From assembly GCA_030668875.1 (NCBI GenBank), contig DAOVER010000016.1, forward strand, positions 1 through 64,000: a stretch of DNA of 64,000 bases, read 5' to 3'. The stretch's first letter is position 1, and each line of letters begins with the position of its first letter. The position numbers were made by a program, and so were the translations under genes. Under the pieces are notes generated by a model that searched no databases, had not been told where the DNA came from, and saw only the letters and a list, made by a program, of their open reading frames with translations. Below, piece after piece: positions 1 through 64,000 of the stretch. The stretch comes from Candidatus Heimdallarchaeota archaeon. GTDB lineage: Archaea > Asgardarchaeota > Heimdallarchaeia > Heimdallarchaeales > Heimdallarchaeaceae.

Positions 1-1
1 C

Positions 2-232
2 ACTTTCCTATATAAACTCGTAGAAAAATGGAAGAAAATTGGAGAGGTATTAACCATCACCACCTCAACATGCAATGGGGGACAACTCAGAGACTTCTGG
101 CAAGATTGAATAAGATTTTAATCATCTGTTGCTAACGGTGAAGATTCTTTATTCCCAATATGGGGTTATTCTTTAATTGGAATAGTTATTATTATTGCAG
201 TAACTGTAATTTTTCTCTATAAAAAAAGATAG
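2..232 (+). pseudogene. 3' remnant of a membrane-anchored protein
   Basis: Frame 2 is open from the window edge to a TGA at 107-109, is stopped again by TAA at 119-121, then continues in the same frame to TAG at 230-232. The last part reads as a classic C-terminal anchor: FPIWGYSLIGIVIIIAVTV, a few hydrophobic residues, then a KKR end. Similar single-helix tails end several secreted proteins in this window. Either the upstream gene stops at 107 and the anchor is a fossil, or a secreted protein was broken by two stops. The gene's main body lies outside the window, so its function cannot be judged. Confidence 0.35.
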
Positions 233-321
233 AAATCAAATTCTAGATTTTTTACTGCAAATGTTAATAAAGAAGAAAGTACAAGAGAGATAACAGTAAG
301 CTGAATTAATGAGGTTGCAAA

Positions 322-1617
322 ATGAAGGTTTCTAAAACAGACGTTAAATATCTAGTTTTCGAGGGTGGAGGAGGAAAAGGATTGATTTATTTAAGTGCAA
401 TTCAAGCGCTTGAACGATTAGGTGTGTTATCTTATAACACTGTCAATGTAAACGGAAAAGAAGTTTTTCGTTTAGACAGTAAAAAAATCCATGGTGTTGC
501 TGGAACATCTGTTGGTGGACTTACAGCTTTACTTATTGCGGCTGGTTTTACAACAAAGGAAATATTCAATATTTTAACAAGTAACTTAGACGATAAGATT
601 CTTGATTCAGTCGAATTTGGAAAAATACCTACTGTTCATACTTTAGATAGTCCCAGACACATAATTAGTGACAGACCAATCAACAAAGATAGAATGTTAT
701 TTGACGAATACTGGAACACCATTAAGCACTCTAACAAAAGAACTTTGAGAGATTTGTTTAAACTACCAGTAAAGGCTTTTAAAGAATTCAATATGGGTTT
801 TTTCTCAGGACTAGTCAAATGGTATATGGATTACGAATCAAAAAAAGTAGTAATTAAAGAACCTAAACATGAAGTATTTGGCGTTATTCAAGATATAGCA
901 AAAACAAAAACAACAAAATCCGCTATAGACCTTGTCTTAGAAAACTCAGCTGATAGTATGTATAGCTTGAAATATGATCTCGGACTTTTCTTATCTGAAT
1001 CTTTAAGAGATGCAGTTGATGAATTTATTGAGTTCAAATCCGGGATTAAGAATTGTACTTTTGAGCAATTCTATGATACTTTCAAAATTGATCTTGTTCT
1101 TACTGCATTTGATGTTTCAACTAATGAGGTCTATTACTTCAGAAACAATGAAAGGTGGAAGAACCTCTGTGTTGCTGATGCTTTAAGAATGTCTGTAAGT
1201 ATTCCAATGGTATTCAAACCTGTTGTTATGAAAATTGAAGGTGACAAAATCATAACTGTTACTGATGAAATCTCTTCAGCAAATTATATTGTCGATGGTG
1301 GATTGGGTAATAACTTTCCCATACATGTATTCGATAAGGAAGATTCTGACAGTTTAAACTCTCATGTGTTAGGTTTCAGACTTATAACAGCTAGGCCTTT
1401 CGTAGAAGGGGAAACAACATTTTTTGGTTACCTGGAAAATGTTTTCATTTCTCTACTTAAATTAACTTCAGAATCACAATTAAAAAGAGAGTCTGAGAGA
1501 GATCAAACTATTGCTCTAAACACTGAAGGTATTAACTTCTTAAACTTTACATTTGAGACTATCTCTGAAGAAACACTCACAGAAGCAAGAAAATTAACAT
1601 TTTCGTACTTTGAATGA
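322..1617 (+). CDS. Patatin-like phospholipase/acyl hydrolase
   Basis: The protein has 431 residues. The patatin catalytic signature is complete: oxyanion loop GGGGKG at residues 15-20, nucleophile elbow GTSVG at 61-65 (Ser63), and the dyad aspartate in DGG (Asp325). Family members hydrolyse acyl esters of membrane lipids. There is no signal peptide, so it probably acts in the cytoplasm or at the inner membrane face. A GAGG-type ribosome site lies about 9 nt before the ATG. It has a paralogue at 15588-16898 with the same layout and the same 'RDQTI' stretch near the C-terminus. The gene stands alone, and the 200 nt after it are AT-rich with no gene. Confidence 0.9.
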   Translation: MKVSKTDVKYLVFEGGGGKGLIYLSAIQALERLGVLSYNTVNVNGKEVFRLDSKKIHGVAGTSVGGLTALLIAAGFTTKEIFNILTSNLDDKILDSVEFGKIPTVHTLDSPRHIISDRPINKDRMLFDEYWNTIKHSNKRTLRDLFKLPVKAFKEFNMGFFSGLVKWYMDYESKKVVIKEPKHEVFGVIQDIAKTKTTKSAIDLVLENSADSMYSLKYDLGLFLSESLRDAVDEFIEFKSGIKNCTFEQFYDTFKIDLVLTAFDVSTNEVYYFRNNERWKNLCVADALRMSVSIPMVFKPVVMKIEGDKIITVTDEISSANYIVDGGLGNNFPIHVFDKEDSDSLNSHVLGFRLITARPFVEGETTFFGYLENVFISLLKLTSESQLKRESERDQTIALNTEGINFLNFTFETISEETLTEARKLTFSYFE

Positions 1618-1712
1618 AAACTTGATTTTATTTCTTTATTTATTTTCTATCTATTACCTCTTAATTAAAATGTTCTGTGGTCACCCTTACATTTCAATAG
1701 TGTGCGTTTGAA

Positions 1713-1758
1713 TAGTCCTATTGTGAATATCCAACATAAACTTGTGAAATTAGGACTA
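1713..1758. repeat. Short inverted repeat upstream of the histidine kinase
   Basis: TAGTCCTA (1713-1720) and TAGGACTA (1751-1758) are perfect inverted 8-bp arms about 30 nt apart in the spacer between the patatin gene and the kinase gene. It could be a regulator site or chance in AT-rich DNA. Confidence 0.25.
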
Positions 1759-1821
1759 ACTAATTGTAGTTTGTAAATTACTACGTGAATACTTAAGAAA
1801 GTCAAGAACGTTTGATGCTTG

Positions 1822-3270
1822 ATGAAGAGAAATTTAGTGTTTTTACTACTTTCAATTCCTTTTATTGTAGTCGTACCTATGTTTTTCGATAATTCATTAC
1901 TCTACACTGATTATTTCCGATATATGATAGCTACAATTTTGTTCGCTAATCTAGTCATTTGTATGATATTCGCTACTCGATCTAAGGAAAGTGATGAAAG
2001 AATTTTTTTCGTTCTTCTAAGTGCTTCCGTGTTCTTTTATTTAATAGATAGTATATTTGATATAATTGCAATTTACTCAAATTACCCAATCAAGATTTAT
2101 AATTCTATTTCCGATTTCGTTGGAAATTTGCCTATTGTTTTCCTATTGATTTATCGATTTGTGATTGATTTTAAATACATAAGAAAAGAAAACAGAACTT
2201 CTTTACTTCTAGGTTCAATTGCATCCTCTTCCGGTTTTGTCTTAATAGGTGTCATTGCTTTGAAAGTAGCTTTTTCTACTCCAGATATCCCTGTAAGTGA
2301 TATTTTTCTTTATCTTCCATTCTTAATTGTTACCATTTTAATAATGGTTCTCCTTGTAATGCTCAATATTTTATATGTCGAAGTTAATTTTAGATATTAT
2401 TTGCTTGCCTTGTTATCAGGATATTTTTTTGCATTTATTGGGGATGTTTTTGAGTTATTCTGGGGTCTTTATGGGGGGATTGAGAATAGGATAGTTGCAA
2501 GATCTATGACCTTGTTTGCGTTTACTTTGTTATTTGTTGTACTTGTTTGGATTAGAGGTAGCAATATCAGCATCTCAACATTAAGTCAAATTGAATCAGA
2601 AAGAATGAAATATAAAAAACTATACCTAGAATTAGATGATAAATTGAGCGATTTGCTTGTCTTAACCCAATTCTTACGACACGATTTTGGTAATGATATT
2701 GTAGTAATTTCAAATGCTCTTGAAATCTATAAAGAAAATCCATCTGTAGATTTGATGATAATGGCTCAGAAACGTCTAAAATTAATGGAAGAAAGAATCA
2801 GTAAGTTACGAACAAAAGAAGAAATTTATTCCAGTCTTAAAACAGTAGCCATTCCCATTACATTTATCGAGGATATTGCAAAATTATTCAAAAACGTCTC
2901 TGTTCGATTAAGGAATAGAAAAATGCTAGTTAGGGGAAACCAGCTTCTCAACTCTGTACTATTCAACATAATTGACAATTCTTTCAAGCATGGAGGAGAA
3001 AATGTCAGTGTTCAGATAGATGTTAAAACAAAAGATAAGCATGTGATTATAAAAATCATAGATAATGGGGTGGGGATGACAGATCAACAGAAAACAATTA
3101 TCAGAAATCGAGTAGCAACTTTGGATGAGAATCTAGAAATTCCGGAAAGTGTGGGGCTGATGTTAGCTAAAACTACAATAAATGGTCTAAGTGGAGAATT
3201 GTTCATTGAAGACAACAAACCTCAAGGAACAATAATAATACTTGAGTTACCTCTTTTTGAGGAGAAATAA
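1822..3270 (+). CDS. Membrane histidine kinase with multi-helix N-terminal sensor
   Basis: The protein has about 482 residues. The first ~245 form about seven hydrophobic helices with short loops, so the sensor is embedded in the membrane rather than being a large outer domain. A short coiled linker follows, then a phospho-acceptor helix with RHDFGND (His288 counted from an upstream TTG at 1819). The HATPase domain shows an N box (NIIDNSFKHGG) and a G1 box (IIDNGVGM). No receiver domain is attached or adjacent, so its partner lies elsewhere. The 'RHDxGN' acceptor type is common among archaeal kinases. Start: TTG at 1819 is immediately followed by ATG at 1822, and the ATG is preferred. Confidence 0.85.
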   Translation: MKRNLVFLLLSIPFIVVVPMFFDNSLLYTDYFRYMIATILFANLVICMIFATRSKESDERIFFVLLSASVFFYLIDSIFDIIAIYSNYPIKIYNSISDFVGNLPIVFLLIYRFVIDFKYIRKENRTSLLLGSIASSSGFVLIGVIALKVAFSTPDIPVSDIFLYLPFLIVTILIMVLLVMLNILYVEVNFRYYLLALLSGYFFAFIGDVFELFWGLYGGIENRIVARSMTLFAFTLLFVVLVWIRGSNISISTLSQIESERMKYKKLYLELDDKLSDLLVLTQFLRHDFGNDIVVISNALEIYKENPSVDLMIMAQKRLKLMEERISKLRTKEEIYSSLKTVAIPITFIEDIAKLFKNVSVRLRNRKMLVRGNQLLNSVLFNIIDNSFKHGGENVSVQIDVKTKDKHVIIKIIDNGVGMTDQQKTIIRNRVATLDENLEIPESVGLMLAKTTINGLSGELFIEDNKPQGTIIILELPLFEEK

Positions 3271-3362
3271 AAGTCGGGCTTCTTATTCTATTCTTCAATT
3301 GCACAATGGTGAATATTCAGCTTTATAAGTGCAAATGCATTGTATTTTTTAATTGTAATTAA

Positions 3363-4376
3363 ATGGTGGATATTATGGATGACATCAAACGCTTTAAGGA
3401 GCACTTAATTAAGAAAGAAAACAAACCCGAGTATATTGAAAAAGCCGTAGATATAACTAAAGAATTTGAAGAATTCTTATCTTATAGAAGCAAGTTGTTT
3501 ACTGACATTGCTTACGATGATTTCTTTGCTTTTTCCGATTTTCTGATAACAGAAAAGAGAAATGATGAATTGCACTATGGTGCTTTAGTTACTTTTGGTT
3601 TATTTACTAAAAATAATGAATTAGTCAGATGGGGAAGAGAAGTATTTGATGGTAGTGAAGTGATGATTAACCTTTCTAAACGATTAGAACTAGAAATGAG
3701 CAAAGAGTTCAGGGATGAAGTTTTTGGAAATATAGGATTACCTCCCTTCGGAATTAATCCAAAGGAAAAACCCAACTATACTAAGAAACTTATCAATAAA
3801 TTGGTCGATGAGGTTGGAGAAGAAAAAAGTGAGGAATTTCTAGCCAAAGGTCTTCGTGATCCCTATACAGAATGGCGAAAACCAGATCGTGAGAAATTCC
3901 TTAAATCAATAAATATTGATGAATTCATGAAGATGAAAAAAGAAGAACTCATTAAAAATCTGGAAAAGCACAGAGATGATAGCACTTTATTCTTCACTCA
4001 AGAAATAAATGATCAAGTTATTGATTACGTGATAAATCATCCTTTGGGGGCTGAAGGAGGTATAAGATAAGGTAATAAGATAAAAGTTGCCAAAATCCCT
4101 CATGAAACTATCAAATATTTAAACGAAACAGATGAAAAAATGAAAGCTTACTACTATTGTCATTGTCCTTGGGTTAAGGAAGCAATGAAAGATGGTACTG
4201 CAGATGAAATACCAGATGTATTTTGCAATTGTAGTGGTGGTTATTACAAAGATTACTGGCAGATTGTTCTAGATGAACCCGTAGCTGTCAGAGTTTTACA
4301 ATCAGTTAAAAGGGGAGATCCTGTTTGTCAGTTTGAAGTTACATTGCCTGAAAAAGTTGTTGAAGGTTTAGATTAA
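3363..4376 (+). pseudogene. Cys-rich conserved protein split by an in-frame TAA
   Basis: The first part (3363-4070, 235 aa) is a helical, soluble protein ending in GAEGGIR-stop. The same frame stays open across the next 69 nt (GNKIKVAKIPHETIKYLNET) and runs straight into a 78-aa Cys-rich segment from the ATG at 4140: YCHCPW and, later, FCNCSGG, a pair of C-x-C motifs, with a C-terminal DPVCQFEVTLP. One frame and no other stop mean that a single TAA at 4068-4070 divides what looks like a ~337-residue protein. The Cys-rich tail resembles uncharacterised archaeal and clostridial proteins; I do not assign a function. Both halves could still be translated separately, since 4140 is an ATG. Confidence 0.7.
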
Positions 4377-4485
4377 GAAATAGCACTGTGACATCGAAAT
4401 AAATTCTACCTCCATTTCTTCTGTTTTGAATCTTTCTTAGAAAAACTATTAAGTGAGTACAATCGGTTTAAAACGGGTCTAGGAC

Positions 4486-5409
4486 ATGATTTTACAGTTT
4501 AAACGTTACAACCATGAGAAAGATTTCAAACGAGTGAGGAGTTTTTACATCGATAATCATGAATCCACCCATCCTTACATATGGACATTTGAGAGATGGA
4601 ATTATTTGATATATTTCGTCCTCGATATGTTTGAATTTTCTATTGAAAAAATAGAGGCTACGATAGGATTATGGGAAAATGAAAATGGAAATATCATAGG
4701 AATAGTTACTAATGAAGCAGAAGGAAGAGGAGAAGCATTTATTCATCTTCATCCAGACTTTTATGATAAATTTGTTCTTAAAGAAATGTTTGAATTACTT
4801 GAAGAAAAATATGCAATTGAGATAGAAGATAAAAAGATAATCAAACTAAGAATTTTGGATGGAAACACAGAATTAGAGAAATATGCTAGTGAAAGGGGAT
4901 ATGTCAAAAACCCCAATACTATAGAAACAACCAGTCTTCTTTTATTGGATGAGGAATTAAAACTACCAGAAATCCCTGATGGTTATAGAATCCAAAGCAT
5001 GGCTGATAACAATAATATTGAAAAAAGAACTCTGACATTTGCAAAAGCATTTGGTAATTATTGGACAAAAGATCAAGTTCAACCACATAGTTATATCGAA
5101 CTTCAGAAGTGTCCTGACTATAGAAAGGATTTAGATGTTTATGCAGTAGCTCCTGATGGAGAGCTTGTTTCCTTCTGTTTAATATGGTTTGATGAAAAAA
5201 ACAAAATAGCTATGTTGGAACCTGTTGGTACAAATCCTGATCACAGAAAAAAAGGTTTAGCAAAAATAGTTGTCTATGAAGCAATTAATCGTGTAAAAAA
5301 GGAAGGTGCAAAAAAAATTTATGTTGGTGATGGACAACAATTTTATCTCTCAATTGGCTTCAAACATGCTTATAGAAACATAGTGTGGATTAAGGAAGTG
5401 AATGAATAA
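4486..5409 (+). CDS. GNAT-family N-acetyltransferase
   Basis: The protein has 307 residues and two GNAT-like halves. The N-terminal half (about 1-150) is degenerate; the C-terminal half carries the acetyl-CoA motif A (EPVGTNPDHRKKGLAK, residues about 245-260) followed by the typical strand and helix ending in FYLSIGFKHAYRN. Tandem GNAT proteins usually keep one active site, here the second. The substrate is unknown. The ATG at 4486 gives the full first domain. It is a single-gene unit facing the convergent reductase gene. Confidence 0.85.
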   Translation: MILQFKRYNHEKDFKRVRSFYIDNHESTHPYIWTFERWNYLIYFVLDMFEFSIEKIEATIGLWENENGNIIGIVTNEAEGRGEAFIHLHPDFYDKFVLKEMFELLEEKYAIEIEDKKIIKLRILDGNTELEKYASERGYVKNPNTIETTSLLLLDEELKLPEIPDGYRIQSMADNNNIEKRTLTFAKAFGNYWTKDQVQPHSYIELQKCPDYRKDLDVYAVAPDGELVSFCLIWFDEKNKIAMLEPVGTNPDHRKKGLAKIVVYEAINRVKKEGAKKIYVGDGQQFYLSIGFKHAYRNIVWIKEVNE

Positions 5410-5435
5410 TTACTCTCTTCGCCTTCCATTCTTTT

Positions 5436-6353
5436 CTAATGTGGTATAAGAACCTGTTTGAATTGTTTCAATGTTTTTGAATAATTTACTGTTCCTTTCT
5501 CTCGATTATACGATTCGATATTTTCTTGTAGCTCTGCTACTGTTTTAATTCCAAATACAATTGAATCAGCTTGTTGATCTAAACCATATTGAAAACATTG
5601 AGCAGGAGTTGAAGGTTCATCCAATTTCAAGGAGAACCTATTTCTTCCAGTATAGTAAGCTGAATAATTGGTTTTCTTAGTAGAGAATGCTTTTCCTTTT
5701 AACAAGTTCTTTATTGCTATTATTGCTACCTCATTCTTCTTACAGTACTTAATCAATCTTTGAGTTGAATCAAGAATCCCTGTAGAAAAATTTAACGGAA
5801 ACATGATGATATCAAATTGCTCTTTTTGTAATATTTTCAATAGAAGCTCAGGTTTATGAGCACTGAACCCTATAGCTTTTGCTCTCCCTTCTCTTTTCAA
5901 CTCCTTTGCATAATCTAGAACTCCTCCACTTACAATTTTTTCAAAATCTTCCATATGGGTGACATATTGATGTAAAGCAATGTCTGCATATTCTACATTC
6001 ATTCTTTCAAGCATTCCTTCATAGGTGGATTTTATTGCATTAAGCGAACGAGATCTTCTGCGGTTTGATCCTTCTGCACTAAAAATACTGCCTAGGTGTG
6101 CAGTAAAAGTGATTTTTTTCTCTTTATCTTTAATGAATTCTCTAAATACATCATAGAAATATGGAATATTGAAGACTACATCATAATGAGTGATGCCCAA
6201 TTTATAAGCTGCTTCAAGTATGGCTATGGAGTTCTGTTCTGGAGTCATATTGTCTGGGTTTTTTGTTCTAACTACGAAGTGTTCAATCCCTAAACCAAAA
6301 GTACTTAATTCTACACCATTTTTTTCTAATCTATTCATTGAAAGATACTCCAC
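5436..6353 (-). CDS. Aldo/keto reductase-family protein with altered catalytic tetrad
   Basis: The protein has 305 residues with the AKR beta/alpha barrel pattern: FGLGIEHF at the start, an HYD strand (Asp58), ALHQY (His128), KAIGFSAHKPELL and a terminal QADSIVFGIKT. Of the usual Asp-Tyr-Lys-His tetrad, Asp58 and His128 are visible and Tyr65 lies slightly out of register. The Lys position reads FTAHLG, with His86 in its place. It may therefore be an inactive or repurposed AKR. A second Met six residues in (MNRLEKNG) could be the true start. It is divergent from the DUF47/PiT operon. Confidence 0.75.
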   Translation of the reverse strand: MEYLSMNRLEKNGVELSTFGLGIEHFVVRTKNPDNMTPEQNSIAILEAAYKLGITHYDVVFNIPYFYDVFREFIKDKEKKITFTAHLGSIFSAEGSNRRRSRSLNAIKSTYEGMLERMNVEYADIALHQYVTHMEDFEKIVSGGVLDYAKELKREGRAKAIGFSAHKPELLLKILQKEQFDIIMFPLNFSTGILDSTQRLIKYCKKNEVAIIAIKNLLKGKAFSTKKTNYSAYYTGRNRFSLKLDEPSTPAQCFQYGLDQQADSIVFGIKTVAELQENIESYNREKGTVNYSKTLKQFKQVLIPH

Positions 6354-6446
6354 ATAAGATTAGATTCTAAACCTTAAGATTGTTTCTTTTCTGGTTTCTA
6401 AACAAAAAGAAAACTTAATATCTTTACACAAGAGTGAATTGCTAAG

Positions 6447-7100
6447 GTGATTGAGATTTTTTCAAGAAAAAAGAATGTCAAAAGTATTAGAGATTTGTTC
6501 ATAGAGACTAGCAGTTTAACCAAAGATGCTTTTGAAACAATGAGGAACGCTGTTCTAGCATATGTGGACGGAAATTTTGATCTTGCTAAAAAGGAATCTG
6601 AAATTACAACTGCAACTGAAAAAAAACAAGACAGGGTAAAGGAAGAGCTTTTTGAAAGGATATTTTCCAGAGAAACAATGGTTTTTTCTAGAACTGATCG
6701 AATTTTAATAATTGAAAACATAGATAAAATCACAGATAAAATCGAAATAGTTGTTAGAAAATTATTGCTTTATCAATTTGATATAAAGGCCCCTCTTAAA
6801 GAAGGAATTAAAGAGCTAGCTAATTTGAACATGCAAATTGGTAACGAAGTTCATAAGATGGTAATAGCTGTTTTAGCTGATTTTGAGAAAGCGAGGGTTC
6901 ATATCACTGAGATCACTAATTTAAGAAGAAACGTTCGCGAAAAACAATGGATTCTCCAGAAGATGAACTATGATTATCAAGAAGATTTTCTAGCTTTCAG
7001 ATATACAGAGACTTTAATCAAATATTTAATGGAAACTGCTGATAGAGCAGAAATTTTTGCTGACCGTGTTTTCATACTTATTAACAAATATGCACTATGA
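6447..7100 (+). CDS. DUF47/PhoU-like phosphate transport accessory protein
   Basis: The protein has 217 residues, all helical, with the DUF47 pattern (PhoU-like four-helix protein; EITTATEKKQDRVKEELFERIFS and later NLRRNVREKQW). It starts at GTG 6447 after a TAAGG ribosome site. The gene lies 25 nt before the PiT phosphate transporter gene; DUF47-PiT pairs are widespread, and DUF47 is thought to control or assist phosphate uptake by its partner. It should be cytoplasmic and loosely bound to the transporter. Confidence 0.85.
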   Translation: MIEIFSRKKNVKSIRDLFIETSSLTKDAFETMRNAVLAYVDGNFDLAKKESEITTATEKKQDRVKEELFERIFSRETMVFSRTDRILIIENIDKITDKIEIVVRKLLLYQFDIKAPLKEGIKELANLNMQIGNEVHKMVIAVLADFEKARVHITEITNLRRNVREKQWILQKMNYDYQEDFLAFRYTETLIKYLMETADRAEIFADRVFILINKYAL

Positions 7101-7125
7101 TCTGACAAACAATGGAGTAGAGTGA

Positions 7126-8214
7126 ATGGAACCCATAGTAATAATCATATTGGTTTTGATGGTAATCTTATCTTTTGGAATAGGTGCCAATGATGAAACT
7201 ATGGCTACATTAGTAGGAAGCCGTGTTCTTAAAACAAAATATGTAATTGCTCTTGCTGCTATTTTATCATTTATTGGAGTTTACTTCCTATCAGATAAAG
7301 TTGGTAAAACCATAGGTGAAAACCTTCTAGGACCCTATGTTGAATATAGTATAAGCATGCTCATTGCGATTATCATAAGTACAACAATATGGTTAATAGT
7401 TGCTTCGTCCACTGGAGCACCAATCTCAACAACCCATTCAGTTGTAGGAGCAGTTTTTGGAGTAATAATTGTTTGGAGTTTTCTTCCTGCTCAAAGTTTT
7501 TTGACATCAATAGATACAATCTACAACCTAAGCATTCAACGCATTTCTGGAGGTTTCCATCTTGGTCAAAGTTTTTTGGTTTCAATGGATTGGTCCGTAC
7601 TAGGACAAGTGGCTTTAGGTTGGGTTATATCCCCATTGATGGGATTCTTTGGCGCATTTTTGTTTAAATATGTATTAAATAAGATTTTAGCAACACAGAT
7701 GAGAGGTCTAGAACGTTTAGAAAAACTAGAAAGAATCTTAGGTTATGTATTAATATTGCTAGTTGGTTGGACACAAATAAGTAGAGGGGGAAATGATTCA
7801 GCAAATGCTTTGGGAATTATGTACGGTTTGGTTGATTCTGGTCAATTAACAAACGATCCACTGACCATAACGTTACTAACACTCACAACTGGAGGTGTTC
7901 TGGCTTTAGGTATTGTAATTATTGGTAGGAATGTTATAAAAAATGTTGGAAACAATCTGATAGCAATGAGACCTTCTGACGCAATTAGCATTGAATTAGC
8001 AACAAGTATAACACTGTTTTTGGCTACAATTTTTGGTTTTCCCATTTCTGGAAGTCATGTGTTAATTTTTGCAGTAGTAGGCGCGGGGATGGTGAAAGGT
8101 GAACGTCCAGATAAGAAATCCTTCAGGAAAATGGTTTTAAGCTGGGTGATAACGTTCCCAATTGCAGCTGCTTTATCAGCGCTAATCTATGGTGTCTCAA
8201 TAGCTATTTTCTGA
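7126..8214 (+). CDS. pit: PiT-family inorganic phosphate transporter
   Basis: The protein has 362 residues with about ten membrane helices and the two inverted PHO4 signatures: FGIGANDETMATLVGSR near the N-terminus and RGGNDSANALG after the central cytoplasmic loop. PiT proteins import phosphate (or metal-phosphate) with H+ or Na+. It is probably co-transcribed with the DUF47 gene just upstream. Length is usual for archaeal PiT proteins. Confidence 0.92.
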   Translation: MEPIVIIILVLMVILSFGIGANDETMATLVGSRVLKTKYVIALAAILSFIGVYFLSDKVGKTIGENLLGPYVEYSISMLIAIIISTTIWLIVASSTGAPISTTHSVVGAVFGVIIVWSFLPAQSFLTSIDTIYNLSIQRISGGFHLGQSFLVSMDWSVLGQVALGWVISPLMGFFGAFLFKYVLNKILATQMRGLERLEKLERILGYVLILLVGWTQISRGGNDSANALGIMYGLVDSGQLTNDPLTITLLTLTTGGVLALGIVIIGRNVIKNVGNNLIAMRPSDAISIELATSITLFLATIFGFPISGSHVLIFAVVGAGMVKGERPDKKSFRKMVLSWVITFPIAAALSALIYGVSIAIF

Positions 8215-8230
8215 AGTTAATTTTCGATAT

Positions 8231-8569
8231 TTATTCGATCAAACGATCTAACAAAACTTCTTTTTTGATTTTAATAGCTCTGATAAGTTTCTTAAACTCC
8301 TTTTCTCCCTTTTCATTTAAATGGTAGAGATAGGCTATTCTTTTCCCTGTGACCTGTTCTTCCTGAATTAAAATCCCTTCTTCTACCATTCTTTTCAATT
8401 CCGGATAAAGAGTACCTGTTTTGAGTTTAATCCGTCCATCAGTAAATTCTTTAACTAAATTTATTAATTTATATCCTGAAGATTTGGGATTGTCCTTTAA
8501 GAGAAAAAGTAGCAGAGTTCTAACTATGGGGACTGTTTCCAAGATGTTTTCCTTACTCGTTTCGCTCAT
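8231..8569 (-). CDS. PadR-family transcriptional regulator
   Basis: The protein has 112 residues and a PadR winged helix: SSGYKLINLVKEFT (helix-turn-helix), KTGTLYPELKRMVEEG (recognition helix) and a beta wing with ITGKRIAYLYHLNEKG-type spacing. It is a short PadR without the extended C-terminal helical domain. It lies just downstream of the CopD-like membrane gene on the same strand, so the two probably form an operon. A PadR-type palindrome sits just before that operon (9124-9144), which suggests autoregulation. Confidence 0.88.
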   Translation of the reverse strand: MSETSKENILETVPIVRTLLLFLLKDNPKSSGYKLINLVKEFTDGRIKLKTGTLYPELKRMVEEGILIQEEQVTGKRIAYLYHLNEKGEKEFKKLIRAIKIKKEVLLDRLIE

Positions 8570-8625
8570 TATTTCACCCTCAATTCTATAAAATAAAAAG
8601 AAGAACGGATATTAATAATTTTACC

Positions 8626-9105
8626 CTATCCTAAAACTGCAATGACACCCAGGTAAGAACTTAGGAATAACACTACGATTGCAAAAATAACATTTACTAG
8701 CAATAATATTTTTGCTATTTTGCTTTTTGGTTTCTTTTCTATTCCCTTAATCCTATCTAAAATTGCACTTCTAAAGACAGCGATTAATGCCATAAAGATG
8801 AACAGAATGTGCTTGATTGATAGTAATGTAGCATCTATGTTCTCAAAGGATAGAAAACTTGTTGTTAGGGCTGATACTTTTGTCATTAATAATCCTGTAA
8901 TCATAAGAACAACAATTGCGATGTATGTAAATATGCTCAGTCTTGTTTTAATCATCTTATTAACTTTATTAAATTTCTCTTCTTCAAATTGCTTCTTTAA
9001 TACGGGCATTATAACTAATACTAATAGAAGCATACCCCCTATCCAAAGTACTGTGAATAATTCGTGTAGGAAGTTGATCAATGTAAGGGCTATTGGAGTT
9101 ACCAT
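8626..9105 (-). CDS. Four-helix membrane protein, CopD-like
   Basis: The protein has 159 residues and four membrane helices. The first helix has NFLHELFTVLWIGGML, the His/Trp/Gly-Gly pattern of CopD-like and related membrane proteins; a later helix starts SIKHILF. The CopD superfamily includes copper import proteins and heme-type membrane proteins, but the fold alone does not show the substrate. It is first gene of a two-gene unit with the PadR regulator. Confidence 0.6.
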   Translation of the reverse strand: MVTPIALTLINFLHELFTVLWIGGMLLLVLVIMPVLKKQFEEEKFNKVNKMIKTRLSIFTYIAIVVLMITGLLMTKVSALTTSFLSFENIDATLLSIKHILFIFMALIAVFRSAILDRIKGIEKKPKSKIAKILLLVNVIFAIVVLFLSSYLGVIAVLG

Positions 9106-9123
9106 TTTATGTCACCATTTACG

Positions 9124-9144
9124 ATATGTGGGTGACCTACATAT
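9124..9144. promoter_or_regulatory. Near-perfect 21-bp palindrome, probable PadR operator
   Basis: Arms ATATGT (9124-9129) and ACATAT (9139-9144) enclose GGT (9131-9133) and ACC (9135-9137) around a central G. Only two symmetric positions besides the centre deviate. PadR proteins are known to bind ATGT-N8-ACAT-type sites; here the spacer is 9. The site lies 19 nt before the ATG of the CopD-like/PadR operon and just after a TTTATTAA TATA-like box on the minus strand, where bound protein would block transcription. Confidence 0.65.
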
Positions 9145-9233
9145 GGTTAATAAATGCATTGTTTTAACAAAAGTAGACCTGAGGGGTAAAATAGCTAACT
9201 TCAAACTTAATCGACTATTCTCCTGTTGAAAAT

Positions 9234-10154
9234 CTATTGTATACTGTATGGTGATTCTCTCATGTGTTTCGATAGCTCAACTAACAAAACTATCCTATCA
9301 ACCGCATCCTTTCCATAACGATTATAGAACTCAGATAAATCGTTATTATTTTCAAGGCTGAAAAGTATTTGATCAACAACCGCTGTTTCTCCAACTAATT
9401 CTTCTTTATTTGGTATACCTGGCAAAACATCAGGGTCAGGAGGCTTAATTTGTATAACTTCAGGTATTTCAAGATATTTAGCTATCTCTTCTAACCTACT
9501 TCGATAGATATGGATTAATGGCATAATATCCGCACAATGATCTACACCCCATTTACAAAATGTTCCTGTCATCCATTCTGTTTTATTAGCTGCTCCTACA
9601 ACCATAAGATTATGTTGATCAGCATATTGATAGATTTTAACCATCCTCATTCTATGTTTTGTGACAGCAAATGAATTTCCTTTTGCAATCCAAGAATTGG
9701 CTTTCGGTTTTAATCTAGTTTCTAGAATTTTATCGTTCCCATCCGCAAAAAACTTAGATCTTGCATATTCAAATACTTTAGCACGTAATTTCCTAAAAGG
9801 TATGAAATTGAGGGGAATCAATCTATAAATATTGGATGATCTTAGAATGGGTGTGAGTGATTTAGTTTTCAACTTTACTCCAAGCTTTTTAGCTAATAGC
9901 TTAGCATGATGTTGGTGAATAGGTTTACTATCTCTCTCAGGTAAATTTAGTAGATGAACCTTATCTGCTCCTAAACTTCGAACTGTCAAAGATGCTGTTA
10001 CTGCTGAATCTAAACCACCACTTAACCCAATTACAGCCCCGTCACGCTTCATTTTAAGCATAGAATCCTTTATGAATTTTTCAATATCCTTGCAGGTATT
10101 TGATATGTTGTCCTGATGAAGTTGTAGTGATTTTGCCATTCTATTAACATCCAT
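9234..10154 (-). CDS. nadE: Ammonia-dependent NAD synthetase-like protein
   Basis: The protein has 306 residues. The ATP pyrophosphatase loop is GLSGGLDSAVTASL; a second signature region is VVGAANKTEWMTGTFCKWGVDHCADIMPL, and the C-terminal part has the family's PPDPDVLPGIPNKEELVGE stretch. NadE adenylates deamido-NAD and amidates it to NAD. No glutaminase domain is fused, so free ammonia would be the donor. There is an insertion relative to typical NadE after residue ~110 (FIPFRKLRAK onward), so it is a divergent member. A second Met (MAKSLQ) at residue 6 is an alternative start. Confidence 0.82.
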   Translation of the reverse strand: MDVNRMAKSLQLHQDNISNTCKDIEKFIKDSMLKMKRDGAVIGLSGGLDSAVTASLTVRSLGADKVHLLNLPERDSKPIHQHHAKLLAKKLGVKLKTKSLTPILRSSNIYRLIPLNFIPFRKLRAKVFEYARSKFFADGNDKILETRLKPKANSWIAKGNSFAVTKHRMRMVKIYQYADQHNLMVVGAANKTEWMTGTFCKWGVDHCADIMPLIHIYRSRLEEIAKYLEIPEVIQIKPPDPDVLPGIPNKEELVGETAVVDQILFSLENNNDLSEFYNRYGKDAVDRIVLLVELSKHMRESPYSIQ

Positions 10155-10284
10155 TTTGATTTGAACCTAAGATATCAGTTCAACCAATATATTTCTGTTA
10201 AATTATAAGTTGCTTAAAAATCCTTTAGGTAGTTAGGATAAAAAAGCAATTCTGCAAGTCTATTACTCTTTATTAATTCGAATA

Positions 10285-10293
10285 TTATATATA
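10285..10293 (+). promoter_or_regulatory. TATA-like box for the Gly-rich ferredoxin gene
   Basis: TTATATATA lies about 80 nt before the GTG start at 10369, in a fully AT spacer between divergent genes. TGCGTTAT at 10307-10314 follows it; the same 8-mer sits before the nuoB-like gene. Confidence 0.4.
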
Positions 10294-10368
10294 GAAAAAT
10301 TTATAATGCGTTATTATTCATAACTCTTGTTTCTTCTGTAGAGACGCTTTTAGTTTAATTAAACACAG

Positions 10369-10866
10369 GTGAAAGAAATTAGTTACGGTAATGAAAGAGG
10401 ACAAAGCAGAGGAAGAGGGCAAGGCGGAGGAAGGGGACAAGGTGGACGGGGGCAAGGTGGTGGAGGCGGTCCAGGGGGTGGACGGGGGCAAGGTGGTGGA
10501 ATTGGGATGGGAGCTAGAGGTTGGTGTAGATGTCCTGTTTGTGGGAATAGAGTTGCTCATTTACGTGGAGTTACTTGTTTTCAGATGAAGTGCACTTCCT
10601 GTGGATCTGGTATGATGAGGGAAGTGGGAAACCAAGGTTTTGATCAACAGATCCCACCAATAGATTCATATACTAATCAGCAGAAATTTCCAGAAATCGG
10701 AAAACCAGTTGTTAATGAAGCAAAGTGTATTGGGTGTTCCACTTGCATAACGAGTTGCCCATTTCATGCAATATCTATGGAAAATGGTAAAGCTCATATT
10801 AAAGAAAATATGTGTAGAGGGTGTCGTGAGTGTGTATCAGCTTGTCCTCAAGGAGCGATATTTTAA
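10369..10866 (+). CDS. Gly-rich, zinc-ribbon-like protein with a 2x[4Fe-4S] ferredoxin domain
   Basis: The protein has 165 residues. N-terminal residues ~9-45 are almost only Gly, Arg and Gln (RGQGGGRGQGG repeats). A Cys-rich segment follows (CPVCG ... CFQMKCTSCGSGM, about 50-80), and the C-terminal third holds two [4Fe-4S] motifs, CIGCSTCITSCP and CRGCRECVSACP. It is a probable electron carrier or Fe-S chaperone; proteins with this Gly-rich/CxxC/ferredoxin order occur in anaerobes near Fe-S enzyme genes. The start is GTG 10369 with an overlapping weak ribosome site. The low-complexity tract is encoded by a local GC-rich island with 24-bp direct repeats. Confidence 0.8.
   Translation: MKEISYGNERGQSRGRGQGGGRGQGGRGQGGGGGPGGGRGQGGGIGMGARGWCRCPVCGNRVAHLRGVTCFQMKCTSCGSGMMREVGNQGFDQQIPPIDSYTNQQKFPEIGKPVVNEAKCIGCSTCITSCPFHAISMENGKAHIKENMCRGCRECVSACPQGAIF
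10441..10500 (+). repeat. Pair of 24-bp perfect direct repeats in a G-rich tract
   Basis: Positions 10441-10464 and 10477-10500 are identical (both begin GGTGGACGGGGGCAAGG). They encode the Gly/Gln/Arg stretch of the ferredoxin. The G-runs stand out in an AT-rich window and could fold as a G-quadruplex on the coding strand. Confidence 0.85.
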
Positions 10867-10929
10867 TAAAACATAGATTACAAAAGCAACTTCGAAATTA
10901 TTCAGTAAAACTATTCAGTACTAATAAAA

Positions 10930-11790
10930 TCATATTCCTGATTTTGCTTGTAAAAACAATTCGGAGTTATTCCAATGACTATGATAATTATTGAAGAATT
11001 TTTTCAAAACTTGTTTACCAAACAATTTAACTTGAGATTCATAACATTCCAATGCTTCAATTTTGAGATTTTCATATCCTTTAATAGAGTTAGTCTTTAG
11101 CTCCCAATCAATATCAAGATATTTTGCAGGAAGTAGTTTCTCAATTGTTCCTCCGGAAATCATTGAATTCATAATTGATGTGATTATGAAGAGTTTAAAG
11201 CTAGACCTCTCTGGTTTTTTTGTTCCTATAGTTACTAATCTGTTACCTAAGTAATGTTTTCTTCGAATTTTTGTGCTAATCATTCCATAGAAATCTACAT
11301 AGAAAAGAAATTTATCGAAGATCGCATAATCAATCATGTACTTCAAGGATGCAAGAAACACTTCAACATGGTCATAATGATTGCCTATTGCTAGTGGAGC
11401 GTAAAATTTCACTTTTGGATATTTCTCAATAAGTTTATCTATTTCAGCTTGAATCTTGGTGATGTTCGAGAACTGTTCCAAGCCCTTAGAGAGATTAATC
11501 TTGAAAATGTCGGTAGGTTTCCTAAGTAAAGGATCTCTATAGGCTCTTTCTTCTATATCCAACCATTTGTAATCAACACTTAATCGATTGAGAGCTTTTT
11601 GGTCTTCCTTCTTTCTTTGATCATAAATAGCAAATTTGTGAAGCTTTTTAGGAATCTTCTTGATATCAGGATTTTTTGTGAAGACTGATACAACTAGAAC
11701 ATCTTCTCTCTGATATACGTGTTTAGCAATTGTTCCTCCGCAGCTGACTACAGCATCATCTAAGTGGGGAGAGAGAAAAATGTGTTGCAT
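10930..11790 (-). CDS. PIG-L/LmbE-type deacetylase
   Basis: The protein has 286 residues. The zinc site motif is at the start (PHLDDAVVSCGG, residues 8-19) and the second site is HYDHVEVF in the middle; both match the GlcNAc-PI/LmbE deacetylase family. These metalloenzymes remove acetyl groups from N-acetylglucosamine-type sugars in glycolipids or small thiols. The substrate is not evident, and no glycosyltransferase lies next to it. No signal peptide. Confidence 0.85.
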   Translation of the reverse strand: MQHIFLSPHLDDAVVSCGGTIAKHVYQREDVLVVSVFTKNPDIKKIPKKLHKFAIYDQRKKEDQKALNRLSVDYKWLDIEERAYRDPLLRKPTDIFKINLSKGLEQFSNITKIQAEIDKLIEKYPKVKFYAPLAIGNHYDHVEVFLASLKYMIDYAIFDKFLFYVDFYGMISTKIRRKHYLGNRLVTIGTKKPERSSFKLFIITSIMNSMISGGTIEKLLPAKYLDIDWELKTNSIKGYENLKIEALECYESQVKLFGKQVLKKFFNNYHSHWNNSELFLQAKSGI

Positions 11791-12004
11791 AAAAATAATA
11801 AATCATCAAAATTAATAAAGCTTATTCTCCTTGGTTTTCATTATCCTTGCTTTTGTGTTTTCTATATTAGTTGGTGTTTATGTTTATAACAAACCATCTA
11901 TAACAATTATGTTTTATTTATAAGTATCTGTGAACGTTTTTAATTATAATCTATTCGTTAAACTCACCCCAAACATTATATTAGGGTCACCGAATTTCGA
12001 CTAA

Positions 12005-12012
12005 TTTAAATA
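12005..12012 (+). promoter_or_regulatory. TATA-like box of the nuoBCDI-like operon
   Basis: TTTAAATA lies 52 nt before the ATG at 12064, compatible with an archaeal start site near 12035. TGCGTTAT (12023-12030) lies between box and start. The upstream 190 nt hold no gene. Confidence 0.45.
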
Positions 12013-12063
12013 AAAGCGATATTGCGTTATAATAGTTGACTTACAAATTTTATTGTGATTGCT

Positions 12064-12495
12064 ATGATTACAAAGAAAAAAGTGATGAAAAAATTCGTTA
12101 AAGCTATTTGGGTATTTAATTGGTTCAATTCATGTGGCTTTTCGGAATTGATCCCAGTTGTAGGTTCTAGATGGGATATGGAACGTTTTGGTTTAGTTGC
12201 GGTGAATTCTCCGAGGAAAGCAGATGCTTTGTTTATAGCAGGATATCAAACACCTAAATCAATGAAAAGAGCTCAACAGATATATGAACAAATGCCAAGT
12301 CCGAAATTTGTTTTCGCAATGGGCTCTTGCACTATGACAGGAGGAATGTATTGGGATTCTTATAACACTGTGAAACGAATAGAAGATTATGTTCCCGTTT
12401 TTATGTATATACCAGGTTGTCCCCCAAGACCTGAAGCTATTTTTGATGCAGTACATAAAGTTGTGGTGCATGTTGATGAGTTGCCAGATGAGTGA
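12064..12495 (+). CDS. nuoB: NuoB-like small subunit (complex I / energy-converting hydrogenase-related)
   Basis: The protein has about 143-146 residues. It aligns with the Fe-S cluster N2 subunit: WFNSCGFSELIPV, then FAMGSCTMTGGMYW and YIPGCPPRPEAIFDAV. Three Cys are visible in ligand motifs (27, 92, 122 counted from GTG 12055). The tandem CC of NuoB, or CxxC of group 4 hydrogenases, is reduced to one Cys (S26-C27, or C27-x-x-S30). Start is ATG 12064 or GTG 12055. It is first gene of a four-gene operon with short overlaps and passes electrons to the NuoD-like partner. Confidence 0.85.
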   Translation: MITKKKVMKKFVKAIWVFNWFNSCGFSELIPVVGSRWDMERFGLVAVNSPRKADALFIAGYQTPKSMKRAQQIYEQMPSPKFVFAMGSCTMTGGMYWDSYNTVKRIEDYVPVFMYIPGCPPRPEAIFDAVHKVVVHVDELPDE

Positions 12496-12500
12496 TAAAG

Positions 12501-13040
12501 ATGAGTGAAAAAAGTAAACATGATAAGAATCAAACAATTGAAGAAAAGCTAATCGAAGATTTAAAATCGAAATTAGGCACTACGGTTAATTATCAAAAGG
12601 AGAGAAGGTTATGGATGACAATTGATCCTGATCTAATAGTCGAAACATGTACTAAAGCATATGAATTGGGTTTTGAACATCTTTCAACCATCTCTGTTAC
12701 AGATTGGCTAAAAGAGGGAAAGCATGAGGTGACATATCATCTGTGGTCTTATACTCATAATCATTTACTAACAATAAAAACAAAAATTGACAGAAAAAGC
12801 CCTAAAATTTCCTCAATAAACTCAATTTGGGGTGGTAATGCAGAAACATGCGAACGTGAGTGTCATGAGCTATTTGGAGTAAAATTCGAAGGTAATCCTA
12901 ATTTAACGCCACTATTTCTTGAAGATTGGGATGGTCCTCCACCATTTTTGAAGGATTTCAATTGGCGAGAATTTGTTAAGAAGGAAATGTATGACCAGAA
13001 TAATCCAAGAGAAAAAGTGTACTTTGAGGTGAAAAAATGA
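12501..13040 (+). CDS. nuoC: NuoC-like 30-kDa subunit
   Basis: The protein has about 179 residues. The family signature is clear near the C-terminus: ERECHELFGVKFEGNPNL, followed by LFLEDWDGPPPFLKDF. The first ~25 residues are a charged extension. It forms the peripheral arm scaffold with the NuoD-like protein. Start is ATG 12501 (or GTG 12492 overlapping the nuoB stop). The stop overlaps the nuoD-like ATG in ATGA, indicating translational coupling. Confidence 0.88.
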   Translation: MSEKSKHDKNQTIEEKLIEDLKSKLGTTVNYQKERRLWMTIDPDLIVETCTKAYELGFEHLSTISVTDWLKEGKHEVTYHLWSYTHNHLLTIKTKIDRKSPKISSINSIWGGNAETCERECHELFGVKFEGNPNLTPLFLEDWDGPPPFLKDFNWREFVKKEMYDQNNPREKVYFEVKK

Positions 13041-14155
13041 CTAAGACAAATGAAAATGAAGTTAATAGTGACTTCACTATGAACTTTGGTCCTGCTCATC
13101 CAGGATCAGGAAATTTTGCAATAAAAGTAGAGATGCGTGGAGAACGAGTACTTAAAGCAACTGCAGATCCAGGCTATTTGCACCGCGGGTTTGAAAAATT
13201 GATGGAATACAGGGAACCGATGCAAAACTCTGTTATGTCAGATAGAGTGTGTGTTCTGGAACCTTTGCAATGGAACTTGGTTCATGCTGAAGCAGTTGAT
13301 TATCTTATGGGTTATGAAATACCTGAGAGAGCAAAGTATATCCGAGTGATACTTGCTGAACTTTCTAGAATTCAGTCACATTTCATCTGGTATGCTGTAC
13401 TTTCTTTAGGAACAGGTTTTATGACTGGTTTTAATATCTCTATAGGGTACCGAGATTATATTCTAGATGTTCTAAACCTTATTACTGGTGGAAGAGTATA
13501 TCCGGCAGGTTACATATGTCCTGGAGGGGTTAGAAAAGATTTTCCTGAGAATGCTGAAAATAAGATTCTTGAACTTCTTCCAAAAATTGATTATATGAGA
13601 AAGTTTGCATTAAAAGAGAATCCAGCTTGGCTAGCACGTTTCAAAGATGTTGGAGTATTAACAAAAGAAGAAGCTATTAAGTTTGGAGCAACTGGACCAG
13701 TACTACGTGGAAGTGGTGTTGCTGCAGATGTTAGAAGAGATGATCCATACGAGATTTATGATGAACTAGAATTCAATATTCCAGTTCTGGATAAAGGAGA
13801 TGCTTATTCCCGCTTCAAAGTTGGTATGCTGGAAATAGAAGAGAGTATGAAGATAATCACTCAAGCTATTGATAGATTACCTAAAGGAGAAGTTAGAACA
13901 CCTAACCTCAAACCTATAGTGAAATTTCAAAAAGCTGAAGGAGAGATCTATATCCGTAATGAACTTTCTCGAGGAGAAGGTGCTTTTTACATGGTTGCTA
14001 CTGGTCAGAAAACACCTTATAGAGTGAAAATTCGTGGACCTTCTTTTACCCATATGATTCCGATAGTTGAACATCTATTAACAGATGTAGATTATGCTGA
14101 TGTTCCAGCAATTTATTGGAGCTTGTATCAGTGTCCAGCGGATGTAGACAGGTGA
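13037..14155 (+). CDS. nuoD: NuoD-like 49-kDa / hydrogenase large-subunit homologue
   Basis: The protein has 372 residues with NFGPAHPGSGNF, GYLHRGFEKLMEYR, AELSRIQSHF and GGVRKDFPEN as in the 49-kDa/large subunit family. The two Ni-ligand regions of [NiFe] hydrogenases are half kept: RVCVLE (Cys72, Glu75) in place of CxxC, and a C-terminal QCPADVDR (Cys366, Asp369) in place of CxxC. It therefore cannot bind the Ni-Fe centre in the normal way, yet it is not a standard quinone-type NuoD either. This half-way state resembles energy-converting hydrogenase-related (Ehr) complexes. No proteolytic tail follows the motif. Confidence 0.88.
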   Translation: MTKTNENEVNSDFTMNFGPAHPGSGNFAIKVEMRGERVLKATADPGYLHRGFEKLMEYREPMQNSVMSDRVCVLEPLQWNLVHAEAVDYLMGYEIPERAKYIRVILAELSRIQSHFIWYAVLSLGTGFMTGFNISIGYRDYILDVLNLITGGRVYPAGYICPGGVRKDFPENAENKILELLPKIDYMRKFALKENPAWLARFKDVGVLTKEEAIKFGATGPVLRGSGVAADVRRDDPYEIYDELEFNIPVLDKGDAYSRFKVGMLEIEESMKIITQAIDRLPKGEVRTPNLKPIVKFQKAEGEIYIRNELSRGEGAFYMVATGQKTPYRVKIRGPSFTHMIPIVEHLLTDVDYADVPAIYWSLYQCPADVDR

Positions 14156-14156
14156 G

Positions 14157-14540
14157 ATGATAAAAATGAAGTTAGGTATAATTAAAGAAGTGTTCAAGAA
14201 TGTCTTCACTAAACCAATGACAGTACTTTTTCCTTTTGAAAAAATTGAGATTCCAGAGAGGAATAGAGGAGAACATAGTTTTAACATTGATACATGTATT
14301 TCATGTGGAGCTTGCGCTAGAATCTGCCCGAATCTAGCAATAGAAATGATAGAAGCACCTCAGGAATTAAAGAAGGAGTACCCAAAAACCTATCCACAGA
14401 TAGATCTTGGTAAATGTTGTTTTTGTGCATTATGTGAAGATACATGTCCAAAAGGGTCGATTAAGTTAACAACTAATGTTTTCTTGGCCACCTTTGATAA
14501 AGATGACACAGTGAGAAGTCCTATGTCATGGAATAAGTGA
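14157..14540 (+). CDS. nuoI: NuoI-like 2x[4Fe-4S] subunit
   Basis: The protein has 127 residues. Two cluster motifs, CISCGACARICP and CCFCALCEDTCP, sit in the usual NuoI order with LTTNVFLATFDK after them. It should relay electrons to the NuoB-like subunit. It follows nuoD by one base; the operon then ends in a pyrimidine-rich terminator. No nuoA, H, J, K, L, M or N genes follow in this window, so the membrane arm must be encoded elsewhere, if it exists. Confidence 0.88.
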   Translation: MIKMKLGIIKEVFKNVFTKPMTVLFPFEKIEIPERNRGEHSFNIDTCISCGACARICPNLAIEMIEAPQELKKEYPKTYPQIDLGKCCFCALCEDTCPKGSIKLTTNVFLATFDKDDTVRSPMSWNK

Positions 14541-14548
14541 AGATGTCC

Positions 14549-14574
14549 TCCTTCCTTATTCCTCCTCTTTTTTT
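14549..14574 (+). terminator. Pyrimidine-rich terminator after the nuo-like operon
   Basis: Just after the nuoI-like stop the + strand is a run of C/T blocks ending in T7 (14568-14574), typical of archaeal intrinsic termination. Confidence 0.5.
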
Positions 14575-14653
14575 AATGATAAATTGATTAAGGTGAGTGC
14601 TTGTTCTACTAAGGTGACAAGAAGACAAATGAACATCATAAAGCGTAAAACAT

Positions 14654-15446
14654 CTAAATCTGCTTAAGGACTTTCCATGCTTCAGTTTCTATTTCATATG
14701 CTTCTTTGATTCTGGTTTTAAGTTTTTCAAAGAATGGATCATAATTCTTCACTTCTTTTTTAGCATCTTCAAGAGCTTGTAACATCTCGTTATCAAGCTT
14801 ACTTAGATCTTTTTGGTAGGTTTCTCCAGATTCTTCTTGTATTTTATTGTTCTCTATCATAATTTCACGAAGTTTCTTTAGAGAGGATAATTCATCTGGA
14901 AGAAGAGTTATTGCTACTTCATCCCATTTTTCTTCAGCTTTTGCAAGCTCCAGAGGTCTTTCATAAAGAGCTGTTATGCGATAATTAGAATTTGATTCTC
15001 TTGCAGATTGGAGCATCTTCTTTAGTCTTTCTTTTCTCATTTCTATTGATTCAATATATTTGTCTAAACACTGTATTACATCAGCGAACTCAAGAATATC
15101 TATGTAAGCAATTCCAAGCTCAAAAGGGGATATTGGCTTCGTATTTATTGAAAGAACATCTTTCAACTTCTTGCTTAATTCTGTTCTTCCTGTTGAAGTT
15201 ATTGTGTAGATGCGTCTAGAAGGTTTGCCTGTTGAATGTTTAATAGTGCTTTCTACAAGATTCTTTTGTTCAAGTTTATTCAAAATATAGTAAATTATTC
15301 AAAATATAGTAAATGGAAGAAAAACCCATCTTTGTCCAATATCTCATATTTCGATCTTCTATGATTTTCTCATTTTCATGCACATATAATGAAACTGCTT
15401 TTAGTAATCCAAGTATTGCAACTTCTTTCTCTCCAATCAAAAACAT
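14654..15446 (-). pseudogene. PadR-family regulator broken by a 19-bp tandem duplication
   Basis: Reading down from ATG 15446-15444 gives MFLIGEKEVAILGLLKAV ... GFSSIYYILN, a PadR helix-turn-helix start, which runs into TAA at 15278-15276 after 56 codons. The continuation KLEQKNLVESTIKHSTGKPS is in another frame (14654-15283, 209 aa) and holds the wing (RRIYTITSTGR) plus the long helical C-terminal domain. The two parts fuse perfectly if one copy of a 19-bp tandem repeat (15276-15313) is removed. Intact, the protein would have about 257 residues. A perfect palindrome sits just upstream. The downstream part has its own ATG, but without the HTH it would not bind DNA normally. Confidence 0.85.
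15276..15313. repeat. 19-bp perfect tandem duplication inside the PadR gene
   Basis: TTATTCAAAATATAGTAAA occurs at 15276-15294 and again at 15295-15313 without mismatch. As 19 is not a multiple of 3, it shifts the PadR reading frame. Confidence 0.95.
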
Positions 15447-15460
15447 ATTCTAATCACATA

Positions 15461-15480
15461 ATATTCTAATATTAGAATAT
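15461..15480. promoter_or_regulatory. Perfect 20-bp palindrome before the PadR gene
   Basis: ATATTCTAATATTAGAATAT is fully self-complementary. Its half ATATTCTAAT is repeated at 15445-15454, overlapping the PadR start codon. A symmetric site at this position is a strong candidate for the regulator's own operator. Confidence 0.7.
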
Positions 15481-15587
15481 ATACGCATTTTCGTTTGATT
15501 GTCATTAACAAATTCTTCAATTAAACACGATAAATAAAAATCGCAAGTTGCGAATAATTTTTTGAAATCACTAACTCTATGCAGTTT

Positions 15588-16898
15588 CTAAATATCATTA
15601 AAATATTCAAGAGTCTTATCTCTAGACTTTGCTATTATTTCTTCTGGAAAGTGTTCAAAGGTGAAATCAAATATCTTCAAATCCCCTGAATCCAAAGTTA
15701 TTGTTTGATCTCTTTCACTGGGAAATCTTAACTGTAATATTGTTGCATTTTTAAGCAAAGTATAAAGCGTACTTTCAGTAAAATCAACAAAGGAAAGAAT
15801 CTCATTAGGTTTAGTCTTACTAGCAGGAACAAGCGTAAAACCTAGTACGTACCTATTCAATTCATCCAAATTAAGTTGATCAAATGCATGAATTGGGAAG
15901 TTATCCACAACACCACCATCTACCATAAAACTAGCTGATTGAAGATTACCTGTAAATGATTTTATTTTTTTATCTGTTTCTTCAAATAGAACAGGTTTGA
16001 ATACGTAAGGTACGCTAATTGACATTCTAACAGCATCAGCAACGCAAAGATCTTGCCATTTTCCTCTATTTCTGAAATAATAAGCTTCTTTTGTATTTAG
16101 ACAAACAGCAGTAATGACTAAATCAATGTTAAATTCCTTAGCAAACTGCTTAAATGTGCAATTTCTTATTCCCGACTTGTTTTCTATAAGATCATCAAAG
16201 ATTTGTCTTGCCTTTGCACCTAGATAGAAACCATATTGATACTTTAAACTATTTAGGGAATGTAGAGGGTCTTTTAATATTGTCGAAGCAGCTGTTGATG
16301 GTGTTTCTGATTTAAGAATTCCTTGAATTGGAAGCAAATCACCCTCATTTAGATGAGGTTTTGAATTATACTTTTTGACTTCAAAATTCAAATAACCCTT
16401 TAAAAGCAAAGCAAAAAACTGATAACTGATGTTTTTCAACGATTTACGAGGAATGTCCAAGAAACCTTTTAAAGATTTTTCATCTGATTGTAAATAATCT
16501 ATCCAAGAATTTCTCATGTAGCTTTCTATATCATCAAATCTGGGATCTTTTGCAATACAAGTAGGATTCTTTTTTGTATAGATTGTTGGAAAATAACCAA
16601 ATTCTACTGTATCAAGAATATTCTTTCCAAAGTTAGAAATAATAATTTTCTGAATTTCAGTGGAAGTATATCCACAAGCAACAAGCAAAGCTGAAAGTGA
16701 ACCAACAGATGTCCCAGCTATACCTTTAATTTTGTTTGAATCCAATCGTATGGAGGTTTGGTCACCTTTTTTTTCAGTTATATGAGTAATTATATCTAAC
16801 TCTTCCAAAGCTTGAAGTGCCCCAAGATAGGTCACTCCTTTACCACCACCACCCTCAAACGCTAAATATTGAACTTCTTCTTTTGATACCTTTGTCAT
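15588..16898 (-). CDS. Patatin-like phospholipase/acyl hydrolase (paralogue)
   Basis: The protein has 436 residues. GGGGKG (16-21), GTSVG with Ser64 (62-66) and a later VDGGVVDNFPIHAF with the dyad Asp are all present. It is clearly related to the protein at 322-1617 along its whole length (for example LAFEGGGGKG, CTFKQFAKEFNIDLVITA, SERDQTI). It lies 33 nt downstream of a TetR gene and is probably under its control. No signal peptide. The substrate is unknown; lipid turnover is the family role. Confidence 0.9.
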   Translation of the reverse strand: MTKVSKEEVQYLAFEGGGGKGVTYLGALQALEELDIITHITEKKGDQTSIRLDSNKIKGIAGTSVGSLSALLVACGYTSTEIQKIIISNFGKNILDTVEFGYFPTIYTKKNPTCIAKDPRFDDIESYMRNSWIDYLQSDEKSLKGFLDIPRKSLKNISYQFFALLLKGYLNFEVKKYNSKPHLNEGDLLPIQGILKSETPSTAASTILKDPLHSLNSLKYQYGFYLGAKARQIFDDLIENKSGIRNCTFKQFAKEFNIDLVITAVCLNTKEAYYFRNRGKWQDLCVADAVRMSISVPYVFKPVLFEETDKKIKSFTGNLQSASFMVDGGVVDNFPIHAFDQLNLDELNRYVLGFTLVPASKTKPNEILSFVDFTESTLYTLLKNATILQLRFPSERDQTITLDSGDLKIFDFTFEHFPEEIIAKSRDKTLEYFNDI

Positions 16899-16931
16899 TT
16901 AATCACCATAATTTTTATTATTGTTTGTAAT

Positions 16932-17507
16932 TTAAATTGAATCTATAACTGATTTGATGTATTTACTTCGGCTTTCATGGTCTTGGATAGAGAATCCAAA
17001 CAGTTTTACAAAATCCCTAATGAAAAGCAAAGGATAAAAAAGATCTGCATTTAATTTGACCAATTTAAATTGAATAATTTCTCCTTCATTTATATTTGTG
17101 ATTTCTTTAATAGTTCGAACTAAGTACTTATTGGTTTCATGCAAAGATAATTCGAGATTACTGTCAAAATCTATAGATAAAAATAATTTGTTGCTCATAA
17201 TCGAAATTACTCCAGGATTATTCACCATGTATTCAACTAAAGAATAAGCCCACTTGAGAAGACGTTTTTTTGGGGTAATTTGAGTATCTTTTAGTATATT
17301 TTCAAATTCAGCATACTTTTTACTGAATTTCTTCTCTATTTCTTGAATCAATTTCCTTTTTGTTCCAAAATAGTAGTTAACAGATGCGATATTAACATCC
17401 GCATTTAAAACAATCTCCCTTATTGTGAAATCTAGATTTCCCTTTTCAGCAATAAGTTTAAGTGTTGTATTGATGATTTTATCCTTTTTTGAAATTTTTT
17501 CCTTCAA
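16932..17507 (-). CDS. TetR-family transcriptional regulator
   Basis: The protein has 191 residues. The N-terminal HTH is typical: DKIINTTLKLIAEKGNLDFT, REIVLNADVNIASVNYYFGTKRKLI. The C-terminal ligand domain is not informative. It precedes the patatin gene on the same strand and faces the radical SAM gene across a 265-nt spacer that holds an inverted repeat around a TATA box (17720-17744). It may thus control lipase and radical SAM/PAP2 genes together, a lipid-related regulon by context. Confidence 0.88.
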   Translation of the reverse strand: MKEKISKKDKIINTTLKLIAEKGNLDFTIREIVLNADVNIASVNYYFGTKRKLIQEIEKKFSKKYAEFENILKDTQITPKKRLLKWAYSLVEYMVNNPGVISIMSNKLFLSIDFDSNLELSLHETNKYLVRTIKEITNINEGEIIQFKLVKLNADLFYPLLFIRDFVKLFGFSIQDHESRSKYIKSVIDSI

Positions 17508-17719
17508 GGTTAATTCTCCATTAAATTAAATATCTAGAACTTAATCAAGTTTATGTCTGAACCAATCACTTCTTGAGCTTGTTCAAATATACTGTTAACC
17601 TCTAATATTATATGTTTTCTCTACAGTCTTGATTTTTTTTTACCAATTATTATTGCAATGAAAACAATTATGATATGACACATAACTCAATAAAAACAGA
17701 TATTTAAGACTTATTTTTG

Positions 17720-17744
17720 AAACAACATATTTAAATAGTTGTTT
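17720..17744 (+). promoter_or_regulatory. TATA box inside an inverted repeat, probable TetR operator
   Basis: AAACAAC (17720-17726) and GTTGTTT (17738-17744) are perfect inverted arms around an 11-bp core containing ATTTAAATA. The box is about 40 nt before ATG 17773, a normal archaeal promoter distance, so repressor binding would mask TBP access. This also argues for the 17773 start over TTG 17743. Confidence 0.6.
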
Positions 17745-17772
17745 GAAACATGTGTTTATATCCTCAAACGTG

Positions 17773-19203
17773 ATGGTAATGATAAATGTAAAAAACAAAA
17801 TTAATGGTGCTTTTTTAAATATTGCAACTAGATTTGCAATAAGGAATCCAGAGAAAAATATTCCAAAGATGGTTAATGTCTTTGCACGATTTGCAGCAAA
17901 TTCTGATCAAAAGCAGGCGATCCAATCTATTCAAAATGAAGACAAACCAATGAATAAGTTTCTTATAGATTCCTTTAAAAATATAAATCCAAAGACTGTG
18001 AAACTATTTGTACGTAATCTAGGGGTAAACACATTTATGACTGGAGTAGAAACTTCCCGCAAAGTGATGAGAGAACACCAGTGCAATGTTCCTCTAGCTA
18101 TTCTGATGGATCCAACATCCTCCTGTAATCTGAACTGTACAGGGTGTTGGGCTGCAGATTATGAGAAAACAGATAATTTAAGTTTTGATTTAATGGATAG
18201 GATCATACAAGAAGGAAAAGAACTAGGGATTTATTGGTACCTATATTCAGGTGGAGAACCAACAATCAGAAAGAATGATTTATTAAAATTGGCGAAAAAA
18301 CATCAAGACTGCTTCTTCTTGGCATTTACAAATGCAACTCTGGTAGATGAAGAATTCGCTAAAGCTTTAGCTAATGTTGGAAATTTCACTTTAGCAATAA
18401 GTGTGGAGGGTTTTGAAGAAGAAACGGATTTTCGTCGAGGTAAGGGTACTTATCAAAAGGTAATAAACGCCATGACCCTGCTTAAGAAACATCAAGTCAT
18501 GTTTGGATTTTCTTCTTGTTACCATAATAAGAATGTGGACATTATGGGATCAGAGAAATTTATCGATTATATGATTGAGATGGGAGCAAGTTATGGATGG
18601 CTTTTTACATATATACCAATTGGAAAAGATGCTAAAACTGAACTAATGAGTACTCCAGAACAAAGAGAATTTATGTTTAATCAAGTTCGAAAATTCAGAG
18701 AAACAAAACCTGTTTTCTTAATTGATTTTTGGAATGATGGAGACTATGCGAGAGGGTGTATCGCTGGCGGAAGAAGTTATCTTCATATTAATGCAAATGG
18801 AGATGTTGAACCATGTGCCTTTATCCATTATTCAAATGTTAATATCAAAGATGTAAGCTTATTGGAATCTTTGAAATCGCCATTGTTCAAGCAGTTTAAC
18901 ATACATCAACCATTCAATAAAAACTATTTACGCGTATGTCCACTTCTTGATGTTCCTGATAAATTGAAAGAAATGGTGCATGAATCAAATGCTCGATCTA
19001 CACATATGATTGATGTAGAATCTGTTGATAATCTTACTGACAAATGTCAAAAAGCAGCTAAGAATTGGGCACCAGTAGCTAATAGAATTCGATGTGAATC
19101 TAACAAGTTATCAAATTTTGTAAATTCGAAACCACCTCGATACTGGGATAAAAATTGGGATGGTACTGAGGAAGTTTGGGAGGATTCCAATAAAGATCAT
19201 TAA
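17773..19203 (+). CDS. Radical SAM protein with C-terminal Cys-rich (SPASM-like) region
   Basis: The protein has about 476 residues. After a ~110-residue helical N-terminus comes CNLNCTGCW (Cys118, 122, 125), the CxxxCxxC site for the SAM-cleaving cluster, then YSGGEP. Later Cys residues (GCIAGGRSYLHINANGDVEPC, VCPLLD, DKCQ) could bind an extra cluster. The N-terminal extension and 'GCWA' variant resemble a subgroup often found beside TetR genes in Firmicutes and archaea. The product is unknown. It is followed by a 28-codon ORF and a PAP2 membrane gene. TTG 17743 is a possible earlier start but overlaps the promoter element. Confidence 0.85.
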   Translation: MVMINVKNKINGAFLNIATRFAIRNPEKNIPKMVNVFARFAANSDQKQAIQSIQNEDKPMNKFLIDSFKNINPKTVKLFVRNLGVNTFMTGVETSRKVMREHQCNVPLAILMDPTSSCNLNCTGCWAADYEKTDNLSFDLMDRIIQEGKELGIYWYLYSGGEPTIRKNDLLKLAKKHQDCFFLAFTNATLVDEEFAKALANVGNFTLAISVEGFEEETDFRRGKGTYQKVINAMTLLKKHQVMFGFSSCYHNKNVDIMGSEKFIDYMIEMGASYGWLFTYIPIGKDAKTELMSTPEQREFMFNQVRKFRETKPVFLIDFWNDGDYARGCIAGGRSYLHINANGDVEPCAFIHYSNVNIKDVSLLESLKSPLFKQFNIHQPFNKNYLRVCPLLDVPDKLKEMVHESNARSTHMIDVESVDNLTDKCQKAAKNWAPVANRIRCESNKLSNFVNSKPPRYWDKNWDGTEEVWEDSNKDH

Positions 19204-19218
19204 ATATGAGGAATACTA

Positions 19219-19305
19219 ATGTTAGACAGATTAAAAGCAAAAACAAAGCAAGTTATAGAATCTTTAAAATCAAGAATTAAGAGAGAGAAAAAAAGCAATC
19301 AGTAG
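19219..19305 (+). CDS. 28-residue basic small protein
   Basis: The ORF encodes MLDRLKAKTKQVIESLKSRI and eight more, mainly basic, residues. It has an ATG with GAGGA seven nt upstream and starts 15 nt after the radical SAM stop. It is strongly helical and amphipathic with 11 Lys/Arg. No Cys, so it is not an obvious radical SAM substrate of the thioether type. It could be a small membrane-associated or regulatory peptide. Ribosome site and operon position support it; it is too short to be certain. Confidence 0.5.
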   Translation: MLDRLKAKTKQVIESLKSRIKREKKSNQ

Positions 19306-19344
19306 CAAAAGTTGGATATTAGTGAATTACTGATAGTTCTTTCA

Positions 19345-19354
19345 TTTTTTTTTT
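19345..19354 (+). terminator. T10 tract between small ORF and PAP2 gene
   Basis: A run of ten T follows the 28-codon ORF and precedes an AT box and the PAP2 gene. It could end part of the transcripts or form the upstream edge of a separate PAP2 promoter. Confidence 0.35.
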
Positions 19355-19382
19355 ATTAAATTAACATTAAGAAGTGGTCGTA

Positions 19383-20426
19383 ATGGAACCTGAAACAGTT
19401 GGAAGAAATAAACCTATAGACAAGACAACAACTATCGTAAAAATATCGTTATTAGAGAAGATAATTCAAGAGTTTAGAGATGGGTATTTTCACATTTTTT
19501 TCGCTATTTCTTATCTACTTTTTGCTATTGTTTTACTAGTTATTAATGGGGACGGATTTTTGGGTTTTTCCTTATTATCAGGAATTGTTTTTATTTCAAT
19601 TGTGGTTCTTTCTGCTGTTATTTATTTGTTAAAACCCAATAACTCTAAATCCCCTATTACCTTATTAATTAATAGTCTTCCTTTTTTCATAATTTGGTGT
19701 ACCTATGAGTTAATGGCAAATGTAAAAGAGCACTTAATCTATCCACGCGTTTATACAGAAGTCTTCTATAACTTAGAGATGAAACTATTTGGGTGGATTT
19801 TTGGCGGGATGACTCCTAACCACTGTTTCCATATGACCTTCAATTCTGTTTATACAGATATTATATTTGGGGGCGTTTATTTGTTACATGCTTTGATTCC
19901 AATGGTTTTTGGGTTATACTTATATATAAGAAATGATCGGGAAAATCTCAAATTCCTTGCAATAACTTTCTACACTGCGACATTACTCTCTTTTATACTT
20001 TTTATGATTTTTCCTTCAGCAGCTCCTTGGTATATTGATCAATATGGTTTTACTCAACCTGATATTGCAGTAGATTATACACAAGATATAACAGCTGGTT
20101 TAGGAAGAATCGACGAGATTATAGGAGTGAATCTTTTTTCGTGGTATTATGGAACATTTGAACAAAACTCTTTTGCAGCATTCCCAAGTGTTCATGCTGT
20201 TTACGCATTATCAGCAACCCTTTGTATTCGTCAAAAATGGAAAAAATCACTATATTTAACGATTCCTTATTGTCTAGCCATATTTCTAGGAGCTATCTAT
20301 TTCAATCACCATTTTATTGTCGATATTTTATGTGGTATTATGATATCAACGCTTAGTCATATTGTAGCATTATGTTTAAAAAAGAACATTAGTATATTCC
20401 CTAAGCTGAAATTTCTCAAGTCATAG
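19383..20426 (+). CDS. PAP2-superfamily membrane phosphatase/phosphotransferase
   Basis: The protein has about 347 residues with eight or so hydrophobic helices. PAP2 motifs are visible: FPSVHAVYA (SxxH) and FNHHFIVDILCG (HxxxxD), with FPSAAPWY before them, as in inositol-phosphoceramide synthase-like members. Such enzymes move or remove phosphate head groups of membrane lipids. The upstream radical SAM gene and the TetR-patatin pair suggest a shared lipid theme. ATG 19383 is preferred; GTG 19374 is possible. Confidence 0.8.
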   Translation: MEPETVGRNKPIDKTTTIVKISLLEKIIQEFRDGYFHIFFAISYLLFAIVLLVINGDGFLGFSLLSGIVFISIVVLSAVIYLLKPNNSKSPITLLINSLPFFIIWCTYELMANVKEHLIYPRVYTEVFYNLEMKLFGWIFGGMTPNHCFHMTFNSVYTDIIFGGVYLLHALIPMVFGLYLYIRNDRENLKFLAITFYTATLLSFILFMIFPSAAPWYIDQYGFTQPDIAVDYTQDITAGLGRIDEIIGVNLFSWYYGTFEQNSFAAFPSVHAVYALSATLCIRQKWKKSLYLTIPYCLAIFLGAIYFNHHFIVDILCGIMISTLSHIVALCLKKNISIFPKLKFLKS

Positions 20427-20612
20427 ATGCTAATATAAAATATGATTATCCTTCGATAAGATATAGCAAGACTCTCATTTGAACAATACACTTTGTTAAA
20501 TTTCTGATAAAATACATTGATTATATATCATTAAAATTTTTAGTTGACCAACCTTATTTAACCGAATCGTTTAAACTAAAAAATGGAAAAAAATACTTAC
20601 ATATCTGTAAAT

Positions 20613-20628
20613 ATATTTCCAGAAATAT
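20613..20628. promoter_or_regulatory. Inverted repeat before the wHTH-methyltransferase gene
   Basis: ATATTTC-CA-GAAATAT is a perfect 7-2-7 inverted repeat ending 37 nt before the ATG at 20666. A wider pair ATTTCC/GGAAAT (20615-20634) overlaps it, and TTAC-N6-GTAA lies at 20597-20610. Probably an operator for the wHTH protein that follows. Confidence 0.5.
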
Positions 20629-20665
20629 GGAAATGTTTTTATAACTGCTAAAACTTTTCTACTCA

Positions 20666-21529
20666 ATGAAACCTTCTCTTAATTGGAAAGAATTAGAGAT
20701 ACTTAAGATTGTTAATTTGAAGAAGGAAAAGTATAAAACTGCAATAATTAAAGAATTACAGACTATTTTTCCTTTTTTAAAAGATAAACCCTCTAGTTCT
20801 TTCTATCTAATGTTCGACAGATTAAAAAAAGAAGGGCTGATATCAATTGATAAACATGAAGGTGCAGGTCATAAAGCTTTTGTGAATGTTACAGACGAAG
20901 GTCGCATGGTTATAACAGAATCAATGAAAACAGCTTTTGATTATTTTATTCCAACAATAGTTGACAGGTTCATTATTGAAATCGGGATGATTATTGAAGA
21001 AAACTTTAAGAATTTTGATAAGGGAAATCTAGCCATTGTAGCACCAGATATGATCTTATCTAATCCAAGCCTTCAACGACTATTCACCCAAAAGATTCTT
21101 GAGAGTGATATTAGACCATTTAACCTTCAGATGTCTTTTTCCAGTTATAGCAGCTTGGAGGGATATGAAACCATAAAAACTACATACGACGAAATACCTC
21201 TCAAAGATGATTTTTTCTCACTCATAATCTCTTTCTTTTCTCTTGGCTTTCATGAACCAAAATATTACCAAAAACTGCTCAGAGAATATCAACGAGTGCT
21301 TAAGAAGAAGGGTCGGATTATGTTAGTTGAAGCAAGATACTTTTATAGTATACTTGAACAAAGCATGATTTCATTTATTGGGGATTTGAACCCCATAAAA
21401 AAGGATTTGAACATAGATTCAAATCAATTTCGACGAGAGGATTTTCAAGAATTAATGCAAGATATATTTCCTAAATCGAGTTTTGTAGGCGATTTTGCTG
21501 AGATTCTTGTTTGCATAGGGGAAAAATGA
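20666..21529 (+). CDS. Winged-helix regulator fused to a methyltransferase-like domain
   Basis: The protein has 287 residues. Residues 1-95 are a PadR/MarR-like winged helix (SSSFYLMFDRLKKEGLISID, then a wing ending NVTDEGR). Residues ~115-285 follow a class I methyltransferase pattern: a strand-rich core, YDEIPLKDDFFSLIISFFSLGF and REYQRVLKKKGRIMLVEA. The glycine-rich SAM loop is not obvious, so the domain may only sense SAM or a related ligand. It sits 9 nt before a large MMPL transporter gene, so it probably controls that pump. Confidence 0.7.
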   Translation: MKPSLNWKELEILKIVNLKKEKYKTAIIKELQTIFPFLKDKPSSSFYLMFDRLKKEGLISIDKHEGAGHKAFVNVTDEGRMVITESMKTAFDYFIPTIVDRFIIEIGMIIEENFKNFDKGNLAIVAPDMILSNPSLQRLFTQKILESDIRPFNLQMSFSSYSSLEGYETIKTTYDEIPLKDDFFSLIISFFSLGFHEPKYYQKLLREYQRVLKKKGRIMLVEARYFYSILEQSMISFIGDLNPIKKDLNIDSNQFRREDFQELMQDIFPKSSFVGDFAEILVCIGEK

Positions 21530-21538
21530 GGTGAAATT

Positions 21539-24500
21539 TTGAAAAATAACAACAACAAAAAGAATGGTAAATCTGTATTCGCAAAAATCGCGGAAATTAC
21601 AGAAAAATATCGATGGTTTATCCTAATTACTTGGATAGTACTTGCATCAGTAGCAGCACCTTGGGCTATAAATATAGGTGATAAACTTGAAACTGACGAA
21701 ACAGCGTTTCTTGGTGAAACACCAGCAGGTGTAGGATTGGATATCTTAGCGGATAAATTTCCTGAATTTAGCAGTAGCTTTGTAGCAGTGATTGATGGGT
21801 TAGAAGAATCAGACTTAACATCACAGAACTTTACGAATTTTGTGAAGAGTTTAGAAAGCACTTTTGAAGATGAATCAGCCTATCCTTATATTGATTCAAT
21901 TCTATCAATTTATTCGGTACTAGAGGATTTACAGACATTTTACAATGTTACTTTAGATGAGGTACAGACTTTTCTAAATGTTACATTTACTGAACAAATT
22001 CCTTTGATGTATGATTATATCAGCTTAGCAAATGAAACAACAAAAGGATTGATAGATTTATTAGAACAAGTTCCTCTTTACTACTTATTTGCTTGGTCTG
22101 ATTTCTCTAAATTCATTTATTATACAAATAATCAAACAAATGCATATTCAAACGGTTTTTTCAATTCAACTGAATATGTACTTATGAATAATTGGACTAT
22201 GTTTGATAATACTACTTTAGATATGTATCTTATGTCAACTCTTCCATTAGCTCCTGTTATTCCAGCGATGCTAGCAGATCCATATTTGGCAGATAACATG
22301 ACTTCAGTTTTAGCATTTCAAGTTGTGAATGCTTCAATGTCAGCAATGTATAATGAATCAGAATACGGAATTCCTTACTTAAACTCGCTAAGTTATAATT
22401 ATCTCTTGCTTTTGAATGCAACGTTTGATACTATCCGTTTATCAAGTTTCCTTCCACAAAATGCTTTCTTTGATGATTATTATGCAACTTCTGATCCGAT
22501 TTTGACTGATTTTCAACAAGGAATGCTTTCACAACTAAACGTGATAGGTAATCTTTCTACATTAAAACCAAGTATGAAGACTCAATCAGGACAGCTATTA
22601 GTTGATTTGCTACCTCCAGGTTCTGAAGAGCAATCACTTCTCCAAATGGCATATATGTTAAGAGAAGAAAATTATGAAACAAGCATTATTTATAAACAGA
22701 CATTAATCAGTTCAATAACTCAAGCTGTAAATGCTTCATTTTCAACGTTGCTAGAAAATTTCACAATAAGTGGTTTTGATTTTGATCCAGAGATGTTCTT
22801 CAAAGATTTTGATGTAGAAGGAATGGTAACTTCGCTTTATGAAACACCATTATTTATGCTAGATATTGTTACTACAATGATGATACAGCAATTTTCACTT
22901 CTCGTTAATCAGAAAATAGCTCAGATCATGCCTTATCCTACCATAGTAACTGATTTACCTGCAGATATTTACTACAGTTTAATAAGTTCAGATAATTCAA
23001 CTATGGTTATTGCTATATTTCTGTCAGACGTGGATGAATCAACAGATTTGGGAATCTACACACCAGATATTAGAGCAAAAATAGCTGAAATAAAAAGTGA
23101 TACAGATGTAACTATCGACATACATCTGACTGGGACGCTTGCATTATTGTATGATTTAGAATATGTAATGGCTTCTGATTTTGAAAATACTGATATAACG
23201 TCTATACTTTTCGTTTTAGGAGTGCTAGTTATTGTGTTCTTGTCACCATTTACACCTTTCGTTCCTTTAATAGCAATTGGTATGGGTTTAATGATTGTTA
23301 ATGCATTGTTCATGTTAATGTCGAACGTTATTATGATGTCTTCGTATACCGTAATCATTACGTCTATAGTAATGATGGGAGCAGGTGTAGATTATTGCAT
23401 TTTCATGATTTTTCGTTATAAAGAACAACGAAGAAAAGGTGATACAAAAGAAAAATCAATTGTAGAAACAACAAAGAAAATTGGCGAATCAGTAATTACA
23501 TCTGGTATAACAGTTATGATTGGTTTCGGAGCTTTATTATTCTCTAAGTTTTCCTTGCTGAGATTAATGGGATTAGGTCCACTATTGGGTATAGCTATTT
23601 CTTTACTTATAGCACTAACTTTGATTCCTGTTATTTTACATCTGCTTGGAGACAAGATTTATTGGCCAAGAATGGGGAGAAATGGTAAGAAAGAGAAGAA
23701 GGAGAAGAAGGAGAAAAAAGATGTTGATGAAAGTAAACCAGAAAAAAGCAATCCTTTGTTAGAGAAAGTGACACACTTTACTCTGAAGCATCCTCTAGTT
23801 GTTATTGGTCTTTTCTTACTCATTTCCAGTCCATTAGTGTATTTTGGTGTGACTGGTGAGCAGAGCTATGATATAACTTCAACACTTCCTAGTTCAATGG
23901 ATAGTATAGCTGGATCAAACATACTAGCAAATGAATTTGTTGTAAGTGAATTGCAACCAATTCAAGTACTCTTGATATGGAATGAATCCTTAACTCTTAA
24001 TGAATCAACAGGTCTTCCTGAAGAAGCAAAGTTAATTGCGCTAGAAAGCCTTATATCTCATATTGTAACGAACTATGACAATGTTTCTAACATTCATACA
24101 ATAACGCGTCCTAATGGTGAATATATCCCACCAGAGATGATAGATACTATCCACTTAGAACAAATGCAACGATACATTTCGGATGATAATACCACAATAA
24201 TGTTGATGATATATCTGGAACTTGACCCATTTGGAAAAGAAGCTTTAGATGTAGCACAAGACCTGATCACAAATCTAGGTACAGCAGTTTCAGAAGAACT
24301 GGCTTTTCAGGATACAGTAATTTTCATTACTGGGATGACCGCACTTTACTCAGAACTTAACAATATGATGGTTGTAGATACTCCAATAATAATAACATTT
24401 ACAGTTGTAGGTATTTTCCTCGTATTATTATTTCTACTCGGTTCAGTTTTCACACCTATTAGGTTAGAATTAACTATACTATTATCGGTTTTCATCAGTT

Positions 24501-24946
24501 TAGGTGCAACAAATTTGGTTTTCTATCATGGTTTAGGACAACCTATAGTCTGGTTTCTACCTGTATTGTTGTTTGTAACAATGTTTGGTCTTGGAATGGA
24601 TTTTGATATTCTTCTTGTTTCTCGAATCAAAGAAGAGATAGAGAAAGGAGCTACTGACAAGGAAGCAACATTCAAAGCTGTAAAAAGTACTTCAAAAATG
24701 ATTCTAAGCGCTGGATTTATTATGTCTGCATCATTCTTCTCATTGATGTTGTCACAGTTATGGCCGTTAAAAATCATAGGATTTGCTATAGGATTCGCAG
24801 TAATTTTGGATGCTACAGTTGTTCGACTGTTTCTTGTACCTGCTCTAATGATGGTGCTTAAGAAACTAAATTGGTGGCCATATTGGAGAATATCAAAGGA
24901 AACAGTTATGAAAAATTACGCAAAGAACAATAATAAAAAAGACTAA
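21539..24946 (+). CDS. MMPL/RND-superfamily transporter
   Basis: The protein has 1135 residues in two repeats. Each repeat has one N-terminal helix (about 30-48 and 755-775), a large outer domain, then five to six helices (about 555-715 and 955-1115). VMMGAGVDYCIFMIFRYKEQRRKG and TMFGLGMDFDILLVSRIKEEIEKG are the paired RND helix-4 motifs with the proton-relay Asp. A Lys/Glu linker joins the halves. The outer domains are rich in N-x-S/T sites, fitting archaeal N-glycosylation. It probably exports lipids or hydrophobic compounds. Start TTG 21539 follows GAGGTGAAA. Confidence 0.9.
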   Translation: MKNNNNKKNGKSVFAKIAEITEKYRWFILITWIVLASVAAPWAINIGDKLETDETAFLGETPAGVGLDILADKFPEFSSSFVAVIDGLEESDLTSQNFTNFVKSLESTFEDESAYPYIDSILSIYSVLEDLQTFYNVTLDEVQTFLNVTFTEQIPLMYDYISLANETTKGLIDLLEQVPLYYLFAWSDFSKFIYYTNNQTNAYSNGFFNSTEYVLMNNWTMFDNTTLDMYLMSTLPLAPVIPAMLADPYLADNMTSVLAFQVVNASMSAMYNESEYGIPYLNSLSYNYLLLLNATFDTIRLSSFLPQNAFFDDYYATSDPILTDFQQGMLSQLNVIGNLSTLKPSMKTQSGQLLVDLLPPGSEEQSLLQMAYMLREENYETSIIYKQTLISSITQAVNASFSTLLENFTISGFDFDPEMFFKDFDVEGMVTSLYETPLFMLDIVTTMMIQQFSLLVNQKIAQIMPYPTIVTDLPADIYYSLISSDNSTMVIAIFLSDVDESTDLGIYTPDIRAKIAEIKSDTDVTIDIHLTGTLALLYDLEYVMASDFENTDITSILFVLGVLVIVFLSPFTPFVPLIAIGMGLMIVNALFMLMSNVIMMSSYTVIITSIVMMGAGVDYCIFMIFRYKEQRRKGDTKEKSIVETTKKIGESVITSGITVMIGFGALLFSKFSLLRLMGLGPLLGIAISLLIALTLIPVILHLLGDKIYWPRMGRNGKKEKKEKKEKKDVDESKPEKSNPLLEKVTHFTLKHPLVVIGLFLLISSPLVYFGVTGEQSYDITSTLPSSMDSIAGSNILANEFVVSELQPIQVLLIWNESLTLNESTGLPEEAKLIALESLISHIVTNYDNVSNIHTITRPNGEYIPPEMIDTIHLEQMQRYISDDNTTIMLMIYLELDPFGKEALDVAQDLITNLGTAVSEELAFQDTVIFITGMTALYSELNNMMVVDTPIIITFTVVGIFLVLLFLLGSVFTPIRLELTILLSVFISLGATNLVFYHGLGQPIVWFLPVLLFVTMFGLGMDFDILLVSRIKEEIEKGATDKEATFKAVKSTSKMILSAGFIMSASFFSLMLSQLWPLKIIGFAIGFAVILDATVVRLFLVPALMMVLKKLNWWPYWRISKETVMKNYAKNNNKKD

Positions 24947-25064
24947 CTTAACGTGTTAGTCTCGTTCCTTTTTTGTAATCAATTTTCTCTTTTGTTATTA
25001 TTCAGTTTCTTAGTATTCACAAAACTAGAAAGTAATAAAAACAGAAGAAGGTAACTCCTTCCTC

Positions 25065-27551
25065 CTAACTTGAGCCAGATTGTCTTAATTCATCAGCTAA
25101 ATTCATTTTCTTTATCTTTCTCATTAACCTAAATGTTGCTAAAAAGAGTGAGAAGAACGATACTAATAGAACTATCGGCCATGTATATCCGGGAATTGTT
25201 GTAGGCATATAGAAGCTATCTCCCATAATATAATTCATTGACCAAGCATAAGTCAAGTATCCTAATGGTATGGTTAGAATTAGACTGATTGTGCTTAGAA
25301 TCGCGTTTTCCCAGAATATCATGTTTCTCAAATACTTCGTTTTAGTACCCATTGCCTTAAATGATAGAAAATCCTGATGTCTATCTACAAAAGCCATATA
25401 CATCGATTGAAAACTAAATATTACCCCAATAAGAATTCCTATCCCCAAGAATAGTACCATAATTCCTATCATAGCTTCCATCATACCAAATACAGACTCT
25501 CGTACTTTTTCTGATTCTATCCACATCGCCACATTAAATCTATCTTCAAATTCTGCTCGAATTGCTTGTAGATCTGCTTCCTCATCTACAGTAAAAATTG
25601 CTCCATTTATCCAATTATCTGGGATTCCAAAAAGATGATTTGCATTATTCTCTTGAAATGATTCATATGTCCATAACACTGCATAATCAATCAGCTCTCC
25701 TACTAATCCTGTAACAGTTACAGAATAATTTCCGAGAATTCCAATTTCAATCTCATCACCTATTTTTATGTCATACTTCCCTGCTATGGTGTTACCAAGT
25801 AATACTGTTTCATTGTCTAAATCAGAATTTTGTTCAAATTCTCCTTTAATTACATTGAAATTTCTTAGAGTAGAGTTTTGTTGATAACATGCTAATTCAG
25901 TCCAACTCAGTAACTCATTATTATGAATGATTTTTGTATAAATGCTAACAAATACTTCATAATGATTAACATCATCTAAAACCTCAGGGTTATTTTCTTC
26001 CATAAAATTTTTGATATTACCAATTGAAACAGGAGTTTCAAAAACAACTTGAACATCATGGATGCTATATTCATCAAAATTATTCGACATCACTATAAAG
26101 ACGTTACTAAACATAGCGAAAGAGTTGACAAGAAAAATCATTGAAGTGATCAAAGCAAGGATAGTTATCAAACTCTTTCTCTTCTTAAGAAATACCTCTC
26201 TTAATGGAACAATCATGTGAATGGATTTGAATAAAGGAATCCATCCAAGCATTCTTTCAGCTACTGATTTACCTGTAGTTTTAATCCTAGTAAACACTAT
26301 GCTCATAGCTTCTTTAGGTGTTAGAGATGTTATTGACAAAGCACTAAAAATGGAACCGAGGAAACATATTGTTAGTGTTACAACTCCTCCATAAACAAAT
26401 TCTAAGGCAGGAATTGTCCAAGCTATCTGGTGAAATCCATAGATACCTATTGTTAATTCGGTCATTCCGAGTGCTAATCCATAAGCTAGAGGAATACCTA
26501 TTATTATACCGAATGCACTTAAAATAAGAGTTATGCTTGAATAGTGTAGTAGAATCTTGCTGTTTTTAGATCCCAATGAAAGAAATAAGCCAATATTCTT
26601 TCTTTGAGCATTAATCATCTTACTTAAAGTATTGAAAATGATAACAGTGCAGATTATCAGGCCAATTATACCAAAAATTGTTCCCATCTTGTCAACAGCT
26701 CCTACATCACCTTCAAACATCTTATACTCTGCAGTCTCATCAAAAAGCACAAACCTCAAGGTGTTTGGTGAGATACCAGTTGCTATTAAGTAAGAGGAAA
26801 TCCTATCTGCAGCAGATAGAATCATCTCTCTATTAAACCGTTCATCAACTGTAAATAACAATTGACTGACCATATTTTGTCCTTCATACAGAAAATTCTG
26901 TGCTGTTTGAAGATTAATCCAGATAATTGCCATATTACCAAAAAGCGGTAAATTCATTTCTTCATCAACTATGTAAGAGTAGTAGGAATCCTGAGCAATA
27001 CCCTTTATCGTAAAGTTGGTTGTTACTTCTGGAAATGTAATTGAAATCTCATCGTTCAGGCTTACATTTTGTCCAAGAAGTCCAAATGTCCTACCGGCAA
27101 AATGAGTTTCAACTAAACAACTTGTATTTGAATCTAAAATGGTTGATTCATCACTAATTTCTGATGATTTTTCTTCGATTACCAGTTGATTTAGCTGATT
27201 CGGGAAATTGACACCGATAACAGCTGCAGGAAACTTTTCTCCCTTAAATTCTATTTCTGTCATGAAGTAAATCCTACTTTCTATGCGATCTACAGAAATT
27301 TCATCTAGAAAACTCGAATTTGTTGTAAGTGTAGAAATATTGTTGTTTCCTACTGGTTCAGAAAAAGAGAATATTCCATCTGCTACGTTATAATAGTCTT
27401 GATTGAGTTCATAGGAATTAAATAGAACGGGCTCTCCGGCTCTTAAACCTGATAACAAAGCAATAGATATAGCAATAACTAAAACTATTGATATTGAACG
27501 GAATTTGTTCCTCCAAATATCACGAAATAGTTTTTTGGTTAGGATCTTCAT
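25065..27551 (-). CDS. MacB/FtsX-like ABC transporter permease
   Basis: The protein has 828 residues. An N-terminal helix (about 16-34) is followed by an outer MacB-type domain, a first FtsX block of three helices (about 285-405), a further helix at ~460, a second outer domain, and a second FtsX block near the C-terminus (about 705-815). It starts one base after the ATPase gene stop. MacB-like systems use mechanical coupling across the membrane to release lipoproteins or export peptides, or to signal. No periplasmic adaptor gene is seen, as expected in an archaeon. Confidence 0.88.
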   Translation of the reverse strand: MKILTKKLFRDIWRNKFRSISIVLVIAISIALLSGLRAGEPVLFNSYELNQDYYNVADGIFSFSEPVGNNNISTLTTNSSFLDEISVDRIESRIYFMTEIEFKGEKFPAAVIGVNFPNQLNQLVIEEKSSEISDESTILDSNTSCLVETHFAGRTFGLLGQNVSLNDEISITFPEVTTNFTIKGIAQDSYYSYIVDEEMNLPLFGNMAIIWINLQTAQNFLYEGQNMVSQLLFTVDERFNREMILSAADRISSYLIATGISPNTLRFVLFDETAEYKMFEGDVGAVDKMGTIFGIIGLIICTVIIFNTLSKMINAQRKNIGLFLSLGSKNSKILLHYSSITLILSAFGIIIGIPLAYGLALGMTELTIGIYGFHQIAWTIPALEFVYGGVVTLTICFLGSIFSALSITSLTPKEAMSIVFTRIKTTGKSVAERMLGWIPLFKSIHMIVPLREVFLKKRKSLITILALITSMIFLVNSFAMFSNVFIVMSNNFDEYSIHDVQVVFETPVSIGNIKNFMEENNPEVLDDVNHYEVFVSIYTKIIHNNELLSWTELACYQQNSTLRNFNVIKGEFEQNSDLDNETVLLGNTIAGKYDIKIGDEIEIGILGNYSVTVTGLVGELIDYAVLWTYESFQENNANHLFGIPDNWINGAIFTVDEEADLQAIRAEFEDRFNVAMWIESEKVRESVFGMMEAMIGIMVLFLGIGILIGVIFSFQSMYMAFVDRHQDFLSFKAMGTKTKYLRNMIFWENAILSTISLILTIPLGYLTYAWSMNYIMGDSFYMPTTIPGYTWPIVLLVSFFSLFLATFRLMRKIKKMNLADELRQSGSS

Positions 27552-27552
27552 A

Positions 27553-28293
27553 TTACTCTTCTCTTACCTTTTTGGTGTCTCGATTTGTGGGCTCTTCCTC
27601 AATTTTCTCTATTTTACCCATTCGAAGATGAAATACTCTGTTAGCATACTGTGTTATACTGATATCATGAGAAACGACAATTAAAGTTGTTTTTTCTTTT
27701 TCATTTAATTCTCGCAATAGTTCTGCAATACTTTGACCAGTAACAAAATCTAGATTACCAGTAGGTTCATCTGCAACTAATATCCTTGGGTTTTTAACCA
27801 GTGCTCTTGCAATTGCAACACGTTGTTGTTCTCCCCCTGAAAGCTGTGAAGGAAAACGGTGTTCTTTACCTTCTAACCCAACCTTCTTGAGAACGTCAAA
27901 AGATCTCCTTCGAATTTCTCGTTTATCTTTTATCCCTTGAAATTCCAAAGCTAAACCAACATTTTCCCAAGCTCTAAGACTGGCAACAATATTGAAGAAT
28001 TGGAAAACCCAACCTACTTCATCTCTTCTGTAAGTATTCATTTGTTTAGTTTTATAATTTGTAATGTTTCTTTCTCCAACATAAACCTCTCCTTCAGAAG
28101 GAAGATCTATCCCTCCAATCATGTTAAGCAAAGTTGTTTTACCTGCACCTGATGGTCCCAACACAACAACAAATTCACCCTTATATACCTCCATATCAAC
28201 CCCGTTTAATGCATAAACTTCCGATTCACCAAATTCAAAGCTTCTTATCAAACCTTTAGTTCTTACAGCAATTTCCTTGGACAACAATTTCAT
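27553..28293 (-). CDS. LolD/MacB-type ABC ATPase
   Basis: The protein has 246 residues. Walker [10 protein letters not shown] (46-54), Q-loop VGWVFQFFN, signature [16 protein letters not shown], Walker [13 protein letters not shown] and the H-switch VVSHD are all intact. It drives the FtsX-type permease encoded next on the same strand. The 'DEPTGNLD' form is typical for LolD/FtsE/MacB ATPases. Confidence 0.92.
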
Positions 28294-28438
28294 CTCTTAT
28301 TCTTTTTTTGACAAATGATTCTTAGTTTAATATGCAAAACTAAATGTTAAATCGAGCAAACATCTGATATTAGCTATAAAAATCATTTCAACAAAATTGC
28401 TAATTTGTATTGAAAGAGTTCATAGAATAACGAATGTT

Positions 28439-29014
28439 TTATTCAACACCTTCTTTTTTAAGAAACTCAGTAATATCTTTTAGGAATAAATTAAGTTGAT
28501 TTTCAATATTCATTTTTCGAGCTTTGTCCTTTAAGAAATTGGTATCTATTCTTTCTTTATTTCTAATATAAACAGCTAAAGCATCTTCATAGTCCTGTTC
28601 AGAGCCAAATTGAAGTTTATATAGAATAAGATTGGTTGGATTATTAATTTTAAGTTCAATATCGTTATAAATTCCATTAATTGACATTCTTATGCTTTCA
28701 AGTTCTAATTCTGAATATGCTCCTTTAATATCAATCCTGAACATACCTGTCTTATAAAAGAATGAACAATGAGACTTTTCATCAAATCCCTCAAGATCAG
28801 TTAAAGAAGCATCAAAGTTATTTTTTTGTAAATACTCAACAAAATCCTTCCTATCTAATTTTGTATGATCTAGAATGATGTCGATGTCCATAGTAAATCT
28901 AGTCCTCCCTAAAATAAAGACAGAAACACCTCCTACAACAACATAAGGGATTTTTCGAGAGGTAAAATACTTAACCAAACGCTTCAGACTTTCAGATATA
29001 GGGTCAATCGTCAC
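28439..29014 (-). CDS. Nucleotidyltransferase-like protein (AbiEii/DUF6036-like)
   Basis: The protein has 191 residues. It has the minimal polymerase-beta fold signature: VVVGGVSVFILGRTRFTMDIDI, that is GG followed by DxD, and later a KLQFGSEQDYEDALAVY stretch. Related proteins are toxins of nucleotidyltransferase-type toxin-antitoxin pairs or sugar/RNA modifiers. It overlaps the small upstream gene by 11 nt. A paralogous pair exists at 52567-53333. Confidence 0.75.
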   Translation of the reverse strand: MTIDPISESLKRLVKYFTSRKIPYVVVGGVSVFILGRTRFTMDIDIILDHTKLDRKDFVEYLQKNNFDASLTDLEGFDEKSHCSFFYKTGMFRIDIKGAYSELELESIRMSINGIYNDIELKINNPTNLILYKLQFGSEQDYEDALAVYIRNKERIDTNFLKDKARKMNIENQLNLFLKDITEFLKKEGVE

Positions 29015-29213
29015 TTTCTTTACCTTCCTCAGATTTCCATTGAATTTCTATTTCTTTGAGAGAATAAGCAAACTTGATAAAATTAGCTGTTTCTCTAGTG
29101 AGTTCCTCTTCTGTGAACTTTCGAGCTCTTAAAGCAGCCCTCATAACTTCTTCTCTTCTCTGCTTAACCCTTTCTTGATTAGGCATTAAAGATGTCATAT
29201 CTATCAATATCAA
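29004..29213 (-). CDS. Small partner of the nucleotidyltransferase
   Basis: The protein has up to 69 residues, highly charged, helical: NQERVKQRREEVMRAALRAR, then FTEEELTRETANFIKFAYSL. It resembles the 57-residue product at 53160-53333, which also precedes a nucleotidyltransferase gene. Overlap with its downstream gene suggests fixed stoichiometry, as in antitoxin-toxin pairs. No DNA-binding motif is evident. Internal Met residues could be the true start. Confidence 0.65.
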   Translation of the reverse strand: MILIDMTSLMPNQERVKQRREEVMRAALRARKFTEEELTRETANFIKFAYSLKEIEIQWKSEEGKESDD

Positions 29214-29319
29214 ATTTTAGTATAAAAAGTATATTGCTCTAAAAGTAAAGACTTACTTGATGACTAATACAAAATGTATAAAGTGATAAATAAGAGAAAA
29301 GGAAATTTACTTTCTACTA

Positions 29320-29614
29320 AACATTTTCTCCCCGATTAACCAATCTTCTTTCCCCCTCTAATACTCAAATGGATGTGACATCCTGCATAACCTCTAATGT
29401 CTCACTATATTTTCCAGAGTTATCTCGAATTGCGAAGTAGCGCATGTGAATAAATTTGCCGTTCATATTTATCCGGAACTCTGCAACATCTTTTTGAACA
29501 GTTTTGAAAGCGTTTTAGAATAGGATCTAATTCCACAAATAGTTCCTCTAGAAAGGGAAATTTATCAATTAGATAGATGATTTTTGTTGCTTCAGAAATA
29601 ATATAGTTTGACAC
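29320..29614 (-). pseudogene. Internally deleted copy of the DUF438/PAS gene
   Basis: The 5' part matches the start of the gene at 36014-37435 (MSNYIISEATKII.LIDKFP and onward to KRFQN). The next bases match the last ~55 codons of that gene but in the wrong frame. The join is at GTTTTGAAAGC (29501-29511), which exists in the intact gene at both 36210-36220 and 37322-37332. About 1.1 kb has thus been lost between 11-bp repeats. Sequence similarity continues into both flanks (about 29305-29690). Confidence 0.9.
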
Positions 29615-29866
29615 TTGAAATCACTCGTGAAATTAAGCACGTTAGCAATAAAAAACATGCTGTTTGGTCGAAAATTCTTCACAAATTTCTAGTATTTTGA
29701 AACTCCAAATCTTGTTCCCTTTCACTCTTTGGAATCGAAATCTATATGTCCACTATATTGTCTGATTAGTCTATATACTTGTAATGATTCTAAAACAGAT
29801 TGAAACAATCTTTACCCAACTTTCAGAGATTTTAGTGAATTAAAATTTTTCACAGATTACACTAAA

Positions 29867-30232
29867 TTATGTTTCAGCTGTACTACAATACTTTGATATC
29901 CTATTTAGTAGATTCTTTTTCGTTATAGGTTTTGTCATAATTTCAAGTGCTCCCTCTCGTAACATCTCTTCACCTTTAACAGAGGCATAAGCTGTAAGAC
30001 CGATAATTTTTGCATCTGGAAATTTCTCCAAAATAACTTTCGTTGCTTGAATACCATCCTTTTCTGGCATAACAATATCCATTATCACTAGATTTGGAAG
30101 TTCTTTAATGAACACCTTGATTGCTTCACAACCATTACCTGCTTCACATAATTCCAAATCCATTTGTTCCCTAAGCATTAATCCTAGAACCAATCTTATA
30201 TCTTCATTATCATCAACAATCAAAATCTTCAT
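29867..30232 (-). CDS. Stand-alone response-regulator receiver domain
   Basis: The protein has 121 residues: acidic pair DD at 7-8, phospho-acceptor Asp52 in VIMDIVMPEKDG, GLTAYAS (Thr switch) and TKP (Lys). No output domain. It is probably a phosphorelay or CheY-like protein serving the sensor genes around it. A second lone receiver is at 33604-33948. Confidence 0.92.
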   Translation of the reverse strand: MKILIVDDNEDIRLVLGLMLREQMDLELCEAGNGCEAIKVFIKELPNLVIMDIVMPEKDGIQATKVILEKFPDAKIIGLTAYASVKGEEMLREGALEIMTKPITKKNLLNRISKYCSTAET

Positions 30233-30328
30233 TTACATCACTATAAAGCTAGATAAATAATCCACTTCATTATTAAAATACTTTTTGTAGAAATTTAAGT
30301 AAAGATATTCAATCGAATAATCCAATAA

Positions 30329-31285
30329 CTAGTATTTTCTAAGAAATTCTTTTATTGTTTCAGAGACTATCCATTCATGATCGATTTGCTTGAGAATCTT
30401 TTCAACTTCTTCTAGCTGTTTAATTATGGGTTCAGTACTTTCGAGGGTATCTAGTTCTAAATAGGCCAGAATAACTGCTATAGGATTGCGTATAGAATCT
30501 ATCAAGAATCCATACTGCTCAATATTTTTTTGTATTTGTTCAAGAGATTGCTTGATTTTCATCTGACTCATTTGAAGTTCTTCTGTCATTGAATTAACAC
30601 CCTTCTGTAGAACACCTATCTCATCTTCTGAAATTGGTTCATCCACTCTAGCTCTCAAATTTCCATCTTGAACATCTTTTAATACACCAAGTAAATTCTT
30701 CATTCTTTTTAGCGCTATAAGTCTAAATGAAAGAAGAAGAATAATGAAAGTAAGAACTAAGGCTATTACAGAGCCTATAATAAAAAGTATCGAAATGTTT
30801 CTTTTCTCTATTACACTTTCCTGAGTTTCAATTTCCATGTAAACAAACCATTGAGGTGTATAACCATCAGGAAAATATATTCTTGAGACACTGATCAAAT
30901 GCCCACTTCCTTTAATAATTAGATCATCAGAATTATTAACATTGAACCAATTTAGATCTATAAAGTCTATATCAGATATACTTTCACCTAGAAGACTGGA
31001 GTTCAATGAATAATAGATAATATGATTTATACCAACAACCATTCCATTAACAAGATTTTCCCCAACAAGTTCCCTCATCATTTGTTCATCACCTATAGCA
31101 TCATAATCTAATAGTCCTGCTCTCATCAGTTTTCCAGGTAATTGAAGTCGTTCTATACTTCTTCTATCTACTTCAGTAGAAAATTGATTAATATAAAATA
31201 CCCCCACAACTCCCAAAACAATGATTTCAGCGATGATTATAAGTATACCAATTTTAAATGTCAAACTCTTAAAGAATAGTTTCAT
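30329..31285 (-). CDS. HAMP-containing membrane sensor without kinase domain
   Basis: The protein has 318 residues: helix 10-30, an outer sensor domain (about 31-165), helix 168-193, HAMP (about 193-245), then a coiled coil ending in LIDSIRNPIAVILAYLEL, which looks like a dimerisation helix whose acceptor His is missing. No HATPase domain follows. It could be an accessory sensor that needs a separate kinase, or a truncated kinase. It stands between a receiver gene and the substrate-binding protein gene. Confidence 0.8.
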   Translation of the reverse strand: MKLFFKSLTFKIGILIIIAEIIVLGVVGVFYINQFSTEVDRRSIERLQLPGKLMRAGLLDYDAIGDEQMMRELVGENLVNGMVVGINHIIYYSLNSSLLGESISDIDFIDLNWFNVNNSDDLIIKGSGHLISVSRIYFPDGYTPQWFVYMEIETQESVIEKRNISILFIIGSVIALVLTFIILLLSFRLIALKRMKNLLGVLKDVQDGNLRARVDEPISEDEIGVLQKGVNSMTEELQMSQMKIKQSLEQIQKNIEQYGFLIDSIRNPIAVILAYLELDTLESTEPIIKQLEEVEKILKQIDHEWIVSETIKEFLRKY

Positions 31286-31374
31286 TTGAATCGTCTCTTT
31301 ATAATTTTAGACAAACTAGATAAAAAGTGATTCCCTCTTTCATGATTCAGAAAGAGTAATTCTTTGAATTTAGT

Positions 31375-33471
31375 TTATCTAAATCTTCTAACTACATAGC
31401 ATATTAAGCTATCTTGAGGATTTTTTGAATTTTGGTTCACAACACCATTTGGTTGTTTATTGTTTCCATTCACTTTCGATATCTCTTGTGATTCATTCTG
31501 TTGTTCTATATAGTACTGACAAGGATTAGTAGGTCCTGGTGTGGCATAGGACCAAGATCTTGGCATTACTAGTGGGACGTTGTGGAAGTTTGTTTTTTTT
31601 ATGAAATATTCATCTGGGGGAGAACAGATGCCCATCGCATAGAACTCCTCCTCTGCGATTATAAGTATTTTATTCATTAGATATGCTATTTCTTCAGCAT
31701 TATTGCTAGCTACAATTTGGTTGTAGATCAGCATTTGTTCTTTTGCTGCTGAGGATGGTTCTTCTGCTCTAGTGTCACTGATATTCTTATACCAATAAGC
31801 CCACGGTATAGCAAAGTATGAATTGTATTTGTCAAATGGTATAAATGTACCTGCTTCCATTAATACATAATATCCTCCCTTAGAACCACATACAGTCGCA
31901 TCATGTTGGTTCAAAGAAGTGATTTTTTTATCTCTTTCACTGCGACTCAAATCCTCTACATTTACTATGATGTCCAGCTCATCCCAATATTCTAATAACA
32001 TTAGAGACCCGTTCAATGGATCGTAATCCCAGTGGGAGGTAACAGTTATTGTGAAATTGATACGATGTCCCTCAGGGGTGAGACGATATCCCTCCGTATC
32101 TCTCTCGTTATATCCTGCTGTATCCAATAGCTCATTTGCGTATGTGAGATTGAACTCTGTGTATTGAGTAGCCAAAAGATCCCTATAATATGGTGATTCT
32201 CTTCGTGGAGCTGGTTGCATAGGTTCTAGATTTAAGCCATAAACTTGCTCAATAATTTCTGTTCGATTAATTGCGTGGGATAGAGCTATACGGAATGTTT
32301 TGTTCGAGAAAACAGCTCTCAAAATTGGGTCTTTGTGTACAATATTAAGATAAATAGCTAAATCATTGGAATTTGTGTTAATCAATGTGTGAAGATTGTA
32401 CTCTCCATCTTCCATGTTTGCTACGTAATCATCATAATAAGGAAGAATCGAAAGTTCGTGTTGCATGTCGATTTGACCAGCAATTGCAGCAATTCTTAAT
32501 TCCTCTCTTGTTGAGTATATCGTAAAATTAACTCTATCAATATATGGTAGTTGATTATATTCTGTATCTATCTTCCAATAATATGGATTTCTTTCCAATA
32601 AAACATAAGATGAGTTCGTGTTGTAGTGATTAGTTAAGATCCAAGGATTCACAGTTGGCATGTCAGGATTATTCCATTCAGAATACTTCATTTTCCACAA
32701 TTTAACCCAGTCCTCAACACCAGCTTCTTCAATCAACTCATCAATTTCTGGATTGTAATCAGGATGAAACTGCTTCATATAATGCATCGGTCTGTTTGTA
32801 ATCCAATCTCCTACCATTTCCGCAAGACGGAGTGGAAATAGACCATATGGTTCAGAGAATCTGAAAATTACAGTGGAATTATCGACTTTTTCAACAATAA
32901 CCGGAATGCCATTTTGAGTATACTTAGAACTATAGGAAGAATGCAGTTCTGTATTTAGAAAATCTGCTTCATACCAGAAGATAATATCATTTGAAGTGAA
33001 AGGAACACCATCTGACCATCTTAACCCCTTACGTAAATGAAAAGTAAATTCGCGTGAATCTTCACTAACATCATAAGACTGAGCTAAATTCGGGAGAATT
33101 CGGGACCATTCAGGATTCCATCGCAATAGGTTTTCATATTGTGTTGTGGTTCGTAAGAGTCCAGATCCAACCCCAACCACCCCCATATGCCATGTTCCAC
33201 CATAGATTCCTACTTTATCGTGCGGCTGAACAACCATTGGATTAACTGGAAGTCTTTCTTCAACAGGTGGAAGTAATCCTGCATCTACAAGTTCCTCAAG
33301 CATCGGTGCTTCTTGGTAAACGTCCTCGACAGGTCCTGGTGGAGTACCGGGACCACCAGCGATATAATACCAGATGAGAAAACCCGAAAGACTTCCTCCA
33401 ATAATAACTATTCCTCCAATAACTGCCCAAATTTTTGTATTCCTAGATGAAAATATCAAAATTTTCATCAC
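31375..33471 (-). CDS. Membrane-anchored family 5 substrate-binding protein (peptide/solute type)
   Basis: The protein has 698 residues. A single N-terminal helix (about 13-36, IGGIVIIGGSLSGFLIWYY) anchors it, followed by a family 5 binding protein body: FTFHLRKGLRWSDGVPFTSNDI, the usual signature, and IALSHAINRTEIIEQVYG. No permease or ATPase genes for an Opp/Dpp transporter are nearby; instead sensors and receivers surround it. It may feed a transporter encoded elsewhere or present ligand to the neighbouring HAMP sensor. The C-terminus is hydrophilic. Confidence 0.85.
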   Translation of the reverse strand: MMKILIFSSRNTKIWAVIGGIVIIGGSLSGFLIWYYIAGGPGTPPGPVEDVYQEAPMLEELVDAGLLPPVEERLPVNPMVVQPHDKVGIYGGTWHMGVVGVGSGLLRTTTQYENLLRWNPEWSRILPNLAQSYDVSEDSREFTFHLRKGLRWSDGVPFTSNDIIFWYEADFLNTELHSSYSSKYTQNGIPVIVEKVDNSTVIFRFSEPYGLFPLRLAEMVGDWITNRPMHYMKQFHPDYNPEIDELIEEAGVEDWVKLWKMKYSEWNNPDMPTVNPWILTNHYNTNSSYVLLERNPYYWKIDTEYNQLPYIDRVNFTIYSTREELRIAAIAGQIDMQHELSILPYYDDYVANMEDGEYNLHTLINTNSNDLAIYLNIVHKDPILRAVFSNKTFRIALSHAINRTEIIEQVYGLNLEPMQPAPRRESPYYRDLLATQYTEFNLTYANELLDTAGYNERDTEGYRLTPEGHRINFTITVTSHWDYDPLNGSLMLLEYWDELDIIVNVEDLSRSERDKKITSLNQHDATVCGSKGGYYVLMEAGTFIPFDKYNSYFAIPWAYWYKNISDTRAEEPSSAAKEQMLIYNQIVASNNAEEIAYLMNKILIIAEEEFYAMGICSPPDEYFIKKTNFHNVPLVMPRSWSYATPGPTNPCQYYIEQQNESQEISKVNGNNKQPNGVVNQNSKNPQDSLICYVVRRFR

Positions 33472-33603
33472 CTCTTAATTCTGATTTGAACCCAAATTGA
33501 ACTAAATCGTCCAAAATTTAATTTATGAAACTTCAGCACTGACTAATTTAATCCAGTTTGAAATAATATAATATCTTACACTAAGTGATTATATCTTTTA
33601 AAA

Positions 33604-33948
33604 TTATCGCAATTCTTGTACAATTATTTCAATTAATTCCTTTTTTCTGAAGGGTTTTATAATAACTTGTTTTGCTCCAACTTGTAAAATATCATTTGCT
33701 TTTAAAGAATATGCTGTAATCGCTATTATTGTAGCTTTAGGTTCAAATTCGATGATTTCTTTTGTAGCTTCTATCCCATCTTTTATTGGCATTAAAATAT
33801 CCATCAGAACTAAATCAGGTTTGTGTTTCTTATAGAAAGTTACTGCTTCTTGTCCATTTTCTGCTTGTATTACTGTAAATTCTGATAACATGATACTATA
33901 TAGCAATCTTAATTCATCATTATCATCGACTAATAGTATTATTGCCAT
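33604..33948 (-). CDS. Stand-alone response-regulator receiver domain
   Basis: The protein has 114 residues: DD at 8-9, Asp50 in LVLMDILMPIKDG, AITAYS and IKP. No output domain. It resembles the receiver at 29867-30232 and lies between the substrate-binding protein gene and the GAF/PAS kinase, which is its likely phosphate donor. Confidence 0.92.
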   Translation of the reverse strand: MAIILLVDDNDELRLLYSIMLSEFTVIQAENGQEAVTFYKKHKPDLVLMDILMPIKDGIEATKEIIEFEPKATIIAITAYSLKANDILQVGAKQVIIKPFRKKELIEIIVQELR

Positions 33949-34182
33949 TTGAACCAGTAAAACCCCTATAATGTGACAATATACTATCCATCAATATATG
34001 TGTTTTGTTTACTTAATGGCCTTTCTGATAGGTTGTGAATGATTTCCATTTTTATCCATTTTCTTTTCATTCTTATAAAACTGAAAATGATATAGTAAAT
34101 TAAGATAAAATATTTTATTGATAGATCATGATGTGCCCCTGGCACTTCTAAAGAATTTGTACAGAATTCATATCATGGAGAT

Positions 34183-35688
34183 TTAATCATTAACTGGAAT
34201 AGTCCCTTTTGGGTCATTGTCTTTTATAGTTACTTCTCCACTATACCTTTCCAAAGTTTTTTTTACTATATAGAGTCCTAGGCCTGAACCAGCAGTTTTT
34301 CCGTATTTGAATCCTTGTCGAAATAACTTCTTTTTGTATTTTTCAGGGATACCTTTTCCATTGTCGGCTACTTCAATCATGCAATAATTATCACAAGGAT
34401 CGATAGAAACTATAATTTCATCTGCTTTTCCATGTTTAATTGCATTTCCGATTAAATTATCCATAACAGAGAATATAGCATTATTTGCAATAATTATTCC
34501 ATTGCCTTCAATTTTAAATGAAACTGAAGCAGTTGGGTAACCTATAATAACTTTTTCAACTATTTTCCTAACATCAATTTCTTCTAATTCCTTTTCTTCA
34601 ACAAGTAATCCTTCAAGGTCTTGCATTTTCTGAATAAGGTCAAAACTTTTGTCAACAGCATATTTAGTCATTTCGAGAAATGCATCATCTCTAATATCAA
34701 GGAATGCACCAAGAGAACCCTCGATTATAGAAATATTATTACCTAAATCATGACGAAGAATATCGTTAATTATCTTAAGAGATTCATTAAGTTCTTCAAT
34801 ACGTTTTCTAGCTTGTAGTTGTTCAGTGACATCCTCAATTGTTCCAATAAAATAACGAGGTTTACCTTCAACATCGAAAACTTCCCAAACAGTTAAATGA
34901 ACAGGAATAAATGATCCATCCTGTTTAATATATCTTTTTTCAACTACAGCTACAGGAAGTTCTTTGTTAATCACTTTTTGGACAGTTTCATTATTTATTT
35001 CTTTATCATCTGGATGAGTAAGGTTTCTTAACTTTCTCTCTTTTAATTCATCATAAGAATAGCCTAACATTTGAATAAGCGCTGGATTACACCTCAATAG
35101 ATTTCCTTCCGTATCTTCAAGGGCAACACCAATAGGAGAATTATCAATAATAGAACTTAGTAGTTCTTCATTTTGCTGAAGAGCTGCTTCTGCTTCTTTT
35201 CTTTTAGTAATGTCTGAAATAATTAGTAGTAAAAGATTATCATTCCTAGAAATAAAAGGAACTATGTAGTAATCTAACCAAGCTTGCTTGCCAAAAGATG
35301 TTAAAAACACAGTGTCCAATTTTCTGATCTCATTAGAAGATAATGCTTCTTCAGCAGCTTGAAGAAGACCATGTTTTTTCCAAGACCCAATTTTTCTGAA
35401 ATTCTGTTCTAAGAGTTCATCAACACTAGCACCAACTATATCTGCATGAGCTTCATTTGTAGAAACGCATTTACCTGAAGAATCATAGGTTGCGATTCCA
35501 ATAGGTAAATTTTTGATAATTGAACTTAAGAATGCCTCATTTTGTTGAAGTTCGCTTTCTACTTTCTTCTGTTCTATAGCCAAAGCGTAAACAACTGCAA
35601 ATTTTTCTATTATCTGAATATCCCTATCAGTGTAGTTGCGATCGGAATTAACTAATGTAATCTGACCAATAAGTTTGTTACTTATCAA
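34183..35688 (-). CDS. GAF/PAS/PAS histidine kinase, 5' end eroded
   Basis: From a TTG at 35688 the protein has 501 residues: the end of a GAF domain (LIGQITLVNSDRNYTDRDIQ), two PAS domains (about 50-165 and 170-290), an acceptor helix with RHDLGNN, and a HATPase domain (NLIGNAIKHG, VADNGKGIPEKY, GSGLGLYIV). The same frame stays open up to 35898 and encodes the front of the GAF domain (YEKFGGLWGWVLKNKKSLVT) but offers no ATG. The true 5' end is therefore lost or frameshifted. It was probably a cytoplasmic redox or small-molecule sensor. Confidence 0.8.
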   Translation of the reverse strand: MISNKLIGQITLVNSDRNYTDRDIQIIEKFAVVYALAIEQKKVESELQQNEAFLSSIIKNLPIGIATYDSSGKCVSTNEAHADIVGASVDELLEQNFRKIGSWKKHGLLQAAEEALSSNEIRKLDTVFLTSFGKQAWLDYYIVPFISRNDNLLLLIISDITKRKEAEAALQQNEELLSSIIDNSPIGVALEDTEGNLLRCNPALIQMLGYSYDELKERKLRNLTHPDDKEINNETVQKVINKELPVAVVEKRYIKQDGSFIPVHLTVWEVFDVEGKPRYFIGTIEDVTEQLQARKRIEELNESLKIINDILRHDLGNNISIIEGSLGAFLDIRDDAFLEMTKYAVDKSFDLIQKMQDLEGLLVEEKELEEIDVRKIVEKVIIGYPTASVSFKIEGNGIIIANNAIFSVMDNLIGNAIKHGKADEIIVSIDPCDNYCMIEVADNGKGIPEKYKKKLFRQGFKYGKTAGSGLGLYIVKKTLERYSGEVTIKDNDPKGTIPVND

Positions 35689-36000
35689 GGCAGGTACAGA
35701 TAGAAAACGTTTGATTTGAATGTGACCTTTTAGAGTACTAACAGATGCTTGATGTTCTGTAGGCTCATTAGTTACTAATGATTTTTTATTCTTTAGAACC
35801 CAGCCCCATAGACCACCAAATTTCTCATAGACTATTGCTTTAATAAAAAAATATGAACATGATAGATAAGGGTTATGAATTCCTCTACTAATTCGTGATT
35901 AGAACTCCCTAACCACACAAATTATCAGGTAATGGTGCAATTTGTTCTTCTGATTCAGTTCTTTGTTTGAACTCCGGAATAAATTCTTTTAACTAAAGTA
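35689..36000 (-). pseudogene. Eroded 5' part of the GAF/PAS kinase
   Basis: Minus-strand reading gives LKEFIPEFKQRTESEEQIAP, then LPDNLCG and a stop, then after a frame change SRISRGIHNPYLSC and the GAF sequence that joins the kinase frame. Stops at 35901-35899 and nearby interrupt it. There is coding character but no intact start, so the kinase gene seems truncated. Confidence 0.55.
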
Positions 36001-36013
36001 TATAGGAATTTAC

Positions 36014-37435
36014 TCACATAATTTTTTGAGATTTTTCTCCCCAATTAACCAATCTTCTTTCCCCTTCTAGTTTACGTATAGAGGTAACATCTTGCATGAC
36101 TTCTAATGTTCCTCTGTAAGTACCAGAACTATCTCTAATCGCAAAGTAGCGTATGTGTACAAATTTTTCTCCCATATTTATCCAGAACCCTGCAACATCT
36201 TTTTGATCAGTTTTGAAAGCTTCAATAATTTCCATAACTTTGTCAAGACTTTTTGGTGGGTGGCATCTTTGGACTTTTCTACCAATAACACCTGGACTGC
36301 GGGGAAATATTCGTTCTTTAGTATCTGAGTAGTATATTACTTCCTCATTCTCATTAATGAAAGATACTTCAACTGGAAGATTAGTCATAATCAAATTGAT
36401 TTGCTCTAGAGTAAGTTTACCAGTTTGTACATCCAAGATATCTTCAAGCTGAGGTTTTTCTTCTACTTGATGAATTACTTCTGGAGTGACAGGTTTCCAT
36501 TCGTCTCCTGGGGTGACCCACGCAAAGCCTATCTCTTCCTCACCTTTTTTCACCCTTTGCCAATCTTGACTGGTCAACAGTTCTAAACTTGTTGGGAAGA
36601 GTATTGTTTCTTCTTTAAATATCATATCTTCTACTTGTTTAGTAAATTCTTCAACATCAATTTCGCTTCCTTGACGAATCAATTCTCGAACTTCATCATG
36701 TTTTGCCCACATTACTTGAGTTGGTCCTTCGAATTCCTTTTTCTCCAACATGGGAAACAGCTGATTTTCCAGTCTAGTATAGTGAAGCTCAATATCGGCT
36801 AGTTTTTGAACTAATTCTGGAGTTGGATTTTCTCTAATGCTTTTAATTAACTCTTCAGCAGCACGATTTTCTTCCATATAGGTATGTATTGGGTGACCTG
36901 GAGTTTCTTGAGGTGTCTGTTTTTTTTCCAATGTATCTTCAAAGATTCCTACATGTAAATCGCATAACAATGTGATTTGTTCAACAGTTAGCTCTCCAGA
37001 ATTGATCAATTCTTGTTCCATTGAAGCTATGTCTGTAGCTTCTACATCCCCTAGTATTTCTTTGAACCGAACTTTCAATGCAGATTTTTCCCCTCCTGCA
37101 TGAAGCTCTAGCACAAGAGCTTTAAGCATTTCACGCTTTCTTACTTGTTCATCTTCAAAACCACTTATACCTGTTGAACCAATTTGTATGTCCACTTTGG
37201 TTTCTGTTTGTTGTTCAATTTTGATTGAGAAAAAATCTACTATAGATTTAAGATCTTGATGAATGAGGTTTGCAACATCAGTCATTGTAGCTTTTCTACC
37301 CACAGTTTTACGAAGGATAGGGTTTTGAAAGCGTTTTAGAGTAGGATCTAATTCCGCTAATAGTTCCTCTAGAAAGGGAAATTTATCAATTAGATCTATA
37401 ATTTTTGTTGCTTCAGATATAATATAGTTTGACAC
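36014..37435 (-). CDS. DUF438/hemerythrin/PAS sensor protein
   Basis: The protein has 473 residues. Order: a DUF1858-like N-terminus (1-75), a DUF438 region (about 95-175), a hemerythrin-like four-helix part with His/Glu ligands (HPIHTYMEENRAAEELI, ELHYTRLENQLFPMLEKK, MWAKHDEVRELI, FKEETILFPTS), and a C-terminal PAS domain (about 345-460). This order is known from anaerobes and suggests oxygen, NO or iron sensing. It is upstream of the kinase and receiver genes and may sense for them. A deleted copy lies at 29320-29614. Confidence 0.88.
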   Translation of the reverse strand: MSNYIISEATKIIDLIDKFPFLEELLAELDPTLKRFQNPILRKTVGRKATMTDVANLIHQDLKSIVDFFSIKIEQQTETKVDIQIGSTGISGFEDEQVRKREMLKALVLELHAGGEKSALKVRFKEILGDVEATDIASMEQELINSGELTVEQITLLCDLHVGIFEDTLEKKQTPQETPGHPIHTYMEENRAAEELIKSIRENPTPELVQKLADIELHYTRLENQLFPMLEKKEFEGPTQVMWAKHDEVRELIRQGSEIDVEEFTKQVEDMIFKEETILFPTSLELLTSQDWQRVKKGEEEIGFAWVTPGDEWKPVTPEVIHQVEEKPQLEDILDVQTGKLTLEQINLIMTNLPVEVSFINENEEVIYYSDTKERIFPRSPGVIGRKVQRCHPPKSLDKVMEIIEAFKTDQKDVAGFWINMGEKFVHIRYFAIRDSSGTYRGTLEVMQDVTSIRKLEGERRLVNWGEKSQKIM

Positions 37436-37646
37436 AGTAAATCACTCTTGACATTTTGCGAACCATCAAATAAAAAACATATGGTTTGGTCAAAAATTTT
37501 CTGCAACTTATTAATTTCTTAGAAATACCATGATACTGATGACAAAGTAGTATGTCTGATAGAAACTGACTATGTAGCTTTCTACCAAATAATTATTCTT
37601 AAGTAAATAACACAAATTAATATACGACTTATTTTTTCTATTTTTA

Positions 37647-38501
37647 ATGAATAATAAAAATGTCATTGTTACTGGAGCTAATGCAGGAATTGGGAAAGAA
37701 ACTGCCTTTAGGTTAGCTGAAATGGGAGCTCATGTTATACTAGTCTGTAGAAACGAGAGAAAGGGTATCAAAGTTCTGGAAGAGATAAAAGAGAAAACAA
37801 GTAATGAAAATCTAGATTTGATGATCTGCGATTTTGCTTCTTTGAAGTCAATTAATGATTTTGTGAAGAGTTTTAAGAAGAAATACAAGCAGCTTGATGT
37901 TCTAATCAATAACCATGGAGCTTTCTCAATAAGAAAGGCATTAACAGAAGATGGTGTTGAAACAACTTTTGCTGTTAATCATATTGGATATTTCAGCTTA
38001 ACTTTACAACTACTAGATTTACTCAAAGCAAGTTCATACTCCAGAATAGTTAATGTGGCTTCAAGCTCAAATTATAGTGTGAAATCATTAAACATTAATG
38101 ATTATAATTGGGAGAAAAGAAGATATAAGATGATGGATGCTTATGCAGAATCAAAGATATAAAACATTATGTTCACTTTTCTGTTATCTGAAAAATTGAA
38201 GGGAACGAGAGTAACTGCAAACTGTCTTCATCCAGGTTATGTAAAAACTAATGTTGGACTGAACCATTTTCTGCTTAGGTTAATTGCACCATTAGTTAAA
38301 GTGGGAGCTATATCTACTGAAGAAGGAGCTAAAACTTCGTTATACTTGGCAACATCAGAAGAGGTTGAAGGAGTAACAGGAGTATATTATCACAGAATGA
38401 AACTAAGAGAACCAAATATACTAGCACTAGATAAGAAAGCTCAACAAGAGTTATGGGACATGAGTTTGAAACTTACGGAACTTTCCTCAAATTTAATTTG
38501 A
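37647..38501 (+). pseudogene. SDR-family oxidoreductase, interrupted by TAA
   Basis: The sequence matches the intact SDR at 41352-42206 along its length. TGANAGIGKE (NAD(P) site), NNHG and YAESK (Tyr/Lys) are present. A TAA at 38160-38162 stands where the intact copy has TAC (Tyr) in KLYNIMFTF; the frame then continues unbroken to 38501 (110 aa from ATG 38169). One nonsense change therefore splits the gene after the catalytic Lys. The C-terminal part forms the substrate-side fold, so activity is unlikely unless the stop is read through. Confidence 0.9.
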
Positions 38502-38637
38502 TATTTTATCATTTTGATCTGAAACACGCTTCAATTAACATTTGTTAAGATAATATTTTACTATTTTAGGTGGATTTTGATTCCATAGTTATTTATAACC
38601 ATACGATAAAATAATCTTTGATGCAAAGGGTGTTTAG

Positions 38638-39900
38638 ATGAAAATAAACAAAAAAAGTTTATTCACGATAGGAATACTGGTTTTCTTTAGTTTTTCAATT
38701 ATCTCACCAGTATTTTGTAAAGCTACAGCAGCTCATGATGTGATATGGGATTTAGAGCAGGATAATTATCTTCTAAAAAACTTCTATGTTGATGAAGATG
38801 ATAATTTCTATTTCTCTTACAAAAATACAGATGAAAATCAGTTCTATTTTACTAAAATTTCAGATGAAGGAGTAAATTATTATACAAAAAATCTTGATTC
38901 AGAACCTTCTTTCTATAGCTATTTTGTCGATGATTCAATTAGTTACTTTTTTGTTTCTATCGATAAACAAATATTTCCTGGAGATAATGTATTAGGAAGA
39001 GAATTTACAATTGTCAAATATACAAATGAGTTGATTTTAGATTCCATATTTCACATAAATCTCTCAAGTTATTTCGAAGGTAATTTGGTAGGAAATCTTC
39101 GATATGTAGATAGTGATTGCGTTTATATCGATATAAGGGAGTATCAAACAGAGCTTACTGATTTAGATAGTCTTCAATTAGCCAAATTCAATACTCAAGG
39201 TGAGCGGTTATGGAATAGAACGATTGCACTTAATCCCGATAGAAAATTCTTTAGCTTTTGCAAAAACAATCTAGAAAATGTTTATGTAGAGCATGAAGGA
39301 GTTCTCTATTACTTCAATGGTGAAGATGGATCGGAACTTTGGAAGAAAGAAATCATATTAGATGATCCTGGTTTAATTGCGTTTGAAGAAAATGTTCTGA
39401 TGGTAAAGTATACACAAGATGGAAATTTAGCTCTATATCTTGTCAATGTTAATCAAAATATTGAATGGGAGTATATTATTCAAAAAACCATGACAGATAG
39501 CTATTTTGAAATTCAAAATGTTTACATAAAAGACTTATCTATCGGTGTTTCACTTAAAGAATTAAAATTTGATAGTGCAAAAGAAACAATGACAAATATA
39601 TTTCATTTAAAGATTCTAAATGCAACAAAAGATGTTCTTTATGAAGAAAAAATTGAGAGAATGGATAACGTTGAGACTCATGCTGATATATTTAGGAATA
39701 TCAAAATATATCCTACATCGGATGGAAATTTTTATCTTTACGAATTAATGAAAGATAGAGTTAATGATTTCGCAAAAAATACTATTCAGTACTGTATACC
39801 AAGAGCTAATTTTAGTTCAGGGTTCACGATATTTGCTTCGCTCACAAGTGTCAGTATTCTAGTTCTATTGGTTATCTACAGACGAAGAACATCAAAGTAA
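38638..39900 (+). CDS. Secreted propeller-like protein with C-terminal membrane anchor
   Basis: The protein has 420 residues: signal peptide (about 1-30, ending VFCKATA), a strand-rich body with short repeats such as YYFNGEDGSELWKKEI (PQQ/propeller-like blades), and a C-terminal helix (SLTSVSILVLLVIYRRRTSK). It is therefore an outer-face protein tethered at the C-terminus. Its homologue at 42306-43607 shares the layout. No catalytic motif seen. It follows the SDR gene in both copies, so the association is stable. Confidence 0.75.
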   Translation: MKINKKSLFTIGILVFFSFSIISPVFCKATAAHDVIWDLEQDNYLLKNFYVDEDDNFYFSYKNTDENQFYFTKISDEGVNYYTKNLDSEPSFYSYFVDDSISYFFVSIDKQIFPGDNVLGREFTIVKYTNELILDSIFHINLSSYFEGNLVGNLRYVDSDCVYIDIREYQTELTDLDSLQLAKFNTQGERLWNRTIALNPDRKFFSFCKNNLENVYVEHEGVLYYFNGEDGSELWKKEIILDDPGLIAFEENVLMVKYTQDGNLALYLVNVNQNIEWEYIIQKTMTDSYFEIQNVYIKDLSIGVSLKELKFDSAKETMTNIFHLKILNATKDVLYEEKIERMDNVETHADIFRNIKIYPTSDGNFYLYELMKDRVNDFAKNTIQYCIPRANFSSGFTIFASLTSVSILVLLVIYRRRTSK

Positions 39901-40103
39901 CTCCTCTTCCTTCTTTGCTTTTATTTTATTATTTCTATAGCTAATCCAGTGAATTTCGTCCCCTAGTAAATCTGATATGATTTTTGAGGATTTGACTCCT
40001 TTGGAGAGATTCTGCATTTTAACTAGAACCCATTCGAATGAGTCTTTCATCTTGATTTGTATAAATAATCTCACCGCTAACTCATAGAATAGTAATATGT
40101 AAG
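39892..40103 (-). pseudogene. 3' remnant of the acyltransferase-like gene
   Basis: The minus strand encodes YELAVRLFIQIKMKDSFEW and SSKIISDLLGDEIHWISY, nearly identical to the C-terminus of the protein at 43600-45018. There is no start or N-terminal part. It marks the boundary of the duplicated unit. Confidence 0.85.
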
Positions 40104-40166
40104 TTCGAAGAAAATAAGTTTGTTAAATCTGTTGGAAATATATTTATTCTCTCTATTATATATTCA

Positions 40167-41273
40167 ATGGAGATGAAAATAAGTGAGCAAGAATCTCTGA
40201 TAAATCACACTCACTATAACAATACAGATTCCTTTGAGGAGAAAAAAGAAGAATCACTAACAGAGATAGATAAGAAAAAGAAGCGTTATTTGAGTATAGA
40301 TCTTTTTAGAGGACTAGCAATAGTAGGAATGGTTTTCGTAAATATCCTAGCTGAATTTGATAATACTCCTGATTGGTCTAAACACACAGTAGATTATGGA
40401 TTAACATATGTAGATTTAGTCGCTCCCTTCTTCATTTTCGCTATAGCTTTAACGTACAAGATGTCTTTTGATAGATATCTAAAAAGAGAAGGATACGTGA
40501 AAACTTATACGAAATTTGTTGTTCGTTATGGTGCATTAGTAGGTTTTGGATTTATGGGAAGCATAGGAACATTTGCTACTGATGGAACAAAATTTTCTTG
40601 GGGTGTTTTACAAGCTATAGGCTATGCAGGTATTTTTACTCTATTCTTCATTATTCTACCAAGAATTGTTAGATTTGTAATTGGTATAGGTACATTAGTA
40701 GCTTACCAATTCATTCTTATGATTACTGTTGAAGTTGAAGGTGTTTTTATCTCCTTAGCAGACTTGAATCTTCTAGACAGTCATGGAGGGGTCATAGGTG
40801 GGATTGGTTATGCAGCTCTGATGCTAATTGGCACTGCTATTATAGATGTTTTTAGTGAAAAAAGAAAGTTACCTATTCTCGTTAGTGGGATTGTCTTTTC
40901 GATAGTCGGAACAGCAGTTCATTTTATTTGGAAGTTCTGTGAAATTCCACTATATGGCGGAATATCTAAAGAGAGAATGACTCCTTCATATGTGTCTGTG
41001 GCAATGGGTTTAGGAGCAATATTGTTCTGGTTAATCTGGTATCTTTTCGACAAAAAAGAAATAACTAAAGACAAAAGTTACTTCCTTCAACCATTTGGAA
41101 GAAATGCATTTTTCTTGTACATTTGTCATCCGCTCTTAATTCTGTTAGCAACTCTTTACCTCCCTCAGAACAGTCATGTAGCTCTGGTGACATTTGTAGT
41201 TGTAATGAATGTAGGTATTATTTGGTTAATAGCTTTTATGATGGATAGAAATAAAATATACATAGTTCTCTAA
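40167..41273 (+). CDS. HGSNAT-like (heparan-glucosaminide acetyltransferase family) membrane protein
   Basis: The protein has 368 residues and about ten helices. The signature RYLSIDLFRGLAIVGMVFVN and YVDLVAPFFIFAIALTYK match the DUF1624/DUF5009 acyltransferase superfamily; FGRNAFFLYICHPLLI near the end is also typical. A ~40-residue charged N-terminal tail precedes the first helix. Such proteins may move acyl groups across the membrane onto sugars. It lies between the two copies of the duplicated unit and is related to the protein at 43600-45018. Confidence 0.8.
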   Translation: MEMKISEQESLINHTHYNNTDSFEEKKEESLTEIDKKKKRYLSIDLFRGLAIVGMVFVNILAEFDNTPDWSKHTVDYGLTYVDLVAPFFIFAIALTYKMSFDRYLKREGYVKTYTKFVVRYGALVGFGFMGSIGTFATDGTKFSWGVLQAIGYAGIFTLFFIILPRIVRFVIGIGTLVAYQFILMITVEVEGVFISLADLNLLDSHGGVIGGIGYAALMLIGTAIIDVFSEKRKLPILVSGIVFSIVGTAVHFIWKFCEIPLYGGISKERMTPSYVSVAMGLGAILFWLIWYLFDKKEITKDKSYFLQPFGRNAFFLYICHPLLILLATLYLPQNSHVALVTFVVVMNVGIIWLIAFMMDRNKIYIVL

Positions 41274-41351
41274 TCTTCATTTGATTATGTAGCTTAAAAA
41301 GAATAAGAAGTAATTCCAAGTATTAATATACTCATCAAAATTTGTCCTTTT

Positions 41352-42206
41352 ATGAAAGACAAAATTATCCTCGTTACTGGAGCAAATGCAGGAATAGGGA
41401 AAGAAACTGCTCTCAAGTTAGCTGAAATGGGAACTCAAGTTATATTAGTCTGCAGAAATGAGAAAAAGGGGATCAGTGCTCTTGAGGAGATAAGAGAGAA
41501 AACCAGTAATGATAATCTTGATTTAATGATTTGTGATTTTGCTTCTTTGAATTCAATTAATGATTTTGTGAAAAGTTTTAAGAAGAAATACAAACAACTT
41601 GATGTTTTAATTAATAACCATGGAGCTGTCTCAATAAGAAAGGCATTAACTGAAGATGGAGTTGAAACAACTTTTGCTGTTAATCATCTTGGTTATTTCA
41701 GTTTGACTTTACAACTTCTGGATTTATTGAAAACTAGCTCATATTCCAGAATTGTTAATGTAGCTTCAAGCTCAAATTACAGAGTTAAGGAATTGAACAT
41801 CACTGATTATAATTGGGATAAGAGAAAATACAAAATGATGGATGCTTATGGTGAATCAAAACTATACAATATTATGTTTACCTTTTTACTTTCTGAAAAA
41901 CTGAAAGATACAAACGTTACAGCTAATTGCCTCCATCCCGGTTATGTTAAAACTAATATTGGTTTGAATCACTTCTTGTTAAGAATGCTTCGCCCACTTG
42001 TAAAGGTGGGAGCAGTTTCCCTAGAAGAAGGTGCACAAACAACCTTACATTTAGCTACATCATCAGAGATGGAAGGAGTTACTGGAGTATATTATCACAG
42101 AATGAAACTAAGAGAACCAAATAAATTAGCTTTAGATCAGAAAGCTCAGCAAAAATTGTGGGATTTAAGTTTAGAATTAACTGGTTTAACTAAAGATTTA
42201 GTGTGA
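41352..42206 (+). CDS. SDR-family oxidoreductase (retinol dehydrogenase-like)
   Basis: The protein has 284 residues: TGANAGIGKETALKLAEMG (cofactor loop), CDFAS, NNHGA, SSSNYR (Ser) and YGESK (catalytic Tyr and Lys). It resembles retinol/WW-domain SDR types in length and in the PGYVKTNIG segment, suggesting a lipid-like or isoprenoid alcohol substrate. It is the intact copy of the gene at 37647-38501 and precedes a secreted propeller gene by 99 nt. Confidence 0.9.
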   Translation: MKDKIILVTGANAGIGKETALKLAEMGTQVILVCRNEKKGISALEEIREKTSNDNLDLMICDFASLNSINDFVKSFKKKYKQLDVLINNHGAVSIRKALTEDGVETTFAVNHLGYFSLTLQLLDLLKTSSYSRIVNVASSSNYRVKELNITDYNWDKRKYKMMDAYGESKLYNIMFTFLLSEKLKDTNVTANCLHPGYVKTNIGLNHFLLRMLRPLVKVGAVSLEEGAQTTLHLATSSEMEGVTGVYYHRMKLREPNKLALDQKAQQKLWDLSLELTGLTKDLV

Positions 42207-42305
42207 ATTATCTTGAATTGTTTAGAAATCTTTAAACCTAATAAATAATTCAATTAACATTAAATAATTCCATGTACAAATCTATCTTGACAAATCGGTG
42301 TTTAT

Positions 42306-43607
42306 ATGAGAATACATAAAAAAAATCTTTTTGCTTCTGGAGTATTGGTTTTTCTTTTTCTTTTAGTTATCTCACCAATGTTCTGTACAGCAGAAGCTTA
42401 CAGTGTTCGATGGGAAATAGAACTGGAGACAAATTCACCCCGTGGCTTCTCCGTTGATATTGATGATAATCTTCATTTCTCTTATTGGAATTCTGACATA
42501 AGTAACAACTACTTCTCTAAAATTTCAAAGGAAGGATTAGAACTTTTTGATAAAGCTCTTAATCCACAACCTAGCTTCAACACATATCTAATTGATGATT
42601 TTGGTAAATACTTTTTTGTATCTATCGAAGAAATGATAAATACTTGGAGTGGATATTTGGGTAAGGAATTTACAATAGCACAATATTCTGATGAACTCAT
42701 CTATATTTCGACATTTAATATAAATCTTTCAAGCTACTTTGAAGGGGAATTTCTTGGAAATCTTAAATATGTTGATAGTGATTGTATCTATTTTGCTATA
42801 TTGGAATATCAAGGAGAATACGATGAATTGAACACTGAATTAGATTGCATTCAGTTAGCTAAATTTAGTACTACAGGAGAGAAACTTTGGAATAGAACAA
42901 TAGCCCTTAATCCAGATAGCACTATTTTTGGTTTTTGTAAAAACAGTTATGGAAATGTCTATGTTGAGAATGAAGGAGTTCTGTATTACCTTGATGATGA
43001 AAATGGAATGGATATTTGGCAAAATACTATTTTAATAGATGATCCAACCATCTCACTAAACTCTGTTGAGAGTAAATATTTGATGGCGTTTGAAGAAAAT
43101 ACTTTGCTGGTAGTTATTACTCTTGGTTTAAGACTATTTACGAAATTTTGTAAAGTAGATGGGACTTTTGATTGGGAGATGAAACTTGAAACAGAGAATA
43201 CTAATCGTGTTTTTACCAGCAAAAGTATTGCTGTTGAAGATGATTTTTTGGGTATCACTACTCTTGAAGAAGACTTTGTTTATGATGAAAGAGAGAAAAC
43301 AAATATATTCCATTTACATCTATTAAACTCTGCAAAAGAAGTTCTTTATGAAGAAAGAATAGAGATAATAGATGAAGTTGATGCAAGTTCAGATATATTC
43401 AGACTCATTAGAATTCTCCCTACTTCAGAAGGACATTTTTACCGTTACGATTTAACGAGAGACTTTGTGAATGATATAGTTGAAAGCACAATCAAGTATT
43501 GTATACCAAAAACTAATTTTATCACAGGTTATACATTAATAATCTCCATTTCAAGTATTAGTATACTCGTTTTATTAGTTGTTTATAGGCGGAAAACATC
43601 TAAATAA
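42306..43607 (+). CDS. Secreted propeller-like protein with C-terminal membrane anchor
   Basis: The protein has 433 residues and is the paralogue of 38638-39900. Signal peptide about 1-30 (ends FCTAEA), strand-rich body (YYLDDENGMDIWQNTI, LAKFSTTGEKLWNRTIALNP), then a single helix and RRKTSK end. Probably anchored outside the cell. No enzyme motif is visible. Its stop overlaps the convergent gene at 43600-45018 by 8 nt. Confidence 0.75.
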   Translation: MRIHKKNLFASGVLVFLFLLVISPMFCTAEAYSVRWEIELETNSPRGFSVDIDDNLHFSYWNSDISNNYFSKISKEGLELFDKALNPQPSFNTYLIDDFGKYFFVSIEEMINTWSGYLGKEFTIAQYSDELIYISTFNINLSSYFEGEFLGNLKYVDSDCIYFAILEYQGEYDELNTELDCIQLAKFSTTGEKLWNRTIALNPDSTIFGFCKNSYGNVYVENEGVLYYLDDENGMDIWQNTILIDDPTISLNSVESKYLMAFEENTLLVVITLGLRLFTKFCKVDGTFDWEMKLETENTNRVFTSKSIAVEDDFLGITTLEEDFVYDEREKTNIFHLHLLNSAKEVLYEERIEIIDEVDASSDIFRLIRILPTSEGHFYRYDLTRDFVNDIVESTIKYCIPKTNFITGYTLIISISSISILVLLVVYRRKTSK

Positions 43608-45018
43608 CTCCTCTTCTCTTCTTTTCTTTTACTTTATTATTCATATAACTAATCCACTGAATTTCATCCCCCAGTAAATCAGAGATAATTTTTGAAGATT
43701 TGACTCCTTTAAAGAGAGCTTGTACTTTAACTAGCAACCATTCAAAGGATCCTTTCATCTTAAATTGTATAAACAGTCTTATCGCTAACTCATAGAACAA
43801 TAATATGTAAGCTATTGCTAGAAACATCCACAACTCTTGCCCTCTACCTATTATTCCTTCTTCCATGAAATTATACCCTGGTAGTTTCTGTAAAATGAGC
43901 GACAGAATCCATCGAGGAAGTAGCTCTAATATATGCAAAGAATAGATAGTCAAAGAAAGAATTGACCATCTTCTAAAGAATTTAACGATTCTTCTATTTG
44001 CAAATGTTTTACCTTTCCCTCTGTATTCTATTAAAGCTAGAAGAGTCATAAGTAAGCAAACCTGCCCTCCTAATCTAAGTAGGTAAGTGGTTATTGCAGG
44101 AGGTTGTTCAAGAAAAGTGAAAGGCAATCCTAAAACAATTAGGATTAAACCTGCAATGATCATTAAAACACCTACAAGACTTAGCCACAACAGTATTTTT
44201 TTCGGAGGTATTGGATCTGCAAGAAGCATACCGATAAGCGCTCCAATGAATGAAGAAGCTAGATAGGGGAAGAGAGGTTGTTTGGGACCATTAACTATTG
44301 TTAAGAACCAAGTTCTAGCAGATCTATTGTGATAAACGAATTCTATGTCAGGCCAACCAAATTCTCCTGAAGGATATAACCAAGTAGAGTTTGAAATCCA
44401 GTTGGAAATAAATGGAGTAAGAACTATAACAAATAGAATGAGACAAGCAAAAATAGCAATGTTTCTTATAACCTTCTCATAGCCTTTATTACGCATCAAA
44501 ATATACATGAGTAATCCATTAATTACTAAACAAATACCTATTATCTGCAAGGTTTGGAACCAAAGAACTTCAACTTTGAAGTAAGCGAAATTAGTCCATT
44601 CTAATGTTCTTATTGAATATCCAATATCGCCATAGTATCCCAAGATTCCCTCTATGAAGTAAGCTAATATTATAAGAACTACTCCTGTTGTAATTTGCTT
44701 TAGAAGTGATTTTAAAGGACTAATGTCAGCTTTTGTTTTTCTTATAAAAGTGTAAGAATTCACCACTGAAGAGATAAACAAGAAGAACCCATACCAAGAT
44801 CCGAGGTAAGCAAATAATCCCATGATAATCAACAAAATTATAGGAAATTTTAGTATCTCTTCTTGGTTTGCCATAAATCCTTCAACATCGTACATCTTGA
44901 AGAGAATATGAAAAAGAGTCATCCCGAAGATTGCTACTCCTCTAAGAAAATCTAGAGTAACTAATCTTTTAGGTATTTTTGGTAATTCTTCTGATGAAGA
45001 AGGGGATTGAAGGTCCAA
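43600..45018 (-). CDS. Acyltransferase-like multi-pass membrane protein (HGSNAT/DUF418 type)
   Basis: The protein has 472 residues and about ten helices. RLVTLDFLRGVAIFGMTLFH at the N-terminus and FRRWSILSLTIYSLHILE near the C-terminus match the membrane acyltransferase superfamily. It ends in a soluble ~60-residue tail that is kept in the remnant at 39892-40103. It probably modifies a surface glycan or lipid. It is convergent with the secreted propeller gene. Confidence 0.75.
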   Translation of the reverse strand: MDLQSPSSSEELPKIPKRLVTLDFLRGVAIFGMTLFHILFKMYDVEGFMANQEEILKFPIILLIIMGLFAYLGSWYGFFLFISSVVNSYTFIRKTKADISPLKSLLKQITTGVVLIILAYFIEGILGYYGDIGYSIRTLEWTNFAYFKVEVLWFQTLQIIGICLVINGLLMYILMRNKGYEKVIRNIAIFACLILFVIVLTPFISNWISNSTWLYPSGEFGWPDIEFVYHNRSARTWFLTIVNGPKQPLFPYLASSFIGALIGMLLADPIPPKKILLWLSLVGVLMIIAGLILIVLGLPFTFLEQPPAITTYLLRLGGQVCLLMTLLALIEYRGKGKTFANRRIVKFFRRWSILSLTIYSLHILELLPRWILSLILQKLPGYNFMEEGIIGRGQELWMFLAIAYILLFYELAIRLFIQFKMKGSFEWLLVKVQALFKGVKSSKIISDLLGDEIQWISYMNNKVKEKKRRGVI

Positions 45019-45447
45019 GTCTATCTCTCGAAATCTTAAATATTAATGATTCTTGTTCTCCTAAACCATATTAAAGTTTTTCAAAAAACTCAATTGAATA
45101 GAATCATAAACAGTCTGTTAAATTCTCTATCATATACTTTCATGCAAAAAACTACTGAAATAATTATTTTTGTAGCTGTAACAGCTTATGTGACAAATAT
45201 CTGTCTTCAGAAAAGATAAATTACAAGTTGAAAAGAAGACAATTTATCCTTCTTTCTTTCCACAAATGTTCGTTTAAATGATTCTATAAACGGGTATATC
45301 TTTTAAGTTAATGATTATGTGAACAAAGAATAACATGAGTTTTAAATACTAGCTAATACATATTACTTCGGCAAATTGTGGACGTGGAGAAGTAACAAAG
45401 AAAGTATATACATTTGATTACAATTTTGCTAAATATGAGGTATAAAA

Positions 45448-46548
45448 ATGCAAATTAGAAATAAATATAGAATTTCTCTGCTCATTGTTCTTATACTGAG
45501 TATGAGTGTGATAACAGCGATAACATCGCCTGTTATGGGAGTTACCATCGTGAAGATGGGAGATAATAATGCTATTGATAAAAGCATATTAGTAATTAGA
45601 GAAGATGTGCCAAATCCTTCAATCATGGAATATAATTCATTGGAATTTTCCTTGAGAATTAGCCATTGTTTTGGTCCTGTAATATGGATAGGGCATGGGA
45701 ATGATCAGGGAATTACAACAGAAAATACCCAGATGTCTTGGGTTGAATTCGCTTCAAACATTGAAAAAACTCCTGCTAAAGATATAGTACTGTCTTGTGA
45801 TTCTAAGAATCTAGTAAAACAAACAGATTTAGAAGAAATAGATGTGTTTACATTTGAAGGATCAATTGATGCAGTAATTGGAGGATTGTTTACATCATAT
45901 ATAATAACTAGATCTCAAACTATTATCGACAAACTGCTTGTAAGAGCAATTGATATTGTATCAGGAATAGCTCAAAAAGAAGAGCTCGCAGTGGTAATTG
46001 GTGATGGAGGTGGAGGAGGAACTACAACATCTACAGTTAATTACATTGTACGTAATCCTTTCGGTCCAGAAGGCGGATGGGGAATAGTAGAAACTATATG
46101 GAACTGCGGTAATCTGGCAATGGTTTTAATAGGCGCTTTACTTACCTTTTCATCATGCTGGATTGTGGTAAAAGTGAAATCAGTAATCAGCGCGGCAAGT
46201 GTAAATTTCTTTACTGCTGCGGCTAACTTCTTTGCTGTGCTATTTAATCATATGAGTAATGTTGCAATGATAGGTGGTGCGTTACTTGCCTTTTTACCTG
46301 AAATAGTTATTTTTATCTGTACTAAACTGATCCCTGCAATAGCTTGGTTTCTTCAAGCTGCAGCAATTGCAGATGTGACTGCTCAAGCTGGGGTAATAGC
46401 AACAACAGCTGGAACTGCTACTGCCCTTAAAGTATTGCAAATTATTTCAATAATTGCAACAGTTGTATGGTGGATAATAGGATCTATTTCGGATCTTACT
46501 GATAAAGATGATATCTGCAATATGCCAGCTTGGATGTTTGGTGGATGA
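45448..46548 (+). CDS. Secreted protein with a caspase-like His/Cys pair and membrane tail
   Basis: The protein has 366 residues. A signal peptide (about 1-31) is followed by a ~120-residue soluble domain with VIWIGHGNDQG (His83) and DIVLSCDSKN (Cys117). Hydrophobic strand-His-Gly, then strand-x-Cys about 34 residues later, is the layout of clan CD proteases (caspase, gingipain, CHAT types). The C-terminal half (about 215-360) is three or four membrane helices, preceded by a GGGGG linker. I infer a surface protease or its inactive relative. Ribosome site GAGGT precedes the ATG. Confidence 0.55.
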   Translation: MQIRNKYRISLLIVLILSMSVITAITSPVMGVTIVKMGDNNAIDKSILVIREDVPNPSIMEYNSLEFSLRISHCFGPVIWIGHGNDQGITTENTQMSWVEFASNIEKTPAKDIVLSCDSKNLVKQTDLEEIDVFTFEGSIDAVIGGLFTSYIITRSQTIIDKLLVRAIDIVSGIAQKEELAVVIGDGGGGGTTTSTVNYIVRNPFGPEGGWGIVETIWNCGNLAMVLIGALLTFSSCWIVVKVKSVISAASVNFFTAAANFFAVLFNHMSNVAMIGGALLAFLPEIVIFICTKLIPAIAWFLQAAAIADVTAQAGVIATTAGTATALKVLQIISIIATVVWWIIGSISDLTDKDDICNMPAWMFGG

Positions 46549-46600
46549 AATTAAACAATTCAAAAACATTAAAAGAATTGAATATGGAGATGGATTTGAA

Positions 46601-47446
46601 ATGAAAAGATCTAATTCATCTTCAAAGTTTTTTTCTCAAGATAAAGAAGATCTACAAATTTGGGGTTTCTCACGAAAAAAATCAATAAAAATATTAATGC
46701 TGATAACACTCTTTCTGTTCATCTTAGTAACTCTTTTCCTATTATGGGGATTAGCAATTACTTCGAGGTATAGGGTATATTGGTATGATATTTTTAATCT
46801 TAAAAGCTTCTTAATGGTTATTATTGCAGGGGGATGGATGAGTTTCGCTCCAAGTGCTATAGCGTTTTTATTGAAACCAAAGAAACGAGAAAGACGTTTT
46901 CTTTTAGGTATGAATTGGCTCTTAGCTATTATTGGAACAATTATTACAACAATAGCCTATGTTTTATTAATCATTTTTGTTTGGATTCCTTCCTTATCCG
47001 TTTCTGATCAATTGATACCATCCTTAAAATATGGTGTACCAATTATCTTACCAGTAATAGTATGGCCTTCTGTTTTTATCCTTTGGTTCTCCTATATTCT
47101 CTTAACGACATACACTAATATAGTAATTAATCAGAATATAAAGGAAATATTAGTTTACGGGCGCACAGCAAAAGGAGATAGATTCAGTTATACCTTTCCT
47201 CTTTCACCGGAATATCAGTTAGCAATTATGAAATATGATTTAAAAAACTCCCCTGAAAAATTCCAACGGTGGGGAATATTTTTAGAAACTGAAACGCAGT
47301 TAGTAAGACTCTACTCAGGATACGAAAAAGGAGTTAAACAATTTCTTGAAGAACTAGTAGCAATAACAAATTGGATAACAGTTACAAAGACAGATGAAGA
47401 ACCACCAAATATATTAGAAATTTGTACTCCTAAAGGTTCCGTATAG
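46601..47446 (+). CDS. Four-helix membrane protein, unknown
   Basis: The protein has about 281 residues from ATG 46601 (GGAGATGG upstream); an upstream frame from 46508 would overlap the previous gene and is less likely. Helices at about 35-60, 80-105, 120-145 and 165-185 are followed by a soluble domain of ~95 residues. It lies 52 nt after the caspase-like gene on the same strand, so the two may act together. Not recognised. Confidence 0.7.
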   Translation: MKRSNSSSKFFSQDKEDLQIWGFSRKKSIKILMLITLFLFILVTLFLLWGLAITSRYRVYWYDIFNLKSFLMVIIAGGWMSFAPSAIAFLLKPKKRERRFLLGMNWLLAIIGTIITTIAYVLLIIFVWIPSLSVSDQLIPSLKYGVPIILPVIVWPSVFILWFSYILLTTYTNIVINQNIKEILVYGRTAKGDRFSYTFPLSPEYQLAIMKYDLKNSPEKFQRWGIFLETETQLVRLYSGYEKGVKQFLEELVAITNWITVTKTDEEPPNILEICTPKGSV

Positions 47447-47559
47447 AACACCAAAATCAGTTTGTATTATGATTAGTTTCTATTATTGTTTATCGTTTAA
47501 TTTTGTAAGATTAATATACTTCCATGTGAATATATATCCAATAAAGTAATGGTGGTTTT

Positions 47560-48051
47560 ATGACACAGAAAAGAAATAGCAATTTCTTACAATCAAGTGG
47601 TATTTGGGAAGGTGTTTTTGCCAATTATGTGAACAGAGATGGTGGCATTGAACAAGAAGGCAAAATAATAGTTAAAGTAGAAGTCGATACTAATGGAGTT
47701 ATCACTCATGAGAATTCCTTTTTTAGGCTTGATGGAACACAGAGTGATTATGTGGGTTCATTAAACGTTAGAGTAGAAGGAAATAATCTCATCAACTTGT
47801 TGGAAATTGATGAAGATCCAAATACAAAGAACAAAATAAAAAATCACAGATTTGAAGGTTATATTGTGAAGAATCACATTTTTATTTATGAAACATATGA
47901 AGAGATTTTTCCTAATGGAAAAAAAGATTTTCGTCGAAACTCTGTTCATTATTTCTTCATTAAGGAAAATGAATTAATCATGCTAGCTGATGTATATTTA
48001 AATGACAAATTGCTTGTTTTCGCAAACACAAAATTAGAAAAAAAGGACTAG
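47560..48051 (+). CDS. Small calycin/DUF3598-like soluble protein
   Basis: The protein has 163 residues, mainly strands: SGIWEGVFANYVNRDGGIEQ, LDGTQSDYVGS, KNHRFEGYIV and FIYETYEEIFPNGKKDFRR. This 'G-W-G ... dG' start and antiparallel pattern resemble lipocalin-like DUF3598 proteins, which may bind small hydrophobic ligands. No signal peptide. Similarity is by pattern only. An own AT-rich promoter region (47447-47559) precedes it. Confidence 0.55.
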   Translation: MTQKRNSNFLQSSGIWEGVFANYVNRDGGIEQEGKIIVKVEVDTNGVITHENSFFRLDGTQSDYVGSLNVRVEGNNLINLLEIDEDPNTKNKIKNHRFEGYIVKNHIFIYETYEEIFPNGKKDFRRNSVHYFFIKENELIMLADVYLNDKLLVFANTKLEKKD

Positions 48052-48156
48052 AATTTACTATGTGGAGAAGTTACTCCAGAAATAAACTAGAAGTGATTTT
48101 CTCATCAGTTGCATTTTTTGCAATAATAATTTTTTTGCAAGAAACTAACTAATTTA

Positions 48157-49629
48157 CTAGAAACCTAAAGCTATAAGACCGATTGAATAGAGTACACCCA
48201 ACACTCCACAAGCTAATGTTAAAGGTAGCATCTTTTGTACGTATTTGAGAAAAGATATAGGAAAATCTTCCCTTCGAAGTATCTCTAGTGACATTAGAAT
48301 AGTAATTGATCCAAGAGGTGTCAATGCACCACCAATATTCCCAGAAAGAACAAAACCAATCCACAAACCTACTCCTGTTGCCACACCTAATCCTAAAGCT
48401 TGGTAGATATAAGAGAAAATAAGTGCTGCTGAAAAACTATTCATAAATCCTGCTATTAATAATCCTACGGCACCAATTATTATTGCTACCAAAATTAACC
48501 CTCCTATTGTTGGTTCCCCACTCCTTAAGTAAACATCTGCAATGGAAGATGGAAGGACGAGAATTGGATTTTTCTCTAAAATCCCTCCTAAGATGGTGTT
48601 CAGCGGAACTAGGGCACCTGCAGCTGTTAATAAACCCATAAGAATAAAAAGAGCGATAGCGAAAATAATCATCTCCCATTCGACACCTTCTCGAAGATAA
48701 CGTTTCAAATCTGTCTTGAAAAGAAAAAGACCGAAAAATACAGCAATTAGAGCTGTAATAGCTACATCTAGAGGATTACCTGGAATGCTTGTAAGTATAA
48801 ATCCTATAAAAAGAAATCCAAGAAGAATTAATGATTTCCAAATGTTTTTTCTATCAGTAATCCCTGACCAAGGATTAATTCTTCCAATCTGCTCTCCTTT
48901 CTCATCTGTGACTTTAATTTGTAGTTGCTTCTTATAAATAAGGAAGAAAAATGCTGTAGCAAGAGCAAAGAAAAGAATTGCAATAGGGAGCATATATGCT
49001 GTAAATGTGATGAAGTTAATATTTGCTTCTGGATACAAGTTGAAGAAAATGATATTAGGTATCGAAGAAACAGGAGTGGGTAAACCTCCAATTATGGTGT
49101 TGATTCCAACGAATAGCACGTAAGGTTCTGGGTTAATTTCGAGCTGTTTACATGTAACAACTGTTAAAGACCCTAGAAGAATAATAGCACTTAAATTATC
49201 AAAAAACATTGAAACAAAAAATGTTAGTCCACCTAAAGCTATTAGTAGTTTTTTTGGATCACCTTTAGTCAATTTAACAATGTATAGCGATACAAAGTCA
49301 AAGAAACCTGCACCTTTGGTAATAGCAACTATTATACCTATAGAAAAGATGATTAGTATAGCTTCTATATTCACTGTTTTTGCTAAGGCTTCTAGATAAT
49401 GGACATTCTCAGATATTTCTTCATATCCTAAGTTTTTTTCAAAACCTTCCTTCCAGTTCATAAGTACTAGATACAATGTTGAAACTGCTAATGCACCAGC
49501 AGCGGTGACTTTTGTAGAATCAATTCCCTCTTTTGTTAGTAAAATAATTGTAATTAGAACGATGATTACAATAAGTATTGTTCCAATCCACTGGTAATTT
49601 TCTCCTAACAGATTTATGGGGTTTGACAA
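48157..49629 (-). CDS. ArsB/NhaD-type (ion transporter superfamily) permease
   Basis: The protein has 490 residues and about 12 helices. GAGFFDFVSLYIVKLTKGDP and FFVSMFFDNLSAIILLGSLT in the first half and SGNIGGALTPLGSITIL in the second are paired motifs of the IT superfamily (arsenite permease ArsB, Na+/H+ antiporter NhaD). The substrate cannot be told; no ars genes are adjacent, so Na+/H+ exchange or organic acid transport are equally possible. Confidence 0.82.
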   Translation of the reverse strand: MSNPINLLGENYQWIGTILIVIIVLITIILLTKEGIDSTKVTAAGALAVSTLYLVLMNWKEGFEKNLGYEEISENVHYLEALAKTVNIEAILIIFSIGIIVAITKGAGFFDFVSLYIVKLTKGDPKKLLIALGGLTFFVSMFFDNLSAIILLGSLTVVTCKQLEINPEPYVLFVGINTIIGGLPTPVSSIPNIIFFNLYPEANINFITFTAYMLPIAILFFALATAFFFLIYKKQLQIKVTDEKGEQIGRINPWSGITDRKNIWKSLILLGFLFIGFILTSIPGNPLDVAITALIAVFFGLFLFKTDLKRYLREGVEWEMIIFAIALFILMGLLTAAGALVPLNTILGGILEKNPILVLPSSIADVYLRSGEPTIGGLILVAIIIGAVGLLIAGFMNSFSAALIFSYIYQALGLGVATGVGLWIGFVLSGNIGGALTPLGSITILMSLEILRREDFPISFLKYVQKMLPLTLACGVLGVLYSIGLIALGF

Positions 49630-49633
49630 TTGT

Positions 49634-49819
49634 TCACCTTTGTAAATTCATCTTTTTCAGAGTAGGGTTCAATCTTATAATTGTTTGTTGAATTATAGTA
49701 TCGAACCGTTTGTTCAACTCTTCTGCTGATAATACTGCGTTTCTAGATTTTGCTGTACCATCAATAATAAGCAAACCTTTCCAGTATCGATGATCTAACA
49801 GAAGGTAATGTTCAGAAAT
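49634..49819 (-). pseudogene. Coding remnant upstream of the transporter gene
   Basis: The minus frame ending at TGA 49636-49634 reads HYLLLDHRYWKGLLIIDGTA, then KSRNAVLSAEELNKRFDTII and a basic tail. It looks protein-like but has stops (TAA TAA) just before it and no start codon. Possibly the 3' end of a lost gene. Function unknown. The rest of the spacer to 50077 shows nothing I can name. Confidence 0.35.
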
Positions 49820-50077
49820 TTATTAAGAGTGATTTTTAAAATGACCTTCTGTTTATTAGGATCCATATGCTTATCATGCTTCACTTAAAGCTTAACCTAA
49901 AAAGGCTTTAGATATGAATGACAAAATCTTCTTCTTATAACTTCCAAACTATGTGAAAGTGATGAAAAAACATTTTCTTCAATCTATTTTTTTCCTTGAA
50001 TTTCCACAACAAAAATTTAAGGTTGTGAATTTCATTAACAAAATTAAAGAAAAATAGAAAAATGTATTAGAAGCAAG

Positions 50078-50890
50078 TTAATTCCTAACATGCTTTCTAA
50101 TGAGTAAAACAGAAGGTACAACGAGTATCATTAATAAAAAGAACATTGAGAATTGGTTTATATTTAATTCTGATATTATGGGTACGGGGGATTCTGCTAA
50201 AGGATAGGGATCAGCAAACTTTCCACCATCAATGGAGTAATTCCCAGTTCCAGAATAATCATTCCAAAAATTACCTTCATTTGTATTGACATCATACCAA
50301 ACAGAATAATTTCCGGCGTCATAAGCCTGAGGTATACCTAGTCCTAGAGCATTCGAAATGAAAGAATTGTGGTGAAATATATTATATTCGTTTACTAGAG
50401 GATAAAGATAGACTCCCCATTCAACATTCTCTTGTATGAGATTATAAGTAAAATTACAATGATTGGTATACGTTAGAACTATACCCATTACACTACCCAT
50501 GAGAGTATTATTAGAAATAGTGTTGTTAAAGCAATATTGTATATACAAGGCATAATTTTCATTATCGTAACATTTATTGAGAGAAATATTCGAGTTACTA
50601 ACAGCCATTAAGTTTATGTCTTTATTGGTTTGATTGTAACAAACATTTCCTTTGATCTCTACTCCACCAGAATTTATTACCCTTATTCCTATTTCTTGGT
50701 TATAACAGGTATTATCTTCAACTATTGCTCCATCTATCTCTTCTAGATGCATTCCAACTGCGTTTTCAGAGCAAGTATTTTCTAGTAACAAACAATCATA
50801 CGTATCAAATAGTTCTATATCATTGTTGTTCCATTTATAAGTATTGTTAGAAAATGTACTATAATCAACATGAAGTTTAATCCTAATGCT
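50078..50890 (-). pseudogene. N-terminally truncated NosD-like beta-helix protein
   Basis: The frame is open from after TAA 50893-50891 to 50078. It encodes repeats of a right-handed beta-helix (NNTYKWNNNDI, NTCYNQEIGIRV, NVCYNQTNKDINL), the closing NEGNFWNDYSGTGNYSIDGG with DPYPLAESP, and a C-terminal helix ending RKHVRN. No signal peptide or first half exists; the first start candidate is TTG 50791. The intact relative is at 54688-56436, which shares the DPYPL end. Confidence 0.75.
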
Positions 50891-50893
50891 TTA

Positions 50894-51540
50894 TACTAAT
50901 CTAGATTTGAATTGGGGGAATAGACATTAGAAATGACTGGAATTGTTAAAATCAAGAGAACTTCGTTTAGACAATATTACTAGCATCAAACATTTATCAC
51001 TTTGAGGAATCACTCCATTTATATCTAGATTGTTCTAGAGTTCATGTAAATTTAATTAATTTTGAAGTTTCCTTAGTCAACTGCCTAGCAGTAAATTTCT
51101 TTGATCTTACTTAATCTCTAACTATTTCTTTTCTTCTCTGCCTAAATCGTTTATTATATAGTTTAAAGGAAGAGTTCAATATTCTTATATCTGATATTTT
51201 GAAAAAAATATCTTAATTTCATTAACTGAATGTGGTGTTCAAGTTAAACGTTGTGTAAAGGTGACCTACTTATTACTTCCAAACTATATTAAAGAGCCTT
51301 CTTAATCTAATGATAGAATCTAATAACAATGTAGAAGATATGAAAAGATACCATTTTGAATGCGAGATGATTTTTCTTTGCTCTATTTTGAAAAACAAGA
51401 ATTCTAACAAGTCTTGCATATTTATTAGAATTGCTTCCTTCACAATAAATTTTCCAAGATGATTATCTTCGCTAGCAGAAAAGATGCTAAACGAAAATCA
51501 TTAATAAGTAGCAATGAAATAATAATGCAGGTGAAATTCA
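50894..51540. other. Gene-free spacer
   Basis: About 650 nt of AT-rich DNA with stops in all frames. I see no RNA gene or clear repeat except CTTATTACTTCCAAACTAT at 51268-51286, similar to CTTATAACTTCCAAACTAT at 49933-49951. It precedes the HicBA genes. Confidence 0.5.
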
Positions 51541-51765
51541 TTGTTAATAAAATTTGAGATATATAAAGATGAAGACTTCTGGTGTGCAAGAGGTATTGGA
51601 ATAGATATTTTTACTCAAGGTAATACAATGGATAATCTGATGGATAACATTAAGGAAGCAGTAGAAGTCCATTTTGAAGATATTTTAAACAAAGGAGAAG
51701 AGATAAGAATCCTTTCAATTTCAGAAATTGAGGTAGGTTCAGTTGCCAAAATTGCCAGTAATTAG
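51541..51765 (+). CDS. hicB: HicB-family antitoxin
   Basis: The protein has 74 residues from TTG 51541. It has the HicB fold pattern: FEIYKDEDFWCARGIGIDIFTQGNTMDNLMDNIKEAV, the truncated RNase H-like domain that masks HicA. No C-terminal DNA-binding domain is visible. It overlaps hicA by 23 nt, giving coupled translation. Confidence 0.82.
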   Translation: MLIKFEIYKDEDFWCARGIGIDIFTQGNTMDNLMDNIKEAVEVHFEDILNKGEEIRILSISEIEVGSVAKIASN

Positions 51766-51991
51766 TGGTAATCACTTAATCAAGATGTTATCAAAATTAG
51801 GTTACAAGATAATCAGGCAAAGGGGGAGTCACGTAAGTCTAAGAAAAACAACTGAAGCTGGAGAACATAATATTACAGTCCCCTTACACTCTGAAATTGC
51901 AAAAGGAACATTGAGTGATATATTATCAAAAATATCAATTTGGAATAATATTCCAAAGGATAAACTAATTGAAATAATAAGGAAAATCTAA
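51743..51991 (+). CDS. hicA: HicA-family mRNA interferase toxin
   Basis: The protein has 82 residues. The HicA signature GYKIIRQRGSHVSLRK contains the catalytic His in GSH, with ITVPLHSEIAKGTLSDIL after it. HicA cleaves mRNA when free of HicB. Here the antitoxin gene comes first. It starts at TTG 51743 inside the end of hicB. Confidence 0.88.
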   Translation: MPKLPVISGNHLIKMLSKLGYKIIRQRGSHVSLRKTTEAGEHNITVPLHSEIAKGTLSDILSKISIWNNIPKDKLIEIIRKI

Positions 51992-52219
51992 ATAAAAAAT
52001 AAGTTACTAGGAGTTCGAGTTGAAATTTTAATCTTCAAGAAAGAAAAGTCAAATGGAATAATATTTAAAAGGTTTATCTCTTTTCATTTTAATGCATAGA
52101 CTATATTCTTCTAATATAGAGGATTATTCAAGAGAATTAATATCTGTTGATCATGTGGAAAATAATTAGAGATTGAATCTTTTAATAAGTAATTGCACTT
52201 CACTTATTTGGAGATAAAA

Positions 52220-52459
52220 ATGGCAGATGTTTGGATGGAGAATATAGCATCAAAAATAGACATATGTCATGGAAAAGTATGCATTAAGGGTACAAGAGTA
52301 ATGCCTTCCGTGATTCTTGACAACTTAGCTGAAGGGTTATCTGAAGAGGAAATTCTTTCTGAATATCCTTCCTTAAAGAAAGGAGATGTTAATATTGCTA
52401 TTCTCTACGCTGCTTCCTTAGCTAGAGGGGATATAATACCATTAAAGGCAGAAAGCTGA
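52220..52459 (+). CDS. DUF433-family antitoxin-like protein (orphan)
   Basis: The protein has 79 residues from ATG 52220 with GGAG seven nt upstream. Pattern: ICHGKVCIKGTRVMPSVILDNLAEGLSEEEILSEYP, a DUF433 wHTH seen with PIN-like DUF5615 toxins. No toxin gene follows (next gene is on the other strand after ~100 nt), so the partner has been lost or is elsewhere. Confidence 0.82.
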   Translation: MADVWMENIASKIDICHGKVCIKGTRVMPSVILDNLAEGLSEEEILSEYPSLKKGDVNIAILYAASLARGDIIPLKAES

Positions 52460-52566
52460 GGGAATGTAAATGCAATTCAAATTTTTTTGATTACTTCTCT
52501 TTAATTTAACATTGTGGCAGGATATAGAAAATCTATTTAATATATTTCGAGATTTAAATTGAAGAT

Positions 52567-53163
52567 TTATTGTTTTTCAGAATCATTTTCTTCTCTGATA
52601 AATTCTTTCGCTTCTTCAATGAATTTATCAATTAAATTTTCTACTCCAATGCTCTTTGCTCTTAATTGTAGATCTTGGTCTGTAAAATTATCTTCATTAT
52701 GAGCATAAACAGCTAAAGCATCTTCGTAATCTTGTTCTGAACCAAATTTCAGTTTGTAAGGTATCATATTTATTGGGTTATCAATTTTTACTTCAACTTC
52801 ATCAAATTTGAAATCTATCGCCATTTCTATACTTTCATTTTCTAATCTTGAATAATTACCCTTCAGTTCAATTCTAAATGAACTATTTTTTGGATAAAAC
52901 GTGCAATGAGATTGTTCATCTAACCCATCTAAATCTGACAAAGTGATATCAAAACCACGATTTGACATTGAATTCACAAAATCTTGTTTTTTTAGTTTGG
53001 AATGGTTTATAATAAGATCTAAATCCATTGTCATTCTTGCTCTACCAATTGCATTAACTGCTAAACCACCAACAATGACATAAGGCACACTATTCTCCTT
53101 AAAATATGTAACCAAGGATTCGATGTAATCTGAAATATTTTCTGTCACTTTAATCTTCCTCAT
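52567..53163 (-). CDS. Nucleotidyltransferase-like protein (AbiEii/DUF6036-like), paralogue
   Basis: The protein has 198 residues with VIVGGLAVNAIGRARMTMDLDL (GG ... DxD) and KLKFGSEQDYEDALAVYAHN. It matches the protein at 28439-29014 across its length. Its ATG overlaps the stop of the small gene before it (ATGA), so the pair is translationally coupled. Probable toxin or modifying enzyme; target unknown. Confidence 0.75.
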   Translation of the reverse strand: MRKIKVTENISDYIESLVTYFKENSVPYVIVGGLAVNAIGRARMTMDLDLIINHSKLKKQDFVNSMSNRGFDITLSDLDGLDEQSHCTFYPKNSSFRIELKGNYSRLENESIEMAIDFKFDEVEVKIDNPINMIPYKLKFGSEQDYEDALAVYAHNEDNFTDQDLQLRAKSIGVENLIDKFIEEAKEFIREENDSEKQ

Positions 53164-53333
53164 TTCTTCTTGCTTTTCTTCCGTTGTCGATTTCTTAATC
53201 CAAAATTGATGAAATCAGCTGCTTCACTTGTATATCTTTCAGTAGGAATCATTTTTGCTTTTAAAGCATCTTTTACAGCGTCTTTTTTCCTTTGTTCAAT
53301 CCTTTTTTTCTTCCTATCGATATTAATGCTCAT
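53160..53333 (-). CDS. 57-residue small partner of the nucleotidyltransferase
   Basis: The sequence is strongly charged: MSINIDRKKKRIEQRKKDAV, then KDALKAKMIPTERYTSEAAD, FINFGL and a basic end. It resembles residues ~12-55 of the small protein at 29004-29213 (RR/KK-rich helix, then TxExxxFIxF). It has an ATG start and ATGA overlap with the nucleotidyltransferase gene. Its conservation in two pairs supports it as a real gene. Confidence 0.7.
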   Translation of the reverse strand: MSINIDRKKKRIEQRKKDAVKDALKAKMIPTERYTSEAADFINFGLRNRQRKKSKKK

Positions 53334-53443
53334 TAATTATACTTTTTGATTTAAATATAAAAATTCTCGTCTGTTATCTCCTGGTAACCATTGGAATGTG
53401 ACCCATAATGCAATCAGTATAACAAGCCAAACACAAACAACAG

Positions 53444-54316
53444 TTAACTCATTTTGAATATAGATAACTCAATTGAAATCAATATGCATGCGATAATGAA
53501 AGAACTAATCACGGCTGACCACTTGTGTTCCTTAAGTTTCGTATGTGAAATTCTATCCAGAAATGTAAGCACCTTGTTATAAGTAAGTATTCGAACGATC
53601 AAGAACAATAGTTGAAATACAGTCCCAATTGAAACAATAATCACATATTCAGGTATCGTACTTATGTAGAAAGATGATGAAACGATTAGAATTAGCAGAG
53701 TATATACAATATAAGTGAGATGAATTAACATAACTCTCCAAAAAGAATCTTTGGGAGATATATTTAGTAAAGGCCATACTAACCAGTTAAGTACAAAACT
53801 AATTAAAATCAGTAGTGTAAAAATAACTCCTAGAATTACAGGATGTACACCCTTTTCCAAAAGACTTCCCCAATCATTAGGATTATCAAAAAAAGGTTTG
53901 AGGAATACACTGTAACCATTTAATCCTTCCATTAAATACGCAAAACTTGAGGTTAGTAAAAATGGGAGAAGATATTGATTTCTGAAAAACACAGAATTAA
54001 AGTCATAATTGTCGTGGTAGCTATGCTGAAAATTGGTCCTGCTAAGGACACAAATACTTCATCTTGAGCTAGTAAAGGTGTTCCAGTATATGTCACCATA
54101 AAAAGGGTTAACTTCAATCCTAACATCAGGATAACCCTTGACTATGAGCGCAAGAGCATGACCAGCTTCATGTAAGAGAATATAAAGGCTAATAGAGAAA
54201 AAAACGAACCAAAAAACAACAAGCTACTCTTCAAAGTATCTTTTTTTTGTGGCAAAATGATTCTTTAGAAAAATTTCTGTATTTGTCTCTGTTTCACCTT
54301 TTTCTGTGTCATTCAT
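53444..54316 (-). pseudogene. M50-type membrane metalloprotease with stop and frameshifts
   Basis: Starting at ATG 54316 the frame reads MNDTEKGETE ... RYFEE, then TAG (54226-54224), then VFFSISLYILLHEAGHALAL with the HExxH zinc motif. The frame changes near an A5/T5 run at 54100-54104; the new frame gives TPLLAQDEVFVSLAGPIFSI (an AGP motif typical of M50). A second change at A5/T5 53984-53988 leads to the last 182 codons, with five helices. Together these form one site-2-protease-like gene with a stop and two single-base shifts, both at homopolymers. Confidence 0.78.
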
Positions 54317-54366
54317 ATAGATGCTTAAGTTAAAGCACTTATAAGATCTCTATTTTATAAACCAAA

Positions 54367-54424
54367 CCTTGCATTCAGTTCTCCTTCTTCGAGTTTCCTG
54401 ACTATGTGAAAGGATTAGTGCAAT
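54367..54424. repeat. 58-bp direct repeat, left copy
   Basis: It begins CCTTGCATTCAG and ends GGATTAGTGCAAT, with 56 of 58 bases identical to 56449-56506. The pair flanks the NosD-like gene and the remnant at 54479-54634. Confidence 0.9.
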
Positions 54425-54478
54425 ATGTCATTAGCAACAACATATAGGTGCTTGCAAAAAGTGTCAGAAATAAAATTG

Positions 54479-54634
54479 ATAACCGCACATTACTTAACAG
54501 AGAAACCAGGGCAAGTATTATAACGAATAGCAAAAGAGGGGAGTTCAATAATCATTAAATTGTATGAACTACTAGGAGGAAGCATGTTACCCCCATATGT
54601 AGAAAGCAAACCTGTAGTTGAAACAGAGATCTAA
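54479..54634 (+). pseudogene. Small protein-coding remnant, possibly glycoside hydrolase C-terminus
   Basis: One frame reads TAHYLTEKPGQVL, a stop, then RIAKEGSSIIIKLYELLGG and a short tail to TAA 54632-54634. The 'IIxLYExxGG' pattern occurs near the C-terminus of GH38 alpha-mannosidases, but the piece is too short to be sure. It has no start and is interrupted. Confidence 0.3.
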
Positions 54635-54687
54635 TGTTAAACATTGTTAGACAAAGTATATTAGGTCTTAAGATAAAATTATAGCTA

Positions 54688-56436
54688 ATGTTCTTCAGTA
54701 GCAAAATGAAGATTGGTTTAAAATCTATAATGTTCATAATATTTATTATTTCAATTCTATTTTCTTCTATAGTTTACTCGTCATTATATTCTGTGGAACA
54801 TAAACATGATAGTATACTAGCTCAAGTGTCATTAAAAGATTCCTTGATACTTGAAAATCATGATCCAATTATCATTAATAGTGATTCAAATTTAGATGCT
54901 TCAGGATTTCCTGGGAATGGAAATTATGCTGATCCTTACATTATAGAAAATTTTCACATAGTTACAGATGATTATTATTCCATCTCAATTTCAAGCACAT
55001 CAAAATATATTACTATTAGAAGCTGTTATACTGAATCAAAAAATTCAGGAATAAAAATTGATGATACAGTGAGTTTAAACACAGTATTGATTGAAAATAA
55101 TGAATGTAGAAATAGTGTCTATGGAATTAAGATTCGATCTTCCTCTTCAATTATTCAAAATACATGTATTAATAATACCTATGGTATTTCAATTAAAACT
55201 TCACCTAATTCAAAGGTTCATAATAATGAATGTTTAGAGAATAAAGTAATGGGAATAACAATTTCAGGTTCAACAAATTCTGAAGTAAAGAGCAATATTT
55301 GTTCAAATAATAAAAGAGAAGATGGAATTCATATTGACGATTCTCCTAATACAAGAATAGAAGACAATATTTGTGAGAATAATGGCTATAATGGGATTTG
55401 GCTTCGATTTTCTCACTCATCGATTATTTCCTACAATGAATTAACAAATAACGGGTTAACAATCTACGAAGATAATGTGGAGGATTATTTGTCTCACACC
55501 TTTGAAGGCAATAGCGTTAACAATAAAACTCTAGGATTTTTTGAATCCCAAAAGGATATCATACTAGATGAACCAATATATGGCCAAATATTCTTAATAG
55601 ATTGTGAAAATGTCATCGTGGAAAATCAAGAGATTTATGATGCTAGTATAGGAATTAAGGTTCTATATTCCAAGTTTGTAACGATTCGAAATAATATCTG
55701 CAATAAAAATTCTTGGTATGCAGGAATATATATTGATCTCTCTATCGGGTGCAAAGTCATTGATAATGAGTGTTTGTACAATGAAATGACCGGCATACGA
55801 ATCGCATCTTCATTAGATACAACAATAGAAAATAATCTTGTTGTCTATAATAGGATTGGAATTTCTATTGCTTATTCCTTTTTTGCAACAATTATAGATA
55901 ATCAAATACTAAATAATTCTTTTTCGGGATTAAGCGCATATGAAATTAATTCTTCTTATATTTGGAATAATACCTGTTTCAGGAATGACGCAGGAATAGC
56001 TATAGCTGCAACTTCAGATTGTGAAATTGTAGAGAATTTATTCTTAAACAACACATTACATGGTCTAAACTTAAGATACGAGACTTATAACAATACAGTA
56101 CATCACAATGCGTTTGTTGATAACAATATCAATGAATATTCTCAAGCTAAAGATGACGGTGAAGGTAACTTATGGTATGAAGTGAGTTCTGAGGAAGGAA
56201 ATTACTGGTCAAATATTGGACAAAATTATACTTATATGATAGCTGGGAAAGCAAATTCCACAGATCCTTATCCATTATATGAATCACCAATATCAATTGA
56301 ACTTCCAATACTACCTATTCCCCCAGTTATAGATACTGAAGAGGTAATTTTTCAATTCTATCCTATTTACGTAATAGGCTTATTGTTTGTGATCTATATA
56401 TTCAGGAAAAGAAGAAAAAAATGCTGCATTGACTGA
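54688..56436 (+). CDS. NosD-like right-handed beta-helix surface protein
   Basis: The protein has 582 residues: signal peptide (about 8-36), a stretch typical of archaeal surface proteins (IIINSDSNLDASGFPGNGNY, DPYIIENF), then ~18 beta-helix turns such as NTRIEDNICENNGYNGIWL. The end shows GNYWSNIG and DPYPLYESP, then a C-terminal helix and basic KRRKKCC end. It is probably displayed on the cell surface and binds or processes glycans; no catalytic residues assigned. ATG 54706 is a possible later start. It is flanked by 58-bp direct repeats. Confidence 0.88.
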   Translation: MFFSSKMKIGLKSIMFIIFIISILFSSIVYSSLYSVEHKHDSILAQVSLKDSLILENHDPIIINSDSNLDASGFPGNGNYADPYIIENFHIVTDDYYSISISSTSKYITIRSCYTESKNSGIKIDDTVSLNTVLIENNECRNSVYGIKIRSSSSIIQNTCINNTYGISIKTSPNSKVHNNECLENKVMGITISGSTNSEVKSNICSNNKREDGIHIDDSPNTRIEDNICENNGYNGIWLRFSHSSIISYNELTNNGLTIYEDNVEDYLSHTFEGNSVNNKTLGFFESQKDIILDEPIYGQIFLIDCENVIVENQEIYDASIGIKVLYSKFVTIRNNICNKNSWYAGIYIDLSIGCKVIDNECLYNEMTGIRIASSLDTTIENNLVVYNRIGISIAYSFFATIIDNQILNNSFSGLSAYEINSSYIWNNTCFRNDAGIAIAATSDCEIVENLFLNNTLHGLNLRYETYNNTVHHNAFVDNNINEYSQAKDDGEGNLWYEVSSEEGNYWSNIGQNYTYMIAGKANSTDPYPLYESPISIELPILPIPPVIDTEEVIFQFYPIYVIGLLFVIYIFRKRRKKCCID

Positions 56437-56448
56437 CATTGACTCTAT

Positions 56449-56506
56449 CCTTGCATTCAGGTCTCCTTCTTCGAGTTTCCTGACTAAGTGAAAGGATTAG
56501 TGCAAT
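56449..56506. repeat. 58-bp direct repeat, right copy
   Basis: It is the partner of 54367-54424 with two mismatches (the T/G after CATTCAG and the T/A in GACTATG). It begins 12 nt after the NosD-like stop codon. Confidence 0.9.
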
Positions 56507-56638
56507 CTATTCTTTTTACACTTTGCATACTTAATAACATTAAATCTCAAAAAATAACTCCTTAGGTAAACTAAAAGACATACTTTCATATACTCAAATA
56601 AAATATTCATTTTTAATAAATATCTCAGAGGTTTAATC

Positions 56639-57595
56639 TTGTTAAAAGCAGAAAATGTGTCTAAGACCTATCCTATGAATGGTGTAAGAGCTTTAGACAG
56701 TTTTTCTATCGATATTAAACCTGGAGAGATTATGGGGCTATTAGGGCCTAATGGTGCAGGTAAATCAACTTTTGTAAGAATTGCTGTTGGAGTTCTTGAT
56801 AGAGATTCTGGTTCATTGTCAGTTTGCGGATGGGATTCTGATTCAGAGAGAAAGAAGATATCAAATTTAGTTTCATGGATTCCTCAAGAGGGAACTTCTA
56901 AGATGATTCTAAATAGAACTGGTCGAGAGAATATAATCTATTATTCTTGGATAAGAGGTATATCTAGAAAAGAAACAGAAAGAAGAATTGATGAGATTCT
57001 TGAAAAATTAAACATTGAAAAAAAGATATTAAACAAAACCTACCGAATCATGAGTGGAGGACAAAAACAAATAACAAATATTATCAATGGTTTGATAATG
57101 AATGCAAAATTATTATTTTGTGATGAGATATCAGTAAGTATTGATCCGATTATTACTAAGTCAATTTATGATTATCTCAAAGAATACACTTCTAATGGTC
57201 GTTCTGTTCTTCTTACATCACAAAATATATCAGAAGTGGAAAATCTTTCAGATAGAATAGCAATAATACAAACTGGAAAATTAGTGGCACTTGATAAACC
57301 ACGAGAAATTTCTAAAAAAATACTTAAATATGAAATCATCGACTTAAGTTTTGAAAATAGCGTTATAAAAGGTAAGGATTTTTCTAGTTTCAATTTAGAA
57401 TTAGAACAACAAGACTATTTTCGATCAAAAGAGCTAAGTAATAATATTCTTCATATTAGATCCGATAACGCTAATAAATTGCTCAATTCTATCCTTGTTT
57501 TGCTAGAAAAATATTCCCTAAATCCTTCAATAGAATCTGGTAAAGCGAATCTTAGTGTAGCTCTTCAAATGCTGAAAAAGGAGGAGAAAAATTGA
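56639..57595 (+). CDS. ABC transporter ATPase of the peptide locus
   Basis: The protein has 318 residues from TTG 56639. Walker A GPNGAGKST (36-44), signature MSGGQKQ (first residue Leu to Met) and Walker B KLLFCDEIS with catalytic Glu but Ile-Ser where most have Pro-Thr. The C-terminal ~90 residues form the regulatory extension seen in drug or bacteriocin exporters. It overlaps the permease gene by 4 nt. First gene of the locus running to 63682; likely exports its product or gives self-protection. Confidence 0.88.
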   Translation: MLKAENVSKTYPMNGVRALDSFSIDIKPGEIMGLLGPNGAGKSTFVRIAVGVLDRDSGSLSVCGWDSDSERKKISNLVSWIPQEGTSKMILNRTGRENIIYYSWIRGISRKETERRIDEILEKLNIEKKILNKTYRIMSGGQKQITNIINGLIMNAKLLFCDEISVSIDPIITKSIYDYLKEYTSNGRSVLLTSQNISEVENLSDRIAIIQTGKLVALDKPREISKKILKYEIIDLSFENSVIKGKDFSSFNLELEQQDYFRSKELSNNILHIRSDNANKLLNSILVLLEKYSLNPSIESGKANLSVALQMLKKEEKN

Positions 57596-58434
57596 GGACT
57601 TTCTATGCGAATTTCTGGAGAGAAATGAAATACAACCTTGGTCGAAGAGGTGTATGGATGGGAAGACTAGTAAATGTTACTGTCTCCATAATTACAGCAT
57701 TCGCAATGGGGATTATTTATTCTTTTAGTGCTGAAGCTCAAACAACTGTAGGAATAGCAAATGTTGGCTTGTTTCTCTTAACTGGTTTTTTCTTACAGTA
57801 TTTAGTTCTTTCAAGTGTTACAATAGCTCCTAATACTTTTTGGGGTGATATAAGAAGTGGATCTTTCGAATTCATCTTTCACTATGAATTTAGTATCTCT
57901 GAATATATTTTTGGAATTTACTTTGCTCAGTTTATTATAGACTTCGTTATTTCTTTGCCTTTTCTTATTGCAATTATTATCGTAGCAGCAGGACAATCAA
58001 CTCCAGCCATTCTCATCATCTCGTTTATTGGGTTCCTTATTTTTTCGTTCCTGTGTTTATTTTCTATTACAATGTTATACTCTTCTCTTTATGTTCTAAG
58101 TAAACAATTTATGGGTTATCATGGAGCTGTTACTTATATCGCTTATTTCATCTGTGGTGTCTATTTCCCTATTTTAGGATATCTTTCTCTCTTTGGAACA
58201 AAAGCAGGATGGGCGATAATTGGTGTAATTTCTATTCTCCCATATACGCAAGTATTTGACATCGCTAGATACATTATTTTCGGTCAAAATTATGTTCTTG
58301 CTTATCCTACTCTATGGCTAGCTTTTCTAATCATGATTTCTACCTCAGTTATTTTCTATGTCTTATCACTAATCATATTCAGGAAAGGTTTCAAAAATCT
58401 GAGAAAGGAAGGTTTCGCAGCTTACCGTTACTAA
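57592..58434 (+). CDS. ABC-2 type permease of the peptide locus
   Basis: The protein has 280 residues with six helices (about 23-45, 58-82, 105-135, 140-170, 180-205, 240-262), the ABC-2 layout. It starts at TTG 57592, overlapping the ATPase stop. With that ATPase it forms a half-size two-protein exporter, as used for bacteriocins, antibiotics and some RiPPs. Confidence 0.85.
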   Translation: MRTFYANFWREMKYNLGRRGVWMGRLVNVTVSIITAFAMGIIYSFSAEAQTTVGIANVGLFLLTGFFLQYLVLSSVTIAPNTFWGDIRSGSFEFIFHYEFSISEYIFGIYFAQFIIDFVISLPFLIAIIIVAAGQSTPAILIISFIGFLIFSFLCLFSITMLYSSLYVLSKQFMGYHGAVTYIAYFICGVYFPILGYLSLFGTKAGWAIIGVISILPYTQVFDIARYIIFGQNYVLAYPTLWLAFLIMISTSVIFYVLSLIIFRKGFKNLRKEGFAAYRY

Positions 58435-58505
58435 TTTTCTTACACAGAAAATTTAATATCAAGTTATACTACTTTCTAGAAAGAGTTGAATATCGAGGGA
58501 ATAAA

Positions 58506-59606
58506 ATGAATAAGGAAGAACAACCAATAACTCCTACATTACCTTACGTTTTTCAAACCAAAGTTACTCAACAAGGCATTATAACAATCCCCTACACTTT
58601 AAAATTAGATTTAGATAAGCATTATTTGTTCAATTTCCAACCTCTAAAAAGTGAAATCATATATTCCCAGGTTAAACAGATAAAACATTCAGGACAAAGA
58701 CAATATGTTTCTTGTCGAATTAAATCTCCTTTCTTGCAAAAGGGAGATGAAGTAAAGATTACCATAATCAAGGAATTTAAAGCTTCATCAGAGCTTACAT
58801 TTGATGATGATGAAGAGTATTCTCTCTTGTTTAACCAATCTGTTCGATGTTTATTTCTGTACTCTTTTCAAGAGAAAGATGAAATCTTGACTGCAGAGGA
58901 AAGCAAAGACTTTCTATGTGAGTATCCAAATTTCACTCAACAGGAGTTTATCAAAAACTCCCTTGATTTGCTTAGCAAGAAAAACATTTTATTTGAAAAA
59001 GAAGAAGGAGAATTCTTTGATATATTACGTTTTCAAAATTATGCTGTAATTAGGTTTGTTGGAACGAAAAGATTATTGAGTTTTGATATCCTTCAGCAAA
59101 AACCCTCAGAAGAGGCAAAAATTGCCTATGAAACACATATTCCATTTGTCTTCCTTGTTCTAACAAAGATTGATTACCTTCAATTTTTACTCTCTCAACA
59201 TATTAGAACTAGATTCAAACTCTTTCTAGATAAATTTCAAAGTGTATCATCATATCTACCTTATGTGATTAAGGAGTTTTCTTCACTTCTACAGAGTGAA
59301 ATATTTGAGATAATGACCAAGGCTGATGATAGTATAAGAAAATTTAACAGTCTTGATGATGTGAGATTCTGGTTCTTTATACCTGCTGAATATCATGATC
59401 TAATCAAAAAAATCCAGATGGATTTTTACTCAGGAAAGAAATTTGTAATAATAAACGAATTGATAGAATCAATTAAAACTAAAGATGGAAATCTTGAAGC
59501 AAAGCAACTCGTAGTTAATGCAATAGAATGGTTGTATAGGCACCAAGTGATAAATGTAAGAGAGATGGATGGAGAGAAAATAGTGGAGATGTATAAGATT
59601 GAATAA
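58506..59606 (+). CDS. AbrB-like N-terminus plus unknown C-terminal domain
   Basis: The protein has 366 residues from ATG 58506, which has a GAGGGA ribosome site; the upstream in-frame extension overlaps the permease gene and is rejected. Residues ~15-85 read FQTKVTQQGIITIPYTLKLD, the AbrB/SpoVT-type swapped-hairpin pattern that binds DNA. The remaining ~280 residues are helical without known motifs (two segments look like winged helices). It overlaps the ATPase gene by 8 nt. It may be the regulator of the locus, or a partner of the ParA-like protein. Confidence 0.6.
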   Translation: MNKEEQPITPTLPYVFQTKVTQQGIITIPYTLKLDLDKHYLFNFQPLKSEIIYSQVKQIKHSGQRQYVSCRIKSPFLQKGDEVKITIIKEFKASSELTFDDDEEYSLLFNQSVRCLFLYSFQEKDEILTAEESKDFLCEYPNFTQQEFIKNSLDLLSKKNILFEKEEGEFFDILRFQNYAVIRFVGTKRLLSFDILQQKPSEEAKIAYETHIPFVFLVLTKIDYLQFLLSQHIRTRFKLFLDKFQSVSSYLPYVIKEFSSLLQSEIFEIMTKADDSIRKFNSLDDVRFWFFIPAEYHDLIKKIQMDFYSGKKFVIINELIESIKTKDGNLEAKQLVVNAIEWLYRHQVINVREMDGEKIVEMYKIE

Positions 59607-60405
59607 ACAATATAAAAAATTAAATTCTCATGTTATTAGCTTCTATTCATATAGAGGTGGAACAGGAAAATCAACCGTCGCGTCGAACCTTGCTACAGTC
59701 TCTGCAAAAAAACACAAAACAATTCTCGTAGATTTAGATCTCTATTCTCCTCAACTAACATACATCTTTGAGAAAACAAGCAAGAATTACATCAATGATT
59801 ATCTGCACTCCTCGCTCTTCACATCTAAACATGCTAGAAATAGAATTGAAAGCTTAGATGAGGTGATTTGTGAAAGCTCGTTTGAAAACCTTGATCTTAT
59901 ATTAGCAAACCCTAAGATGTCTCTCACTGATAACACAATTTTGCATGATGAAGTAATTACAAAAAAAGTTTTTCCTTGCTTCCAACATATGATAGAATTA
60001 CTCAAAACCCAATATGAAGTAATAATCCTAGATTGCCCTGGAGAATTGAATTACTATACACTTAATGGAATAGCTGTAGCAGATAGAGCGGTAGCAGTAA
60101 GTATACCCACCATAGCTAATGTAAAGGGAATGATAGAATTATTGAAAATTTTTAGTTCTGCACTTCAAGGTAAAAAAACTGATATCATTCTGATGATGAT
60201 AACTCCAAGACCTTCAAAAAAGAAAATAGAGAAATTAGTAGAATGGAAACAAGAACTCGAAAAATTTGAAGTGGAAAATTATCTTTGTTTTGATTATTCA
60301 GAAAACATTGCTTATAGACATCAATTTGAAGATGACTTCTTTTATCTCCCAGAAGAGGAGGAGTATCAGAAATTGGAAGAATACCTGACTGCAATTCTGA
60401 AGTGA
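59599..60405 (+). CDS. ParA/MinD-type ATPase with a modified P-loop
   Basis: The protein has 268 residues from TTG 59599. Deviant Walker A is YRGGTGKST (18-26), with Arg19 where most family members have the signature Lys, followed by ILVDLDLYSPQLT (Walker A') and VIILDCPGEL (Walker B). The rest follows the MinD/ParA fold (ADRAVAVSIPTIANVKGM). Such ATPases position DNA, membranes or protein cargo. The overlap with both neighbours ties it to the radical SAM enzyme. Its role in a peptide pathway is unknown. Confidence 0.85.
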   Translation: MNKQYKKLNSHVISFYSYRGGTGKSTVASNLATVSAKKHKTILVDLDLYSPQLTYIFEKTSKNYINDYLHSSLFTSKHARNRIESLDEVICESSFENLDLILANPKMSLTDNTILHDEVITKKVFPCFQHMIELLKTQYEVIILDCPGELNYYTLNGIAVADRAVAVSIPTIANVKGMIELLKIFSSALQGKKTDIILMMITPRPSKKKIEKLVEWKQELEKFEVENYLCFDYSENIAYRHQFEDDFFYLPEEEEYQKLEEYLTAILK

Positions 60406-61724
60406 CTAACATGGAACTCAAAACTCTGCTTTCGGTAAAGAAAAAGGATAAATGGATACATTATAATCTGATAAACCAAACAATGGTAAAAACTTCTCTT
60501 TCTCCAACAGAGTTAGATAGATCTCCTTCAGATATCAAAGAAGAGCTGTTGTATGGTACAGATAAAGAAATGCTAATAGAATCTCACAAGCTATATTATC
60601 AAAAAATAAAGAAGGAAATGATGAAGAAAAGAGAGTTGAATTCTCCTTTTCTATCAAGAAGTGAAGTTAATCTAACTCTATGGTATGATTGTAACTTTGA
60701 TTGTCCATATTGTTACCAACAAGAAGAATATTATGCTGGAGCAAAAGAAAGCGATAAAATCAATATAGAGAAGACCTTAGAATTCTTTAGAAATAAATCA
60801 AAAAATGATGAATTTCCTCCAAAAACTGTTGTTTTCATAGGAGGTGAACCTTTACTAAAAGGTAAGAGAAATAGAGATACTATAATAACACTAATGGGAT
60901 ATCTCAATGAACACTTTCCTGGAATTGAAATACACGTCATCTCAAATGGTTATCTTTTAGGTGAGTATGCTGAAACCCTTTCTAAATTCAAGGATTTGAA
61001 TTTCGTATTGACAATTACTCTGGGTTCTACAAGAAAAAACCACAAGTATGAAAGAATTCTCAAAACCAATAATTCAGTAGATACTTTTGAGCAAATCTTC
61101 GTAGGTATGAAGGAATTCAGAAAAAAAATTCCTAAGGGTTGGATTAATATTAGAATGAATTTTGCAAAGGATTACAGAGAAGTAGATGATACAAAGGAAT
61201 TGATGTATCTGATTAAAAAAGAAATACCAGATGTAAGATTTGAACTCTCTCCAGTAGTTTCATTTTCGAATCATCAAGAAATTGGCTTAGGGTTTTTCAA
61301 ATTGCTTAAGGATTTAATGTCAAATGAGGTTTTTTCTAAGTCCTTCGTAATGAAACTAAATGACAATCTATACTTCTTACTACGCAATTCAATTCCACAA
61401 CTAGAAAATAAGGAAATTTCATCAAAACCAAAAATATGCAATGCAGTTTCTTTTACAACAAACTATGATTTGTTCTCAGACTTCCAAATTCAACCTTGTG
61501 AGGATTTTAGATATTATAAGAGAATAGATGTGGATGATTTGAAAATATCAGATCTCTTCTTAGAATCTCTTGATAAGAGAGTAGAGCAATGTATAGATTG
61601 CCCTTTTTTTGTAGGTTGTATTTCAAATCCATGTAAAATAATAAAAAGAAAAACTATAGCGAAAAAAGTATGCTATGAAAAAGAATTATTACCACTCTTT
61701 CAAATAATTGAAGAATTTTATTGA
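60402..61724 (+). CDS. SPASM radical SAM enzyme of the peptide locus
   Basis: The protein has 440 residues from GTG 60402 (ATG 60411 also possible). Site CNFDCPYCY (Cys97, 101, 104) binds the SAM cluster; FIGGEP is at 145-150. The C-terminus has the full seven-Cys SPASM set: 346, 366, 397, 400, 406, 411 and 424. SPASM enzymes modify ribosomal peptides (sactionine, ranthipeptide, PQQ-type and others) or act on enzymes. The gene lies 55 nt before the small two-Cys peptide gene, its best substrate candidate. The N-terminal ~85 residues may bind the leader; no clear RRE is seen. Confidence 0.88.
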   Translation: MTNMELKTLLSVKKKDKWIHYNLINQTMVKTSLSPTELDRSPSDIKEELLYGTDKEMLIESHKLYYQKIKKEMMKKRELNSPFLSRSEVNLTLWYDCNFDCPYCYQQEEYYAGAKESDKINIEKTLEFFRNKSKNDEFPPKTVVFIGGEPLLKGKRNRDTIITLMGYLNEHFPGIEIHVISNGYLLGEYAETLSKFKDLNFVLTITLGSTRKNHKYERILKTNNSVDTFEQIFVGMKEFRKKIPKGWINIRMNFAKDYREVDDTKELMYLIKKEIPDVRFELSPVVSFSNHQEIGLGFFKLLKDLMSNEVFSKSFVMKLNDNLYFLLRNSIPQLENKEISSKPKICNAVSFTTNYDLFSDFQIQPCEDFRYYKRIDVDDLKISDLFLESLDKRVEQCIDCPFFVGCISNPCKIIKRKTIAKKVCYEKELLPLFQIIEEFY

Positions 61725-61737
61725 ACTATAAAAGGGA

Positions 61738-61748
61738 ATATATTTAAA
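61738..61748 (+). promoter_or_regulatory. Strong TATA box for the small peptide gene
   Basis: ATATATTTAAA lies in the 55-nt gap between the radical SAM stop (61724) and the peptide ATG (61780), about 32-42 nt ahead of it, just right for an archaeal promoter with a short leader. It suggests extra expression of the peptide over the enzyme, as expected for a precursor. Confidence 0.65.
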
Positions 61749-61779
61749 AGAGCGAGTGTCATTAATGTAACAAGGTGCT

Positions 61780-61968
61780 ATGATGGGAAGAAAAGATAAG
61801 AAAACAGAAGAAAACACAGCATTTGAAGTGCTTTTACGAAATACCAGTGGTGTAAACCCTGGTATTGAAACAGTTTATGATCCTCCAGGTGATCTGCCAG
61901 GAAATTGTAACCAATCTACAGCAAATCTTTCTGTTCGATCCTCAGTCTGTGATATTTTACTGATGTAA
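61780..61968 (+). CDS. 62-residue candidate RiPP precursor peptide
   Basis: The peptide starts MMGRKDKKTEENTAFEVLLR, a charged leader with an AFEVLL helix, and goes on to a Gly/Pro-rich part (NPGIETVYDPPGDLPGN) and a Ser/Thr/Asn/Cys-rich end (Cys43 ... Cys57, DILLM). There are two Cys only, both in the last third, where radical SAM thioether or other links could form. It has its own TATA box and an AAGGTG ribosome site 5 nt before the ATG. No known family recognised. It lies between the SPASM enzyme and a helical-repeat gene. Confidence 0.7.
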   Translation: MMGRKDKKTEENTAFEVLLRNTSGVNPGIETVYDPPGDLPGNCNQSTANLSVRSSVCDILLM

Positions 61969-61993
61969 TAAGGTGGTACTATGAGGAGAATTG

Positions 61994-63682
61994 GTGTTTA
62001 AAATACTATTCTCTTTCATTTACTTGAAGAAAAATCATCCTTTAAGGGAGAGTGTACTAGAATCTAGTAAACTTTTTTGTAATTATTCAGCTTCAGATTC
62101 TGATTTGATAGAATCAGCAAGAAAGTTACTAAAAATTTCAAAAAACCATCAGCTAAAGGACGAAGAATTGTTTACAATAAAATCTACAGTAGATTGTATT
62201 GAAGTTTTTCTAAGGGATTATGACTTTAAGAGATTTGATGAAATTTGTGCAAAAGCAAAGACTGGAGGATATCTTGAAAGTTATGTTGATTTATTACTCT
62301 TAAAGGGTTTCATTCTATGTTCTTCCAGTATGTCTGGAATAAATCGTGCTTTTAGAATAAGAGAAAAAGAGAAAATTTTTACTTCATTGAATGAAATTGG
62401 TGTGGAAGAGAACATCTATCTAGACTTAATATATGGGAAGTATCTCTTCATCAAGGGAGATGAGAAACAAGCTGCAATACTTTATGAAAAACTAAAAAAC
62501 AAAATTGATCAGGATGATTGTGCTGCTAAAGTTATTCTCTTGAATCTTCTCTTCTGTATATACGAGCGAGATCCTACCAAACAGCTTGCTATTATACAAG
62601 AAGGTTTGAATGGAACTTGCTTCTATTGGAATTTCGTTATTCAATATATTGACTTTTTAACACAAAGAGGAAGATATGTTGAACTAATAAACGAAGGTTC
62701 TATTTTTTTGCATAAACTAAATGAAAACAATGAAGAAAATAGAATTCCTAATGAACTTAATATTTTGGACCATATGATAAAAGCATCCTTTAAATTGAAT
62801 GAGCAAGATAAATTGCATAATTATTGTCATCAATTTAGGAAATCTCTAGACACACTTCCCGAGGATGATCATGGTATGAAAAAAAATTACGCGTTTCTTC
62901 AATTCACACATGAGGTTTTATATCAAGTACTTTTTGAAGAGGAATTACTAATTGATTTGAGTGAAAAAACTATCCTCAATTATAGCACAAATCATTATCT
63001 GAAAATGTTGAGGTCATTTCTTATCCTGAACCCATTAATAAGTAGGTTGATACAAGATAATGAATTTGATCAAGCTTTTACTTATATAAACAATATCGAA
63101 AGAGGAAAAGGTTATTCTAGCTCTACTGATGATTTATTAACTTTCATTAAAAATTTCTTTCTTTCACTTCTTATTGATAAATCACTAAAATGGAAGAAGT
63201 ACAACAGTAAAAACTATGAAGGGGATCAGACTGAAGTAGCGTTAACCTATTTAGAAGAAGCTGTTGCATATCTGGGTGAACTTGATTATTCATTCAAAAT
63301 AGCATCTATTCTTCAAGAAATTATCTTGAAATCTAGATTAGGTAGATTAGACGAAGTAAAAGAAACAGTTTTAGATGAAATACTGCTAACTGAAGGTTAT
63401 GATCGTATACTTTCATTGATGGTATCACTGCTATACTATTCGGGTAAAGAGGAGATAGATAAATATCGGCAAATCAAAGAGATATTACTCTACGAACTTG
63501 ACAAATATAGAAACTTGAATTCTTATACTACATGGAAAAAACATCTAAGTGATATCTTTTCATTCTTAGATGTCAAAGACAAAGTTCTCTCTACAAAGAA
63601 AACATCATTTTTAGATATAGAACAAATCAAATCCTATACATCTTTCTTACAAAATCAGCTTAACAAACAACTGATTCAGTAA
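61994..63682 (+). CDS. TPR-like helical-repeat protein
   Basis: The protein has about 562 residues from GTG 61994 (TTG 61991 possible), after a GAGGAG ribosome site. It is nearly all helix pairs of TPR-like length (for example LDLIYGKYLFIKGDEKQAAI, LNLLFCIYERDPTKQLAII), suggesting a superhelical protein-binding scaffold. No enzyme or membrane motif. The leader before it resembles the one before the peptide gene (AAGGTG then ATG), and a six-codon ORF (MRRIGV) overlaps its start. It closes the locus and may hold the peptide or the enzymes together. Confidence 0.75.
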   Translation: MFKILFSFIYLKKNHPLRESVLESSKLFCNYSASDSDLIESARKLLKISKNHQLKDEELFTIKSTVDCIEVFLRDYDFKRFDEICAKAKTGGYLESYVDLLLLKGFILCSSSMSGINRAFRIREKEKIFTSLNEIGVEENIYLDLIYGKYLFIKGDEKQAAILYEKLKNKIDQDDCAAKVILLNLLFCIYERDPTKQLAIIQEGLNGTCFYWNFVIQYIDFLTQRGRYVELINEGSIFLHKLNENNEENRIPNELNILDHMIKASFKLNEQDKLHNYCHQFRKSLDTLPEDDHGMKKNYAFLQFTHEVLYQVLFEEELLIDLSEKTILNYSTNHYLKMLRSFLILNPLISRLIQDNEFDQAFTYINNIERGKGYSSSTDDLLTFIKNFFLSLLIDKSLKWKKYNSKNYEGDQTEVALTYLEEAVAYLGELDYSFKIASILQEIILKSRLGRLDEVKETVLDEILLTEGYDRILSLMVSLLYYSGKEEIDKYRQIKEILLYELDKYRNLNSYTTWKKHLSDIFSFLDVKDKVLSTKKTSFLDIEQIKSYTSFLQNQLNKQLIQ

Positions 63683-63939
63683 GAGCAAATAAGTTTTCAC
63701 AGATTTTTCTTTTAAAAACTATATAAAGATGAAACAAAAATTTTCAAATAAGCGAAATTTAGTGGTTTTTTTAGCAAAGAATTATTTTGCCACTTTTTTT
63801 GTATGTTCTTTTTAAAACCCTTTTTTGATATTTATATCTCTTTGAGAATTGTTGTATAGTTCTCTCAGCCTCTTCTAAGGAAGATAGTTGGAGAGGACCA
63901 TAAATGAATAAACAATAAAAAACAAAAAAAGTGAAAAAA
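63683..63939. other. Spacer after the peptide locus
   Basis: About 250 nt, very AT-rich with T-runs (63708-63716, 63787-63803 and 63820-63828) that could end the locus transcript. It also holds the promoter of the gene entering at the window end. Confidence 0.4.
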
Positions 63940-64000
63940 ATGAAAAACGCGAAAAAAACAATTGTCCTCGTAACGTTTTTTATTACAATTTTTTTAGCAA
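63940..64000 (+). CDS. 5' end of a secreted or membrane protein (partial)
   Basis: ATG 63940 (or GTG 63931 in the same frame) opens MKNAKKTIVLVTFFITIFLA, a signal peptide of basic start and hydrophobic core. The frame is open to the window edge. The rest lies outside, so product unknown. Confidence 0.6.
   Translation, partial: MKNAKKTIVLVTFFITIFLA

Follow-up and report, generated by a model that had tools for sequence, protein, structure and literature searches.

A candidate RiPP-type gene cluster joined to a winged-helix/ParA-like ATPase pair in a Heimdallarchaeota genome

The window analyzed here, a 64,000-nucleotide stretch of archaeal DNA, is part of a 66-kb contig from a genome of about 31% GC; among named records, those closest to the locus described below are from Candidatus Heimdallarchaeota. 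Seven co-directional open frames lie at 56639-63682 on the plus strand, as do all features given here, and each is at the position assigned to it beforehand. Three adjoining pairs of genes overlap, by 4, 8, and 4 nt, just as an earlier note on this DNA had described (4-8 nt). That note also placed a seven-Cys SPASM enzyme 55 nt ahead of the gene for a 62-residue peptide; the enzyme and the 55-nt gap are both there, although a 61-residue peptide is the likelier product. Omega is 0.08-0.19 for all of the large genes, a sign of strong purifying selection. The remaining frames of the window, when read, look chromosomal.

Copies of this block were sought in 57 relatives and then in 228 Asgard genomes. 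Four are present: the window; locus L007 (G004:C75); locus L008 (G005:C76); and a second copy in the window's own genome (G000:C20). The contig of this second copy stops inside the enzyme gene, leaving the peptide and helical-repeat genes outside view. Window positions 56578-63673 match L007 at 83.8% DNA identity (window contig vs L007). This similarity halts sharply at either edge of the seven-gene set, except for two short single-copy stretches further upstream. Because these two stretches match, the sequences suggest that the window and L007 loci share an ancestral position. L008 is a diverged locus, with two peptide paralogues that lie 3' of the helical-repeat gene, away from the enzyme.

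The enzyme, the peptide, the third-gene product P0003, and the helical-repeat protein occur strictly together, in 3 of the 228 Asgard genomes. All three belong to a single genus, within which presence is patchy. None of these four components was found in the remaining genomes at the thresholds used; absence from any single genome is uncertain, because many of the 228 are incomplete. A search of an 84,980-species genome set with the ATPase returned the two Heimdallarchaeota records already found and nothing further. Viral contigs gave no match to the ATPase or the enzyme, phages gave none to P0003, and plasmids searched with the fourth-gene product, P0004, yielded ordinary partition-type proteins and nothing else. 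Assignment as a defense system is unsupported: the PADLOC matches were generic ones (viperin, ATPase, ABC).

The block opens with an ABC pair (56639-58434), as proposed in the earlier note. The ATPase (56639-57595) is DrrA/NodI-like (ABC_tran, 87.6 bits; TIGR01188, 175.9 bits, under that model's cut-off); it is 87% identical in L007 and is present also in L008. The ABC-2-type permease (57592-58434) has a weak match to PF01061 (E 0.14), six to eight hydrophobic segments by hydropathy, and no peptidase domain. This exporter may lie outside the core, because the G000:C20 copy has no ABC genes upstream. The block closes with a 563-aa helical-repeat-like protein (61991-63682), present only in these loci (3 of 228 Asgard genomes). 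It belongs to no Pfam or NCBIfam family and matches no TPR profile in Pfam, so its first label, 'TPR-like', was imprecise; it does match, weakly, a designed PPR protein. Downstream is the start of a 713-aa Big_7 protein with a signal-like N-terminus (63931-64000, continuing to contig position 66072). A full-length relative of this presumably secreted protein is found beside L008 and none beside L007, so it was rejected as a core part and is regarded as accessory.

The third and fourth genes encode a pair of proteins. P0003 (58506-59606) has no Pfam or NCBIfam match, and hence no AbrB-type domain by Pfam. Its AlphaFold2 model (mean pLDDT 72.9) predicts three domains: a barrel of the cradle-loop/RIFT type (residues 14-91); a profilin/longin-like domain (residues 113-274); and a C-terminal winged helix (wHTH; residues 294-362). 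Foldseek matches include the 2glw barrel (TMt 0.65) and the lokiarchaeal longin 8yqg (prob 0.99), along with CodY, wHTH proteins, and the segregation proteins TubR and AspA, all with E > 0.001. 'AbrB-like', the name first given to P0003, is therefore imprecise, and what resemblance there is concerns the barrel of a predicted structure. P0004 (59599-60405) is a MinD/ParA-like ATPase (AAA_31, 77.3 bits against a cut-off of 27), and a PDB profile search with it matched ParA/MinD. In its Walker A motif, SYRGGTGKST, the signature Lys is replaced by Arg in all four homologues, and the P-loop Lys is kept. The pair adjoins the enzyme in each of the four copies, with genes that overlap or abut.

Similar pairs are found elsewhere. 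In genome G022, from another genus of the same family, P0003-like and P0004-like genes are paired three times, unaccompanied by the enzyme (P0003 profile A1, E 2.6e-5 to 4e-8; P0004 profile A2, E 4e-28 to 2.5e-32). PD-(D/E)XK nuclease frames adjoin these copies. With three such pairs lacking the enzyme in this sister genus, the pair is not RiPP-specific, and the suggestion that its ParA-like and AbrB-like proteins define a RiPP class of their own is not supported. For a further 27 Asgard ParA relatives, about 1.5 kb of flanking sequence was also read. Of these, 17 follow a same-strand partner gene whose product seems related or wHTH-bearing: one G022 protein; eight longin-like proteins with a wHTH; seven shorter wHTH proteins; and one other, at 110 nt. 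The seven shorter partners have a different N-terminus, ribbon-helix-helix-like by reading. The longin-like and shorter families match one another weakly (E 3e-6 to 9e-3), and the C-terminal half of P0003 matches both. A 683-aa protein of genome G024 (locus L090) combines barrel- and wHTH-like parts with the ATPase in a single chain; judged from its sequence, in which the firm profile match is limited to the ATPase part, it is probably a natural fusion of the module parts. P0003-P0004 is thus a separate two-gene module, general in Asgard archaea; throughout the Heimdall class it is found with N-terminal domains of other kinds.

The fifth gene (60402-61724) encodes a radical SAM/SPASM enzyme (Radical_SAM, 52.6 bits in Pfam), a candidate peptide maturase. 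Its CxxxCxxC radical SAM motif occupies residues 97-104 (60690-60713; Cys97, Cys101, and Cys104). The seven-Cys SPASM-like region (61437-61673; Cys346, 366, 397, 400, 406, 411, and 424) reads C-x19-C ... Cx2Cx5Cx4C ... C. Its last gap is x4 where the canonical spacing is Cx3, and the Gly between the first two Cys is missing; the Cx2Cx5Cx4C spacing is identical in the L007 and L008 enzymes. Seven Cys is one below the eight that fully ligate both auxiliary clusters. The first auxiliary cluster of CteB has an open site (PMC6231123). By comparison, Cys-based chemistry is plausible for this enzyme, because its SPASM region provides no eighth ligand.

The best NCBIfam matches of the enzyme are the peptide maturases CefB, Clo7bot, and PapB, all far under cut-off; among the named maturase models (these three, SCIFF, and FxsB) none scores above it, the best reaching 54.7 bits vs 600. 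Viperin, MoaA, and sulfatase-maturase models likewise match the enzyme core. The best PDB profile match is CteB (5wgg, E 9e-10). With the AlphaFold2 model (mean pLDDT 67), Foldseek ranked viperin first, over about 250 columns, and aligned CteB across 341. Residues 10-73 are modeled better (pLDDT about 80). Here, at residues 9-73 (60426-60620), the prediction is of three strands (9-14, 17-22, and 27-31) followed by three helices (35-40, 43-49, and 55-73). An RRE consists of three strands then three helices (PMC6231123), so the enzyme N-terminus is predicted to have the topology of this leader-binding element.

The sixth gene (61783-61968) encodes the candidate precursor, recognized through family alignment and leave-out profiles. 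It has 61 residues, or 62 from the first ATG at 61780; the second ATG, at 61783, is the most likely start because the relatives align from there. A TATA-like box at 61739-61749 corresponds to the one named in the earlier note. Similar boxes precede the L007 gene and both L008 genes, about 35-45 nt before the start in four of four cases, evidence that alone is weak at about 31% GC. Close to the starts of operons and the promoters of peptide genes an inverted repeat, ATACTTT-n-AAAGTAT, was noticed, but it is not claimed: its spacing is variable, and it was picked after the data had been seen.

The peptide family has four members (one each from the window and L007, two from L008). All have an invariant Cys pair, C-x13-C, represented in the window by Cys42 (61906-61908) and Cys56 (61948-61950); the L007 peptide has an additional third Cys found in no other member. 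The four also have in common the motif SxR[ST]xxC[DS][IV] and an N-terminal strand, [TS]F[EK][VI][LI]. Their C-termini are CDILLM, CDILLW, CSVITLGRG, and CSVLSLG. Run against 2093 frames, leave-out profiles, for example from the L008 pair, gave no outside match except the peptides of the remaining loci, with E 1e-7 to 3e-3. The score of the window peptide was 16.9 bits vs 12.9 for the best of 20,000 of its own shuffles. Peptide omega is 0.63-0.71 vs 0.08-0.19 in the neighbors: faster, yet below neutrality, and a rough estimate for so short a gene. This rate fits a fast-evolving precursor. Weak peptide matches in other genomes were not accepted: three of them (G003, G006, and G187) proved interrupted when read in all frames, and the enzyme is absent from every genome concerned.

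A small candidate precursor is conserved together with the enzyme in all three complete loci, and is duplicated in L008. The earlier note asked whether homologous loci have a short peptide in the same place. This is so in L007, whereas the L008 pair follows the helical-repeat gene. A locus with no small open frame near the SPASM gene, named in advance as evidence to the contrary, did not arise in the two complete relatives. The conserved block of each locus is without a leader peptidase gene, a component that RiPP clusters of this class often but not always have, and the peptides have no double-Gly or other recognizable cleavage site.

We consider it probable (about 0.7) that the block is a RiPP-type cluster, in which a two-Cys peptide is modified by the SPASM enzyme through an RRE-bound leader, with a wHTH-ATPase switch attached. 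Residues of about 1-35 of the peptide would form the leader, whose conserved strand would be bound by the RRE-like N-terminus of the enzyme. The C-terminal C-x13-C segment would be the core on which the enzyme acts. Given that the peptide has two invariant Cys and the enzyme seven SPASM Cys, the modification would most likely be a Cys thioether bridge. Export is probably the task of the ABC pair, and trimming may fall to host proteases, as the block has no peptidase gene of its own; the helical-repeat protein is probably a binding partner of the peptide or the enzyme. P0003-P0004 is most likely an ATP-driven DNA-binding switch, joined to the operon from a separate Asgard module, that probably adjusts operon expression in response to cell state. 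Gene content, co-occurrence, the peptide family, and the independence of the module are observed, the RRE and the P0003 domains are predictions, and modification, export, and control are inferences from these. The modified-peptide pathway first proposed for this locus is thus supported in part (a peptide at homologous loci, a maturase-like enzyme, predicted RRE topology), whereas the ATPase pair as a class mark is not. Weighing against the RiPP-type reading are the lack of a leader peptidase and of a cleavage site, the G000:C20 copy without ABC genes, the L008 peptides lying away from the enzyme, the weak family scores, the viperin and MoaA matches of the enzyme core, and the high Foldseek E-values of P0003.

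Some of these observations could be accommodated otherwise. The block might be a conflict or partition element, with P0003-P0004 as a plasmid-type segregation or anti-element pair and the enzyme and peptide as an effector. The FxSxx-COOH systems, with their MinD/ParA-like domain and TPRs, provide a literature parallel (PMC7159879), and patchy presence inside one genus, the nuclease frames next to the G022 copies, and the appearance of TubR and AspA among P0003 fold matches all point the same way. We nevertheless judge this unlikely: the window looks chromosomal; the peptide does not end in FxSxx, and vWA, MoxR, TIR, and NB-ARC genes are all absent; the FxsB model scores 32.1 bits vs a cut-off of 370; and PADLOC has no match for P0003, P0006, or P0007 (the third, sixth, and seventh genes).

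Alternatively, the peptide could act without modification, as a signal or a small regulatory protein, and the enzyme could mature another protein of the locus in the fashion of a sulfatase maturase; its substrate might, for instance, be the secreted Big_7 protein or the one with helical repeats. Sulfatase-maturase models do match the enzyme core, and the secreted protein is full-length at two of the three loci; but L007 has no such protein, whereas the peptide is at all three. The RRE-like N-terminus, to our knowledge not a sulfatase-maturase feature, also argues against this quite improbable arrangement. Finally, P0004 belongs to the SIMIBI family and adjoins an Fe-S enzyme, so that it might be an Mrp/Nbp35-like Fe-S cluster carrier that loads the radical SAM protein. 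The four P0004 homologues have no CxxC or other invariant Cys, however, and related ATPases elsewhere pair with wHTH proteins with no Fe-S enzyme adjoining, making this role very improbable indeed.

Among archaea, the Asgard group is the one most closely related to eukaryotes. No description of this cluster's architecture was found in the open-licence papers searched. Radical-SAM RiPP clusters have been reported from archaea, Asgard included, in a genome survey, with no known Asgard products (PMC12144867). The kind of pathway is therefore already known, and the locus, on the reading preferred here, joins it to an apparently undescribed Asgard wHTH-ATPase module. A bolder proposal, which we hold only tentatively and rather doubt, is that the locus represents a new class of archaeal RiPP. 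Production of its radical-SAM-modified two-Cys peptide would then be governed directly by the ParA-like ATPase and the barrel/longin/wHTH partner, drawn from an undescribed family of Asgard wHTH and ParA-like modules that slot into varied sets of genes. As a RiPP-type cluster, the locus offers a compact, testable Asgard case in which the precursor sequences are defined. A recurring Asgard pair comes to light as well: a ParA-like ATPase next to a wHTH protein whose N-terminal domains are interchangeable, here tied to a peptide pathway.

The P0003-P0004 pair resembles the ParA modules of plasmid partition and the MinD family in combining a deviant Walker A ATPase with a DNA-binding-like partner. 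It differs in that the signature Lys is Arg, the partner has predicted barrel and longin-like domains, and the genes share a chromosomal operon with that of an enzyme. The predicted middle domain of P0003 is similar to Asgard longin/roadblock proteins, with 8yqg among the best fold matches; in P0003, by contrast, this domain is joined to a barrel and a wHTH, and the protein is encoded with a ParA-like ATPase, not with a small GTPase.

For the enzyme, the nearest known systems are the CteB-like thioether maturases (5wgg; CefB, Clo7bot, PapB). Shared features are a radical SAM core, a seven-Cys SPASM region, and a short Cys-containing peptide close by, and the N-terminus is predicted to be RRE-like as well. 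Here, however, scores are far under cut-offs, the conserved peptide Cys number two, the last SPASM gap is x4 not x3, the host is archaeal, and a wHTH-ATPase pair and helical-repeat protein are added. For the mix of genes, the nearest are the actinobacterial FxSxx-COOH systems (PMC7159879), which likewise unite a SPASM enzyme, a fast-evolving short peptide, a MinD/ParA-like domain, and helical repeats. The locus differs from these in having no FxSxx C-terminus and no metallopeptidase, TIR, AP-ATPase, or vWA gene, and its ATPase has a gene to itself, keeps the P-loop Lys, and is partnered by a wHTH protein.

A secreted Big_7 protein is encoded 3' of the cluster in two of the three loci: on the window's own contig (63931-66072; L006:1932-4073) and in the diverged homologous locus L008 (L008:12522-14444). 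This protein carries a hydrophobic segment near its middle, and no full-length relatives were found beyond these two loci among 228 Asgard genomes. A secreted NosD/right-handed beta-helix protein, encoded just 5' of the window cluster (54688-56436), was not found adjoining the other cluster loci. In genome G004, the cluster is followed immediately by type I-like cas genes (L007:11234-14352), which encode a CXXC-CXXC protein, Csa2/DevR, and Cas5.

Close to the operon start or peptide promoters lies an imperfect inverted repeat, ATACTTT-n-AAAGTAT, picked post hoc and with variable spacing: one copy in the window (56580-56606), one in the G004 locus (L007 3736-3762), and two in L008 (11529-11553 and 11852-11872).

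The single-contig, sister-genus genome G022 contains three P0003/P0004-like pairs (at L078, L079, and L080), each with two characteristic frames nearby, one PadR-like and the other of the PD-(D/E)XK nuclease type. This recurrence within one genome, in such company, suggests that the pairs spread as an element. In several genomes (loci L082, L083, and L085), genes resembling archaeal A-type ATPase subunits adjoin the longin-like/wHTH and ParA-like pair, possibly a housekeeping version.
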